From Bolinopsis microptera (Eukaryota > Ctenophora > Tentaculata > Lobata > Bolinopsidae), in the NCBI RefSeq assembly GCF_026151205.1, contig NC_087079.1, positions 248,001-312,000 on the forward strand: a stretch of DNA of 64,000 nt. The letters run 5' to 3'. Shown one piece after another: positions 1 through 64,000 of this stretch. Under the pieces are notes generated by a model, which was not told the DNA's origin, did no database searches, and saw only the letters and a list, made by a program, of their open reading frames with translations. A program made the position numbers and the translations under genes. Positions within the stretch are counted from its first letter, which is position 1, and each line of letters starts with the position of its first letter.

Positions 1-946
1 ATGTATTACTGTCTCTTTTAGAAATACAAATATATCTATTACGGTCTGAAAATATTAAATCAACAACTTCATTAATCATATTCTCTACTTCAATCAAGTC
101 TAATCTGGTATAAAGAGTAGTAAAATCATATACTTGTATATTATAAACATCGCTATTTTTGATAGCTTCAAGGAATTCACTTGAGGAATCTATGCTCCAA
201 AACATGTTTATACCGCTGTTGTTGTAGATTGCCTCGCAGTATTTCTTGAAGTATTTCCTCAAAAGTTTCAGACAACAGTTAACTTGGACGTTAAGTTGTT
301 TCGTAACGCAAAAACGGGCACCTGCAATGAACCTCGCCTTGTAAGGGTTCTTATGAAGCTTAGGGTTCCAGAAGATGCGTGCTAGTCGCAAGTTTTTATC
401 TTCAACTTGTACATTAAATCTCTCCTTTAGACTCTCAGATATTTTATTGACATAATGAGTCTCGTCTTCGCTACAGGGTTTATATGTATCATTACCTATA
501 CATTCTAGAGTATTAGGATCAAAACCCATTTCATTGACAAGAGTTTTTACATAAAACTTTTTACAAATAAATGAAAAATTACCAGAAGCTTTGTCGATAC
601 TACAAATAATGTATTTACTTTTCAGCAATTTAAGACTTCTTTTAACATCATCTTTTTCCAGTGTGTTTTCTTTTATTTCAAATGTTTCAGGAAAGTTTTT
701 CTTGTAATATTCAATACGATTGGAAACTATTGATAACACTTTTTCCTTCCAATCGCTGAACTTTACTTCTTTTTGACAGTACTTTCTACTTTTTGATTTT
801 ATAAATTTATCGACAGCTTCGGTAACTGACATATATATCTCATCTGGAGATTTAAATGTGGGAATTCTGTATTTACAACCGTAGGAAAGTACTTCCCTAA
901 GTTCAACATTATCAACAATATCTAAATTACCAGTAACTACATGTCC
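1..946 (-). pseudogene. Penelope-like element RT region (distal part of the split N-GIY-YIG PLE, runs off the window)
   Basis: Read on the minus strand this stretch is open throughout and has no start of its own, because it is the continuation of the ORF at 3101-4223. It holds the PLE signature 'NPKLHKNPYKARFIAGAR' near positions 400-300, a 'DKASGNFSF' segment upstream of it, and a 'YDFTTLYTRL' palm-like segment near the window edge. This is reverse transcriptase of the Penelope superfamily. Joining its first codon (position 946) to position 3104 restores one frame, since GTCC is duplicated on both sides of the 947-3100 insertion. The catalytic end of RT lies outside the window. Confidence 0.8.
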
Positions 947-1559
947 ATTAGCCCGGTTCATAAAACAAAAATATTATCCAATAATTACGGCGATAGGCTT
1001 ATCTGTTGTTCCTTAGGCCAAATAACTACCAAAAAAATTTTGAAGCTTCAACTCCAACCGGAAACACCCCCACATGCCACGCCCATTTTTTTCATCAATT
1101 TTTAACAGGTAAAAATCTTCATATCATCAATTTAGGCATGAAGGAGTGCTTTTAGTGCTCCAACAGTTTGGGGTCTAATAGTAATGGTAGAAAAAGGTTA
1201 ACTTTAGTCAAAGTCTCAAGTCTCCACGGCGCTTGGTTTAGGCGCACCGGATCTCGCGTCTCCGCCTCCGCTGCGTGATTGGTGGCGCCAGAACTAAAGG
1301 TCGTAGAGACATGAGACTTCAACTAAAGTTAACCTTTTCCTACCATTTATATTAGAGTAGCACAGATTCAGAGCTCTAAACACATTCCTTCATCCTTAAA
1401 ACGATAATCATATGAATTTTGCCTGTAAAAGTTGATATCTTGATGTCAATTAACATCGTAAGCTTTTAAAACTAAAATTAATTAAATGAGTCATAATACT
1501 TCACACAATATTTACACACAATATGAAAATATAAATACAGGAAGTCTTTTGGATTCCAC
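947..1559 (+). repeat. Left terminal inverted repeat of the 2.15-kb element
   Basis: Matches the reverse complement of 2490-3100 with scattered differences. It contains the subterminal module with CCACGCCCATTTTTTT (about 1075-1095) that is also found, diverged, in the hAT-like MITE at 61643-62481. Confidence 0.85.
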
Positions 1560-2489
1560 GTCTCCACACCCTGGAACTGTCAGAGGTAAGAACAATAGAA
1601 CAGTCTTTTATTAATAATCCAACAATCATATTATATGAACCTTTTCAGTTGAAACTTCGTTGGTTGCATTGTGTTGCAAAATTTCTTGCATTACAATACT
1701 AGTGAAAATAAACATTACTGGGGGAATTTGCCCTCTTCCAAGCTCTCTTACAATGAAGTCGCATTCCGGAGACTAATGTTTATGAATGAGCAGTCACTGT
1801 CGAGAACGAGCTGGTCGAGTATTGGGAATATGCCATCTATGGCGTGGAGAATTTCCCCTCTATACCGTGGAGAATTTCCCCTCTTCATGAATCCTACAAG
1901 AATTTAACAAGTATTCCCCCATCTTGGAGAGGGAATCAGTCCTTCAGCTTCAAGAAATTCAGTTTACAGAAGAGATTCATTTAGATGTTAGATCCATTAC
2001 TGATAACTTGGTAAAGGAATTAGAACCAGATGCTACTTTGTTAGCTAATGCTTGGATATTTATAGTTATTTACTTAACTTTGTCTTGACGTATCAGTAAG
2101 AGATTACTGTACCTCGTTATTTACGAAGAAATCATCAGACCTTATTAATAGTGATCGGTGACCCTGTCAGTGACGACTGACGAGCTATGAAGGAATCATT
2201 GGATCTCATTGATAATGATCCTGTCAGTGACGAGCTATGAAGGAATTATTGGACCTCATCAATGCTGATCCTATCGGTGACGAGTTATAAAGAAATAAAG
2301 ACCTCATTTAAATCCTAGTTTGACGAAAATATTCCTCTGGCAACAAAATTCCTTTTGGCAACGAAGATTAGACAGCTTGCTGGTGAAGACTTGGCGATCC
2401 GAAAACCAGGGTACCTAAATCAGAACCTGCTGACTTCTTTAAAGGATCAGTTCCACTTTCCAGTGCAGGGACCGAGAAAAGTTCAATGT

Positions 2490-3100
2490 CGAATCCAAGA
2501 GACTTCCTGTATTTATATTTTCATATTGTGTGTAAATATTGTGTGAAGTATTATGACTCATTTAATTAATTTTAGTTTTAAAAGCTTACGATGTTAATTG
2601 ACATCAAGATATCAACTTTTAAAGGCAAAATTCATATGATTGTCGTTTTAAGGATGAAGGAATGTGTTTAGAGCTCTGAATCTGTGCTACTCTAATATAA
2701 ATGGTAGGAAAAGGTTAACTTTAGTTGAAGTCTCATGTCTCTACGACCTTTAGTTCTGGCGCCACCAATCACGCAGCGGAGGCGGAGACGCGAGATCCGG
2801 TGCGCCTAAACCAAGCGCTGTGGAGACTTGAGACTTTGACTAAAGTTAACCTTTTTCTACCATTACTATTAGACCCCAATCTGTTGGAGCACTAAAAGCA
2901 CTCCTTCATGCCTAAATTGATGATATGAAGATTTTTACCTGTTAAAAATTGATGAAAAAAATGGGCGTGGCATGTGGGGGTGTTTCCGGTTGGAGTTGAA
3001 GCTTCAAAATTTTTTTGGTAGTTATTTGGCCTAAGGAACAACAGATAAGCCTATCGCCGTAATTATTGGATAATATTTTTGTTTTATGAACCGGGCTAAT
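2490..3100 (-). repeat. Right terminal inverted repeat of the 2.15-kb element
   Basis: Reverse-complement partner of 947-1559. The two arms differ by a few substitutions, so the insertion is not brand new. Confidence 0.85.
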
Positions 3101-4223
3101 GTCCATGAGGAGGATAATTGAAAGGGGAGGAGTGACAATCGCATGGACTACCTAAAATAGATTTAATATCAGAAATAGAAAGTTTCTTTAAGAATGAAGC
3201 ATAGTTACAAATAGAAAGACTTATAGGATCATTATACTCATAATAAATCTGTAATGGTGTAAAAGACTGAATCAAAATGGGAAGCAAATCAATGACTGAA
3301 GTGTCAGAGAAAATAGATTTTAGGTTAAGATTATCAATGAATTTGCAATTAAATGGAACAATTATAAATTCTCTATTACTGGATTCAGATTTGTTCTGAT
3401 GGTATTTGGGGGAAAATGTTGAACAGAAAGAGGAACATACGTTGTAAATCAATCCTGAATTATTTTGACTCAAAGAGTAGAGAGTGTCTAAATCTGATAA
3501 GCTATAACATTTTAATGTTTTGTATATGGAATGTTCTGAAGAGATGTTATCTTTCAGCCTGTTAATATCAGACTCTATGGTATCCAGAGACTTCTTAGGC
3601 TGAACTTTCTTCTTTCCATTCCCTCTGCCACGTTTGTATCGAGCAATCTGTCCACTAAAATAATTCATAACCCGATCTTGGGAGATGTTGCCCGTTCCTT
3701 TCTTCTTGTCATTAAGACCAAGAGGGAATGCTGTCCCAAGCTTCTCTATCCAGTAATCCTCCAGGAGAAGTAAATCATTTTTGACATCAGTGGACATGTC
3801 AGAATCAACATAATCTACAATCTGTATGGAAGCATCTGAGAAGACGTGACCAGGAATATTAAGATGTTCATATAAAAATGTGGATGATTTGGCTTTGACA
3901 CAATTTCTGTGGCCATTGACTCTTTTATGAAGTGGTTGAGTTGTTTCTCCAACATATTGTTTTTTACAGGTAGAACAGGTAATAACATAAATAACATTAT
4001 TAGTTTTACAATTAAATATAAAATTTGTATGTCCAAAGATAAAATCATTATTAAAAGTACTGCTCCTAAATGTATTAACAGGATTAAAACTGTTGCAAGT
4101 GAGACAGCCTCTACCATTGCAACATCTAAAAGTGCTAGAAAAGACATTACTAGGGGTTACCCATTTATTCAAGGATTTTGAGAAAAATTTACCATTACGT
4201 TTAAGTCGAGAAGGTAACATCAT
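3101..4223 (-). CDS. PLE with N-terminal GIY-YIG endonuclease (5' part, interrupted)
   Basis: Begins at ATG 4223; an in-frame stop lies just upstream. Residues about 33-45 form a Cys cluster (CCNGRGCLTC). A GIY-YIG nuclease follows directly (NVIYVITCSTCKKQYVGETT, about 78-97, then HKRVNGHR with the conserved Arg, and LLEDYWIEKL). A basic linker (RYKRGRGNGKKK) follows, and the frame then runs into the inverted-repeat element at 3100 and continues as RT at 946-1. Penelope elements proper carry GIY-YIG at the C-terminus. The order here, nuclease before RT with a preceding Cys motif, is that of the Chlamys/Naiad-type PLEs. The assignment rests on domain order and motifs, not on a tree. The ORF cannot be expressed whole in its present state. 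Confidence 0.8.
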
Positions 4224-4692
4224 CCCTTTCGGCGTTTCCGCCTAGACCCAACGACTCGAGATAGGCCAAGGACAACGGGTCGGACATCAACCTATTGTCA
4301 TGGGGCTGCCATGATTGGGCGGGCGTTAGATGTCATGAACCTAAATAGTTCTCCCACCGACGCAGTGTAGCCTGGCGAGATTCTTCGCGACCATAAAAAT
4401 CTCTTAGAACCGGATCTTGCACTGCCGCTGTTTCTCGTACCGTAGCATGGCGGACAGCTCACGCCAGAAAATGAAATAAACAGGTAAATACAGGATAAAA
4501 CAGGAGATGTATGTACAACAACAAGACTTCAAGGAGGGCGCCCAAGAAAACAAAGATCAACCAAATCTCGGAACCAATGGCCGGGAGAGATATAAATGTA
4601 ATTATAGAGCAATATCAAGAAAAGCTATCAATTATGTATCCAACGGGGCGGAAGAACCGACCACCAGTACTTGATACCATGATACGGACGTA
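4224..4692. other. 5' region of the minus-strand PLE and flank, no gene
   Basis: Relatively GC-rich (GGGCGGGCGTTAG, GTACCGTAGCATGGCGG) compared with its surroundings. It probably holds the PLE 5' UTR. No ORF with recognisable content is present. A short open frame at 4511-4693 has no recognisable motif. Confidence 0.4.
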
Positions 4693-4694
4693 AT

Positions 4695-5985
4695 CTAACT
4701 TGAAGAGTACTGCAAGGTATCCTGGAGTTACCTTGAAGAGTACTACAAGATATTCTGAAGTTAACTTGAAGAGTACCACAAGGTATCCTGAAATTAACTT
4801 GAAGAGTTCTACAAGGTATCCTGAAGTTAACTTGAATAGTACTACAAAGTATCCTGAAGTTAACTTGAAGAGTAATACAAGGTATCCTGAAATTAACTTG
4901 AAGAGTTCTACAAGGTATCCTGAAGTTAACTTGAAGAGTAATACAAGATATTCTGAAGTTAACTTGAAGAGTACCACAAGGTATCCTGAAATTAACTTGA
5001 AGAGTTCTACAAGGTATCCTGAAGTTAACTTGAATAGTACTACAAAGTATCCTGAAGTTAACTTGAAGAGTAATACAAGATATTCTGAAGTTAACTTGAA
5101 GAGTACCACAAGGTATCCTGAAATTAACTTGAAGAGTTCTACAAGGTATCCTGAAGTTAACTTGAATAGTACTACAAAGTATCCTGAAGTTAACTTGAAG
5201 AGTACTACAAGGTATCCTGAAGTTAACTTGAATAGTACTGCAAGGTATCCTGGAGTTAACTTTAAGAGTACTGCAAGGTATTCTGAAGTTAACTTGAAGT
5301 GTACTACAAGATATCGTGAAGTTAACTTAAAAAGTACTACAAGGTATCCTGAAGTTAACTTGAAGAGTACTACAAGGTATCTTGAAATTAACTTGAAGAG
5401 TACTACAAGGTATCCTGAAGTTAACTTGAAGAGTACTGCAAGATATCCTGAAGTTAACTTGAAGAGTACTACAAGATATCCTGGAGTTACCTTGAAGAGT
5501 ACTACAAGATATTCTGAAGTTAACTTGAAGAGTTCTACAAGGTATCCTGAAGTTAATTTGAAGAGTACTACAAGATATTCTGAAGTTAACTTGAAGAGTA
5601 CCGCAAGGTATCCTGAAATTAACTTGAAGAGTTCTACAATGTATCCTGAAGTTAACTTGAATAGCACTACAAAGTATCCTGAAGTTAACTTAAAAAGTGA
5701 TGCAAGGTATCCTAAAGTTAAATTAAAAAGTACTACAATTTATCCTGAAGTTAATTTGAAGAGTACTGCAAGGTATCCTGAAGTTAACTTGAAGAGTACT
5801 ACAAGATACCCTGGAGTTAACTTAAAAAGTGATACAAGGTATCCTGGAGTTAACTTAAAAAGTGATACAAGGTATCCTGAAGTTAACTTTAAAAGTATTA
5901 CAATGTATCCTGAAGTTAACTTGAAGAGTACTACAAGGTATCCTGGAATTATCTTGAAGAGTTCTACAAAGTACAAGGTATCCTA
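4695..5985 (+). repeat. 33-bp minisatellite, ~39 units
   Basis: Unit of 33 bp built around GTTAACTTGAAGAGTACTAC plus AAGGTATCCTGAA. Because 33 is a multiple of 3 and no frame-specific stop occurs, one forward frame reads as 11-residue repeats (KSTTRYPEVNL) for 428 codons and one reverse frame stays open as well (LFKLTSGYLVV). Openness on both strands shows these are not protein genes. Units differ at a few fixed positions. Confidence 0.95.
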
Positions 5986-6257
5986 AAATTAACTAAAATG
6001 TATTCTTAAGTTAACTTGCAAGTACTGCAAATCCGAGAGGCGATAAAATATCAAATATATCGGGACCGATATAATTGGAAGACGACAAATATCTAACTTT
6101 AGGTCAACTTCATGCTTTCTGTCAGTTAACTTTAGGACCAGATCAGCTTTATCTTAATTTGATTCAAGTTTGCCTGCAGGCTACCACAACAACAACAACA
6201 TAGAGGTTGTTATAGGTTTAATTAAGTATATAAAGGATAATTTGAAGCTAACTTGTA

Positions 6258-6650
6258 GTTCTCTTTAAAGTTAACTTCAGGATACCTTGTAGTACTCTTC
6301 AAGTTAACTTCAGGATACCTTGTAGAACTCTTCAAGTTAACTTCAGAATATCTTGTAGTACTCTTCAAGGTAACTCCAGGATACCTTGTAGTACTCTTCA
6401 AGTTAACTTCAGGATATCTTGCAGTAATCTTCAAGTTAACTTCAGGATACCTTGTAGTACTCTTCAAATTAATTTCAAGATACCTTGCAGTACTCTTAAA
6501 GTTAACTCCAGGATACCTTGCAGTACTATTCAAGTTAACTTCAGGATACCTAATTGTGGTACCTACTCTTCAAGTTAACTTCAGGATATCTTGTAGTACT
6601 CTTCAAGGTAACTCCAGGATACCTTGCAGTACTCTTCAAGTTAACTTAAG
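6258..6650 (-). repeat. 33-bp minisatellite, inverted array, ~12 units
   Basis: The same unit as 4695-5985 in reverse orientation, so the two arrays and the spacer (5986-6257) form a giant palindrome. One unit (about 6555) carries an insertion that breaks the period. Confidence 0.93.
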
Positions 6651-6907
6651 AATACATTCTAGTTAATTTTAAGCAGAATGTTTAAGATAGATCTTAGAAT
6701 GAAACAAAAAAGCCCTTTTCAGACAAAACTTAGTAGCTGTACTATTCTAAGCAATGTTATTCTGACATTTGGAAATATTTCCTTCCGTTTGAACATAGAC
6801 TATATTGCTTAGGATACAATGACATTCTTAATAATCACTGCAATTCTGTAAAAGCCATACAACAATTCTTCTGTTCAGTAAAGCAATTCTTCAAAAATAT
6901 AACAAAA

Positions 6908-7026
6908 GGATACGGCACCCCGGAATTTCCAGGCGGTCACCCATCCAAGTACTAACCCGGCCTGCAGTTGCTTACCTTCCCAGATCGAACGAGATGGGGT
7001 GTATTCAGCCGAGTATGGCCGTGTAC
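6908..7026 (-). rRNA. 5S rRNA gene copy (in foldback arm A)
   Basis: The minus strand reads as a 5S rRNA of about 119 nt. Recognisable are a CATCTCGTTCGATCTGGGAAG-like A-box/intermediate region, GGTTAGTACTTGGATGGGTGA (C-box region) and CCGCCTGG, closed by complementary ends (GTACACGGCC near 7026 and GCCGTATCC near 6908). Relative to the copy at 38871 it has changes such as CCTGGAAATTCCGGGGTGCC near the 3' end, so it may be a pseudogene. It sits in a transposon arm, not in an rDNA cluster. Confidence 0.87.
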
Positions 7027-7917
7027 AGTGATGTTGAATTTTGCTTCTCTATATCTTCTCACACAAATTCTTACACTCACACCAACCCTGTATGTGGTTC
7101 ATTGATTAGTTATTATAAGAACAAGTTGTTAGAATACATTAAATTCCTTTGACAGATAACAATACAATATTTTCCTTATCTTCTAATTAAACTTCGTGAT
7201 AAGTAAACTGTTAACTTCATGCCAACTCTATATTATACTTCACACTGCACACGGTACACACTACATAGTTAATGGTTGCCTTGTTGTGGAATGTTATTAA
7301 AGTATTAATCACCATCAAAAATGTGACTGATATTGTTGTGTGTCTGTTCATAGTAGCTAGATCAGCTGGGTGCGCTGATCTGTGATCTCGGCGCGCTCAA
7401 AAAAGCAAATTGGGGACACGTTTTTGTTGTTTTTTTATAGTCGCGAGTTAATTTTACTTTTGAAAACTTTTTACGAGGTGTTAGAAGCCACCTTAAGGTC
7501 TAAAGAGATGAAATCTTGACTAGCACCTACCTGAAAGGCTTTTATCCAACGGGTTTTTCTCAGATTTTTGATATCTCACTTCCTTTTTCCACAGGTGACC
7601 GAAACGTACACGTCATTCTGGACTGCATGCGACTACTCTCGTTACTGAAAGAGATGCTGTGCGACACACGATTATCCTAGGATGATGAGAGTTAGTTTCT
7701 GGGAAAGCCCTAACGATGCTTAAAACGATAGGGGCTGAAAATATTATCAACTATTGAAAACGTGTCCCCAGGACTTCGTTGAAGTCGCGAGATTCGATAC
7801 CCGTAAAATAATGTAGCCAACTACTAGCAAAAACGTGTCCCCACGCGCCAGGGTTGTTATATACGTAGGCTAAATACTAATAGAAGCTAAGTAAAACGAA
7901 CACAAACTGCAAACAAA

Positions 7918-8055
7918 AGGATTCAAGTTGGTTTCAACTGTCGAGGGCCCTTAATTTTATATTAGAAACATCTCAAAGTTCGATCGTGTACATTGCATTG
8001 TACATTGTATATTGTACATTGTACATTGTACAGTGATTTAGCACACTCGCATAAA
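7918..8055 (+). repeat. Partial copy of interspersed repeat S
   Basis: AAGTTGGTTTCAACTGTCGAGG, the GGGCCCTT block and GTGATTTAGCACACTCG match the 3' part of the complete S copy at 8398-8773. It lies just outside the end of foldback copy A. A short run of TTGTACATTGTA repeats is inserted in it. Confidence 0.6.
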
Positions 8056-8397
8056 AACGTCGATTGCAATTCAAAACATGGCATGATAACCGAAAAATGT
8101 AATAAAAACGTGTCTGCTCCTTTATAATATTTATAAAACTTCGCAGAAACTTTTATGCTATACAACTATTATGGTTTATGAAACGTAACTACGTAATAAG
8201 TAGCACTACGTTTTATTCCGCAAAAAACATTAAATTAACTTTGGAACAAACCCGGTAGTTTGGAACGGTACCATGTAAAACTGATAGCTACTGAAAATAC
8301 GAATACTCCACATGCAACTGCAAGGCATTGAAAGTAATACCATTGTAAATGTGATCGAATTGTTGCAGCCAGAAATACTTAATATTGTGTAATGTGT

Positions 8398-8773
8398 GGA
8401 TGATAATTAATCACTCTACACTCGACTGTCACGTGACTTTTTCAACCCGTTCTCTAGCTGGTCTTGAACGACTATTCGAAACCCTAACCCTCTTATCTGA
8501 TCCCAACCCTAACCCTAACCCAATCCTTAACAAAAGCATATGCTGAAACCCTAACCCTAACGAGAAATTAGACTAACTTCCTTATACGGTCATATCACGT
8601 GATCGAGACAGTTTTTCGCCTATATCTCGTCAGGGGAGCATTTTAACCCTATGTCATGGGGGGTGATTCGGAATCAGCGTCCGAAAATGCATCGATTGAA
8701 GTTGGTTTCAACAGTCGGGGGCCCTTTTAGAACAATCTCGAAGATCGACTGTAGAGTGATTTAGTACGCTCGG
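8398..8773 (+). repeat. Interspersed repeat S, uninterrupted copy
   Basis: Contains short telomere-like runs (CCCTAACCCTAACCC around 8506-8522), then TTCCTTATACGGTCATATC and a tail ending TACGCTCGGT. A second copy is split by PLE2: its left half is 29437-29643 and its right half 34883-35072. The uninterrupted TTATACGG here is the empty site for that insertion. Confidence 0.8.
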
Positions 8774-8937
8774 TAATGTGTGGTATCGTACTTTAAGAAC
8801 CCGTTGGGCGTTGTTGGCAACTTGGTCGTTTACCTCAGTAATTTTGTCCCAAGAGTCTGAACTATTTTAATTCTAGCACTACATATAATATATTGTATAG
8901 AGAACAACGCGGGAAGTTGGTCGTTTACCACCTGACA

Positions 8938-9105
8938 GTCTATGCAACGTCTATGCAACGTCCGTGCAACAACAAAAGAACCGTCTATGCAACGTCTATG
9001 CAACGTCCCTGCACAATGAACACTCTATGCACACTCCCTGCACGGTCAGTCTATGCAACGTCTATGCAACGTCTATGCAACGTCTATGCAACGTCCCTGC
9101 ACAGT
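8938..9105 (+). repeat. 11-bp tandem repeat (CGTCTATGCAA)
   Basis: About a dozen imperfect copies of an 11-bp unit CGTCTATGCAA/CGTCCCTGCAC in blocks. An apparent 73-residue ORF here is a by-product of the repeat. Confidence 0.85.
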
Positions 9106-9116
9106 ACCATATGAAC

Positions 9117-9955
9117 ACCGGCTACTAGCCGGCTACTAGCCGGCTAGTAGCCACTTTTGTAATAACAGCTCCTCAACTTCACATTAACAACCGGCTACTA
9201 ACCGGCACTTGAAAAGTGGTCACTAGCCGGCTACTAACCGGCTACTAGCCGGCTAGTGACCACAAAGTGGCTACTAACCGGCTACTAAGCGGTCACTAGC
9301 CGGCTATTAGCCGAGCTCTAAAGCAGACCTACTAGTAGCCGGTTCCAAACCGGCTACTAGCCGGCACTTAGAAAGCGGTCACTAGCCGGCTACTAACCGG
9401 CTACTAACCGGCTAGTAACCACCAAGTGGCTACTAACCGGCTACTAACCGGTCACTAGCCGGCTCTAAAGCAGACCTATTAGTAGCCGGTTCTAAACCGG
9501 CTACTAGCCGGCACTTGAAAAGCGGTCACTCGCCGGCTACTAACCGGCTACTAACCGGCTAGTAACCACCAAGTGGCTACTAACCGGCTACTAACCGGTC
9601 ACTAGCCGGCTATTAGCCGAGCTCTAAAGCAGACCTACTAGTAGCCGGTTCCAAACCGGCTACTAGCCGGCACTTAGAAAGCGGTCACTAGCCGGCTACT
9701 AACCGGCTACTAACCGGCTAGTAACCACCAAGTGGCTACTAACCGGTCACTAGCCGGCTCTTAAGCGGACCTACTAGCCGGCACTCGAAAAGCGGTCGCT
9801 AGCCGGCTACTAACCGGCTACTAACCGGCTAGTAACCACCAAGTGGCTACTAACCGGTCACTAGCCGGCTCTAAAGCGGACCTTCTAGTTCCAAACCGGC
9901 TACTAGCCGACACTTGAAAAGCGGTCACTAGCCGGCTACTAACCGGCTACTATTT
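9117..9955 (+). repeat. Higher-order satellite of CCGGCTACTAGCCGG words
   Basis: The short word CCGGCTA(C/G)TA(G/A) recurs dozens of times. The words are organised into larger units of roughly 110-155 bp, each with a marker such as CCACCAAGTGGCTACTAACC (near 9420, 9565, 9720 and 9835) and CTAAAGCAGACCTACTAG. The words are partly self-complementary, so the block can fold extensively. Confidence 0.92.
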
Positions 9956-10031
9956 GAAACTTGTTATTTGAAACAAATTGTAAATGTAAAGCACAACGTA
10001 AATGTAAATACCACATAATCAATCAAAATGA

Positions 10032-10140
10032 TGCCGGTTAGTAGCCGGCTAGTGACCGCTTTCTAAGTAGCCGGCTAGTGACCGCTTTCTAAGTGCCGGC
10101 TAGTAGCCGGTTTGGAACCGGCTACTAGTAGGTCCGCTTA
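10032..10140 (-). repeat. Inverted block of the CCGGCTA satellite
   Basis: Reverse complement of the marker segment found at 9326-9430 (for example GACCGCTTTCTAAGTGCCGG and GGTTTGGAACCGG). It is separated from the main array by about 75 bp of AT-rich sequence. Confidence 0.85.
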
Positions 10141-10809
10141 GAGCTACCTCGTAGAACCCGTAGTAGTAGTAGTAGCAAAAAGGAAATTAATGGGGCTCGG
10201 GACGCCCTGAGAGGTCACTTTCAGCTTTTAGTTGGCCAAGAACAAGATGGTTTATTGAATCTTTTATTTAACACTGTCAATAATCTAACTGACATGATTA
10301 CGAGGCACACTGAAGACTCAACAAAACGTGTGGAAAGCGCAAGAAAGCAGTTTGAAGAACTCCAGAAAGACATCGCCCAAGGACAAACGCTCGCTTCAAC
10401 TACTACTGGAGCTACGAACACACGCTGCAGTCCTCCGCTGATCCCTTCCACTCCTCCTAGCCAACGTCCACATGGTAACAGTACAGACTCAGAACCAGGT
10501 ACATTACCATTTGAGACACTTGATGGTTCCTGTTTTGAAACATTTTCGACTTCTTTACTGAACGATGACGTTATATATGACCGCACTTTTCCTAATAGAC
10601 GTGTTGCATACTATGGTCAGTTTTCTTATCGCTATTCCGGCGGTCTCCATCCAGCTAGAGACGTGCCTGAATCATCTTATTTGAGTGAAATTATCAAGGT
10701 ACTTAAGACCCGTCACCCAGATTTTAATTTCAACTCTGTCATGGTCACTTCTTATGATGCTCCCCACTCGTGCATCCCACCCCAAATAATGATGCTCGAT
10801 ATTATTTAA
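10093..10809 (+). pseudogene. Retrotransposon ORF1 fragment with the start of an AlkB-like domain
   Basis: The frame is open from 10093 (after a stop at 10090) although the first clear ATG is at 10255. It begins with a Ser-rich basic stretch (RRTRSSSSSKKE), followed by a coiled coil (about 10200-10390) and a Ser/Pro/Thr linker. Then come DRTFPNRRVAYYGQFSYRYS and FNSVMVTSYDAPHSCIPP, which parallel the N-terminal half of the AlkB-like domain in the ORF1 at 43376-45604 (GRSVLAFGERYHYTG, VNSILINRYDG). Just where the HxD iron ligands should follow, the frame shifts (CCCCAAATAATGATGCTCG) and ends. The 5' end abuts satellite DNA. It looks like a dead fragment. Confidence 0.6.
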
Positions 10810-13425
10810 ACGTGATTTTTTCTGAGTGCTTGATTTATTATACCGTGATTGATTTAATTATACGAAATTAGCAATCCGTTTTATATTGTTATATAAACCA
10901 GATGTTGATTTTATTTGCCGTGGAACATGATACGATCGAGAAATTGATTTATTATACGGAAAATGACGTAGATTTTTGTTATTATTAACATTATAACGGC
11001 GATGGAAATCTAGCGTCCGCTAACCGCGGCGCAATTCTTGTACTATATTGTATAGACATATATTTGTATTGACGAAGGATGGTTGAGGGGGTTTCAAGCA
11101 CCAGTCACTCTCAAATCCTAAAGGATAAGCATTGGCCTTACGGCACATGAAACCACTTCAAACCTCCCTGATTTATTTATTATTGATATTGTTTGATTGT
11201 GCCGTAAAAATAAATATTTGTTTTATTAACTTTTTGTTTATAATAACATTTAAATGTTTTGTATATGGATTTTTTAGCAACGCCGATCTAACGTTATTAT
11301 ACTGTAATATATAGATCTATATTTGTAAACCCTAAACCTTGTAAACCTTAAAGGTTTGTAGTTTGTCCTAAATTTACGTATTATTTTGACAATAACTTTG
11401 CGCAGGAGCGGTGGACCAACTTGTAAACTTCTTTGGTATGCAGCCCTGTGAGAGGAGTGACAGAGTGCCTGAAGACAAGACTGCACACACTTTACTTCTT
11501 GCTGGACAATATAAAGGTGTGTTTTGGTTCCGCGTGCAAAATCTTGCTGTTATATGCGGTCGTTCGCATATTACGTAATCAGCCGAAGGGGTAGGGCTCA
11601 AATGATTACGCTAGTGTAATTTTGATACAATAGCTATGTGTAAAACTGATTACGGAGAGTGGTTTAAAATTGTCCAAAAAGTGATTACTTAATATGTGAA
11701 CGACCCCATATGACGTATTTGTTTCGTGTCTCTCAGAATTGAAAGATAGTTAACATTCTTCAGAACAGATGTTCACTTATACTATTAGTACTAACTGTCA
11801 GTCATGTATTTCTATTGATAAGGTCTAAACTCTAATCGATATTCCTATTTCTACAAAAACTTAATTTCAACTTGCTATTATTGTGGTATTTATATTGATT
11901 GCTGTGCGACTTTTCGACTATCAGTTGTGTTTGTGAGGCGCTACCTTTTCTTATCAACTTTAATACAATACTCCCTCAGATGGTGTGGAATGTTTGATAA
12001 AAACCAGGATTGTATTTGACGGAGTTATCAATATGAAGATATCTGCTCGATCTCTTGATCCCGCACTTAACGAACTTCTGGTGTCTTCTATTTAATTTAG
12101 GGGGTTTCATTATTAGTCAATTGTGAACAAAGATGTAGTGTTTATATTTCTAGCATGGGTTTGATTCACCCTAACAACATTCTATGCAGAACTTTCCTAA
12201 TTTTCATTTTAAAAGACTTTTTTCAACGGGATACGTCAGTATTAGTATGACTATGTATTGTAATTTTGCTTAATTGTATACATTTTAAATCACAGTTACG
12301 AAAAATAATGTGGTCGTTTTTAAGTGTTGTTTCAAAGTCGTTAATTTCTTGTGAGAGGACCTTGCCTGAGGATTTAAAACTAAAAGTAATTCGATGCATT
12401 TAAACGTGGTTCCAGCACGGTATTCCAACAGTTCAAAAACCCTACCCTCTACTTAACTCTGACCCCAACCATCCATGATCTGCTAAAACCAAAGTCAGCG
12501 TAATGATTTTTGGGTGAGCGAAATTTCATGAGCCATCATATCCTGGTTTAGAGTTTGAATCTGGTGTCTACTATGAGCGCAGCTGTGCATGAGTACGTGC
12601 GCGCGGAGTTAAGGGTATTTTGTATAACTTTGAGACGATTGTTTTCGCGCGTTCCATTTGCTTCCGTGGCAGCTTCCAAGATTCTAGAACATCCAATTCC
12701 GATCTAATTACCGTATGACGTATATATAACCAAACACGTTAAAATCCAGACAACTCTGGACATTCTTATTAGATTTGACTTTTTTGGGTCACAAGTAAAA
12801 CTAGGGCTTTTCAGAATACAAAAGCAGAAAGTTTCAACAAAAGTTTTTATGCTCACCGAAAAGTTTTAAATGGATTATTTAGAAACATACGATAATTTCC
12901 ATCTTCACTCAAACCAGCAATCATCGAATATTTTTTGGATATGTTATAAAATCTTGCTATCACCTTGCAAAGAGTACTTACTCCTTTTAAAAACTAAAAT
13001 GGGATCTTAGAAACCGGGTAATGGGTTTCCATAAGGCATAACTTCATAACTTAAAGAAACTTTAGTAAAAGTTACTTTACTTTATACACTAATGAATAAA
13101 AATTAATAAATTGCTCAGGCTATTTAGTATAATATAGAGGGTAACGATAAAATGTACAAGTTAAAGGGCCATGCTTTAATTATATGGGGTCACAAAGCAC
13201 ACCCTGCATTGGGGAAATGGCAATTATAGATATAGGGTCATGAAAAGTAAAATGCGCATTCAAAAGACAAAATGACTCTTGTAAAAATAATAACTTATCA
13301 ATCCAAGACAAATAATGATGAACTACTTGTCTAAATTGTAAATACAAAAGCGTATTTTTAGAAACTCTACATCAATCCCTATTTGCGAAAAGACCTTGAA
13401 TTCTGAAAACGGTCGAGAAGTTTAT
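10810..13425. other. Intergenic, AT-rich, one MITE
   Basis: No coding sequence recognised. Short open frames at 11132-11314 and 11274-11601 overlap the MITE or low-complexity DNA and have no known motif. The region downstream of HMBS (13000-13425) presumably holds its 3' UTR, but I see no unambiguous poly(A) signal. Confidence 0.5.
11556..11707. mobile_element. Harbinger-like MITE, copy 2
   Basis: Inverted ends GGTCGTTCGCATATTACG and TAATATGTGAACGACCCC, internal AATTTTGATACAATAGCTATG. It is homologous to 28756-28901. The flanking trinucleotide is ATA/TAT-like. Confidence 0.75.
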
Positions 13426-16400
13426 CTATGATGAACTAGACTGTCTTGATTTTTTACACGGTGGTCCTTCTAATGAATTAAAATTATGGTTCGTTACTTC
13501 AGGAACAATATCCTCTAAACTAACTATACCTTCACTACTAGTCCCTGGTGTTGAATCGACTAAATGTTCATCGGTCCTTGGAGTTGAATCTATTATACTT
13601 TTCTTTTCCACTACAAATTTCTTTGGAGCTTCATTCACATTTTCAGCATTCCCAGCTGCTCTAGCCCGATCTAGGACATCTCTAGCACCTTTACGGATGA
13701 GTGACGCAGCAATTTGCAACCCACACCGCTCCGCGCAATCGTACTTGGAAACATCATTAGTAGAACAGCACATGCCAGTCCTGTGAACTATGATGTTGTT
13801 ATTCAACAGTCCCTTAACTGAGAGCACATCGGATGTTAGTCTGGGTCTTTGTCCGTGTATCATGTCAACCTGGTGGTGTGAGAAGAAATCAGAAGTAGGA
13901 AACAGGGCAGGCGGGTGAGGCAAGAACTCGTTTGATGGCATTCTCTCAGTTCGTTCGCTAAACAACATCTCTTTACCGTCGATACTGAATACTGCACCCG
14001 ACAAATGCAACTCATTCTTATCTAGCACACTCCATGTTCCCAGGGGCACACTGCAGCCGCCATCCAGCTCCTTCATGAACACACGCTCTGCTGTTACGCG
14101 CAGTGCAGTGTGCTGATCGTGGATCTTTGATAACATGGATATTGTCTCAACGTCATCTTCTCTGCACTCGACAGCCATTGCACCCTGACTCACTGCGTAC
14201 ATCATGTCATGTTTCTCCAAATACACATTAACCCTGTCCTTCCATCCCAAGCGCTCGATCCCTGCTGCGGCTAACACTATTCCATCATATTTATTATCAT
14301 CGTCAAGTTTACGCAGCCGGGTGTTCAGGTTACCTCGAATATTCTCGAATTGCAAGTGAGGGTAGTGGCGGGCGAGTTGTGCTATCCTACGTAGTGAGCT
14401 AGTTCCTAGCACTGATCCTGCAGGCAGAGCTGACAGACGCGTCACTGCCCGGTGCTTTGCGTGAAGTACCACGCAGTCCCGGGGATCGTGGCGCTTTATC
14501 ACCGCGCCGATGGTTAGTCCCGGTGGTAGGGTTGTTGGCAGATCTTTCAAACTGTGCACAACAAAATCAACCTGTCCATTGTCCAGCGCTATCTCTAACT
14601 CTTTGGTGAAGAGACTTTTACCGCCAATCTTATTCAGAGCTTTGTCCAGAATTTGATCACCTGAAATATGAAACTATTTATAATTACTGTTCAATGTTCA
14701 TTACACGATTTAGAGATTATCATATTATTTAAAGGGTATTACTACCTTATAGTCCCTGTTAATATCCAATATTCGAATTCAGCTGAAAAATAAAGTCTTC
14801 GTATTGACTTAGTATTTTGGGAAAACGAATAAGATCCTTGGAAAAGTGAAATGTAATGTGGTTCCCTATATATCTTCGGACCCTATAGGCTATACAGGAA
14901 ACAATTTCTCAGAATGATTGAGGGAAGTAGATTTATATAATGTTGATAAAGGAGCATCTTGGCATGATGCCACGAACTGTATTTCAAACCCTTCAGTTCG
15001 TGTCGAACTACAGCCCAGGAAAGTGTACGGAAGTTCTTAACTTAAATTCACGTCAAAATTCAGTACGAGTACCAACTAACGTATTTCAATAACACCCCAT
15101 ACAACTAACTGGTAGTGTAAGTTCAAGGTAGGAAAGTAGGTAATCAGTACAAGACTACAAGGTTATCCAGGGTTATCTAGGAATGTTATCTAAACTATTA
15201 GTTTATAAACTAATAGTTTAGATAACATAATCGCATATAAATATGCGATTGTAATTTTTACCTTTTTCTGACAATCTAATAAGCTGGTAACGAGATTAGC
15301 TTTTAATCTTGGATATTCTAAAAGATTACGTGTGGTTGACATTCCTTATTTTAAAGTGAAAGCAGAAAAATTCAAAAGCATTACTTTCGCGAAACTCTAA
15401 AGTTTAGTCATAGTAGTCTTCGCGTGCAATTTGTAATTCAAAAGCAAAAATGTTGCCGTGGGATTAGATAACAAATTCAAATGCATTACAGCATTACACT
15501 TGCATTTTTATTACAATTCACAAACACGTCACATTTGTCACACCTTTTTAATTTATTGATTGATACACAATATGTACATGGACACGCTAATTCTATATTT
15601 GAATCAAAATTAGATAACATTGATTTAGCTGAATTTAAGTAGAGTAAAAGAACAAAATAGAAGGTGATCTCCATGGTACCACGAATTCCTAGCACGTGAC
15701 ACGTGACACAACATTAAAACACAGGTCACGTTAGTCATTCTCAAATTTAACACGCAGTACAATTTGGGAGCAATTACACGACACGGTTATAATTACTCGC
15801 ACTGTTTTTTAGACGTGCTTATCAATCAGTAGTAATATTATGTAATATTATGTAATATCCAATATATATTGGCTGGCTAGAAGTAATTGTATGAGAAAAT
15901 GTGTGCGCTGTGAGAAATCGGGTGACCACTAAAAATCTAAATAAATAAAATAATTTATGTTTCATTTTAAAATAAAACAAGACTAACCTTTGGTAGTCAT
16001 CTTGATAACGTTGAAGTTAAGCTGAGGATCCTGTTCTTTTAGCCTCTGTATGACAAGGTTTGTTTGGCACAGAGCCAACTCACTACACCTGCAATCGTTT
16101 ACTGTTAAAATAACAATTACACAATTTTAGAATTTACCATATGAATTACAGAATTAACTAGGATGACAGTTACAGACTTTTCCATATTATAGAATTACAG
16201 AATTTATATATTCAGAATTTCTATTTCAATTACAGAATTTACCAGAACAATTATTGTTTCTACACGTTAAACACCGTGGCTGTCACGTTTAGATGGTTAG
16301 TGTAAGATGCCGTTAGTATAATAATTTTGGTATAATATATTCGACATTTTGCTGGAATGTTCAAAGAGATCCCACGATCTGATCAATTAAAAGTTATTTC

Positions 16401-18986
16401 TATATGAGAGGGGGCTAAATACGACTAATTTTGACTAATTAGACGAGATGTAAACCGAGCGGCGATTATCATAAGTCGTCAAAATCAGTTCTTAGTCATC
16501 TCCAGATGTTTTAAATTACTCTAGATGTTATTTTCGACTAATATTAAGTGACATTTGACGAAATTAAGAAAAATTTGCGATCAATAATGGTTCCAACTTC
16601 TTGATATCCAATTATAATTACGGTAATCATGTTACATTTTAGTATTAAAAGTTTAAAAGCGCAGTTCTAGAGCAACCGGGTTTTTAATAGCCATGACTCA
16701 CAAAAGATGTCACAATTTTAAAATTTATAAGGCGAATACTGAGTATGATTAAGAGAGTGTACTGGAGAATGGAGGGTTGTGTCCCAAGACTAAATATTAA
16801 AACACGGTCTGACAATACTGTCTTAACTTCAGTCCACCCTTCACAGTTCACTTGTCACAGTACTGTAGTCGCAGTACTGAAGTATATCTATTATTAACAC
16901 TACTTATAACTAGCATATTCCCAGCAACTACTGTCAACCATGTACCACTGACCACTGAGCAATATAAGTATTAACATTATACACACTCAGTTAAACGCTC
17001 TGATTGTGTAGTGTTTTAACTATGATGCTTACTAATGGCTATTCAGTTGCGGTCAGTTAGTTTTTCGAGATTTTTCTTTTTCTTTCCGGGAAAATTCTAG
17101 CCAGAACACAAGGTTTATAAAGAGATAATTGTGCGAACTTATTGTGACTGGGAGAAGTGCTGGGAGTGTAAAGCTTGTTGAATGTTGAGGCTCAGAGGCT
17201 GTGAGTGTAGAAGTGAAGTTGTAGAAGGTTCGGGAATTATTCCTTAGAAGGCACACAGGTCTGATTGCTTTACGGTACTAACTAATAGTAGTACTGCAAT
17301 ACAATATACTAGAGTAGTAGTACGGCTCTCTGTAGTACGGCTCTTTGGGGTGAGGGATACACGATTATACTATAAATAAATGCTAGTTATCATCAATAAC
17401 ATGTGACACACTGTTAGTTATATCACTGTATATATATAGAGTTCCGGTGTGGAGGATATTACGTAAGGTTGGGATAGTCTGTGTTATAATAACATGGCTC
17501 TGTATGGTCGCAGTTATTATCACAATCATACGCTATGTAGTATAAACATTAAACACATAGATAATATACTGGACTGTTCAACTGATACGTAGAGTGCGAT
17601 CTTTAGATTAATGAGTTAATTCATTACTAGAAGTGATATTGACTGGGTTTATAAATCGTGTGGTAAGCTTCTATGTGATGTAATCAGTCTCACGTTTAGT
17701 TAGGGATTGTTCATATTACGCCAACTTAGGGTGGGGGAGGCCGGAGGGGGTTTGGGAGAGCTTAAGCAAGTGTCATTTTTACACAATAGCTATACATAAA
17801 GTGCCTCAGGGAGGGGCCTATAATTTAATGCTACGAGCGCGAGGGATAAATGAGATTTATTGCTCATGATTTATGATTGTGCTCTGCCAATTGCATCACT
17901 TGATTTAATTTATTGTTACATATGTAATTTTTTCGAATCAAAATTTTAAAAATAGCATTAACAAAGGCACCGTGTTATGTAGACATGCTAACCGATAAGT
18001 ATTTATAACTTACTTTTAAGAAATTCTCAGACTTAGTTTTCGCTTTCGGAACATAGTTGAGGCAAAAATTTAAATTTATGGGACCATCTGGGAATAAGTT
18101 TGTACCAAAGGTTTCTCTTTGTCTAGGAATGTGTTGTCCATAGTCTCAGGAAACACCCCGAAAAGTTGTCAGAATTTGTAAGAATTTGTTGTCATAACAT
18201 ACCAAACATACCAAACATAATAATCTTAACATATACTTTGTTTTACGAGAGGTATTCAGCAGTATTATTATTAAAAGATCAAAAACCGATAATTTAGCGA
18301 TTTAACCCTAAATATTTATTAAGATTTGCTATTATATAGTAGAAGCTAATTTTGGAGACAATTTCTAAACTAAACTAAACTAGCGTACATTGTACACAAT
18401 GTTTGTACACAATGTTTATTGAGTGTAATAAGTGCTACCTTCCGGTTCCCGATCTTAACTATAGCATGTAGACTACAGTTGACACTACGTCATTGTGTAG
18501 AACCACACGTACCACACGTACAGCTACTATTATACATAGTACATTGTACATTGTACACACCTCCACACAGTGCATTATACAGACAATTAAACCCATCATC
18601 GTGTACTGTTCACATTTACAACGATAAGACCGCCTGCCTATCCACAAATCAAATTATACATGTGGCCAACATCAGTGGTTAAATAAAGGAAATCAAGACA
18701 TTACCCACGGTGTGGATTTGTGAGAACAAGTACAGTGGCTCAAATTTCCTGAATTCTGGCCCATCTAGTCACATTAACAATACAGTAGGAAGGGAAACCT
18801 TTATAAAGAACTGATCTCCGGTACATAAGCTCATAACACATAATTATCGTATAAAAACAGTGTATAAAATATAATAAATCTGCTGATTGATTAATTAATT
18901 AATTAACTAATTAACTAAATAACTAAATGAGCTCACCTAGACCCGACATTAATAGTGCTGCTAGTGGATGAACGATCTTCCGTCAT
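13426..18986 (-). CDS. HMBS: Hydroxymethylbilane synthase (porphobilinogen deaminase), three coding exons
   Basis: Coding exons: 18986-18937 (50 nt), 16088-15988 (101 nt), 14660-13426 (1235 nt); 461 codons, frame continuous across GT-AG introns. The enzyme joins four porphobilinogens into hydroxymethylbilane in cytosolic haem synthesis. Landmarks: INVGSR (substrate Arg), SELALCQTNLV, TKGDQILDKALNKIGGKSLF, VHSLKDLP (catalytic Asp), GTSSLRR and NIRGNLNTRLRKLD (cofactor-contacting Arg), and ELDGGCSVPLG, the Cys that anchors the dipyrromethane cofactor. All key residues are present. The protein is about 100 residues longer than typical animal HMBS (about 360). The excess is mostly a hydrophilic C-terminal tail with a repeated STPRTDE/STPGTSS motif and a basic CKKSRQSSSS end. 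ATG 18986 is chosen because MTEDRSS leads directly into the conserved INVGSR. Confidence 0.93.
15185..15226. repeat. Perfect 42-bp palindrome in HMBS intron 2
   Basis: Arm of 21 bp (15185-15205, GTTATCTAAACTATTAG plus TTTA) followed directly by its exact reverse complement, with no spacer. Confidence 0.95.
15229..15250. repeat. 10-bp-arm hairpin next to the 42-bp palindrome
   Basis: AATCGCATAT, AA loop, ATATGCGATT. It lies 2 bp from the larger palindrome, giving a double-cruciform arrangement. Confidence 0.9.
15988..16088 (-). CDS. HMBS: HMBS coding exon 2
   Basis: 101 nt between GCAG|G and AAG|GTTAGT. It encodes CSELALCQTNLVIQRL through NVIKMTTK and fits in phase between exons 1 and 3. Confidence 0.92.
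16089..18936 (-). other. HMBS intron 1
   Basis: 2848 bp, GTGAGC donor and TTGCAG acceptor. AT-rich, with a decayed MITE at about 17703-17830 and small inverted repeats (for example GACTAATTTTGACTAATTAG near 16436). Short frames at 17053-17256 and 18419-18682 look non-coding. Confidence 0.8.
17703..17830. mobile_element. Decayed Harbinger-like MITE (copy 3)
   Basis: GGATTGTTCATATTACGCC at the left and internal TTTTTACACAATAGCTATAC resemble copies 1 and 2. The right end is eroded. Confidence 0.4.
18937..18986 (-). CDS. HMBS: HMBS coding exon 1
   Basis: 50 nt, ATG to CTAG|GTGAGC. It encodes MTEDRSSTSSTINVGS and the first two bases of the Arg codon. A TTTTAG just upstream (about 18996-19001) could be the acceptor of a further 5'-UTR intron. 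Confidence 0.85.
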
Positions 18987-20128
18987 CAGTGAGAGCTAAA
19001 ATAGAGATAAATGTTAGAAAAATTCAACCAAAAAACAATCAAATTACAAGAAAATATGTCAGAGAGCTACTGACACTGTACTGTGACGATTTAATGATCA
19101 TCAATAATCAAATCACAACGTCACACGCGAAATAACTCAATTAGACTTCAAATTCAGTGCATCTATACAGTACGAGTATAATATTATGAGAATGATATGA
19201 CAAGTTACCCAACACCACGTATCATTGACTTGTTAGATAGACTAAACAAACAATATTCCCCGGTTTAAAACTTGACAATATAGTGTTAAAGTGTTATAAA
19301 GGATAAAGGTCAGCCCTAACAATAGGACGCTATAAGGTAAAGTACCAGCTTTACTTTTCATTGTCACTGACAAACTTGGAAGATAAAAGATTTAGTACAC
19401 AACTATTTACCCCTCCCAAAGCGCACACCACCCCAGCAAATAGCTGCAATGGGTTACAGAAATAGATTCTGGTAAAATATACAAGATGTAAGCATCATGT
19501 GTTAAAGTTGAGGCATTGCCCACACACACAAGGTTATATAGTTTAGGGAAATACATCGATTAACTTATACTATTTTAGCGTAATACGTAATGTAACACAC
19601 ATAACCCCGGCATATTATAATCTAAAATAGCTGGTCCTACAGCTGATATTATAATCTGGTCGTGGTATTTTGTAGGCACGGAATTAACAGGCTTTATTTT
19701 CATAGTTAAGTTATTATTCATCATTAATTATAGCTGAAGAACGTGTCCAGACTATTATATAGACTATTTTCTCACGTGGTTTTATTTGCAGTTTTTGCAA
19801 CATCGGCCAGTATTCTTATTTCTTTATATCAGATTTGTGTACTTCAACTTGGTATCACTGCGTACAATGATATAAAATCGACATGCTCATAGAATTACTT
19901 TTTTAAATTAGGACAAACATACGTACTAGACAAATATTTCTTCTGAAAATATTGTCAGAAAGTTCTTTATCATTATTATCAGAAAGTTGATAATGCATTG
20001 ACTATTACTACTAACGACATCTGATAACTAAACAAAAGAGTTGCGAATCCTGGCAAATAAATAACTTGTCAAGCTGGATCGCAATCCCTCGACAGATTGA
20101 AATTTAGTCACTTAAGTAACGTTAATCG
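18987..20128. other. Upstream region of HMBS
   Basis: Should hold the 5' UTR and promoter. No clear core motif or ORF was found. The sequence is AT-rich and mostly unique. Confidence 0.4.
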
Positions 20129-20169
20129 CTTATCTTACTATATATAAAGCGAGACGATATATATATAAC
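20129..20169 (+). repeat. Repeat R, left part (cut off by PLE1)
   Basis: ATCTTACTATATATAAAGCG followed by AGACG and a TA run. It is identical in order to 42503-42540, where the repeat is uninterrupted. Confidence 0.7.
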
Positions 20170-21030
20170 ATGGCCCGCCACACAGACCAGCATTCTGGGG
20201 TAGGTTGCGTGACGATATATACATGGCCTGGCCTGGTACTGTTGAGGAGCTTCTACAATTTATGGAATGGCTCAATAGTATCCATCCGGACCTTGTGTTT
20301 ACTTACGACTACTCTAAGGATGGTGTTGAGTTTTTAGACACCTATGTCTATGCTGTTGGCGATGTTATTCATACCAAACTTTACTCTAAGCCCAGTGACA
20401 CCCACTGCTATCTCATCCCCACCTCATGTCATAGGAGCCATGTTCTCAAAAACATACCCTATGGTGTGGCGAGGCGAGTGAGGCAGAACAATAGTGAAGA
20501 CACTAATTTCTTAGAGCAAAGGGAGGTATATACTGGTTACCTTGTAGCCCGTGGTTACCATTCTAGTATTGTAGACGATGCTTTCAACAAATTTAGTGAT
20601 ATAACCAATAGGAAAAACTTGTATGCCCCTAAAAATAAGGATGAGACGACTACTTGTCTAATACCCATGGTGATGGATCAGAATCCAGCACTTCCCAACA
20701 TGGGGAGCATTATTCACAAGTATAAGCACCTTCTTAATCTCGATCCAGCCTTGAAAAAGCTAGTACGTGCTGACAGTGTATTTGTAAGTCACCGAAAGAA
20801 TCAAACTATCGGTGGCATGCTTGTACACAATAAGTATCGTGCTAGTGGAACTGTAAGCAGTGATAGAGATGGAGAAGCCACTGCTAGTCAATTTCTTGAA
20901 CCAGACGCTGCAATATTGCCGGCTGTTCGGGAGGCTGACAACGCAGGGTGCCATGCCTGTGGAAAATGCTATGTTTGTAAGCAAAGTTTCCTGTCCCCTT
21001 GTTCCAAATTTAGTAGTCACCATTCTAAGT
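20170..21030 (+). pseudogene. PLE1, 5'-truncated Penelope RT (first part)
   Basis: Starts inside the RT domain at GPPHRPAFWGRLRDDIYM (the YRDD-type catalytic site is RDDIYMAW) and runs through FLDTYVYAVGD, KLYSKPSDTHCYLIPTSCHR and VFVSHRKNQTIGGML to a CHACGKCYVCK cysteine pair that precedes GIY-YIG. It closely matches PLE2 (30382-31240). It is cut at about 21030 by a non-LTR fragment and resumes at 22432. The left junction lies in a TA run inside repeat R. Retrotransposition-style 5' truncation makes it non-functional. Confidence 0.85.
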
Positions 21031-22431
21031 TTTCTTTTTTTCTTCTATGAGAAACGCCCAGTCTGGTGTACCTCAAGGGTCAATTTTGGGACCATTGCTG
21101 TTCATTATGTTCATTGATGATATATCAGTGGGGATTTCACCAGGCACACAACTGTCACTGTATGCCGATGATACTAAAATTTGGCGTAAGATTGTTTCGG
21201 AGTCTGATATCCTGCGACTGCAGAAGGACATTGATTATCTCCATGACTGGTCACTTTCTAATAAAATGAGATTTCATCCCGACAAATGTAAGGTCCTCAC
21301 CGTCGCAGGAAGGATATCCGAAACAGTTTCCCTCCTTAGTGTCCTACCACTCTTTAACTTTGTATACTCCATGGGAAGAATCACACTTGACTATGTTGAT
21401 CATGAAAAGGATCTGGGTGTAATTGTGACATCAAATCTCGATTGGAAAGATCAGTGCTCCAAAGTCCTTTCTAAGGCAAACCAAAAATTAGGCATGGCGA
21501 GAAGAAATTGTTATTTTGTCCAAGACGTAAATCGTCGTAGAGTACTGTATCTCACTTTAGTGAGGAGCCTATTTGAGCATTGCTCGGTTATATGGAGACC
21601 AGTCACAAAATCCCAGATAAGCAAGCTGGAGGGCCTCCAAAAGCGTGCTATTAAGTGGATTCTTCACGAGGAGTATATGAGTTATCCACCATCCACATAC
21701 ATTCAAAAATGCAGACAGCTGAAGATTATGCCGATTGAAGACCGCTTTGACTTCTTGGATCTCATCTTCTTCTTTAAAATTGTGAAGCAACATATACCTG
21801 TCACTTTACCCTCATATTTGCAACCATTTCAAGGCCACTCAAGGCTCAGAAATAGTCACATGGACTCTCTATGTTTTGTAAGCTCTATCTCACCTCGAGC
21901 AAGCTCCAACGCTTTTGCCAAGAATTTCTTCTATAGGACCCACACTAAGTGGAATCACATTCCTCTAGATATCCGTGAGATAGAGAGTATCACTGATTTT
22001 AAAAGTAAACTTTCCACTTACATGTGGGGGAAAATTATCCCGGTGGATTCGGACTCTGAACTTGACTATTCAATAGAAACAAATCCGTAAAATAGTTTAT
22101 TCAAGATTATCTATTCTTGCTGTCTGCATTCACATATTTCTCAATTTCATCTCACAGCACAATATTTTATGAATTGATTGAATGGGTGTGTGATTTTGTT
22201 TAAAGTAACTTATTACAATTTTATAAGGGCCCATGCTTGTGCAGGAGCTGCATTTGCACTCAATATCTGTGTTTTGGTGACCCTCAAGCTCAGGTCCTTT
22301 GGTTACATACATTTTGTCCGAGACAATTTCAACTTTGACAATCCATGCTTAGAGGACAATATTATATTTAACTAATTCATTGTGTAAACTTGTATGTAAT
22401 TGACTGATTTGAAAGATTTCAATAAAAAAAC
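21031..22431 (+). mobile_element. 5'-truncated non-LTR retrotransposon inserted in PLE1
   Basis: About 1.4 kb ending in AATAAAAAAAC. The sequence AAGTTTTC occurs at both edges and is probably the target duplication, although the left copy lacks three bases present in PLE2. The 3' UTR (22091-22431) is without features. Confidence 0.75.
21047..22090 (+). pseudogene. Non-LTR RT fragment (CR1/Jockey-group type), C-terminal half
   Basis: Opens at SGVPQGSILGPLLFI (RT motif 4), followed by LYADDTKIW (catalytic YADD), MRFHPDKCKVLTV and the thumb and C-terminal region HCSVIWRPVTKSQISKLEGL. The endonuclease and the first half of RT are missing, as expected from incomplete reverse transcription. The frame is intact, so the insertion is fairly young. 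The clade is only estimated from motif style. Confidence 0.8.
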
Positions 22432-22862
22432 AAGTTTTCCCTATTACTAAATATATAACTTGTCAGAGTAATAACCTAATTTATTTAATGGAGTGTAGAA
22501 CTTGTAAACAGTCGTATGTAGGATATACTACTTCTAATCTCCCTAAGAGATTTTCTAATCATAAGAGCCACATTAAGAAAGGTATCAGAAGTTGTAAGTT
22601 AGTAAATCACTTTTTAGATATTGATCATGATTTAGATTTTAGTTCAGTAGCCTTATATAACTCTTCACTTAGTACGCACCTTTCTGTTATTATAGTGGAC
22701 GCTCTTGAATTTAAACCTGAAATAAGTCAAGCAGATAGGGAAAAGGCCATGGAAGCTAGAGAGGGGTTCTACCAGACCCAATTGAAAACCCTTGAGCGTT
22801 ATGGGGGTATGAACACCCTCGATAGTAACCACATCCTTTTTAAATCCGCTGGAGCTTAGTGT
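22432..22862 (+). pseudogene. PLE1 GIY-YIG endonuclease (second part)
   Basis: Continues PLE1 after the non-LTR insertion. NLIYLMECRTCKQSYVGYTT is the GIY-YIG core, NLPKRFSNHKSHIKKG carries the conserved Arg and His, and EAREGFYQTQLKTLERYGG holds the catalytic Glu region. It ends at the TAG of GGAGCTTAG. Confidence 0.85.
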
Positions 22863-23291
22863 TTAGTTTATTTATTTTATTTGACATGATCTCAGCCTAT
22901 TAACCCGTGTTTAGTTTACAATATTGCTATCAGAGACGTGTTATATTCATTACTATTTATATATTTTTACTGCTTGATTCAGAGAAATCTAGCTTTTTCC
23001 GAGAAACTAATCTTTAATAGATTAGATAAAATGTACGCAGCCATTCTTTTCGTTTGATTATTACTCAGTATATTTTAGTTTTGTACCGTTTTAAGTCACA
23101 TAGTTTTGTACGTCTTCCTAAGACTTGTTTTCCTTTCCTAGTTTGTAAGTTATTTTAAAGATTTGTGAATATTCCAGTTGCTTTTAGAACAATTTTATCT
23201 CAGATAACGATGTTTAATAAAATGATGCAAAGACTTATTTCGAAGATCTAATCAACACCGACTTTTAATGTGTAGGAGTACAGCTACAAAA
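22863..23291 (+). other. PLE1 3' UTR
   Basis: Matches the PLE2 3' UTR (34487-34882), especially AAAGACTTATTTCGAAGATC-like and TGTGTAGGAGTACAGC ends, stopping at a TA run. It defines the 3' terminus of this PLE family. Confidence 0.7.
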
Positions 23292-23645
23292 TATATATAT
23301 ATATTTATTTATCCACACCATTTTACTGACACCACGGCATCAACTTTAACACGGGTTTCCGCAAAAACCGTACAAGATATAAAACTGAAACTTTTTTAAC
23401 TGATTCAAATGCTTTAATGGCCTTCAAATCAGCATGAAAAAATCGAAAATCGGCCAAGGAATAAGAATTTTAGTACCTAAAATTTGGACCCCCAAGTGGT
23501 GTCAAAAACGCGAATTAAATAGGTAATAATTATTTTTACTGGGAGACTTTAGGGTAGGAAACTGATCCGGCCACCAAAGAGCCTTGACACCAGTCTTGAA
23601 GGTTTGACGGGTTCCTGCTAGTCAAATTAAAGCGGTTCTAATTCT
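23292..23645 (+). repeat. Repeat R, right part
   Basis: CCATTTTACTGACACCACGG to CGGGTTCCTGCTAGT corresponds to 42555-42830 plus a short local difference. With 20129-20169 it forms one R copy split by PLE1. Confidence 0.75.
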
Positions 23646-25616
23646 TATACTTATAGTGGTCGGTCGCCACAGCTTTATAATATTAATACTGAATCATTGT
23701 TGCAGCTTATGAGCAATGAGCAGTCGTACTACCCTATAAGTATAACTATATATAATAACCATCGTGTAAAGGTTTTATAACATCGATTTAGGAATGAGAG
23801 ATTGAACTTTAATTGATAATTTGATTCATGGATTTCAGTTGATTGATTTGAAAATGGGCTATAAGTATAGCTAGGGTAAAGTTTAAATAAAAACTTCATG
23901 CATGATATTAATAGATGAAACATCTTCTGGCGCAAAGCTTCAAAATGTAATAGCTTTGTTGCCCCCGGCCCATTGTTTGAGAAGCTTAATTGGTATTTTG
24001 TGAAACTTTAGATTTGCTGGCACCCACTATTGTTTCAACTTGCCTTTGTGCAGATAAAAGGAGAATTTGGGAAATTAGGGAGAACATTCTTACACAAATG
24101 TATGTGCTCAAAACGTACTCCACGCAAGGTAGTGGACAAACAATGATCTTAAAAATTCCTGAAATATTAACAGTTGTCAATTTTTAAAACAATAAACGTT
24201 TATACCATATTGACCGTTTACTCCTGAGGATCAATTCTATATTATAGAATTGAATACTTCAACTATGCCCATCACCAGCCTGTCTCTACATATTGAATTG
24301 TCAGGAAACTCAGCGTAAAAATGACATAAGACACACTGTACATTAATTGTCGTGTTAAACACAACAATCTACATAAAGGCTGAAAATTTGGCGCATTATT
24401 CAGGCTACTTGCAGCGTTTTTTTTTGTCCCAAATTTACCATGAAATAAATTTTTATGGGAAGGTGCAGAATCGCACGCACTATTTACGAAATATTACCGC
24501 ACCTACATGTTGCCTCTGGCCCCAGATGAGCTAAATTCCACGCCATTTGCATTATATGGGCGCTGGCTGAGTGCCCAACAGTTCATCACGTACCAAAACA
24601 AATAACCTCATTATTACCTACATCTATTAATTAAATTAAAAGTAAGGAACGTAACCAAAAATCATACCTATTTTCAGCCTGATGTAGGTACTTCTGTTCT
24701 CCTTTCTTATGTTTTGTTATGTTGTAGACGAACAGTAAACAAACGAATAGCAAATAAATTCAATTGACTTTGAGTCATCCACAGACAACCAGCTATTATG
24801 AGCTTACTCATGCGAATATTTTTCCCGGAAGCTGGCAAATTCTGGAAATATCGTCACGTTTTTAACTATTTCCTGTGCATTGTGGCACAGAGAATTTTTC
24901 CAAGTATTCTGTCGGACACTAATGTATACTCTAAACCCCACCTAACGGATGAAAGTTTGAATATTCAATAACATTAATCTTGGCTTTTATCCAAAATCAA
25001 GTTAATATAATAGTTATAGAATTAGCTTCAGTATACAGACAATTTCTTAGAATCTGGTATCATTTCTGACTTTATGCCAAAGAATAGAATAAAATAAAAT
25101 CAAATTATACATAGCTGAACAATGAACATAACATAATTGAACATAACACAATTGAAACGTATTAAATACATAGTTTATGCTGTGAAGGATTTAACCAGTC
25201 AGGAACCAGTGATCTTACTGCTCAACTTACTCTCAACTAGTAACTAACAAACCAAGCCCTCAGAAGACATGTACAAACCAGCTCGCTATTTTGTTAACAT
25301 GACAGATTGACGCTATCCAAACACCTGGTCACTGGCGGGGAGGTGTTCTGAATCATGAGGTGATGATAAATCTAACATTGACAAGGCGGACAGACGGTAT
25401 TGAATGCATCAAGAGTGGGTGTATTATGATAGAATTGTACATTGTATATCTGACAGTGACATGTTGATCAGCCCAAAGTCATTAGATAGAGTCGTAACAG
25501 TTGGTTCATGACAGAAGGCAGGTAGTGGAGATTGGACATCTGGCTCAGTATTACTATGATTGAAAATATTCTGTTAGAGCACTTAAACACGGACAAAGAC
25601 ACACTCTCGAGAGTGA
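23646..25616. other. Intergenic, no gene seen
   Basis: AT-rich unique sequence with only short random frames (for example 23986-24187 on both strands, 24352-24534). No domain or repeat was recognised. Confidence 0.5.
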
Positions 25617-25716
25617 GACTGACATGACTGGTAACGACTGATATAATAGTGATGACGTAATAGGAGAGCTCTCCTATTACGTCATCACTAACAGTCGTTG
25701 CCAGTCACTGTCAGTC
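25617..25716. promoter_or_regulatory. ~100-bp hairpin with a perfect 42-bp core carrying CRE-like sites
   Basis: The core 25648-25689 is a perfect palindrome (arm AGTGATGACGTAATAGGAGA plus G). Outer arms GACTGACATGACTGGTAACG.. and ..CGTTGCCAGTCACTGTCAGTC pair imperfectly. Each core arm holds TGACGTAA, a CREB/ATF-like octamer. It ends 8 bp from the stop of the downstream ASCC1-like gene, so it could act as a 3' RNA hairpin or simply be a MITE remnant. Its function is inferred only. Confidence 0.6.
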
Positions 25717-25724
25717 ACTATCAA

Positions 25725-26687
25725 TTATTTAAATGAAACACAAGACACGTTAAGATATCGTTTATCATTTTCTGCAACAAAGCTTTTATCAGCTCTCATT
25801 TCATTCAGATCTATTCTATCAAGAACACAATTACCAAAGATTTGAAGCTCAAACTCGTCAGATAATATCTCTGAAGCATTTATTGTCCTTGGACCGGCGT
25901 TATTCCAACGAGTGTTTATGAGGGTACAGTGTAACTTTACAGCTGTGGTATTGTACTGATACTCCATAAAACCTCTTTCAACAAAGAATTCCAAACACTT
26001 GTCAGCTAGATTTTGTAATCTGTCGGAATCATCTGAGAGTATAAACTCGCTGTACATCACCTTGACAAACTGATTGTCACCACGCATTACCCGGAGGTTT
26101 TTCAGAGTGCCGTGAAGAGGCTGCTCACAAAGGATAGGTGGTATTTTGGCAGAGAATTCTGACAAACAGTTACAAGCCTGTTGTACTTCCTCGTCTGAGA
26201 ATAATTTAAGCACCCCAATAGTTAGATGGAGTTTGGACGGATACTGGACTTTGTGAGGGTGTATCTTTTCACCACAAAGGTCCTGAAACTTTCTCAAGTT
26301 TTCAGTGATTCCAGGAGATGCAACAGGAATTGAGATGAAATGAGTTGGGGACATCCGTTTCTTAGCATTTAAAATAGTGCTTTCTAACTCTTTATTAAAA
26401 GAATGCAATGAACTCTCATTCCTGTATTTGACATTGATAACATCTTTTCTTCTTTGACCTTTAACAGATTTTGGCAGGTATATTTGGGTATCAGTCAAAC
26501 ATTCCAGTCGTTTCTTAACGACCCCACCTTTACCAAAAATATGTCGATTAAAATGATTAAGTAATGGTACTTCTTTACTCGGCCAACCTGTTTCTGAGGG
26601 TCCCATAGTTGAGTCAAAAGTGTTTTCGGACATAGTTCGTTTAAAAAATTCGGCAATTTGTCTACATCCTCTAACACGAAATAGCAT
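25725..26687 (-). CDS. ASCC1: ASCC1-like protein, copy 1 (KH + 2H phosphoesterase)
   Basis: 320 residues. The N-terminal KH-like domain (about 40-105: HFNRHIFGKGGVVKKRLECL, with GKGG at the loop where KH proteins have GxxG) is followed by an AKAP7/LigT-like 2H phosphoesterase domain (about 110-315). Both 2H motifs are present: KLHLTIGVL and KLHCTLINT (HxT twice). ASCC1 is a subunit of the nuclear ASC-1 complex that acts with the ASCC3 helicase in transcription and alkylation repair. The N-terminus differs from copy 2 and is shorter than usual, so the true start may lie upstream or in another exon. The coding part has no intron and is about 60% similar by eye to copy 2, which lies 322 bp upstream on the same strand. 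Confidence 0.85.
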   Translation of the reverse strand: MLFRVRGCRQIAEFFKRTMSENTFDSTMGPSETGWPSKEVPLLNHFNRHIFGKGGVVKKRLECLTDTQIYLPKSVKGQRRKDVINVKYRNESSLHSFNKELESTILNAKKRMSPTHFISIPVASPGITENLRKFQDLCGEKIHPHKVQYPSKLHLTIGVLKLFSDEEVQQACNCLSEFSAKIPPILCEQPLHGTLKNLRVMRGDNQFVKVMYSEFILSDDSDRLQNLADKCLEFFVERGFMEYQYNTTAVKLHCTLINTRWNNAGPRTINASEILSDEFELQIFGNCVLDRIDLNEMRADKSFVAENDKRYLNVSCVSFK

Positions 26688-27009
26688 GCTATGTCCCCAA
26701 TGCTGGTTCAGAACATCTTACTGATGGTTGGAGAAACAGTGACTTCGTAACAATGTGGTTTAACCTTTCCTGATTGAAAATCTATATAAACCAACTTCCA
26801 CACCGTTACAATCAAAATATTTTGATAGTTTTGCCAAATACAATTCATAGTCAGCATGATCCAAGTTAACTAATCGTTTAAGAATAATTAAACTCGAGTA
26901 TTTGTGATAATAAAAAATACCCAATTTGGTAACATTATTTCATAACACAAGAGCCAAACTTCATAAAATCATGCTAAACAATAAAACAGTGTTTTAAGTT
27001 GAATGTGGC
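26688..27009. other. Spacer between the ASCC1-like genes
   Basis: 322 bp, AT-rich. It should contain the 3' end of copy 2 and the promoter or 5' UTR of copy 1. No clear motif. Confidence 0.4.
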
Positions 27010-28080
27010 TTATACAAGAGAAATTGTAGTAACATTAACATATTTCCTGTCACGATCAGTGGTCATTTCATTCAGGTCAAGTCTATCCAGAACACAGTTA
27101 CCAAAGTTTTTAAGCTCAAAATTATCAGATAACAATGGATTTGCATCAATGGTCTTTGGACCATTACTATTCCACCGAGTATTGATCAGCGTACAATGCA
27201 GTTTTACGCTCTTGCTATTTCTGTTTTGCTCATAGTCCATCAGACCTTTTTCAACAAGGAATTCCAAGCACTGGTCAGCTAAATTTTGGAGTCTTTCTGA
27301 CTCATCTAACAACAGAATTTCACCGTATAACACATTAACTGACTGAGGTTCATCATTCATGATCTCAAGGTTTTTCAAAGCACCACGGAGAGGTTTACCA
27401 CACAAAATGTATGGAATGCGAGGAGCAAACTCTTTTAAAACATCACTTGCCTGGTCAACTTCGGATTTGGAAAAAAGTTTTAGTACCCCAACTGTAAGAT
27501 GAAGTTTAGAGGCAAACTGGACTTTATGAGGGTGTATAATATCACCACAGAGGTCTTGAAATTTGTGCAGGCTTGCTGTTATTTCATCAGACGCCACAGG
27601 AATTGAGATAAAGTGAGTAGGTCGCTCCCTCTTTCTGGCACTTGAAACAATACTCTCCACTCTTACTTCAAGAGATGACAAAGAACTCTCGTTTCTATGT
27701 CTTACAGTGATAAAATCTTTGTTTTCACGAGGCCTAGGGACCAACATTTCTGTTCCAGTTTCATTTTCAAGTCTTTTTTTGACAGTCCCACTCTTACCGA
27801 CAATAAACTTGTGAAAATAACTAGGTGTAGACAGTTCAGACGTCTGCCATTCTTCCTTGACAGGTTTACAGTCAGAATTAGGAGCTTTGCAAGTTGAAGG
27901 TTCATCCTCATACACATTGGAAAAGCTTGAGAACTGCTCTTTACCTCTTTTAGAACTGCTTGTCTTAAAAGATGTTACCGGCAGAGAGGTTACCGTTGGT
28001 TGGCAGAGAATTCTATAGGAGCTTCCATTGATACACTTAATTTCGGGACAGAGGATGTCAATTCCTTCGTCAATCTGCAT
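27010..28080 (-). CDS. ASCC1: ASCC1-like protein, copy 2 (full length)
   Basis: 356 residues, the usual length for ASCC1. The N-terminus starts MQIDEGIDILCPEIKCINGS with the SYRIL element seen in family members, then a Ser-rich linker, the KH-like segment FHKFIVGKSGTVKKRLE (about 117-133) and the 2H phosphoesterase domain with KLHLTVGVL and KLHCTLINT. The C-terminal DRKYVNVTTISL matches copy 1. A TTTCTAG directly before the ATG on this strand resembles a splice acceptor, so a 5' non-coding exon is possible. Tandem duplication with both catalytic motif pairs kept argues that both copies are used. Confidence 0.88.
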   Translation of the reverse strand: MQIDEGIDILCPEIKCINGSSYRILCQPTVTSLPVTSFKTSSSKRGKEQFSSFSNVYEDEPSTCKAPNSDCKPVKEEWQTSELSTPSYFHKFIVGKSGTVKKRLENETGTEMLVPRPRENKDFITVRHRNESSLSSLEVRVESIVSSARKRERPTHFISIPVASDEITASLHKFQDLCGDIIHPHKVQFASKLHLTVGVLKLFSKSEVDQASDVLKEFAPRIPYILCGKPLRGALKNLEIMNDEPQSVNVLYGEILLLDESERLQNLADQCLEFLVEKGLMDYEQNRNSKSVKLHCTLINTRWNSNGPKTIDANPLLSDNFELKNFGNCVLDRLDLNEMTTDRDRKYVNVTTISLV

Positions 28081-28755
28081 CTAGAAATTTGATTGAAATC
28101 GTAACTTTAAATTATCTGGTAAATAATAAATTATGATTCAAAAAAAATATGGCTTTTTTACCAGAACAATTGGTTTATCAGTAAATTGTACATACATTAT
28201 AATCATGAATGTAAAACTACAGCAAGATAGTGATCTATAGTATAATTTATAACATGCAACAAAAGTAAAGTTAAGTAATGCCACTTACAATGCAACAAGG
28301 CCATGGTAACAGTAACAAATTTTCATCATTTGACCAGAAAATTTCTTACAATTTATACTGCAAAATTTCCTTGAATTCAACAGTTTTTAAGGGCCCAGCA
28401 TCAACAACTTTGAGCAGTGTGTGCAACAACATTCACCTGACATTTTTACCAATGGCGAAAAATCAGAATGGTGAGAATCATTGCCACACATGGATCAGTT
28501 GTCCAATAAGCAGCAGTTAATGTTCAGCTCAGAACAACTGTAAGCATAATCTTACTGGGCATCTGCATTCAGTAAGTAAGATTGGACACATTTACAGAGA
28601 AAATATATAATGGAACATGCTCTTTTAACAGGTTGCTACCCATCATGTCATATAAAATATTGATAAACACAAATTGTAAGAACCATTTGACTAGACTGTA
28701 TATAAATCATTATAACTTATACACATGGTACAAGTTCAGACAACAGCCCACATAA
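28081..28755. other. Upstream of ASCC1 copy 2, no gene seen
   Basis: AT-rich; an 80-codon frame at 28278-28520 has no recognisable features. Confidence 0.4.
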
Positions 28756-28901
28756 GGGGTCGTTCACATATTACGTAATCACTGAGGGGGGTTTAAGCTA
28801 GTATAATTTTGATACAATAACTATGTGTGAAACTGATTACGGAAGGGAGGGGGGGGGTAAAAATTGTCCAAAGAGTGATTACGTAATATGTGACGACCCC
28901 T
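28756..28901. mobile_element. Harbinger-like MITE, copy 1
   Basis: 146 bp, ends GGGGTCGTTCACATATTA and its complement, flanked by TAA (28753-28755 and 28902-28904). A TAA/TTA trinucleotide duplication and G-rich ends are typical of PIF/Harbinger. No ORF. Confidence 0.8.
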
Positions 28902-28904
28902 AAT

Positions 28905-29436
28905 GTGGTACTATAAATAGAGGAACCCTCAATTAGCATCTTTCAAGACATTTCGTCTCTACTTGAGGAGTATGATTACATATGCCAGTGGTGCTGAGTA
29001 AAGGCTCACTATATTTCTTCTTCTTGTTTCTTTTGAAATTTGGCCTAAGCAGACATTGTATTGATCCAGCTTGTTATGGTGATTTAATAGTGCTAGGAAG
29101 GTCCCCTAACTGCTTTCATTTTTATATAAACTGGGAGAAAAAAGAAACAGTTGGAGTCTGCCTGTTCGGACATAGCCTGAAGCCCATGAACAACCAAAAG
29201 TTGCTGTAGGCTGTTCATCATACCAATCCCCAATTACAGACCTTAACTTTTAGAATATCTTTGAAGTTGAAGTTAGGATAGGGCTATTTTGGGTTATTTA
29301 GCAGATTCTGTTTTGACCTCTAGAAATGTAAACTAACGGCATTTTAAAATCTTTTGTAATACATAAGATATTCACGGCCCCCAAGAAGCACTAAGCTAGT
29401 GTGTTCGTTACTTTACTACTGACTACGTGACATAAA
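28905..29436. other. Intergenic, no gene seen
   Basis: A 75-codon frame at 28982-29209 has no recognised motif. Otherwise unique AT-rich DNA. Confidence 0.4.
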
Positions 29437-29643
29437 GGATGATAATTAATCACTCTACACTCGGCTGTCACGTGACTTTTTAAACACGTCCTATAGGTGG
29501 TTCTGGATGACTATTCGAAACCCTAAACCTCTAATCTGATCTCAACCCGGCCCTAACCCTAACCCAATCCTAACTGAATCATATGCTGAAACCCTAACCC
29601 AAACGATAAATTAGACCAATTACTTCCTTGTATATAATATATA
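29437..29643 (+). repeat. Repeat S, left half (split by PLE2)
   Basis: Matches 8398-8590, including the CCCTAACCCTAACCC run, and stops at the TATATAATATATAT junction with PLE2. Confidence 0.8.
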
Positions 29644-31626
29644 TTCGATAAAGGAGTAGGATTCTTCCTTCTTAGCGAAGAAGATTATATTCAACGAATA
29701 GGTGTACATTTAAATGATAGATCTGTATATAGTATTGTAAATAATGTAGATGATTTAGTTGTAGAATTGATTGATAAAATTTCGAATTGGACAATTGAGT
29801 TTAAAGATGAATTAGGTATGTCCAAGAAGGTCAAGGAGTGGGTTATTCCATGTACTGAGCTTAACCAGCCTGGAAACATGTACCTGAATCCCAAGGCACA
29901 CAAACCACCTTTGTATCCTGGGAGGATGATTACCACCGGCTGTGGTTCATACATTGAAAACCTTTCTGCCTTGACTGCGTATGAATTGAAGAAGGCTACT
30001 TTGAATTATAGAATTATTGATACCCCTCACTTTCTGAGGAAGATTGATAGCCTGAACGAGTCTAGCATATTGTTGGGAAAGGAGGTTATACATGTTGCCA
30101 TCGATATATCTAACATGTTTACCAACATTCCTAGGGATATGGGGATCCAACAATGCACTAAGCACCTGAATAAAAGGAGTAGTGGTGATCAATTGTTTAG
30201 TACAGAATGCATTATTAGTGCACTAGAAATTACTCTTGATTACAACATTGCTTCATTTAACGGTATAACATACCGCCAGGAGCGTGGAGCAGCGATGGGT
30301 CCTAAGAACTCATGTGAGTATGCTGATTGTGCTATGGATAAGATTGATATTTTAGTTAACGAAGGAGATCTAGAATATGGCCCGCCTCATAGACCTGCAT
30401 TCTGGGGTAGATTACGTGATGACATTTATATGGCTTGGCCCGGTACTGTTGAGGAATTATTACAATTCATGGAATGGCTCAATAGTATCCACCCAAACCT
30501 TTTGTTTACTTACGACTACTCTAGGGACGGCGTTGAGTTTCTAGACACCTATGTCTATGCTGTTGGTGATGTTGTCCACACCAAACTCTACTCTAAACCT
30601 AGTGACACCCACTGCTACCTTATCCCCACGTCATGCCATAGGAACCATGTTGTAAAAAACATACCTTTTGGAGTGGCGAGGCGGGTGAGACAGAACAACA
30701 GTGAAGACACTAACTTCTTGGAGCAGAGAGAGGTCTATACACGTTACCTTCTAGCCCGAGGTTATCATTCCAGTATTATAGAAGATGCCTTTAACAAATT
30801 TAGTGATATAGCTAATAGGAAAAACTTGTATACCCTTAAAGACAAGGATGAGTCGACTGCCTGTTTAATACCCATGGTGATGGATCAAAACCCAGCACTT
30901 CCCAACATGGGGGGCATTATCCATAAGTATAAGCACCTTCTCAACCTTGATCCGGCCCTGAAGAAGCTGGTACGTGCGGACAGTGTATTCGTGAGTCATC
31001 GAAAGAATCAAACTATCGGTGGCATGCTTGTACACAATAAGTACCGTGCCAGTGGAACTTTAAACTGTGATAATGAGAGAGAAACAACTGCAAGCCAGAT
31101 CCAGGAACCAGACTCCGAAAGTCTAAGGGCGGTTCCCGGGGCTGTCGACCCAGGGTGCCATGCTTGTGGTAAATGTTATGTTTGTAAGCAAAATTTCCTG
31201 TCCCCCTGTTCCAATTTTAGTAGTCACCATTCTAAACAAGTTTTCCCTATAACTAAGTATATATCTTGTCAGAGTTATAACCTCATTTATTTAATGGAGT
31301 GTAAGACTTGTAAACAGTCGTATGTCGGTTATACTACCTCAAATCTCCCTAAGAGATTCTCTAACCATAAGAGTCACATAAAGAAAGGTATAAGAAGTTG
31401 TAAATTAGTTAACCATTTTTTAGATATTGATCATGATTTAGATTTTAGTACCATAGCCTCCTATAATTCCTCACTCAGTAAGCACCTTTCTGTCATTATA
31501 GTAGACGCTTTAGTATTTGAGCCTAATATTAGTAAAGCAGACAAAGAAAAGGCTATGGAAGCTAGAGAGGGGTTCTACCAGACCCAATTGAAAACCCTTG
31601 AACGGTTTGGGGGTATAAATAAATAA
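29644..31626 (+). CDS. PLE2: Penelope RT plus C-terminal GIY-YIG (5'-truncated)
   Basis: Open from 29644, although the first ATG is 29767. Opens at FDKGVGFFLL, a conserved PLE N-terminal motif, then NPKAHKPPLYPGRMITTGCG, VAIDISNMFTNIP (palm Asp), GAAMGPKNSCEYAD, and LRDDIYMAW (catalytic RDD). The linker has CHACGKCYVCK. The GIY-YIG nuclease is NLIYLMECKTCKQSYVGYTT followed by RFSNHKSHIKKG and EAREGFYQTQLKTLERFGG. Target-primed transposition with a GIY-YIG nuclease is known for Penelope elements. The element lacks its 5' part, and its 3' end is split by an L2-like element, so it is probably inactive although the frame is undamaged. Confidence 0.9.
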   Translation, partial: FDKGVGFFLLSEEDYIQRIGVHLNDRSVYSIVNNVDDLVVELIDKISNWTIEFKDELGMSKKVKEWVIPCTELNQPGNMYLNPKAHKPPLYPGRMITTGCGSYIENLSALTAYELKKATLNYRIIDTPHFLRKIDSLNESSILLGKEVIHVAIDISNMFTNIPRDMGIQQCTKHLNKRSSGDQLFSTECIISALEITLDYNIASFNGITYRQERGAAMGPKNSCEYADCAMDKIDILVNEGDLEYGPPHRPAFWGRLRDDIYMAWPGTVEELLQFMEWLNSIHPNLLFTYDYSRDGVEFLDTYVYAVGDVVHTKLYSKPSDTHCYLIPTSCHRNHVVKNIPFGVARRVRQNNSEDTNFLEQREVYTRYLLARGYHSSIIEDAFNKFSDIANRKNLYTLKDKDESTACLIPMVMDQNPALPNMGGIIHKYKHLLNLDPALKKLVRADSVFVSHRKNQTIGGMLVHNKYRASGTLNCDNERETTASQIQEPDSESLRAVPGAVDPGCHACGKCYVCKQNFLSPCSNFSSHHSKQVFPITKYISCQSYNLIYLMECKTCKQSYVGYTTSNLPKRFSNHKSHIKKGIRSCKLVNHFLDIDHDLDFSTIASYNSSLSKHLSVIIVDALVFEPNISKADKEKAMEAREGFYQTQLKTLERFGGINK

Positions 31627-34436
31627 ATAAATAAATACAACTTTTATAAACCGCCTTATAGCTAAATCATATAACTCGATATAATTTAATCCTGGAGATA
31701 AACTCCAGTGCTTTCTAAAGCGGCTCTTACATTAACTGAGCTTAGTTTAATTGAAAATTAGACATGACAAGTTCATTTTACCTATGTAAATGCAAAATCA
31801 ATCAAATGCTAGAGAAAAGAAGTATGTTTTAAGTTTGGTCTTGAAAGATGTAACTGACTCAGCTGATCTTATGTCGTATGGCAAGGAATTAAATACTTTA
31901 ACTGCACAGTGACTAAAAGCTTTCTCTGTGTTTACATAGTTAGGAGAGGGCGGAAAACTAAGGTAAAAATAATCATTATCAAGACGTACATTTTTAAAAC
32001 TTTGCTGCCTAGGAGATATCAACTCTTTTAAGTAAGGAGGAGCTATATTATTTAAACACTTGTAGGCAAGTAGGGCAATCTTAAAATCTATTCTAAATCT
32101 AACTGGTAGAAAATGAACTTTCTTAAGTAGTGGAGTAGTGTGTGCCTTTCTTCCTCTCCCGAAAATAAATCTTACAGCAGAATTTTGCACCTTCTGTAAA
32201 CGACTTAAATCATAAGAGCTCAGTCCAAAATATACGCTATTGCAATAATCAATTCTAGAGAGTACTAGAGCATGAACAAGCTGAATCTTAAGGTTAAAAG
32301 ACAGTTTTGATGCAATAAACCACAAATTTCTGATCTGAATATTACATGCTTGAACCACTGACGTAATCTGATCACTCATTGAAAGATAACTGTCCAAATA
32401 CAGCCCAAGACTCTTTACAGTTCCACTAACAACATGTGGCTCTTGATCCTTAACAATCTGTAGAGAGGCTGGAATATTTTTTGAGTCAAATTTAGAGGAT
32501 ATAACGATGACTTCAGTCTTAGAAGAATTCAGTTGAAGGAAATTGTTTGTCATCCATTTCTTGATATCAGACATACAGTGTTCCATATTGTGCTCTAGCT
32601 GTGATGGGTCATCAGAATCAAGAGTGAAATACAGCTGGGTGTCATCAGCATACAAATGAATACAGCACCCATGCATACTTGCAATGTTCTCAAGATCTTT
32701 GGTGTACAATATGAATAGCAGGGGGCCAAGGATTGAACCTTGTGGCACACCTATCTCAAGAACAGTTGATGAGGAAGACGAATCCTTGACTTTGACACAA
32801 AATGAACGGTTAGCCAAGTAGGACCTGATCCATGTAAGAGCAATGCCTGTAATGCCATAAGCAGATCTTAGCTTCTTGATTAATCTTGGGTGATTGACAG
32901 TATCAAAGGCAGCACTCAAATCTAGAAGTAAAAGAACAACTTTAGTTTTCTTGTCAATAGTTATCAAGATGTCGTTATGGATTCTGGTTGTTGCAGTTTC
33001 ACAGCTATGAAACTTCCTATAGCCGGACTGAACTTTAGAAAGCAAGTTGTTATCCTCAAGATAACTGGTGAGCTGTATAGATACACACTTCTCAATGATT
33101 TTTGACAAGAATGAGAGATTGCTAATAGGCCTATAGTTAGATAGTAATTCACCGTCAAGGCCACGTTTCTTCAAACTTGGACGAATGAGAGCCTCCTTAA
33201 GTTTTATAGGAAACTCACCTTTAACTAATGATTCATTGACTATAAATGAGATCAGAGGAAGGAGTTCTGGGAGACACTTGATGAGAATCTTTGTAGGTAT
33301 GGGGTCAAGATCACAGAATTTGTTAGACATATTCTTTATGATGCTTACTAGTTCCTCATCAGACACATGACGGAATTGTACTATCTTTGGGCTATTAGAA
33401 AGAGGAACAGATTCATCTGAGTTAGGAGAATCTTCAAGGGATTGTTGTTCTAAATAAATGTTGTTGTATATGTTGTCGACCTTTGATTTAAAGAACTGTG
33501 CAAAGTTGTTAGCACTCTCAAGATTTGAAGAGCAAGAAGGTGTAGTAGTACTAACTTTTTCTTTATTGAGCAACTTATTAACGATGGAATAAGTCTTTTT
33601 AGCATCACCTGCACTATCTTGTAACCTTGTTTTGTAGAAGTGATCTCTTGTGGATACAATGACTGAGGATGCTCTCTCTGATGCTTTCCTGTACAGTCGT
33701 TTATAATCTGGGCAATCATGATTCTTTTGATACAGTCTCTCAATCTTTCTTCTCATTGCTTTTGCTTGTTGACAGTGTGTAGACCACCATTCAGCGTTAT
33801 GATCTTTTCTTGGGATGAAAGTTTTTTCTTTAGCATGCTTGTCCAAAATACTGCCCAACTCAGACTCATAGATATCAACTGCACTATCGAGGTCATTGAA
33901 GCAATCAGTGTCACATAGTTTTGACTTAAGAATGTCCTCAACAAAAGCATCTAGGTCTATGCAAGCAATGTTTCTGTAAGTAATTGGTTCTAGAGTGCCT
34001 ATGGGTGCTGGAGATACATTGCAATTAAAAGCAACAAAGTAGTGGTCAGACGATGTGCCAGAATCAGTAATGACAGGATCTAGAACTTCAATGCAATCGT
34101 GAGTAAAAGAACCATCCCTGGTAATTACAAGATCTAATATGCCCCCATCTCTGTGTGTTGCAGCTGAAATTTGTTGCAACCACCCACAAGACTTAAGTAG
34201 TGAATTAAACCTTTGTGCAACTGAATCATTTTCGTCTTCAATGTGGATATTAAAATCACCCATGATCAAGGGCTTTCCAGGTTTGTCTACTAAATCAACC
34301 AAGAGTTGCTCAAAGTCAGTTAGAAATTGGGGGATGTTAGCACTCTGAGATGTGGAGGTGCCAGAACGGTAAATTGAAACAATTCGTAGTATATCTCCAG
34401 AAGATGATTTGAAGGTACATTCACAAGACTCAAACG
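31621..34436 (-). mobile_element. L2-like non-LTR retrotransposon, 5'-truncated, inserted in PLE2
   Basis: About 2.8 kb in reverse orientation. Its 3' tail is an ATTT/TTTA run (31621-31640 on the plus strand), typical of CR1/L2 group elements. The 5' edge lies inside the endonuclease domain. The interrupted PLE2 sequence resumes at 34437 with GTTATGAACACCC, equivalent to 22799-22815 in PLE1 after a small loss of target bases. Confidence 0.85.
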
Positions 34437-34446
34437 TTATGAACAC
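31798..34446 (-). CDS. L2/CR1-group ORF2: APE endonuclease (partial) and reverse transcriptase
   Basis: About 880 residues; the first codons come from PLE flank. The N-terminal third is the C-terminal part of an APE-type endonuclease (PLIMGDFNIHI; the SSDHYF motif with the catalytic Asp-His). RT follows: SNYRPISNLSFLSKIIEK, LLLDLSAAFDTVNH, IGVPQGSILGPLLFILY and HLYADDTQLYF (catalytic YADD). The C-terminal domain has IDYCNSVYFGLSS and LPVRFRIDFKIALLAYKCLN, both characteristic of L2-type elements. The start of the endonuclease is missing. No frame damage is seen after that, so the insertion is recent relative to decay. Confidence 0.88.
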   Translation of the reverse strand: MFITFESCECTFKSSSGDILRIVSIYRSGTSTSQSANIPQFLTDFEQLLVDLVDKPGKPLIMGDFNIHIEDENDSVAQRFNSLLKSCGWLQQISAATHRDGGILDLVITRDGSFTHDCIEVLDPVITDSGTSSDHYFVAFNCNVSPAPIGTLEPITYRNIACIDLDAFVEDILKSKLCDTDCFNDLDSAVDIYESELGSILDKHAKEKTFIPRKDHNAEWWSTHCQQAKAMRRKIERLYQKNHDCPDYKRLYRKASERASSVIVSTRDHFYKTRLQDSAGDAKKTYSIVNKLLNKEKVSTTTPSCSSNLESANNFAQFFKSKVDNIYNNIYLEQQSLEDSPNSDESVPLSNSPKIVQFRHVSDEELVSIIKNMSNKFCDLDPIPTKILIKCLPELLPLISFIVNESLVKGEFPIKLKEALIRPSLKKRGLDGELLSNYRPISNLSFLSKIIEKCVSIQLTSYLEDNNLLSKVQSGYRKFHSCETATTRIHNDILITIDKKTKVVLLLLDLSAAFDTVNHPRLIKKLRSAYGITGIALTWIRSYLANRSFCVKVKDSSSSSTVLEIGVPQGSILGPLLFILYTKDLENIASMHGCCIHLYADDTQLYFTLDSDDPSQLEHNMEHCMSDIKKWMTNNFLQLNSSKTEVIVISSKFDSKNIPASLQIVKDQEPHVVSGTVKSLGLYLDSYLSMSDQITSVVQACNIQIRNLWFIASKLSFNLKIQLVHALVLSRIDYCNSVYFGLSSYDLSRLQKVQNSAVRFIFGRGRKAHTTPLLKKVHFLPVRFRIDFKIALLAYKCLNNIAPPYLKELISPRQQSFKNVRLDNDYFYLSFPPSPNYVNTEKAFSHCAVKVFNSLPYDIRSAESVTSFKTKLKTYFFSLAFD

Positions 34447-34882
34447 CCTTGATAGTAACCATCTACTTTTTAAATCTGCCGGAGCTTAGTTTTAGTTTTA
34501 GTATATTTTGTAGATTTTATTTAGTTATACCATTATTCCAGAGACGTGCATATTACATTTTTTTACTTAAGTATAAATTTTACAGGTTTTTGTTGTGATT
34601 TTAAGTGATTTTCCGAGAATCAGTTATCAGTATTTAGATAAGAGATAAGATAAGAGTACATTTTTAACGGCTTTCAGTTTCTTTTTTAAATTTCAGTTCA
34701 TCAGATTTTCCCACTGCTTTTAGTTTGTATTTATTCTCAATTGTATATGATTCGTATTTGTTGTAGTTACTTTAATGATATAATTTCTCAGAATTGATGT
34801 AAATAAACGATGCAAAGACTTTCGAAGATCTAATCACAACCGCTTTCTTTTATTGTGTAGAAGTCCAGCCATGAAATATATA
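34437..34882 (+). other. PLE2 3' end and 3' UTR
   Basis: Last GIY-YIG codons (NTLDSNHLLFKSAGA by homology to PLE1), then a 3' UTR ending AAGTCCAGCCATGAAA and a TA run next to repeat S. Confidence 0.75.
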
Positions 34883-35072
34883 TATATATAATACGGTCAT
34901 ATCAAGTGATCGAGACAGTTTTTCGCCAATATCTCGCATTTTAACCCTATGTCATGTTGGGTGATTCGAAATCAGCGTTTAAAAATACAACGAACCAGAT
35001 AGATTTCAACATTTTAGAAACATTTCGAAAATCGACTGTAAACCGGTAACGTACAATTTAGCACGCTCGGTG
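34883..35072 (+). repeat. Repeat S, right half
   Basis: ATACGGTCATATCAAGTGAT to GCACGCTCGGT; matches 8588-8773. With 29437-29643 it reconstitutes one S copy. Confidence 0.8.
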
Positions 35073-35093
35073 GATCACAACTTATATATATAT
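35071..35093 (+). repeat. 23-bp direct repeat flanking the PLE3 nest (left)
   Basis: TGGATCACAACTTATATATA plus TAT; identical to 50710-50732 at the far side of PLE3. Candidate target duplication, although low-complexity TA makes part of it weak. Confidence 0.55.
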
Positions 35094-35122
35094 TATATAT
35101 ATATAATGAGACTTACTCACAA

Positions 35123-35307
35123 ATGAGACTTACTCACAAATTTCCCATCTCAGTATTGATCTATTTTTGTCATGTTTTTAATTTACTTCATAGAACAGTT
35201 ATTTTAATAAACTTGCTTTCAGAATGAGACATGTAAAGATTACACAATCGATAGCTTAATGTGAATTTCGTGTTTTACTGTTTCACTGAATGTCTCAAAT
35301 ATATATA
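35123..35307 (+). repeat. PLE3 5' pseudo-LTR
   Basis: From ATGAGACTTACTCACAAATT to GTCTCAAATATATATA, nearly identical to 50471-50661. The first 17 bp are also duplicated in tandem just upstream (35106-35122). Confidence 0.85.
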
Positions 35308-35541
35308 CATCAGTGAATACAGTTACCTGGACTTCCGTGCTGTGAATCTACAATCAGAAAGCAACAGTCAAATCACACTGACTTCTTTAGATTCCGCCAG
35401 ATCTTCTACCAGTAGAGTGATCCAGAAGTTCATCCTGTCCTTGTCATATCAGTGTTTTGTCTACGTTCATGTTTGTGCACCAGTCTGTAAACTTTGTTAA
35501 TACACTCTCCACACTCATCGCAACAAAGTCTCCGCCAAAAT

Positions 35542-38036
35542 ATGTACCACAGACCTACTAACACTTCCGATAGGTTTATTGCTGCTTTGTCTAATGCTGG
35601 AAGGAAAAACATCCGTATACAACAGCAGTACTTCTACCTTATGAAAAGCAAGCAACAATCAACAATACCAAAAGGTATCTTTGAACAGTGTCAATTTCAG
35701 TGTAGTGTCAGAGACCCTGTTTTAGAGAAGTTGACCGCCAGTATGATGATATTCACAGCTAGCAGAATCTTGGATATCTTAATCCTCTACTACCACAACT
35801 GGTCAAACAGACTAAGAGAGAACTACTACAAACTGGAAAATGAGTTTAAAACTGCTGTGCCAACAAACCATTTTGAGAGAGGTATGGCTACTGTCCAACA
35901 CAAGATCCGCCAACAGAAACTGGAATGTGAGAAAACACACGATTCTAAGTTAAATAGAGACAAGGTGAATGGAACAGAGGTATACATCAAAAACAGCTAT
36001 ACTTCATTACCAGAACAACCAGAAGTACCCAGGATATCTCTAACCAAAACGAGAACTCGTAGGCGCAAGGAGAAAAAATCAAAAGTCACTAAACCTAGAA
36101 AAAGGAAATCTGTCCATAAACACAGGAGGGATGGGATAAAATCAAGACCACTTAACAGAAACAATGTCAGCCAAGCTGCATTAGACAAAACTGTCATTAA
36201 TCTCTCGTCCAAAACAGTTACAAATGCTCATAAGTTTGTCTTCCACCTTGGAGAATCATTTGCAGTTACTCCTTCTAAAACGAACAGAGATAAACTAGTA
36301 GAAGATGTAAACTCCTGGGCAAACTCACTTAGAATGAGTTTCGTCCTCAGTAGAGTTGTAATCCCCACCCAAAATGTAGAAGAGAAAACCCTTGACCAGA
36401 AGGTAAAGCAAATGGAGAAAGTTCTAGGAATAAAAACCTCAAAGAAGAAGAATTTCTCTAACAGTGGTAATCATGCATTAGAACTGTTCATCAGCAATGT
36501 CAAGAAACAGATATCTAATCACCCTAGAAAACCAAAGCCAGCTCCTAGGAATGTAGACAAGGAGACTACAAAAGCAATCCAAGAGCTCAAAAGCTGGGAT
36601 GATGCTGTAATTCGATTATTTGATAAAGGGACTGGGTTCTTTGTGTTAGACAAATCAGACTACATCAATAGAGTAGAAGCTGCTCTAAAAGATCAGAGCA
36701 CTTTCAAACAAGTATCGGATCAACAACAACAGATCCACACAACCATCATCACCATTAAAGAGTGGGTTCTGAAATACTCAGCAGATGCTGACTGCCCTGG
36801 CATGACCCCAAACTTTATGGAATGGGTAACACCTAGTGAAGAGGAAAATGAACCTGGAGTAAACTACATGAACCTGAAAGCTCACAAACCGGAGAAAAAC
36901 TACCCTGGGAGACTTATCAGCACTGGATGTAACTCTTACATCAAGAACCTCTCAATATTCACAGCAGAAGAACTAAAGAAGGTAACCCTGCCCCACTGCC
37001 TCATGGATTCTAATGATCTACTTATAAAGATGAAAGAACTCAATGAGTCAGGAAGATTGACTGGGAAGACCATCTACCACGTTACATTTGATATTGTAAA
37101 CATGTTCCCCAGCATTTCAAAGGAGATTGGACTACCAGCCTGTAGAACCTTACTAGACCAAAGAAGTACTAAACTTTTCTCCACAGACTGCGTTATGGAA
37201 GCTTTGGAGATAACTCTGGATAACAACATCACTGTTTTCAATGGCAACATGTATGTACAGACAAGTGGAACTGCGATGGGTCCAAATAATGCTTGCCAGT
37301 ATGCAGACTCAGCTCTCAGCCCCTTGGACAGTAAGATCGTGGAGAGCCAAGAAATCACAACCCCTCAGTTCTATGGCAGATACCGTGACGACATATACAT
37401 CACCTGGACTGAGTCACTGGAGAAGCTAGACCAGTTCCTACTTTGGCTCAATCAATACCATCCAAACCTCAAGTTTACAATGTCGACACCTTCTACAGAG
37501 GGGACTGAATTTCTAGACCTGTTTATTTACTCGAAAAATTGCAAGCTAGAAACTAGGACGTACTGCAAACCTAGTGATGCCCATAGCTATTTACTCCCAC
37601 AATCCTGCCACCCTACACACATAGCAGAGAATATTCCATATGGAGTAGCACATCGAGTGTTCAAAAACTGTTCAGAGGAAGAAGAGTATTTGAAATGTAA
37701 AATTGAATTTAGTGAATATCTAGAAGATAGGAATTACAATAAAGATCTTATCCATAAATCCTTTGAGAAAGTTGAGTTACTTAAACGGGATGATCTGATT
37801 TCAAAAAACCTTACAAGCTCTAATAGTAAGAAGAGTGAAAGATGTTTTCCTTTAGTTTGTGATTTTGACCCTAACTTACCTCCAATTGGTAAAATAGTTA
37901 ACAAGAATAAATTTATCCTTGGCCTAGACCCCCTTTTAAAGTCTTTGATCCAGCCTAGTAAAGTATTTGTTTCATATCGTGGTAATAAAACTATCAAAGA
38001 AACTTTAGTTCCGAGTAAACTTTCAGAAGATCGTAA
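35542..38036 (+). CDS. PLE3 RT ORF (interrupted by foldback element B)
   Basis: First ATG 35542; the frame is open further upstream. A long basic N-terminal region (TRTRRRKEKKSKVTKPRKRK, about residues 168-187) is followed by LFDKGTGFFVLDKSDY, MNLKAHKPEKNYPGRLISTG, HVTFDIVNMFPSI, SGTAMGPNNACQYAD, and YRDDIYITW (catalytic). Then come TYCKPSDAHSYLLPQSCHPT and VFVSYRGNKTIKETL. At 38036 the frame runs into element B, which supplies an artificial tail ending at 38142. Skipping 38037-42200 plus one GTAA continues the same frame at 42205. It is a different family from PLE1/PLE2, and the only one here with its N-terminal region. Confidence 0.9.
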
Positions 38037-39249
38037 CAACCCCAGCGCGTGGGGACACGTTTTTGCTAGTAGTTGGCGACGATATTTTATGGGTATCGAA
38101 TCTCGCGACTTCAACGAAGTCCTGGGGACACGTTTTCAATAGTTGATAATATTTCAGCCCCTATCGTTTTTAGCATCGTTAGGGCTTTCCCAGATACTAA
38201 CTCTCATCATCCTAGGATAATCGTGTGTCGCACAGCATCTCTTTCAGTAACGAGAGTAGTCGCATGCAGTCCAGAATGACGTGTACGTTTTGGTCACCTG
38301 TGGAAAAAGGAAGTGAGATATCAAAAATCTGAGAAAAACCCGTTGGATAAAAGCCTTTCAGGTAAGTGCTAGTCAAGATTTCATCTCTTTAGACCTTAAG
38401 ATGGCTTCTAACACCTCGTAAAAAGTTTTCAAAAGTAAAATTAACTCGCGACTATCAAAAAACAACAAAAACGTGTCCCCAATTTGCTTTTTTGAGCGCG
38501 CCGAGATCACAGATCAGCGCACCCAGCTGATCTAGCTACTATGAACAGACACACAACAATATCAGAGCAGTCACATTTTTGATGGTGATTAATACTTTAA
38601 TAACATTCCACAACAAGGCAACCATTAACTATGTAGTGTGTACCGTGTGCAGTGTGAAGTATAATATAGAGTTGGCATGAAGTTAACAGTTTACTTATCA
38701 CGAAGTTTAATTAGAAGATAAGGAAAATATTGTATTGTTATCTGTCAAAGGAATTTAATGTATTCTAACAACTTGTTCTTATAATAACTAATCAATGAAC
38801 CACATACAGGGTTGGTGTGAGTGTAAGGATTTGTGTGAGAAGATATAGAGAAGCAAAATTCAACATCACTGTATACGGCTATACTCGGCTGAATACACCC
38901 CATCTCGTTCGATCTGGGAAGTTAAGCAACTGCAGGCCGGGTTAGTACTTAGATGGGTGACCGCCTGGGAATTCCCGGTGCCGTATCCTTATGTTATATT
39001 TTTGAAGAATTGCTTTACTGAACAGAAGAATTGTTGTATGGCTTTTACAGAATTGCAGTGATTATTAAGAATATCATTGTATCCTAAGCAATATAGTCTA
39101 TGTTCAAACGGAAGGAAATATTTCCAAATGTCAGAATAACATTGCTTAGAATAGTACAGCTACTAAGTTTTGTCTGAAAAGGGCTTTTTTGTTTCATTCT
39201 AAGATCTATCTTGAACATTCTGCTTAAAATTAACTAGAATGTATTCTTA
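38037..39249 (+). repeat. Left inverted arm of element B
   Basis: Pairs with 41229-42200 over its whole length except for the 242-bp gap, and with 6651-7856 in copy A. It contains an internal hairpin AGATCAGC/GCTGATCT near 38509-38533 and the complete 5S rRNA copy. Confidence 0.92.
38871..38989 (+). rRNA. 5S rRNA gene copy (left arm of element B)
   Basis: About 119 nt and the best preserved of three. Landmarks are CATCTCGTTCGATCTGGGAA, GTTAAGCAACTGCAGGCCGG, GTTAGTACTTAGATGGGTGA and CCGCCTGGGAATTCCCGG. The ends GTATACGGC and GCCGTATCC pair as helix I. The internal Pol III promoter elements are recognisable, so it could be transcribed. A T-run terminator is not immediate (ATGTTATATTTTT follows). 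Confidence 0.9.
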
Positions 39250-39319
39250 ATCTAGGTAAACTATAGGTAAAAATATAATATTAATCATAAGCTAAAATGT
39301 ACTAATCTTTGTATTCTAA

Positions 39320-39586
39320 ATGGGGAAAAAGAAGAAACATTGTCAGTCAGTCGAGAAAATTGTCAGTCAGGCTATATGGCAGCTTTGTAGATGTTGTGAC
39401 TATGCTAGTAGTGGTCCCAGGCTTGCGACTGGAATTGCGGTGTTAAATCGATTTAATGGTATACCAACGATCCACCTCCCACTTGTTGTTTGGTACTTAG
39501 CATTAATAGTGTTAGCTGTAGCCATTTATAGCAAGAATCTTAAAAATAAAGGGGATGACAAGGAAAAGAGGAAGGAAAAAGAATAA
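39320..39586 (+). CDS. Hypothetical 88-aa basic protein with one membrane segment
   Basis: Starts MGKKKKHCQS and has a CRCC pair, one hydrophobic stretch (about residues 51-70, LPLVVWYLALIVLAVAIYSK) and a highly charged tail (DDKEKRKEKE). It lies in a segment (about 39250-39645) present in element B but absent at the equivalent place in copy A (near 6651). I do not recognise the family. It could be a captured host exon or a small element-encoded protein; the frame may also be fortuitous. Confidence 0.4.
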   Translation: MGKKKKHCQSVEKIVSQAIWQLCRCCDYASSGPRLATGIAVLNRFNGIPTIHLPLVVWYLALIVLAVAIYSKNLKNKGDDKEKRKEKE

Positions 39587-39646
39587 CGGAACAAACAATT
39601 AATTAAAGTATTTATAGGAGCATTAGATATTGTTAATGCTCAAGTT

Positions 39647-39835
39647 AAGTTAACTTGAAGAGTACTGCAAGGTATCCTGGAGTTACCTTGAAGAGTACTA
39701 CAAGATATTCTGAAGTTAACTTGAAGAGTACCACAAGGTATCCTGAAATTAACTTGAAGAGTTCTTCAAGGTATCCTGAAGTTAACTTGAAGAGTACTAC
39801 AAGGTATCCTGAAGTTAACTTTAAAAAGAACTACA
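39647..39835 (+). repeat. 33-bp minisatellite in element B, short + array
   Basis: Five to six units of the same repeat as 4695-5985; its first units are the same variants in the same order as 4704 onward. Confidence 0.9.
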
Positions 39836-40075
39836 AGTTAGCTTCAAATTATCCTTTATATACTTAATTAAACCTATAACAACCTCTATGTTGTTGTTGT
39901 TGTGGTAGCCTGCAGGCAAACTTGGATCAAATTAAGATAAAGCTGATCTGATCCTAAAGTTAACTGACAGAAAGCATGAAGTTGACCTAAAGTTAGATAT
40001 GTGTCGTCTTCCAATTATATCGGTCCCGATATATTTGATATTTTATCGCCTCTCGGATTTGCAGTACTTGCAAGT

Positions 40076-41230
40076 TAACTTAAGAATACATTTTAGTTAA
40101 TTTTAGGATACCTTGTACTTTGTAGAACTCTTCAAGTTATCTCCAGGATACTTTTCAGTACTCTTCAAGGTAACTCTAGGATACCTTGCAGTACTCTCCA
40201 AGGTAACTTCAGGATACATTGTAGTACTTTTTAAGTTAACTTCAGGATACCTTGTATCACTTTTTAAGTTAACTCCAGGATACCTTGTATTACTTTTTAA
40301 GTTAACTCCAGGGTATCTTGTAGTACTCTTCAAGTTAACTTCAGGATACCTTGCAGTACTAATCAAATTAACTTCAGAATAAATTGTAGTACTTTTTAAG
40401 TTAACTTTAGGATACCTTGCATCACTTTTTAAGTTAACTTCAGGATACTTTGTAGTGCTATTCAAGTTAACTTCAGGATACCTTGTAGAACTCTTCAAGT
40501 TAATTTCAGGATACCTTGCGGTACTCTTCAAGTTAACTTCAGAATATCTTGTAGTACTCTTCAAATTAAATTCAGGATACCTTGTAGAACTCTTCAAGTT
40601 AACTTCAGAATATCTTGTAGTACTCTTCAAGGTAACTCCAGGATACCTTGTAGTACTCTTCAAGTTAACTTCAGGATACCTTGCAGTACTATTCAAGTTA
40701 ACTTCAGGATACCTTGTATCACTTTTTAACTTAACTCCAGGATACCTTGTAGTACTCTTCAAGTTAACTTCAGGATATCTTGCAGTACTCTTCAGTCTTC
40801 AAGTTAACTTCAGGATACCTTGTAGTACTCTTCAAGTTAATTTCAAGATACCTTGCAGTACTCTTAAAGTTAACTCCAGGATACCTTGCAGTACTATTCA
40901 AGTTAACTTCAGGATACCTAATTGTGGTACTCTTCAAGTTAACTTCAGGATACCTTGTAGTACTCTTCAAGTTAACTTCAGGATACTTTGTAGTACTATT
41001 CAAGTTAACTTCAGGATACCTTGTAGAACTCTTCAAGTTAATTTCAGGATCTTCAAGTTAACTTCAGAATATCTTGTATTACTCTTCAAGTTAACTTCAG
41101 GATACCTTGAAGAACTCTTCAAGTTAATTTCAGGATACCTTGTGGTACTCTTCAAGTTAACTTCAGAATATCTTGTAGTACTCTTCAAGGTAACTCCAGG
41201 ATACCTTGCAGTACTCTTCAAGTTAACTTA
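40076..41230 (-). repeat. 33-bp minisatellite in element B, long inverted array
   Basis: About 35 units in reverse orientation. Small deletions (about 40795 and 41050) break the period. Frames are open on both strands over long stretches, which is a repeat artefact. Confidence 0.93.
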
Positions 41231-42200
41231 AGAAAATATTCTAGTTAATTTTAAGCAGAATGTTTAAGATAGATCTTAGAATGAAACAAAAAAGCCCTTT
41301 TCAGACAAAACTTAGTAGCTGTACTATTCTAAGCAATGTTATTCTGACATTTGGAAATATTTCCTTCCGTTTGAACATAGACTATATTGCTTAGGATACA
41401 ATGATATTCTTAATAATCACTGCAATTCTGTAAAAGCCATACAACAATTCTTCTGTTCAGTAAAGCAATTCTTCAAAAATATAACATAAGGATACGGCAC
41501 CGGGAATTCCCAGGCGGTCACCCATCCAAGTACTAACCCGGCCTGCAGTTGCTGAACTTCCCAACTCTATATTATACTTCACACTGCACACGGTACACAC
41601 TACATAGTTAATGGTTGCCTTGTTGTGGAATGTTATTAAAGTATTAATCACCATCAAAAATGTGACTGCTCTGATATTGTTGTGTGTCTGTTCATAGTAG
41701 CTAGATCAGCTGGGTGCGCTGATCTGTGATCTCGGCGCGCTCAAAAAAGCAAATTGGGGACACGTTTTTGTTGTTTTTTGATAGTCGCGAGTTAATTTTA
41801 CTTTTGAAAACTTTTTACGAGGTGTTAGAAGCCATCTTAAGGTCTAAAGAGATGAAATCTTGACTAGCACCTACCTGAAAGGCTTTTATCCAACGGGTTT
41901 TTCTCAGATTTTTGATATCTCACTTCCTCTTTCCACAGGTGACCGAAACGTACACGTCATTCTGGACTGCATGCGACTACTCTCGTTACTGAAAGAGATT
42001 CTGTGCGACACACGATTATCCTAGGATGATGAGAGTTAGTTTCTGGGAAAGCCCTAACGATGCTTAAAACGATAGGGGCTGAAAATATTATCAACTATTG
42101 AAAACGTGTCCCCAGGACTTCGTTGAAGTCGCGAGATTCGATACCCATAAAATATCGTCGCCAACTACTAGCAAAAACGTGTCCCCACGCGCTGGGGTTG
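41229..42200 (-). repeat. Right inverted arm of element B
   Basis: Reverse complement of 38037-39249 minus the 242 bp equivalent to 38676-38917. Ends CCCCACGCGCTGGGGTTG. Confidence 0.92.
41490..41563 (-). pseudogene. Truncated 5S rRNA (right arm of element B)
   Basis: Retains the 3' two-thirds (GGATACGGCACCGGGAATTC through GCAGTTGC); the 5' part was removed by the 242-bp deletion, whose edges share TGG. Confidence 0.88.
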
Positions 42201-42204
42201 GTAA

Positions 42205-42502
42205 GTATCATGAAGATAGTAATGTTATAGCTTTAAACTCTAACACTGAAAATGTGGCTCTGCCTACTAGTATAGAAGAGGGGGGATGTTATCATTGTAA
42301 CTCCAGATGTAAAGCCTGTAGAATGTATATTTGTGAATCAAAAACAGCTCAGAGCTACCACTCGGGGTACACTGTTAACATCATTGGACAACTAGACTGC
42401 AACACAGTAGGGGTGTGCTATCTAGTAAGGGATAAAGTCTGCAGACGTGCTTCAGTAGGAAGCACAGTTGACAATTTTAAGACCAGTGGCAGAACCACAA
42501 AT
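42205..42502 (+). pseudogene. PLE3 continuation: Cys linker and start of GIY-YIG
   Basis: In frame with the RT ORF after removal of element B. Contains GGCYHCNSRCKACRMYICES (zinc-like cysteines) and VGVCYLVRDKVCRRASVGST (GIY-YIG core). A one-base shift near 42484 puts WQNHKSH into another frame, and repeat R then interrupts the domain. Confidence 0.8.
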
Positions 42503-42839
42503 CACATCTTACTATATATAAAGCGAGACGATATATATAATATATTTATCTGTGCCATTTTACTGACACCACGGCATCAACTTTAACACGACTTTCCGCA
42601 AAAACCGTAAAAGATATACAACTGAAACTTTTTTGACTGGGTCAAATGCTTTAATGGCCTTCAAATCAGCATGAAAAAATAAAAAATTGGCCAAGAAATA
42701 GGAGTTATAGAGCCCAAAATTTGGACCCCCAAGTGGTGTCAAAAACGCGAATTAAATAGGTAATAATTATTTTAGTCTCTTGAGTCTTGACACCACTTTA
42801 GGGTTAGACGGGTTCCTGCTAGTATTAGGAAAGCGGTTA
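42503..42839 (+). repeat. Repeat R, uninterrupted copy inside PLE3
   Basis: About 335 bp. ATCTTACTATATATAAAGCG, TA run, then CCATTTTACTGACACCACGG to GGGTTCCTGCTAGT. TGACACCAC occurs directly and inverted inside. No ORF and no clear terminal inverted repeats; its class is unknown. Confidence 0.75.
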
Positions 42840-43117
42840 GGAGTTGTGACATTTCTTGTCATTTTAACGATAACCAGTTCCATAATCTTACCAAAGAGCC
42901 CTTAAAAACGTTTGACAATGAGTTATCCGATCAGATAGAGGTTATTATTTTTGAAAAGCTAGATTTTATAAAATGTTTAACCTTAGAAGATAGAAGTAGG
43001 GTTGCTAAAGAAAGAGAATCATTTTGGCAAAACCAGCTTATGACCCTCGGTGATTTTGGAGGACTTAATAAACGTAGTGCTCTTAATGAAATAAAAATTG
43101 ACCTTTATATGATATAA
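42840..43117 (+). pseudogene. PLE3 C-terminal part of GIY-YIG
   Basis: Reads RSCDISCHFNDNQFHNL, then KERESFWQNQLMTLGDFGG and NKRSALNE, the catalytic Glu helix and end of the nuclease, stopping at TAA 43115-43117. Confidence 0.8.
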
Positions 43118-43201
43118 TGCTTTAATATTAATCTTTCCACAGACACTTGCATTTTGATGTTTACTTTCACCTCTGCATCTTGTTTTAATCAAGTATTGTT
43201 T

Positions 43202-43239
43202 TAATACTTTCAACACTACTATATAACAAATAATTTGAG
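43202..43239 (+). other. 38-nt leader shared with a second retrotransposon
   Basis: TAATACTTTCAACACTACTA continuing to AATAATTTGAG; identical to 55017-55054, at or near the 5' end of an otherwise different retrotransposon. It may be a spliced-leader relic or a conserved element 5' end. Confidence 0.6.
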
Positions 43240-43375
43240 TTCAGGGATAGCATGTATTAAGGCCCCCCAAGGGGAGACGTAAGTTTTCGTTGTTTTGTTG
43301 GCTGTGAAAGCTCTTACTGCATTACCGCTGCACACTTGTGTTTATTTTAGATCATAGATATAGCTGATTTCTACT

Positions 43376-45604
43376 ATGTCTGGTATTGCTAAGAGGCAAG
43401 GGAGAAACAAAGCCCTCTCCGCCAGTTCCAGTTCCAGTTCTACACCAGCTCAACATAAAACAAAAACTGCTAAGAAGCACACATCATCATCCCTATCAGA
43501 GTTAGATGCTTCTTCAATAGCGCCCCAGCTGGACCTTACACCACACATTGCAATGCCAGCCATCCAGCACTCCCACAGAGATAAGAGGAAATGTCCCTGC
43601 GACCAGTCACTGGAATCGTCGTGGAAACTAGACTGTGCCAAGTGTGGACAGTACTGGCATGCGAACTGCGTAGGCCTTAATGGACTAAATAGTAAGATGC
43701 TCAATGATCTCACACAATGGCCCTGTCCCTTTTGTTTTGTATCACCTATTGCTACTATATCCACCCAAGTTGACGTCTGTCACGTCTGCAGAAACACTTT
43801 ATCACTACAGCAGTCAAACCTGGAAGCAGAAACAGCACTCATTTCATCACAACTAGAACCCTTAGCCAATTGTTGCAAGCTCATTAAGGATATTGACTTT
43901 GTTCAATTCAGTAACAGAATTGACACACTTGGCCAATTTGACCAACGCCTTAAGCACCTCCTCCTAAAAGACCAGCCCTGGAAATCCTTAGACTCAGATA
44001 TAAAGCTCCTTTCAGACCAGTTGGCCACTACCCTGGATAAATCACCCACACCACCACTCAACACCACAATTGAAAACCTCACAACTGCCTTACAAACTCA
44101 TGACAAGACTTTCCACTCACTCACCAACCAACTAAATGAACTCAAACAGCAAGTCACATCCCTATCATCAGACATGACCACCTCACCAACATCAGATCAA
44201 TCTGACAAGCTCCTTGAACGGGTGTCACAAGAGCTCAGAGAGGTATGCAAGCAGGAGCTGAAGCAATCAACAGCAAATCTGCAGCATTCCTCAGAGCATC
44301 CACTGACCATCCCTGGATTACAAGAGCTCAACACCCAGGTTGTAACCCAGCTGCCCCCACACAGTCGCCCGCCTGTCTCTAAACACACTCTCGATTTTAT
44401 TGATGAGGAGACAGAGAAGGATCTCATAGAACTGCTTGATTCTCGCACATCTGAGTTCAAGAATGAGAATGGACGATCTGTTCTGGCTTTTGGAGAAAGA
44501 TATCACTACACTGGCACAAAATCATCACCCTCATCCGACCAACTGCCAGACCAACTCCAATCACTCATAACACAACTGAACAATGATCATCCAAACTCTC
44601 CACCTGTCAACAGCATTCTCATCAATCGGTATGATGGTCACTTAAGCTTCCTTCCACAACACTCAGACAACGAACCCCTCATTCACCCTGACTCATCAGT
44701 ACACACACTTTCACTAGGTCACCATTGCACAGTCACTTTCAGCAAGACTGGCACCACAGAACCCTATCACAACCAGTCTTGTCCACCACGATCACTATAC
44801 ACTATGACCAGGGCAAGTCAGGATTTGTACGAACACAGAATTGAACCAGGATCTGTCGACTCCGGTGTCCGATACTCTGTGACCCTCAGATCTGTTAGTG
44901 CTCTAAACCGTGCTTCTACATGCATCATGGGAGATTCGAACACTGGTGGACTTAAATTTGGACTTGATCCTAAGAGATCCTTTGGAAAGTTCCTTCCTGG
45001 AAAACAAGTCTTCGCACCTACTGTAGACCACATTGACCCATACGAATCCTGCGGCTACAAAAACACTGTCATTCTCTGCGGACTCAATGATATTAGGCAG
45101 GATAATGTCAAAACTCCATCTGACATCAAACAAGTGTTCAATAAATTTACTAGTAAAATTGCTGAAATTCAAGCTGTCAATAAAAAAACTAATGTTTATA
45201 TATGTCCGCTGCTGCCAACTAAATGTATTGATTTAAATAGAAGAGTCAATTTCTTTAACTATCTGATTCAAACCCAGCTTCTCCCTTTCAACTTTGGTGT
45301 GAGACTGGTAGAAGGGTTTCCAAGCTTTGCTGATGAGAACGGGCTATTAAGCCAACACTTGTCAAAAAGGTTGACGAAGTTCCAGAAACCTGATTACTTA
45401 CACCTCAATTGGAGGGGGGTTGCAAAGTTAGCAGCAATCATTAAAAATACTATTCTTCTTAGAGTTAATGGTGGTCGAGACAGACGCAGAGCTGGACGAG
45501 GGGGGAATCAGGTGGACTCCACATCATTTCGTGACATAACTGCACGCTCTCTTCCTGCTGATAAACGAGTATCTGGTGCTCCTGACGGCTACCAACCGTC
45601 ATGA
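43376..45604 (+). CDS. Retrotransposon ORF1: PHD finger, AlkB-like dioxygenase, SGNH hydrolase
   Basis: 742 residues. A Ser-rich basic N-terminus precedes a PHD-type zinc finger (C73, C75, C87, C90, H95, C98, C117, C120), followed by a long helical Gln/Leu-rich region (about 130-340). Residues about 345-510 look like an AlkB-family Fe(II)/2-oxoglutarate oxygenase: GRSVLAFGERYHYTG, NRYDG, iron ligands HSD (H429, D431) and H487, and RYSVTLR with R499 and R505. Residues about 515-695 look like an SGNH/GDSL esterase: GDSN (S521), CGLND (N571) and DYLHLNW (D673, H676). Esterase and PHD domains are known in CR1/L2-type ORF1 proteins; I am not aware of all three together as a standard layout. The stop overlaps the ORF2 start (ATGA). 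Confidence 0.82.
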   Translation: MSGIAKRQGRNKALSASSSSSSTPAQHKTKTAKKHTSSSLSELDASSIAPQLDLTPHIAMPAIQHSHRDKRKCPCDQSLESSWKLDCAKCGQYWHANCVGLNGLNSKMLNDLTQWPCPFCFVSPIATISTQVDVCHVCRNTLSLQQSNLEAETALISSQLEPLANCCKLIKDIDFVQFSNRIDTLGQFDQRLKHLLLKDQPWKSLDSDIKLLSDQLATTLDKSPTPPLNTTIENLTTALQTHDKTFHSLTNQLNELKQQVTSLSSDMTTSPTSDQSDKLLERVSQELREVCKQELKQSTANLQHSSEHPLTIPGLQELNTQVVTQLPPHSRPPVSKHTLDFIDEETEKDLIELLDSRTSEFKNENGRSVLAFGERYHYTGTKSSPSSDQLPDQLQSLITQLNNDHPNSPPVNSILINRYDGHLSFLPQHSDNEPLIHPDSSVHTLSLGHHCTVTFSKTGTTEPYHNQSCPPRSLYTMTRASQDLYEHRIEPGSVDSGVRYSVTLRSVSALNRASTCIMGDSNTGGLKFGLDPKRSFGKFLPGKQVFAPTVDHIDPYESCGYKNTVILCGLNDIRQDNVKTPSDIKQVFNKFTSKIAEIQAVNKKTNVYICPLLPTKCIDLNRRVNFFNYLIQTQLLPFNFGVRLVEGFPSFADENGLLSQHLSKRLTKFQKPDYLHLNWRGVAKLAAIIKNTILLRVNGGRDRRRAGRGGNQVDSTSFRDITARSLPADKRVSGAPDGYQPS

Positions 45605-48600
45605 CTACTCTAACTAAAGAGGTATGTAAACACTGCTGCAAGGGTATCTATGTGGGCCAAGCCATAGTCGAGTGTTCCGAATGTAACCATGCAACTCATC
45701 ATAAATGCTACAATATTGTCAATACCGATTTATGCGGTAACTTTCTCTGCAATACATGTGTAAATCTTGCTGTTAAACGATACAACCCGTTCAAATATGA
45801 TATCTCCGACGAAGAAATCGATCTAGACGATACGATAACTAAGCTCTCGCAAATTTTAAACTGCTGTTCTCAGCTTAACAGAAGTCAAATTAATCAAACT
45901 CTAGAAACTTTAACCGAAGGTCAAATGTCAATGATGTTTCAAAACATAGACGGTAACAAAAGTAACTTTGATACTATGTGTATAGATCTTCGCCGATATA
46001 ACAAAAAGTTTTCCATAATTGCACTTGCTGAAACAAATGTAGGACCTGAATTAAGTAGTTTGTATCAATTAACCGAATACAATAGTTTTTACCAAGCAAC
46101 CTTTCGAGAGAAAAAGAAGGGCACCGGAGTTGCAATTTATATCCACCAGTCACTAAATGCAACAATCGATAATACCCTCTCCTATGTAAGTGAAAACCTA
46201 GAAATCCTATTTTTAAGATTCAACAATGGTAACTCAAGCACCTTTGTTGGAGTTTTATACCGCCCTCCGAGTGGCAATTTTGACTTAGCGCTAAGTGAAC
46301 TAGCCGACACTCTGGACAAAGTCCCCAGACACTCGTATATAGCTGGTGACTTTAACATCAATCTTCACGGCGACAGCAACAAGGTTGCTAAATATGAACA
46401 CGTTCTTTACAGTCGAGGCTTCTATCCTCTCATATCTGTAATGACCCATGAAAAACCCGGCTGTATTCCTTCATGCATCGATAACATCATTACCAATGAT
46501 TTAGACAACATTATAACATCTGGCACATTCAAAGACAAAATCACACATCATCACCCCATATTCTTAGCACTCAACACACACCTTGACCAGAACGATTGCA
46601 AGATTAAGTATGAACAGTTTTATGACTACTGTAACTCTAACGTAGATAAGTTCACCGACAAACTATCAAATAGTCTTGATAACACTGTAATAAATTGTTT
46701 TGATACCTTTGCTGACACATTTAACGTTGCTTTTGACGAATGTTTCAAGTTAGAAACCCCGAAATGTACAAAACGCACTATGCAAAACAATCCATGGATT
46801 ACACCAGCAATTATAACATCAATAAATCACTGTCACGAACTATACGAAAACTGGGTCAAAGCTCGCAAAGTCAAGTGCAATCTAGGAGATACTGACACAA
46901 AAGGTGGCTTCTGTCACTGCGCAGTATGTAACAAAAAGCGCAGTGAGTACTTAACTTATAAATATTATAGAAAAGAACTCAAAGTTATACGTGAAAAGGC
47001 TCAAACTTCGTACAATATGGGTAAATTTAATGAAGTTCAAGGTGACAGTAAGAAAACATGGCAACTAATCAATAAGATACGCGGCAAAGGGAAACGAGAA
47101 ATTAAACCCCCGTTTGTTATTAATAATGAGAAAATAATGAATCGTAGAATTATAGCTAACGAATTTAATAATTACTTTGTATCTCTTGCCCCTAAGTTGA
47201 ATGAATCATACAGTACAACCGGTCAAATTAGACTAAGTCCAATTCAATGCTTTACGGACTACTTACCAAGGCCAAATACCTCAAGTATATTTCTCAGCGA
47301 TTGTACACCAGAAGAAATAGAGAAAATCATTAGCGAACTCAAGAATGGAAAAGCTAGTGACATCCCTATTCACGTCATCAAACGAACGTCTAAGATTATA
47401 AGCCCACTCCTGTCAGTATTATTTAATGAACACATGAGAAATGGAACTTTTCCAGACCGACTGAAAATTGGTAAAATTAGCCCTATATACAAAAAAGACG
47501 GTACAGAATATCTCGAAAACTATAGGCCAGTATCTACCCTAGCTGTGTTCGGAAAGTTATTTGAGAAAGTAATCTACTCCCGTTTGTACAGTTTTCTTGT
47601 GTCGCAGAACGTTTTGTTTGAGAACCAGTTTGGTTTTAGGAAGAGTCACTCAACTAACCACGCCCTTAATTACTCAGTTGACTATGTAAACTCCCATATA
47701 AAGGAAAAGCAACATGTATTAGGTATCTTTATCGACTTATCAAAGGCATTTGACACTATCAGTCACGATAAACTTCTCATAAAACTTGACAAATATGGTA
47801 TAAGAGGTAACGCAAACGAGCTTATTGGAAGTTACCTATCGAACAGACAGCAGTACGTTTCAGTTTTAGGTGAGGAATCTGATAAACTCCCTGTTATTTG
47901 TGGAGTACCACAAGGTAGTGTTTTAGGACCGCTACTGTTTATAATTTACATAAACGATATCTATAACTCATCAGACCTAGGAAAATTTATACTTTTCGCT
48001 GATGACACCAATATATTTGTAGTCGACAAATCTGTCCAGAATCTCTACCAAAAAGCTAATACTATAATGAATTCTGTTTACAATTATATGAAATGCAATC
48101 TTCTCCACATTAACATCAAGAAATGCTGTTACATTCACTTTACACCAGGAAAGAAGGATGTAACTAGTAGTAGTAGTAATAGTAATGATCTTATTTTAAC
48201 GTTGAATAACACAGTCATTAAACGTGTTGATGAAACTAAATTCCTCGGCGTTATTATAGATAAAAACCTTAACTGGAAACCTCATACTGCATATCTTAGT
48301 TCTAAATTAAAGTGTGAAGTCGGTAAACTCTGCCGTATGAGAAGATTTATACCTAAAGAGCTGTATAATGACCTCTACCACACCCTCTTCGAATCTCATC
48401 TAGGATATGGGATCTCAGTGTGGGGAGGCATATCGAACAATAGGCTTGAACCAATATTTAAAATTCAAAAAAAGTGCACTCGTATTCTATTTGGTGATCA
48501 AGAGGCATACAGTAATAAGTTCAAAACATGTGCTAGAACCCGCCCAATTGGATCCCAAAAACTTGGAGCCGACTTCTATAAACGAGAATCAAGTAAACCC

Positions 48601-48951
48601 CTTCTCAGCAGAAACAAAATACTCTGCGTGCATAATTTGTATAAGTACCACTGTCTACTTGAAATGTTTAAAATAATCAAACTTCACACTCCAATACCGA
48701 TGTACAATTTATTTCAAAAGTCACCCCGACGTGATAACTACTTTATTAACCCCGCTGCAACCAATTTGTTTGTATATAAAACCTCGAATATGTGGAATAA
48801 ATTCCTTAAACCTTCTAGTAAGATTGACTTCTCGTCCCCAATTGCACTTGTTAAAGGTCGCATTAAATCTATGCTACTCAATGCTCAAAAAGCTGGAAAC
48901 ACTGATGAATGGTCAGAACTCAACTTTGATGGAAATGACATGTGCCTATAA
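45601..48951 (+). CDS. Retrotransposon ORF2: zinc finger, APE endonuclease, reverse transcriptase
   Basis: 1116 residues. N-terminal PHD/RING-like finger (CKHCC at 9-13 through CNTC). APE endonuclease about 110-330 with MFQNIDGNKSN, ALAETNV, VLYRPPSG, YIAGDFNINL and ITHHHPIF in place of the usual SDH-type end. RT about 560-850: LENYRPVSTLAVFGKLFEK, FIDLSKAFDTISH, CGVPQGSVLGPLLFIIY and FADDTNIF near residue 800. A C-terminal region (HLGYGISVWGGI, CTRILFGDQEA, TCARTRP) is shared with the minus-strand element at 60107-64000. The ORF starts inside the last codons of ORF1 (4-nt ATGA overlap), suggesting termination-reinitiation. Confidence 0.9.
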   Translation: MTTLTKEVCKHCCKGIYVGQAIVECSECNHATHHKCYNIVNTDLCGNFLCNTCVNLAVKRYNPFKYDISDEEIDLDDTITKLSQILNCCSQLNRSQINQTLETLTEGQMSMMFQNIDGNKSNFDTMCIDLRRYNKKFSIIALAETNVGPELSSLYQLTEYNSFYQATFREKKKGTGVAIYIHQSLNATIDNTLSYVSENLEILFLRFNNGNSSTFVGVLYRPPSGNFDLALSELADTLDKVPRHSYIAGDFNINLHGDSNKVAKYEHVLYSRGFYPLISVMTHEKPGCIPSCIDNIITNDLDNIITSGTFKDKITHHHPIFLALNTHLDQNDCKIKYEQFYDYCNSNVDKFTDKLSNSLDNTVINCFDTFADTFNVAFDECFKLETPKCTKRTMQNNPWITPAIITSINHCHELYENWVKARKVKCNLGDTDTKGGFCHCAVCNKKRSEYLTYKYYRKELKVIREKAQTSYNMGKFNEVQGDSKKTWQLINKIRGKGKREIKPPFVINNEKIMNRRIIANEFNNYFVSLAPKLNESYSTTGQIRLSPIQCFTDYLPRPNTSSIFLSDCTPEEIEKIISELKNGKASDIPIHVIKRTSKIISPLLSVLFNEHMRNGTFPDRLKIGKISPIYKKDGTEYLENYRPVSTLAVFGKLFEKVIYSRLYSFLVSQNVLFENQFGFRKSHSTNHALNYSVDYVNSHIKEKQHVLGIFIDLSKAFDTISHDKLLIKLDKYGIRGNANELIGSYLSNRQQYVSVLGEESDKLPVICGVPQGSVLGPLLFIIYINDIYNSSDLGKFILFADDTNIFVVDKSVQNLYQKANTIMNSVYNYMKCNLLHINIKKCCYIHFTPGKKDVTSSSSNSNDLILTLNNTVIKRVDETKFLGVIIDKNLNWKPHTAYLSSKLKCEVGKLCRMRRFIPKELYNDLYHTLFESHLGYGISVWGGISNNRLEPIFKIQKKCTRILFGDQEAYSNKFKTCARTRPIGSQKLGADFYKRESSKPLLSRNKILCVHNLYKYHCLLEMFKIIKLHTPIPMYNLFQKSPRRDNYFINPAATNLFVYKTSNMWNKFLKPSSKIDFSSPIALVKGRIKSMLLNAQKAGNTDEWSELNFDGNDMCL

Positions 48952-50470
48952 TTAAGAACACACAAACTAGTCCATATAGATTTCATACTACACACACAAA
49001 ATAACACACACAATACACACCACAGTCAAACATAGAAACTATATATTCACACATATAACACAGAACACTGATCATCCGCTTTACACTGGTGTCTGGACTT
49101 GTCTGGAGTGTTCGTCTGGAACGTGGGACGGACTCACAAATATATTGTGTAAACGTAGCGCGCGAAACTTAAATATTGTATAACTCTATCATTTCATTAC
49201 CCAGCGTGATTTACCGCGCCAGAATAATGAAATGAAGCCGCGCTATATCCGTGAACCTACAGTGACTTATATTTTATATTTTGTATCTCTTATATTATTA
49301 CTACGTAACGCGAAATTAAGTTGTATCACACTCCCGGTTTTGGACCCCAATGTTAACCTTGCAGCAACTGTGTCAGCCCAATATACTCTAGAAGTATGAT
49401 CACACTTATTTTAATGAACAAAAGACCCATAATTAATATAATCAGATACTCGTCAACAGCAGCAGTTTCCTTACGTGTGATGTGTTGTCCTTCTCCTTTC
49501 TGTGTCCCCGTCGTTTTGTTTTGTGAAATGTATTGTAGTAGTGTTTTAATATTTAAATCGAACGCAACTCAATAGTTAATAATAACAAACACAAATACTA
49601 TTTTAAATAATTGATTAATATCGATTTATATACGAACCAAACATTAATTATTCTTTAATAACCTTTTATATATGTGTTAAACGATCCAGGGCATATCTAA
49701 AATTCGATAATGAACTTCATATACTATTAGTGCCGCGTGCTGATAAATATTCTGGGAATCAATCCACCCAATCGTGGCGATAACATATTTTTGTGCTTGG
49801 CCGGTTTTAGGTTTGAGTTTGTGCTCCAAAAGTGGTAAATCGGGTGCTAGTAAAGCTCTTGCAGGCAACTGGCTCCTTTTGCCAACTGCTTTTGGTTTAA
49901 GCGCTGACTCACATTTGGAACGGGCACTGGTATAATTGTAATATCCTACGAAGTCAGCATGCTATATTATTTTGCAAAACTCGTTTAATATCTTGACAAT
50001 ATTTAAAGTTTATGGTTTTAGGTTTGGGCGCGGCGCACGCACCGCTTATATGTTATAGCTCATTCAGCTTCTGTTTTCAGCGCTGTGTTGCTACACATTG
50101 TATAGCATGTGGGTCAAGCGCGGTGCCGCGCCTAAACAGCAAAAGAGTTATTTATTTTAAAATTTATTTTTGTATCTCAAAAATGATGTAAAGTTTTTAA
50201 TGTGACGTAGAATTAAACCTATTTCCGTAGTACAGCCTAAGTGCTAAGCATGCTTGTTAGAAAAACTATGAACAATGAACATAACATGCTAGCTTTCTTT
50301 ATTTTTGTAAGTCGCGTCGGCTGACATCTTGGGTTGTACTGGATGTAACAAGTTTATTATCGGATGTCTACTTATATTTATTATGATATCATTATTCATT
50401 GTAATGGCAATAAAATTTAAATTTTGTTTTACTTAAAATTTTGTTTTACTTGTTTATATCTTATGATTGA
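48952..50470. other. 3' UTR of non-LTR 1 and remainder of PLE3 3' region
   Basis: No gene seen. CA-rich patch at 48955-49020; AATAAA-like signals near 50410. The junction between the non-LTR tail and PLE3 sequence is not evident. Confidence 0.4.
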
Positions 50471-50661
50471 ATGAGACTTACTCACAAATTTCCCATCTCA
50501 GTATTGATCTATTTTTGTCATGTTTTTAATTTACTTCATAGAACAGTTATTTTAATAAACTTGCTTTCAGAATGAGACATGTAAAGATTACACAATTGAT
50601 AGCTTAATGTGAATTTCGTGTTTTACTGTTTCACTGAATGTCTCAAATATATATATATATA
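50471..50661 (+). repeat. PLE3 3' pseudo-LTR
   Basis: Direct repeat of 35123-35307, differing mainly in the length of the final TA run. Confidence 0.85.
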
Positions 50662-50709
50662 TACAAAATGAAACGACCGGTTGAGTCAGACAAATGTTTC
50701 AATGATCAA
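50662..50709 (-). other. Incomplete hammerhead-type sequence
   Basis: The minus strand has GAAACATTTGTC and TGACTCAACCGG exactly as in the ribozymes at 51359-51416 and 51870-51927, but the CTGATGA core and helix II are replaced by GATCCATTGATCATT. It is therefore not expected to cleave. Confidence 0.6.
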
Positions 50710-50732
50710 TGGATCACAACTTATATATATAT
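50710..50732 (+). repeat. 23-bp direct repeat flanking the PLE3 nest (right)
   Basis: Identical to 35071-35093. Confidence 0.55.
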
Positions 50733-51339
50733 AATAAATAATAATAATAAATTAATGTTATTTTTATACAGCACCAAAAGGTTAAATAATTTAAATTTAA
50801 CCCTTATGCACAGCTGTAAATGATACTTAAATTAACGAGAGTGTGCATCTTTGCCTTAGACGGAGGTGGAACAAGAAACTGTTCAGAAAACAGGCGATAA
50901 AAACTGTAAAATATAACGTGACTAAATAAGGCAGATGCACCTAACAAGCAGATATCCAAGAAGGGTTAGCAGGTTTTCTAACAGAGGACTAGAAGAAAGG
51001 ATAATGACTACAAGAAATCGCAGTATGAAACTCAACAGCCTAACAAATTTAAAAATCGGGGTTATAAAAATGAAATTCCCTGATATATTAAAAATTCTAT
51101 AAAAACTCAATAAAAATTCCTTAAAAAATCCATAGAAATTCTATAGATTCCAAATATACAAACAATCTGAAGTTTCCAATATACAATGAAAATTGATTGA
51201 AGAAGTTAACTGCAGAACAGTAACTGATGATAAAGATTATAACTGAAAATCCAATACAGTCATACCAAACAATCTGGGCAACATAAAAGTAGAGACAGTA
51301 AAAAAGAGAAGAAAAAGATGCTCTAGTACTTGAGACAAA
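50733..51339. other. Intergenic, AT-rich, no gene seen
   Basis: Frames at 50922-51110 and 51121-51381 (minus) are hydrophobic, low-complexity and without recognised motif. Confidence 0.4.
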
Positions 51340-51358
51340 ATACAAAATGAAACGACCG

Positions 51359-51416
51359 GTTGAGTCAGACAAATGTTTCAATCATGATACAAAACCATGA
51401 TATCATCAGTGACAAC
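51359..51416 (-). ncRNA. Hammerhead ribozyme, left copy
   Basis: Minus strand: GTTGTCA, core CTGATGA, helix II ATCATG/CATGAT, GAAA, two-base-pair helix III (AC/GT, loop ATTT), cleavage triplet GTC, then TGA-CT-CAAC pairing back with GTTG-TCA as helix I. One T-T mismatch sits at the base of helix II. Confidence 0.72.
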
Positions 51417-51438
51417 TGAGGTATAGGAACTAAAATTA

Positions 51439-51771
51439 AGGAAAAATGAGGAGCACCACTACATCGGAATGACGGAGGGCACATTCAAGGACCGGTACAA
51501 TGGGCACACGTCATCATTTCGCCTGGAGCGGTACCGAAATAGAACCAAACTGTCGGAGAAGATCTGGTCCTTCAAAGACCGTGGGTTAGAATTCAGGATC
51601 GAATGGAAAATAATCAGACGTGGACACGGATACAGAGCCGGCCAGAACAGCTGCGATCTGTGCACGTCTGAGAAATTAGAAATCTTACTTCGATCCTCTG
51701 ACCCACACTTACTTAACTCCAGGACGGAAATCCTTACAAAATGCCGCCATAAACGGAAATTCCTTTTATAA
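51439..51771 (+). pseudogene. GIY-YIG endonuclease C-terminal fragment (PLE family 4)
   Basis: Begins at HHYIGMTEGTFKDRYNGH (the YIG half; the GIY half is lost), then FRLERYRNRTKLSEKIWSFK, CDLCTSEKLEIL (Cys pair and catalytic Glu region), LNSRTEILTKCRHKRKFLL and stop. The last block is typical of Neptune/Poseidon-like PLE nucleases. It is distinct from PLE1-3. Confidence 0.85.
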
Positions 51772-51869
51772 TCTAATGACTCATATATCTAACCCCTAGT
51801 ATTGTTTCACGAGTGAATGTTTATGTTAATTTGTAGCTTTGTAATTTTAATTTTAGTTCCTATACCTCA

Positions 51870-51927
51870 GTTGTCACTGATGATATCATGGTTTTGTATG
51901 ATGATTGAAACATTTGTCTGATTCAAC
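51870..51927 (+). ncRNA. Hammerhead ribozyme, right copy
   Basis: GTTGTCA 51870-51876, CTGATGA 51877-51883, helix II ATCAT 51885-51889 with ATGAT 51901-51905, GAAAC 51907-51911, loop ATTT, GTC 51916-51918 (predicted cut after C51918), TGA and CAAC 51919-51927 closing helix I. All core positions needed for a type I hammerhead are present. It lies about 100 nt after the GIY-YIG stop, on the same strand. Confidence 0.75.
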
Positions 51928-52121
51928 CGGTCGTTTCATTTTGTATCTAGCTCTCGGCTTGCCGATTGAGCACTGTAAGCAGACGAAGCCACCCACAATT
52001 TATATATATATATATATATATTATTCGCAATAATAAATTGTGCAGGTATTTGCATCCGTTCATGTTTACATCAATATCATGATTACATCATTTGTCATAT
52101 AAAAAAATTTGATTGACAACG

Positions 52122-52358
52122 CCAGACGGTATAAATCTTTATTCCACTGGGAAGTATGAATAGGGTTATTTTTTGGGGATGCTTTTTGAATTTATTTGAA
52201 ATTTTTTAATAAAGTTGTAGTTAATTATTTATTGATTTTGGTGGTAAGATATTTATATTTTTCCATATATATATTCCATGATAGTGATTTGATACTTTGT
52301 AGATGGTAGACATGTGTGATGATGTTATGTCATAATTTTTACTTACTTACTTACTTAC
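52122..52358 (+). mobile_element. Heavily 5'-truncated copy of non-LTR 2 (3' end only)
   Basis: TAAATCTTTATTCCACTGGG and TGATGATGTTATGTCATAAT, then (TTAC)n, match 59072-59278. It retains only the last codons and the 3' UTR. Confidence 0.85.
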
Positions 52359-52362
52359 GCGC

Positions 52363-52911
52363 GATGTCAACCCTTTCAGATCGTTGCCTTGCAAATTAAC
52401 AAAGTAACGATCTCGTCGATGCGAAGTAAAATAATGATTTGCGCGGCGTGTTGAAGCGGCGAAGTCCTCCAAAAAATATAACATTTTAAAATTCATTTCT
52501 CTAAATAGTACCAAACAGGGTGCCAACATTTGGCGGAATGACAGGCTGAACGCCACCCAGTAACGTGATACAACGCGATGCACTATTGAGATGCGCCGCG
52601 CATTGGATAATATGCTACAGCATACCTCGACTGCATGCATTTGGCATTATGTTTAAAAAAATCATAAGCAAAGAAAATAGGAGCTGGAACAAATCAGTAA
52701 TGTCAAGTGACTGATTTAATTCGCTTAGCAGTTATAATGAGTGATTCTTATCTTAAATAATATTTTTCAAAAGATAAATCATGTACACTATTTTGGAGGA
52801 CTTTGCCGCTTCGACGCGCCGCGCAAACTAGCATTCTTGCTTGTGCTTCGCATCGACAAGATCGTTGCATGCTCTGCTTCGCAAAGCAACGATCTGGAAG
52901 GATTAACATCA
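52363..52911. mobile_element. MITE with ~125-bp terminal inverted repeats
   Basis: GATGTCAACCCTTTCAGATCG.. (left) pairs with ..CGATCTGGAAGGATTAACATC (right), and inward GCGCGGCG/CGAAGTCCTCCAAAA pairs with TTTTGGAGGACTTTGCCGC. CGATC and GTTGC words repeat near each end. No ORF of its own; apparent frames lie in the arms. It abuts the (TTAC)n tail at 52358. Confidence 0.8.
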
Positions 52912-53334
52912 TCAATCAAACACAATTTTAAATAAAAAATAGACAATAGAGACATCATAAAAGAATGTTAATATAATGTTTTATCATGGTTGTCAGTTTT
53001 CGACAAATGATGGTTCTACCTTTCATCCCTGTTCATATGTGTTTCATTGAAATTATTGTTGCTTGTAAGGAATCCTATTTTGAATCACCATGGCGAATCA
53101 CATAATCCGTAATCGAGAATATGTTTAGTATCTGGAATCGAGTGCTATTATCTGAGAGCCCAGAAGGCTATAAGTAAATTGATTTACCTTCATCGATCGA
53201 TAGAATCAAGAATGTTATCGTAGCTTGACCATAAATGTTTTCGGATCGGTTTTGATGCCCATTCATATCCCATATAATCCCATATAATATATTATAGAAA
53301 ATCGATTTCATCGCTTCTATCATTTGCCATTCAA
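52912..53334. other. Intergenic, no gene seen
   Basis: AT-rich unique sequence upstream of the RLE-type retrotransposon. Confidence 0.4.
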
Positions 53335-53363
53335 GAAAACAACAAATTTTTCAAGAAAGTGTG

Positions 53364-55012
53364 ATGTGTCCCGAGCTGTATAAATATCTTGTTAATACCT
53401 ACAGAAAAGCAGCAAAACTGTGCATACCAAACTCCAAGGGATTGTTTATTCTATCCCAAGAAGGTACTACTCAGGGGGATAACTGTGCTTCTGCATTTTA
53501 CTCCTGTAGCCTGATGCCCCTTATGGACAAACTCCCCACAGAGCCACCAGATATCTCTCCCGTGGTCTGTGAGAACACGAAACCTCCCCAGAAGCCTCCA
53601 GAGGAGAACAATAAGATTGAGACACCGCCAGATACAACTCCAGATAGGACTCCGGAGGTAAATAAGCCCTCCAACAAAGCTGCTAAACACATATGGTTTG
53701 CAGATGATTCTGGAGCAGCAGGAAGGCTTAAAGCCCTGAAGATTTGGTGGGATACCGTACAGGCATCTGGCCCCGTTTATGGCTATTTTCCCAAACCTTC
53801 CAAGACCTGGCTTATAGTTAAAGAGGAGTATCAAGAGGAAGCCAAGTCTCTCTTCCCCGACCTTAACATCACCACTGAAGGTTGTCGTTACCTGGGTTCT
53901 TTTATTGGTACAGAGTCTGGAAAGAATAAGTTTATCCAAGCCAAATGTGTTGAATGGATAGAAGAGATCGAGGGATTGGCATCAATTGCACAGCATGAGC
54001 CACACCTTGCTTACGCCGCTTTTGTTTACGGCTCCTCCCGCAGATGGTCTTTCCTGATGAGGACCACCCCTGACATTGCAGTGAACTTACAGCCCATCGA
54101 GGACAAGATCAGGAATTTGCTCATTCCCAACATGACAGGACACACAATTAGGTCCAACTTTGAGCGCAGCCTGTTCTCCCTCCCAGCCAAGTTAGGTGGA
54201 CTAGCTATCATCAATCCAGTAGAAATTGCTGATAATGAGTACAAGAACTCACTCATGGCTAACCAGCAGCTTACAGACCAAATCCTGAAGCAACACACCA
54301 CTCTCAATACCAACAGAGAGGCTGGGAAAGCAGTCAAGTCTGCCATTAGCATGTCTAATGCCAAGAGGTATGAGTCACTAAAAAACCAGCTGATGAACGA
54401 TCTTCCACCTTCGATCAGTGAGAAGATCCCACATGCATGTGAAAAAGGTGCATCAAGCTGGCTGACCGGACTTCCCTATGAGAAGTACGGCTTTGTCTTG
54501 AACAAGCGAGGGTTCAAAGACGCGATAGCATTGAGATATGCTCTACCCATTGCCAACATAGCCAAGAAATGCATTTGTGGCAAAGATAACACCTACAACC
54601 ACATACTTATTTGCAAGAAAGGAGGCTTTGTCAACAGCAGACACAACCGACTGAGAGACACTGTTGCAAGCATTCTGGAAAAAATCTGTAATGAGGTTGT
54701 TGTAGAGCCCACACTCCAGCCATGCACTGGAGAAAGCCTTCGCCCTGGTACCATCCTGGATGATGGGGCAAGGCTCGACATAGCAGCTAGAGGTTTGTGG
54801 TCACCAATGGAGATGGCATTTTTTGATATCAGGGTTTTACACCCCGGAGCCAAATCCAACGCTAATCACAACACCCCAGCAAAGATGTACAGCAAGCATG
54901 AGAGAGAGAAAGAAAGGAAATATGGAGACCGCTGTGTACAAATTGAAAAAGGAACCTGCAATGGCCTTGTATTCTCGACCACCGGAGGTATGGGCCCACA
55001 GGCTACCATGTT
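53364..55012 (+). pseudogene. RLE-type retrotransposon RT and endonuclease (first piece)
   Basis: Starts inside RT: EGTTQGDNCASAFYSCSLMP, then a Pro/Thr-rich insert, then WFADDSGAAGRLKALKIWWD (catalytic FADD). C-terminal to RT is a CxC...HxxxC knuckle (CICGKDNTYNHILIC) followed by RHNRLRDT, EVVVEP, DDGARLDIAARG and AFFDIRV, then H..K..KY. This matches in order the restriction-enzyme-like endonuclease of R2/R4/NeSL-type elements, although the usual PD is replaced by LD in an ARLD context. It is cut at 55012 by non-LTR 2. ATG 53364 is internal to the element and not its true start. Confidence 0.8.
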
Positions 55013-55016
55013 GTAG

Positions 55017-55054
55017 TAATACTTTCAACACTACTATATAACAAATAATTTGAG
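55017..55054 (+). other. 38-nt leader at the 5' end of non-LTR 2
   Basis: Identical to 43202-43239. Only GT separates its final G from the ORF1 ATG at 55057. Confidence 0.65.
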
Positions 55055-55056
55055 GT

Positions 55057-56028
55057 ATGACACGAGGAGATACGAAACGAACACGAAATGTCAAGAAAAG
55101 TCCAGAGAAAACTGGTGCTACAGCAGAAAAGGATGTAACTGAAGATGAAGAAAATCGTAGTTGTGAATGCAGAAGGTATATTGAAGAGGAGTTTTCATTA
55201 GCTTGTGCATCCTGTGATATGTACTGGCATTATTGCTGTGTTGGACTGACAGGTCTGACACAAGAAGAAGGCGACCGTCTGTCTAACTGGCGTTGTCAAA
55301 ATTGTTTCATATCACCTTACATTAAAAGCAACAGGACTCAGACCTCAAACCCTGATAATGAAGAAACAAAAACACTACGGAATGTTATTAGGCAGGAACT
55401 TGAGGTCCTTACACCTTGTATCAGAGGGGTGGTTGAAAATGCAGTAAAAGATAACATTCCAACTAACTTCGAGTCTGAAAAACCTAAAGAAATCACAAAA
55501 ATAGTAAACCAGGCTTTCCAATCCTGGGCAGATGTGACTGCAAATAGTCAGAAGAAAGTTATGGAAGAAATGAGCCAACAGCAAGCTTCACAAAGTGTTA
55601 TCAGTAAAGTTCAGACAAAGATGCACACTGATGAATATGAGCGAAATTTAAGAAAGCTCAATCTGTGTGTTTTGAATGTTCCAGAGAGCAAGAAAGCTGA
55701 CACCAAGCTACGCCAGGAAGAGGACTCAAAGTTCTGCAAGGAGACACTAAAGATTGAAAAAAGGGACTTTATCAGTTGCCATCGTGCAGGTAAAGTGGAT
55801 CCAGATAAGCTAGACTCCTGTCGGCCATTGATCATCCAGACAGCTGACATGGAGTCAGTTAATTATTATTCCAACCATGGCAAGGGCTGGAAAGAGTCAT
55901 CATACTGGATAAATATGGATCTCTGCAGAGCAGACCGAGAGATCCGTTTTTTAGCCAGAGAAGAGAGGAAGAAGAGGCGGGAAGAAGCAGAGAAGAAAAA
56001 GACAGAGAAGAAGGTGGAGAAGAAATAA
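55057..56028 (+). CDS. Non-LTR 2 ORF1: PHD finger, coiled coil, RRM-like gag
   Basis: 323 residues. Basic N-terminus; PHD-type zinc finger about 32-80 (CECRRY..CASCDMYWHYCC..WRCQNC). A coiled coil follows (about 120-185), then an RRM-like domain like those of L1-type ORF1 proteins (RNLRKLNLCVLNVPES; CHRAGKVDP; CRPLIIQTAD) and a C-terminal part (YWINMDLCRADREIRFLARE) with a Lys/Glu tail. Such proteins bind their RNA. No AlkB or esterase domain, unlike ORF1 at 43376. Confidence 0.82.
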   Translation: MTRGDTKRTRNVKKSPEKTGATAEKDVTEDEENRSCECRRYIEEEFSLACASCDMYWHYCCVGLTGLTQEEGDRLSNWRCQNCFISPYIKSNRTQTSNPDNEETKTLRNVIRQELEVLTPCIRGVVENAVKDNIPTNFESEKPKEITKIVNQAFQSWADVTANSQKKVMEEMSQQQASQSVISKVQTKMHTDEYERNLRKLNLCVLNVPESKKADTKLRQEEDSKFCKETLKIEKRDFISCHRAGKVDPDKLDSCRPLIIQTADMESVNYYSNHGKGWKESSYWINMDLCRADREIRFLAREERKKRREEAEKKKTEKKVEKK

Positions 56029-56057
56029 ATAGCATTCACAAAGAATGTAGTCAGCCC

Positions 56058-59000
56058 ATGAATATTTTTTATACTAATGCTAATGGACTATTTAATAAAA
56101 TTGATGAACTAAAATGTATTCTATCAGTTTATAAATCCATTCATGTAATCTGCATTACAGAAACTCATTTTAATAGTGATATTTTAGATGCTGAAATTTT
56201 TATTGAAGGTTTTAGTATGTTTAGAAAGGACAGAGATTTTAAAATCGATAACTCCACTAGCAACATAAGTGGAGGTGGAGGTTCTATTATTTATATCAAA
56301 AACAGTTGTAATGCTTCATTAGTGAGCTCATTTTTAAAAGCACCAGATTCTTTAGCTATCAATGTCAATACCTCTGGTGGATTGATTAGTATTTGTTGTA
56401 TTTATAGGTCTACTTCTTTAAATTTAGAACAGAACAATATGTTATTATCTTGCATCAAGAACATATCTAGTGAAAAGAATGTTTTTGAAACTATTATTAT
56501 AGGAGATTTTAACCTACCTAATGTATCTTGGGAAACTGGTAGTGTAAATAGTGGTATTTCTAGTAAGAATCAGGTTTTAATGATTCAACAAAAGTATATT
56601 GATTTATTTAATGACAGTGGTTTGATGTGGTACTTTACTAACGAAACAACCAGAAGACGGCTTGTGAAAGATACTCTCCAGGAGAGTCTTCTTGATCAGG
56701 TTTTGTATACAAATGATGCTCTTGTCAACGGTTGTAAGATCGTTTCTCCGCTTGGCAAGAGTGATCATGTTGGGATACTTGTCGAACTGGTCGTTTCGCC
56801 CAACACTAACAAAAGTCCCAAACAAAAGATTTTGAAGCCTATTTGGGGTAAGATTTCCTCAGAGGAGTTATTTAACTTTAGTAAGAATAATATTGACTGG
56901 GATTATAGTTGTACAAATAATGTCCAAGATATGTGGGTTGAACTACATGGTAAATTGGAGTCTGTTGCTGCAGCTGTCCCAGCTGCTTCGGTTTATCTCG
57001 ACAACAGACCTGTCAAGTTGCCATGGAGTACAACTTCACTTAAAAGAATGAGGAAGAACAAGGACAAAGCGTGGGCTGAATTTGATATTAATCCTTCGAT
57101 TATTAACTTGAGCTGTGCAAATAGCAAGCAGCATATTTTTGAGGTGGCAGAGGTTAAAGCTAAAGTAAATTATGAAAAGAAGATTACATCTAATTTAAAA
57201 CAGAATTGTAAATCTTTTTACTCGTATTTGCGTAATAAACGACAAGTGAAATCAAGTGTTGTTTCTTTAGATAGAGGAGATGGTACACGCACAGATAGTT
57301 CATCTGAGTCAGCTGAGGTACTTGCTAGTGCCTTTAGTTCTGTGTTTGTGCGTGAACCACCTGGCCCTCTCCCTAAAAATGAGAGTTTAAGTTATAACAA
57401 AGAGGTTATTGATGATATGGAAATTAACAGTTCTGATATCAAGAAGCAGCTTTTAAAGCTTAATGTTTTTAAGAGTTCGGGTCCAGATGGCGTTCATCCA
57501 AAGTTGTTGAAATCCTTAGCATACGATGAAATGTTTGTTGAAGCTGTTACTAAATTATTTGTTAAATGTTCAGAAACAGGAGTTCTGCCTGACATTTGGA
57601 AGACAGCATCTGTTGTAGCATTGTTTAAAAAGGGTGTTAAATCTGATCCCTTAAATTATAGACCTGTCTCATTAACTTGTATTTTGTGCAAAGTGTATGA
57701 AAAGTTAGTGAGGGCACATTTATTAACATTTTTAGAAGAACGAATTTCAAAGCATCAGCATGGATTTTTGAAGGGTAAATCTTGTCTATCTAATCTTTTA
57801 GAGACATTTGATAATATTCTTGATATTTTAGACGAAGGTGCTCCTGTCGATCTTTTGTATTTTGATTTTAGTAAGGCCTTTGACACAGTCCCCCACTTTA
57901 GACTTCTATCTAAATTGGAGGGGTTTGGGGTCAAGGGAAAAGTTCTAGATGTTATAAAAGACTTTCTGACAGACAGAACCATGAGGGTTTGTGTAGAAGG
58001 ACAATGGTCTGAGGTGAAACACGTGTTATCTGGTGTTCCCCAGGGGTCAGTATTGGGTCCTTTGTTATTTATTCTTTATATAAACGATTTACCTGACAAT
58101 GTTAAAAATAAGATTAAATTATTTGCAGATGATCTCAAGTTAGTTTGTAATGCAGCTAACCATGGAAGTGTATCTGATGATATTTTAGAACTCGAAATTT
58201 GGGAGAGTTTTTGGCACTTAAACTTCAATCCTGCCAAGTGTAAAGTAGTTCATATTAATCTGAATAATAATCCTAACTCGAATTATATTGTAAATGGAGT
58301 GGAACTAGAAGTATCTGCACAGGAAAAAGATTTGGGGGTTATTACCCATAGCTCCTTGCTTTGGAATGAACAGATAAAAGCATGTATTTCTAAAGCAAAT
58401 CGTATGATCTGCTGGATTGTAAGGAACTTAGTTATTAGAGAAAAGGTTGTAATGATATCTATTTATAAAGCTTTGATAAGACCTCATCTTGAGTATTGTG
58501 TCCAATTGTGGAATCCAGTTGCGGCTCATGGAAGTTGGGGGACTGTTTTGGAGCTGGAGAGCGTCCAGAGGCGGTTTACCCGTCTTATTGATGAGGTGGG
58601 TACTCTTCCATACAGCCGTAGACTGGATATACTCAATTTGACAACGCTGGCAGAGCGGCGAATACGTGGGGACCTTATTGAAGCTTTTAAAGTAACTAGT
58701 GGTTTGACTGAATATGGATCGGGTTTGTTCAGAATGAGCAGATCTGGTCTTAATTTAGTTTCAACCAATAGATGTAGTAAGAGTGTAACTAAAGTCAGGA
58801 ATATTCAGTCTTCTTTTCTTCCGGAGCGAGTCATTCCTTATTGGAACAAACTCCCTTCAGATGTCAAGAACTGCTCGACAGTTTTAAGCTTTAAAGTTAG
58901 ATTGGAAGGATTTAAGAAAGAAATGATTTCTAAAAACAGTGTAAATGATTCTTATTTTTGGACTGTTTCGAATGAAGTTTTAGGGAAAATTGAAGGACCA

Positions 59001-59102
59001 AGTTATTTAAGCAATAAGGAGAGACATAATGAATATCTTTGGTTTCATCCTTTTGTGGCAAAGAAGCGTTTTATAAATCTTTATTCCACTGGGAAGTATT
59101 AA
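56058..59102 (+). CDS. Non-LTR 2 ORF2: APE endonuclease and reverse transcriptase
   Basis: 1014 residues, 29 nt after ORF1. APE endonuclease with YTNANGLFNKIDEL, ICITETHF, GGGGSIIYIKN, IIIGDFNLPNVSWE, LLDQVLYT and GKSDHVGILV (complete set). RT with KSSGPDGVHPKLLK, LNYRPVSLTCILCKVYEKLV, YFDFSKAFDTVPH, SGVPQGSVLGPLLFILYIND and LFADDLKLV (catalytic FADD). C-terminal RPHLEYCVQLWNP and IPYWNKLPSDV are as in CR1/Jockey-group elements of invertebrates. The whole frame is undamaged, so this copy may be recent and potentially active. Confidence 0.92.
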   Translation: MNIFYTNANGLFNKIDELKCILSVYKSIHVICITETHFNSDILDAEIFIEGFSMFRKDRDFKIDNSTSNISGGGGSIIYIKNSCNASLVSSFLKAPDSLAINVNTSGGLISICCIYRSTSLNLEQNNMLLSCIKNISSEKNVFETIIIGDFNLPNVSWETGSVNSGISSKNQVLMIQQKYIDLFNDSGLMWYFTNETTRRRLVKDTLQESLLDQVLYTNDALVNGCKIVSPLGKSDHVGILVELVVSPNTNKSPKQKILKPIWGKISSEELFNFSKNNIDWDYSCTNNVQDMWVELHGKLESVAAAVPAASVYLDNRPVKLPWSTTSLKRMRKNKDKAWAEFDINPSIINLSCANSKQHIFEVAEVKAKVNYEKKITSNLKQNCKSFYSYLRNKRQVKSSVVSLDRGDGTRTDSSSESAEVLASAFSSVFVREPPGPLPKNESLSYNKEVIDDMEINSSDIKKQLLKLNVFKSSGPDGVHPKLLKSLAYDEMFVEAVTKLFVKCSETGVLPDIWKTASVVALFKKGVKSDPLNYRPVSLTCILCKVYEKLVRAHLLTFLEERISKHQHGFLKGKSCLSNLLETFDNILDILDEGAPVDLLYFDFSKAFDTVPHFRLLSKLEGFGVKGKVLDVIKDFLTDRTMRVCVEGQWSEVKHVLSGVPQGSVLGPLLFILYINDLPDNVKNKIKLFADDLKLVCNAANHGSVSDDILELEIWESFWHLNFNPAKCKVVHINLNNNPNSNYIVNGVELEVSAQEKDLGVITHSSLLWNEQIKACISKANRMICWIVRNLVIREKVVMISIYKALIRPHLEYCVQLWNPVAAHGSWGTVLELESVQRRFTRLIDEVGTLPYSRRLDILNLTTLAERRIRGDLIEAFKVTSGLTEYGSGLFRMSRSGLNLVSTNRCSKSVTKVRNIQSSFLPERVIPYWNKLPSDVKNCSTVLSFKVRLEGFKKEMISKNSVNDSYFWTVSNEVLGKIEGPSYLSNKERHNEYLWFHPFVAKKRFINLYSTGKY

Positions 59103-59278
59103 TGAATTGTTTATAGATAATGTATTAGATTTTATTAGTTAAAATTGAATTTATTAAATTATTAATGTTGATGGAAAAGTATATTTATTTAAAGTATTTT
59201 TCTATTTAGTGCAATGTTATTTTGTAGACACTTGTGATGATGTTATGTCATAATCTTTACTTACTTACTTACTTACTT

Positions 59279-59564
59279 CCTTAAACGAGTAGCAACACTT
59301 CTGGCAGCCAAGACCAGCCAGGACAAAAGCCTCATTATGGCAAACCTAAGACGTCGTTTGAGGTTTGAGCTACTTAAGACAGTATTGCTTGCAGTGAGAG
59401 GACACAGAGGACGGTATTATGAGAAAGCAATACCTGTTGACGAACTGGACCTAAATCTTGCACACACCACCAACGATGAAGACAGGGGTGATGATGTTGA
59501 TGATGAAGATAATGAAGTTGATGATGAGGCTGAGAATGTAGAGGAAGAGGTTTCAGAAGAGTGA
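59279..59564 (+). pseudogene. RLE-type retrotransposon ORF, C-terminal piece
   Basis: LKRVATLLAAKTSQDKSLIM then RRRLRFELLKTVLLAVRG, the usual C-terminus of this family, followed by a lineage-specific acidic tail (DDVDDEDNEVDDEAENVEEE). It continues the ORF broken at 55012. AATAAA is at about 59620 and a poly(A) tail precedes the target duplication. Confidence 0.82.
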
Positions 59565-59690
59565 GCTGAAAAGAAGACAAGTTTCTATTCTAATTTATTG
59601 ATTATTATATTTATTGAAATAAACATAAAATATCCATTACTCCAGGAGTGATGACAGGATATATAAAAAAAAAGAAAACAACAAATTTTT

Positions 59691-60106
59691 ATTTAAATCA
59701 ATTATAGCAACAATTTGAAAAACTTTAAAGCTCTTCTATTACCATGGAATATACTACGGGTATGGTGACTTGGGCTATTGAGTTGTTAAGTAGATTAAGA
59801 TTAGTAAACCTGCACTTGCATTGTATATTTTATAAAAACTAGAAATTAGGCTTCACGGTAAAATGGAGAAGCAGGCTGATCTTGGAGAGAGCAGACCGTA
59901 AAGTTTACGCACCCACCAGGGCTACCTACCTACCCCAGTTGTTCTTTTTGGTTCATCAGCTTGTATTGTTATATTTATGGACCCCAAGTCACCACACTAA
60001 GAAGGAGTATGTAAAAAAAAATATATATAATAATAAGTTAAGTTATTATCATCATATCTGTTTAAAACAGTAAAAGTCAAGTTGAGGATTGACTTTCCTA
60101 GTTAAT
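59691..60106. other. Spacer, no gene seen
   Basis: AT-rich. A 63-codon frame (59882-60073) has no recognised motif. It may include the 3' UTR of the minus-strand element that ends at 60107. Confidence 0.4.
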
Positions 60107-61642
60107 TTAAAGGTTCAAACGTTTGGGAATATAATAATGTTGGTATTTGTATCTGCTGCAGCAATAATATCGAAATATCATTTGTCTAGAAAATTTCGCC
60201 ACTTCTGTAGATATTGGGTCGGCAATTTGGTGAGTGAGTGATGAAATGGTTTGGTCTGTGACTGAGTGAGGGGCGATGTGAAAGTTGTGGTAAGTCCAGG
60301 TGTTATTATTGTTGATGGATTGGGATCCCAGGATGATACTTTTACAGCGTAATTTAACCAAAGATACAGAGGTAGCGGTAGTGAGGATTTCCCCATTCTC
60401 ATTTAGAATCCGTTTATGTATGCTATTCCACAATTTGGAGGCTATATAAAGAAAAGTGTTGGTTTTTCTTGGGAGGATTATGACATTGCTTGTATCACGT
60501 TTTGATGAGTCTATAGTACAGTACAACGAGTATGGAGTGCGAAATTTCATAATTCGAAATATCTCAGATATACAGTGGTATTTGTACAAGTTTTGAACAG
60601 CAAGCAATTTTAGTCGATTAAAAATGGGCTTGGTGTGCTCTTTTTCGAAAAAAGCAGCTCCTAACCTCTGTTTTGTATAAGGTCTGGCTCGTGCACAAGT
60701 GGCATGTTTGTCGAGGTATGCATTTAGGTCTCCTAAAAGGATTCTTATACAACGTTTCTGAGTTATGAACAGCTTATCGTTTGGTTGGTCTTTGAGGTCT
60801 GAGCCCCAAACACTTATTCCGTAAGCAAGATGTGATTCCAATAATGCAGAGTATATTTTTTGGTAGTGTTCCCCTGGAACTGAATGTTTAATCCTGTTAA
60901 GTGCTCCTGTAGTGGATCTAATTTTTTTTCTTAGATATTCTATATGTGGGCCCCAGCTAAGTTTTTCATCAATTACTACACCAAGAAATTTGGTGTTGCT
61001 AACCTTGACAATTTTGTGTCCATTTATAAATATTCCTTGTGATTTGTCATATTCATTGGCATATGGCCTAACCCTGGCGCAGGTTTCATCAGATTCGTAT
61101 GCAGGTAGAAAATGTATGTAGCAGCATTTAGACATATTTATATGTAAGAGATTACTTCTCATGAATTTGCATACGAAATCAAGAACTTTATTGGCCTTCA
61201 AGTATGTTGCTTCGTTGGACGGTCCAGTGATAAATATATTTGTATCATCAGCATAGAGCACAAATTTGCATTCGTCGCCTTTGTAACAGTTTATTATGTC
61301 GTTCATATATAATAAGAAAAGTAGAGGGCCTAGTATGGAACCTTGGGGAACTCTATATTTTACATTCATAGTCTCTGATGTAGTGTTGAGAAATGAAACA
61401 TACTGTGATCTATCGGATAAATAGCTTTTTAGAAGTCCTAGAGCTAGACCTCTAACCCCATAATTTTCCAGTTTCCTCAGGAGAATGCCATGGTCAAGAG
61501 TATCAAAAGCTTTGCTTAGGTCAATAAAGATTCCTAGAACATGATTACCACTGGATGTTGATGTTGTGATTGAATCAACTGATTTGTGGAGTGCATGTGA
61601 GGTTGAGTGGCCTTTTCGAAAACCAAATTGTTCATTACTGAG
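60107..61642 (-). CDS. Non-LTR 3 ORF2, RT C-terminal part (split by a MITE)
   Basis: In frame from 61642: NEQFGFRKGHSTSHALHK, FIDLSKAFDTLDH, YRVPQGSILGPLLFLLYMND, LYADDTNIF (catalytic) and the C-terminal region LLESHLAYGISVWGSD, CIRILLGDLNAYL and TCARARPYTKQRLGA. It is a sister of ORF2 at 45601-48951. The frame appears intact to the TAA at 60107. Confidence 0.9.
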   Translation of the reverse strand, partial: LSNEQFGFRKGHSTSHALHKSVDSITTSTSSGNHVLGIFIDLSKAFDTLDHGILLRKLENYGVRGLALGLLKSYLSDRSQYVSFLNTTSETMNVKYRVPQGSILGPLLFLLYMNDIINCYKGDECKFVLYADDTNIFITGPSNEATYLKANKVLDFVCKFMRSNLLHINMSKCCYIHFLPAYESDETCARVRPYANEYDKSQGIFINGHKIVKVSNTKFLGVVIDEKLSWGPHIEYLRKKIRSTTGALNRIKHSVPGEHYQKIYSALLESHLAYGISVWGSDLKDQPNDKLFITQKRCIRILLGDLNAYLDKHATCARARPYTKQRLGAAFFEKEHTKPIFNRLKLLAVQNLYKYHCISEIFRIMKFRTPYSLYCTIDSSKRDTSNVIILPRKTNTFLYIASKLWNSIHKRILNENGEILTTATSVSLVKLRCKSIILGSQSINNNNTWTYHNFHIAPHSVTDQTISSLTHQIADPISTEVAKFSRQMIFRYYCCSRYKYQHYYIPKRLNL

Positions 61643-62489
61643 GGGGGGAATGCAACGTCAATTAATGTCAGTATTCCATAAAAACCCCAAACTGACATTG
61701 ACATTAAGACATTAATTGACATTAATTGACATTAATTGACATTAATTGACATTAATTGACATTAATTGACATTAATTGACATTAATTGACATTAATTGAC
61801 ATTAATTTGTCTTGAAATTTGAGATTATCATTATTTGATAAATATTCAAGATATTCACGTCTATGTATGTTAGACCGGTTCAAAAAAACAAAATGTCCTT
61901 GAATAATTATGAGTATGTTCTTATCTGTTGATCCTTAGGTTCAAAGACCACCAAAAAAAATTTCAGCTTCCAACTCTTCCATCTTCGGTCCCCACTGGCC
62001 ACGCCCATATTTTATTGGTTTCTTATACAGGTAAAATATCTAGAATCGGCTTTTTTAGTATGAAGGAGTAATGTTAGCTGTTTAAAATTCGTTATTCAAA
62101 TATAAATGTCATCAAGGCATTTCGTTTAATGTGGGTTTTAAGTTCTGATGATGTTGAGAACCACGCCCTTGGATGGCCACGCCCATTTAAGAAAATTAAA
62201 TTTCAGAAATCCGTATTATTTTAGTTTTATTGTTTAATGATCTGAATTTTTTCACATTTCATATTTCCATATGTGATAGTAGTGCATAAATTGATGATAT
62301 AAACGTTCTAAAGTGCTAAAAATATGGTAGAACTACATAATCTCTGGTCGAAAAATATCGTGTCAATTAATGTCAGTATTCCAAAATTTTGCAAAACTGA
62401 CATTGACATTAATTGACATTAATTGACATTAATTGACATTAATTGACATTAATTGACATTAATTGACGTTGCATCACCCCCTTACTGAG
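61635..62489. mobile_element. hAT-like MITE (61643-62481) with 8-bp target duplication
   Basis: 839 bp. TTACTGAG is duplicated at 61635-61642 and 62482-62489. Ends: G-rich, then ATGCAACGTCAATTAATGTC, inverted on the right. Subterminal arrays of the 10-bp unit GACATTAATT (about ten copies left, six right). No ORF. Excision restores the ORF2 frame (NDILS to NEQFG). Confidence 0.9.
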
Positions 62490-64000
62490 AATGTCATTAG
62501 CAGTGAAAAAGGTATAAAGCCGTTTGTATATTATTTTTTCAAATATTTTACCAAAGATTGGCAATATTGACACAGGTCTATAATTTTCTATATTTTCTTT
62601 ATTATCTTTTTTATGGATAGGAGTTACTTTGCCTATTTTGAATATGGATGGGAACGTGCCTTTTTGAATACATGTATTATACAAATTTGCTAATATGTTG
62701 GATAAGAGATGAGCCGGTTTCTTGATAACTGCTATTGGTATATCACTGGCTTTTCCGTTAACGAATTCTTGAATTATTTCAAGAATCTCCTCAGGATGAG
62801 TTTCTTCTAGATGTATTGAACTGTTGACTGATTTCGACATAAACTCAACAAATGATTGCATTGGTTGGATAGACAGTTGGTTCTCGGACAAAACCTTCTC
62901 ATTTAAATTACTAGCTAAAGATGTAAAGTAACTATTGAATTTGTTTGCAATTGACCGCCTACAAATTACTCTAGTTCCATCTATAATGAAGTCATCTTTT
63001 AGCTGATTCTTCTTTTTGCCACAAAGCTCGTTAATTATTTGCCAGGTTTTTTTGGAATTATGGCTACTTTTCTCAAACTTTTCAGCATAATACCTGGTTT
63101 TGGCAGTTTTTATGGCAATTTTAAGATATTTTGAGTAGTCCTTGTAAACATTATGTTTTTCCAGATCCCCATCTGGAATTAACAATGTTTTTGTTTTTTT
63201 CCATTCGAAATAAAGTCTGGCTTTTTTCTCCACTGAGTTGATAAGGCCGTTTGTGATCCATGGATTTGTTATATTATTTCGTTTGGTGGTTTTTGGTGAA
63301 GCCAATTTGCAAGATATATCTATCTTTTCTTGAAACAGATCCATGAAGGATTCAAAAGAGTCACATCTGTGGTAGAATGTATCTATGTCGTTTTCAATTT
63401 CTTCACAGAGCTTATCAAGGTTTGCATTACTATAGTTATAATAAATGGTTGTTTTTTCAGGTGATTTATTCTGTTCCGAACTAGTATCAGAATTCATTAC
63501 TTGAAGGCAGAAAATGGGCTGGTGATGTGAAGCACTATCCTGAATTACTCCAGATATAGTTGATGAGTGAATGTCATTAGTGTGTATGTTATCAATGCAC
63601 GTTTTTGAGCAGTGGGGCATTTGGTGTGTGGGAATGGATATTGTGGGCGTGAACCCGTGACTATAAATAACTTCTTCGAATATATCTTCATCTGGGCCTG
63701 ATAAATTGGTTATGTTAACATTGAAGTCCCCTAATATGTATGCTTTATGTCCTTTCAGTGCAGTAAGAACTTCTTTATACTGTGCATTGAAGTTAGCAAG
63801 TGGATTGCTTGGTGAGCGGTATACAACTCCAACTGTTACTGGTTCTGGAGCATTACTTATTGTTACGAATAGGGACTCAAATTGCTCTGTACAAACAGAT
63901 AACTTTTCAATCACACTAAAGTTAAAGGAGTTGTAAATGTAGAGAGAAACTCCACTTCCTTTACTTTTTACCTGTTGTGTCTTATTAGAAACGAAGCGTT
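62490..64000 (-). CDS. Non-LTR 3 ORF2, APE endonuclease and start of RT (runs off the window)
   Basis: Open up to the window edge; the true start lies beyond. Endonuclease motifs: GSGVSLYIYN, VGVVYRSPSN, AYILGDFNVNI, TCIDNIHTN and ASHHQPIF. RT starts with NGKASDIPIAVIKKPAH, FKIGKVTPIHKKD and ENYRPVSILPIFGKIFEK, then is cut by the MITE. SHHQP in place of the usual SDH also occurs in the sister ORF2 (THHHP at about 46548), so it is a clade trait rather than damage. Confidence 0.88.

What the first reader, a model, noticed from the sequence alone, without database searches (positions are those of the whole stretch)
38037..42200. Foldback DNA element that carries 5S rRNA genes inside kilobase-long terminal inverted repeats
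Element B has matching ends (CAACCCCAGCGCGTGGGG), a GTAA duplication and 1-1.2 kb arms. Each arm contains a 5S rRNA sequence, and the middle is a giant palindrome of 33-bp minisatellites. Copy A (4693-7856) confirms the family. 5S-derived SINEs are known, but 5S genes as part of a DNA transposon's inverted arms are not something I recognise. It could spread 5S genes or supply Pol III transcription across its own ends.
Basis: partly seen in the sequence, partly recalled or inferred. Interest (0 to 1): 0.87.

Follow-up and report, generated by a model that had tools for sequence, protein, structure and literature searches.

The report
Transposon carrying 5S genes in arms
A mobile DNA element in an unnamed eukaryote genome carries a copy of the cell's own 5S ribosomal RNA gene in each of its two mirror-image arms, so its copies have scattered extra 5S genes around the chromosomes.

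Summary
Element B (38037-42200) is a 4,164-bp insertion with CAACCC...GGGTTG ends and a GTAA duplication. Removing it restores the Penelope-like ORF it interrupts. Genome-wide it belongs to a family of long-inverted-repeat DNA elements: 63 exact termini, 25 facing pairs, control 0. Target duplications of at least 4 bp flank 18 of 18 elements with intact ends; a 19th with a degraded end shows none. Eight members carry 5S rRNA in both arms. In 6 of 16 arms the gene is 119/119 identical to the genome's 5S arrays, whose spacers are unrelated. A 35-bp upstream promoter-like block is kept; 14 of 16 arms keep TTTT after the gene, B does not. B's right 5S is a truncated remnant. "Copy A" is really 10,364 bp and starts outside the window. 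A second, asymmetric repeat family (F2) has the same 5S-minisatellite core, so the 5S members look like chimeras. No transposase and no RNA evidence were found. The 5S genes face inward, so they would not transcribe across the ends. Literature searches all failed, so novelty is unchecked against print.

The parts
38037..42200 (.). Element B, complete family F1 insertion (4,164 bp)
   Evidence: ends, target duplication and restored frame on removal
38033..38036 (.). target-site duplication GTAA, left copy
42201..42204 (.). target-site duplication GTAA, right copy
38037..39250 (+). left arm (about 1.2 kb)
   Evidence: self-comparison; BLAST against other copies
41228..42200 (-). right arm, same as left but with a deletion that removes the 5S upstream region and the first third of the 5S
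38037..38482 (+). outer module of the inverted repeat (element positions 1-446), shared by the F1 subfamilies
38051..38061 (+). GGGGACACGTT motif 1 (candidate transposase site; inferred)
   Evidence: same position in 11 of 12 elements scanned (allowing the subfamily variants), missing in L022
38124..38134 (+). GGGGACACGTT motif 2
38470..38480 (-). GGGGACACGTT motif 3, inverted
41756..41766 (+). mirror of motif 3 in right arm
42103..42113 (-). mirror of motif 2
42176..42186 (-). mirror of motif 1
38836..38870 (+). 35-bp upstream promoter-like block of 5S (TATA-like at about -30, AAATTCA at about -15); promoter role inferred
   Evidence: conserved only within -35..-1 among seven 5S contexts
38871..38989 (+). 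5S rRNA gene in left arm (4 differences from genomic 5S; TTTT after the gene mutated)
41489..41577 (-). 5S rRNA remnant in right arm
39249..39633 (.). abundant separate 385-bp repeat inserted in the left arm (also in copy A's left arm, same place); twister-P5-like sequence at 39417-39476 minus
39647..39837 (+). 33-bp minisatellite, left
39838..40115 (.). centre; first 225 bp shared with F2 elements
40116..41229 (-). 33-bp minisatellite, right, inverted
35491..38036 (+). Penelope-like (GIY-YIG lineage) ORF interrupted by B; resumes at 42205
   Evidence: joined frame open for 975 aa; the two pieces themselves had no Pfam hit; the ORF at 29638-31626, which I read as a homologue by eye, has GIY-YIG
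1..7856 (.). copy A, part inside the window (whole copy C8:245493-255856)
6646..7856 (-). right arm of copy A
6907..7026 (-). 5S rRNA of copy A's right arm (degenerate, 88.8 bits)

Best explanation
B belongs to a non-autonomous class II (cut-and-paste type) transposon family with long inverted repeats. Shown: shared termini (CAMCCC...GGGKTG), GGGGACACGTT-type sites at fixed places in the arms of the 12 elements scanned (one site missing in L022, one in L033), 4-5-bp AT-rich target duplications, insertion into an ORF, and different interior sequence in different subfamilies (no recognised gene, zinc-finger-like pieces, or a 5S gene). Inferred: it is moved in trans by a transposase not found here. 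The 5S subfamily is a chimera: the inverted repeat is fused, about 30 bp upstream of the 5S, to a 5S-33-bp-minisatellite core that also occurs in a second, asymmetric repeat family (F2). Inverted duplication put the 5S in both arms (inferred), so each insertion deposits two inward-facing 5S genes with a short upstream promoter-like block and, in 14 of 16 arms, TTTT after the gene. The 5S is a true copy of the genome's 5S gene. It is most likely passenger cargo kept intact by recent spread and perhaps by gene conversion with the arrays. Transcription is plausible but untested.
For: 63 exact termini, 31 plus and 32 minus, control 0; 25 facing pairs by my count. Target duplications 18 of 18 among elements with both ends intact against 30 of 306 mismatched pairs. 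Removing B leaves a 975-aa open frame. A and B share a left-arm-only insertion at the same place although they sit 30 kb apart with different target duplications, as expected if one element was copied. Eight elements carry the 5S downstream flank in both arms (29 of 29 candidates scored); 5S confirmed by Rfam in the 20 loci scanned (13 hits) and in the window. 5S 119/119 identical to arrays on C5 and C13 in 6 of 16 arms, with the spacers of the array loci compared unrelated. Upstream block conserved at -35..-1 (mean pairwise identity 0.61; 0.27-0.32 further out), also for elements against non-element 5S alone (1 and 0 of 10,000 shuffles reach it). F2 shares the core. Motif layout.
Against: No transposase or autonomous copy was recognised in what I read (ORFs of 5 loci listed; Pfam on 5 ORFs of L028/L029); the superfamily is unassigned. 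L027 has a degraded end and no duplication. In copies A and B the 5S has diverged as fast as or faster than its flanks (A left 7/119 against 6/447, p 0.009; A right p 0.036; B left p 0.49), which speaks against constraint on the element's 5S in that lineage. B has one truncated 5S and has lost the TTTT. 13 of 63 termini are unpaired at exact match. No expression data.
Confidence: 0.77

Rival explanations
1. The 5S is a working part of the element: a Pol III unit selected in the arms (for an RNA, for open chromatin or factor binding), a DNA-transposon counterpart of 5S-bearing retroelements.
For: Present in both arms of the 8 members; within one base or a short indel of the array gene in 12 of 16 arms; upstream block kept; same 5S cassette in two families with 0/119 changes in 5S against 21/244 and 19/244 in the flank between one F1 arm and two F2 copies (p 2e-4 and 6e-4).
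Against: Other F1 members with the same ends have no 5S at Rfam's cut-off (L028-L040; L033 also at E 1), so it is not needed to move; A and B 5S decay; identity could come from gene conversion with the arrays.
Confidence: 0.15
2. Ordinary dispersed or linked 5S genes with inverted duplications, not a mobile element.
For: The genome has other dispersed 5S genes: 8 of 47 scored hits are in neither arrays nor the two families.
Against: Shared termini, target duplications, ORF interruption and 5S-free relatives with the same ends.
Confidence: 0.03
3. The inverted arms are an assembly or read-foldback artefact.
For: Long palindromes are a known long-read artefact (recalled).
Against: Arms differ by about 1.5% plus a deletion, the arrays are unequal, the target duplication is outside and the interrupted ORF resumes beyond the far arm; many independent sites.
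Confidence: 0.02
4. F2 is the primary mobile 5S element and F1 only picked up an F2 insertion; the 5S of F1 is of no special interest. (A special case of the best explanation, so the odds overlap.)
For: F1 contains an F2-like core from 5S -28 to F2 centre position 225; the F2 start recurs at 16 of the 17 pattern places on heads found independently.
Against: The far end of F2 and its mode of movement were not found; direction of transfer not shown.
Confidence: 0.4

Closest known systems
Cassandra TRIM retrotransposons of plants (recalled; no paper could be read)
   Same: Both terminal repeats carry a 5S gene with Pol III promoter; non-autonomous
   Different: Cassandra has direct LTRs and moves through RNA; here the repeats are inverted, ends are CA...TG, DNA-type with 4-5-bp target duplications
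Foldback elements such as Drosophila FB and Galileo (recalled)
   Same: Very long inverted repeats with internal tandem repeats and a variable middle
   Different: FB 9-bp and Galileo 7-bp duplications (recalled) against 4-5 bp here; no 5S known to me there
Gene-capturing inverted-repeat elements such as Pack-MULEs (recalled)
   Same: Non-autonomous, different members carry different host sequence pieces
   Different: Pack-MULE duplications are 8-11 bp (recalled); here cargo includes a complete RNA gene in both arms
5S-derived SINEs (SINE3 and others; recalled)
   Same: 5S-derived sequence in a mobile element
   Different: SINEs begin at the 5S and end in a tail; here the 5S lies about 835-870 bp inside each end of a DNA element

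Membership tests
Class II inverted-repeat transposon | terminal inverted repeats at exact ends | tested here: met
Class II inverted-repeat transposon | target-site duplications of near-constant length | tested here: met
   12 of 5 bp, 5 of 4 bp, 1 of 7 bp in an AT run, 18 of 18 elements with intact ends; L027 with a degraded end shows none
Class II inverted-repeat transposon | many copies in unrelated flanks, one with restored empty site | tested here: met
Class II inverted-repeat transposon | DDE transposase in an autonomous copy | tested here: inconclusive
   ORFs listed in L027, L028, L029, L030, L034; Pfam on five ORFs of L028 and L029 gave weak zinc-finger matches and single weak MIOS_WD40 and PROCN matches, all under cut-off; the longest unread pair, C1:14974528-14982568, was not read
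Drosophila FB / Galileo | 9-bp / 7-bp target duplication (recalled) | tested here: not met
   4-5 bp in 17 of 18
Pack-MULE / Mutator | 8-11-bp target duplication (recalled) | tested here: not met
   4-5 bp in 17 of 18
Cassandra TRIM | direct terminal repeats (LTRs) with 5S | tested here: not met
   repeats are inverted
5S-derived SINE | 5S at the 5' end of the element | tested here: not met
   5S starts 834 bp inside the left end of B
5S rRNA gene | full Rfam 5S structure and identity to the genome's arrays | tested here: met
   up to 110.4 bits, 119/119 in 6 of 16 arms
5S rRNA gene | transcription by Pol III | not testable with these tools
   no RNA data

The most novel reading that the evidence does not exclude
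Two different mobile element families of this genome share a complete Pol III-competent 5S cassette, and the 5S is held intact in the arms because the element benefits from it: a DNA-transposon counterpart of Cassandra that keeps exchanging sequence with the host 5S arrays and continually seeds new 5S loci.
Probability: 0.2. Interest if true: 0.82.

Novelty: new variant of a known kind. Interest (0 to 1): 0.62.

Why it matters
How 5S genes come to be scattered and homogenised across chromosomes is an old question, and mobile carriers are one proposed answer (recalled). Here 5S genes with a short upstream block sit inside a mobile DNA element in 8 insertions, in several copies identical to the arrays while the surrounding sequence differs. 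That makes dispersal by transposition and gene conversion directly testable with reads from this species and its relatives.

Tried and rejected
Rejected: chance, ordinary dispersed 5S units, assembly artefact (see rivals). Considered and not kept: seeding of the 5S arrays by the element; the array loci compared match the arm only over the gene itself (L049, L052, L064, L065, L067, L070; the third array, C13:15241635-15247125, was not read). A tRNA-like stretch I thought I saw by eye in the centre of the 2.7-kb subfamily (L033) was not found by ARAGORN or Rfam at E 1. F2 as an inverted-repeat element: its 16-bp start (CACGGCTGTTCTAGCG, up to 1 mismatch) has no inverted partner near the far end, so its class stays open. 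My first terminal pattern lacked one base and found only 4 places; the corrected one is. My first script for the empty site used a right junction some bases off and was redone. A scan for relatives of the 87-aa ORF in the inserted repeat found none in viral contigs. A plasmid search with the arm found nothing. The superfamily of F1 was not settled.

Full report
WHAT IS THERE. Element B occupies 38037-42200 (4,164 bp). It begins CAACCCCAGCGCGTGGGGAC, ends GTCCCCACGCGCTGGGGTTG, and is flanked by GTAA on both sides. It interrupts a Penelope-like ORF: with B and one GTAA removed the frame runs open for 975 aa, against 883 aa when read straight into the element. The two pieces had no Pfam hit; the ORF at 29638-31626, which I read as a homologue by eye, carries a GIY-YIG domain. 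The arms match at 98.5% over 648 bp and again over 336 bp. The left arm has a full 5S gene (100.8 bits); the right arm keeps only about nt 45-119 of it (34.3 bits, below cut-off). The middle is 33-bp minisatellite in opposite orientations, about 6 copies left and 33 right, round a 278-bp centre.

Its coordinate 4693 is the inner edge of an insertion nested in A. A and B share a 385-bp insertion at the same place in the left arm only but have different target duplications, TTATA and GTAA: they are copies of one element, not independent events.

THE FAMILY (F1). The window lies in a 264.65-Mb unnamed eukaryote assembly of 232 contigs. An arm query gave 41 matches, 40 of 87 candidates scored. An exact 25-base terminal pattern gave 63 places, 31 plus and 32 minus, with none for the reversed pattern; I count 25 facing pairs 2.5-10.3 kb apart and 13 unpaired ends. 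Of 19 elements read with both ends, 18 have intact ends and all 18 show direct duplications of at least 4 bp (12 of 5 bp, 5 of 4 bp, 1 of 7 bp in an AT run; 82 of 87 bases A or T), against 30 of 306 for mismatched left-right pairs. The 19th, L027, has a degraded left end and no duplication. In the members without 5S the inverted repeat is 823-840 bp (L034: 433 in one piece); in L022-L026 the inverted match runs on into the minisatellite, 1.85-2.3 kb at 91-98%. Between subfamilies about the outer 446 bp and a block of about 110 bp are similar. A GGGGACACGTT-type motif sits at element positions 15, 88 and 435 (inverted), mirrored on the right, in the 12 elements scanned except position 15 of L022 and one mirrored site of L033; in three 2.7-kb members the motif changes to GAGGGCACGTT at several of these sites together. 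I take these as transposase sites; that is inference.

CARGO. Eight F1 elements (A, B, L022-L027) carry the 5S downstream flank in both arms; that search scored all of its 29 candidates. Rfam at its cut-off finds 13 5S genes in the 20 fetched loci, all in L021-L027, none in L028-L040. L029 instead carries pieces with weak C2H2 zinc-finger matches (E 4e-4 to 0.1, below Pfam cut-offs); its interior matches L028 and, in 8 shorter pieces of 78-95% identity, other places of the genome. So different members carry different sequence between the same ends.

THE 5S. Rfam search of the genome scored 47 of 7176 candidates: by position, 12 lie in F1 arms, 4 in F2, 23 in tandem or locally repeated units (C5, mostly about 855-bp spacing; C13, mostly about 877 or 854, including one unit at C13:12783783 with array-type flanks), and 8 elsewhere, of which I read 3. 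The 5S genes of A and B were not among the 47. The 5S of 6 of the 16 F1 arms is 119/119 identical to the arrays; six more differ by one base or a short indel; A left differs at 7, A right at 6 plus a gap, B left at 4; B right is truncated. The spacers of the array loci compared do not match the arm: similarity stops at the gene. Among seven 5S contexts (two arrays, three dispersed genes, F1, F2) the 35 bp just upstream are conserved (mean identity 0.61, the F1-F2 pair included) and nothing further out is (0.27-0.32); F1 and F2 resemble the five non-element contexts (means 0.52 and 0.57) more than 9,999 and 10,000 of 10,000 shuffles. Fourteen of 16 arms have TTTT after the gene; both arms of B have TTAT. 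So the elements hold a complete gene with a short upstream block that looks like a promoter (function inferred).

FAMILY F2 AND ORIGIN. The same 5S, 250-bp downstream stretch, 33-bp array and centre occur in a second family with a different start, CACGGCTGTTCTAGCG. That pattern has 14 exact and 3 one-mismatch places; the reversed control had 53 at this stringency, so the count alone says little, but 16 of the 17 sit on heads found independently. In the 13 places where I can match a head with a centre, both lie on the same strand, so F2 is asymmetric. F1 and F2 are similar from 28 bp upstream of the 5S to position 225 of the centre. Between one F1 arm and two F2 copies the 5S has 0 of 119 changes and the downstream flank 21 and 19 of 244 (p 2e-4 and 6e-4). 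I conclude that the F1 5S subfamily is a fusion of the F1 inverted repeat with an F2-like core; direction is not proven.

HOW IT WORKS. Most likely a non-autonomous DNA transposon moved by an enzyme not found here; each insertion deposits two inward-facing 5S genes. Identity with the arrays fits recent spread plus gene conversion or constraint. Against constraint: in A and B the 5S has changed as fast as or faster than its flanks (p 0.009, 0.036, 0.49). The idea that the 5S drives transcription across the ends is not supported: the genes point inward.

LIMITS. 

Noticed in passing
39249-39633 (and C8:246696-247087): A 385-bp repeat with 463 first-look candidates in the genome (40 scored; 45 of 46 matches 98-100% identical), some in head-to-tail partial tandems about 350 bp apart, with a twister-P5-like sequence on the minus strand (28.7 bits here, 26.3 in copy A, below the 37.6 cut-off; E 0.0005-0.006 depending on the stretch searched) and an 87-aa ORF without Pfam match on the plus strand. 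It could be a ribozyme-bearing retro-repeat.
   Followed up: partly
L048, L046 and the places: Family F2: asymmetric repeat with the same 5S gene and 33-bp array; 3' region rich in CTCTCGGA / CCTATCGG repeats; far end not found.
   Followed up: partly
C6:3964826-3965622 and 3980835-3981631: Two F2 copies in outward inverted orientation about 16 kb apart, perhaps an inverted duplication.
   Followed up: no
940-1559 and 2488-3107: Another long inverted repeat (620 bp, 99%) inside the insertion nested in copy A, next to a GIY-YIG ORF at 3096-4241.
   Followed up: no
L055: A C5 5S array unit carries a non-5S insertion bounded by long G and C runs with inverted ends (seen in the output).
   Followed up: no
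8938-10104: Complex 11-bp-based tandem repeats with GCCGGCTA units.
   Followed up: no
L028, L029: F1 members carrying zinc-finger-like pieces and an ORF that looks like an RTE-type reverse transcriptase tail (the RTE label is from recall).
   Followed up: partly
C1:14974528-14982568: Longest unread F1 pair (8.04 kb); best candidate for an autonomous copy.
   Followed up: no
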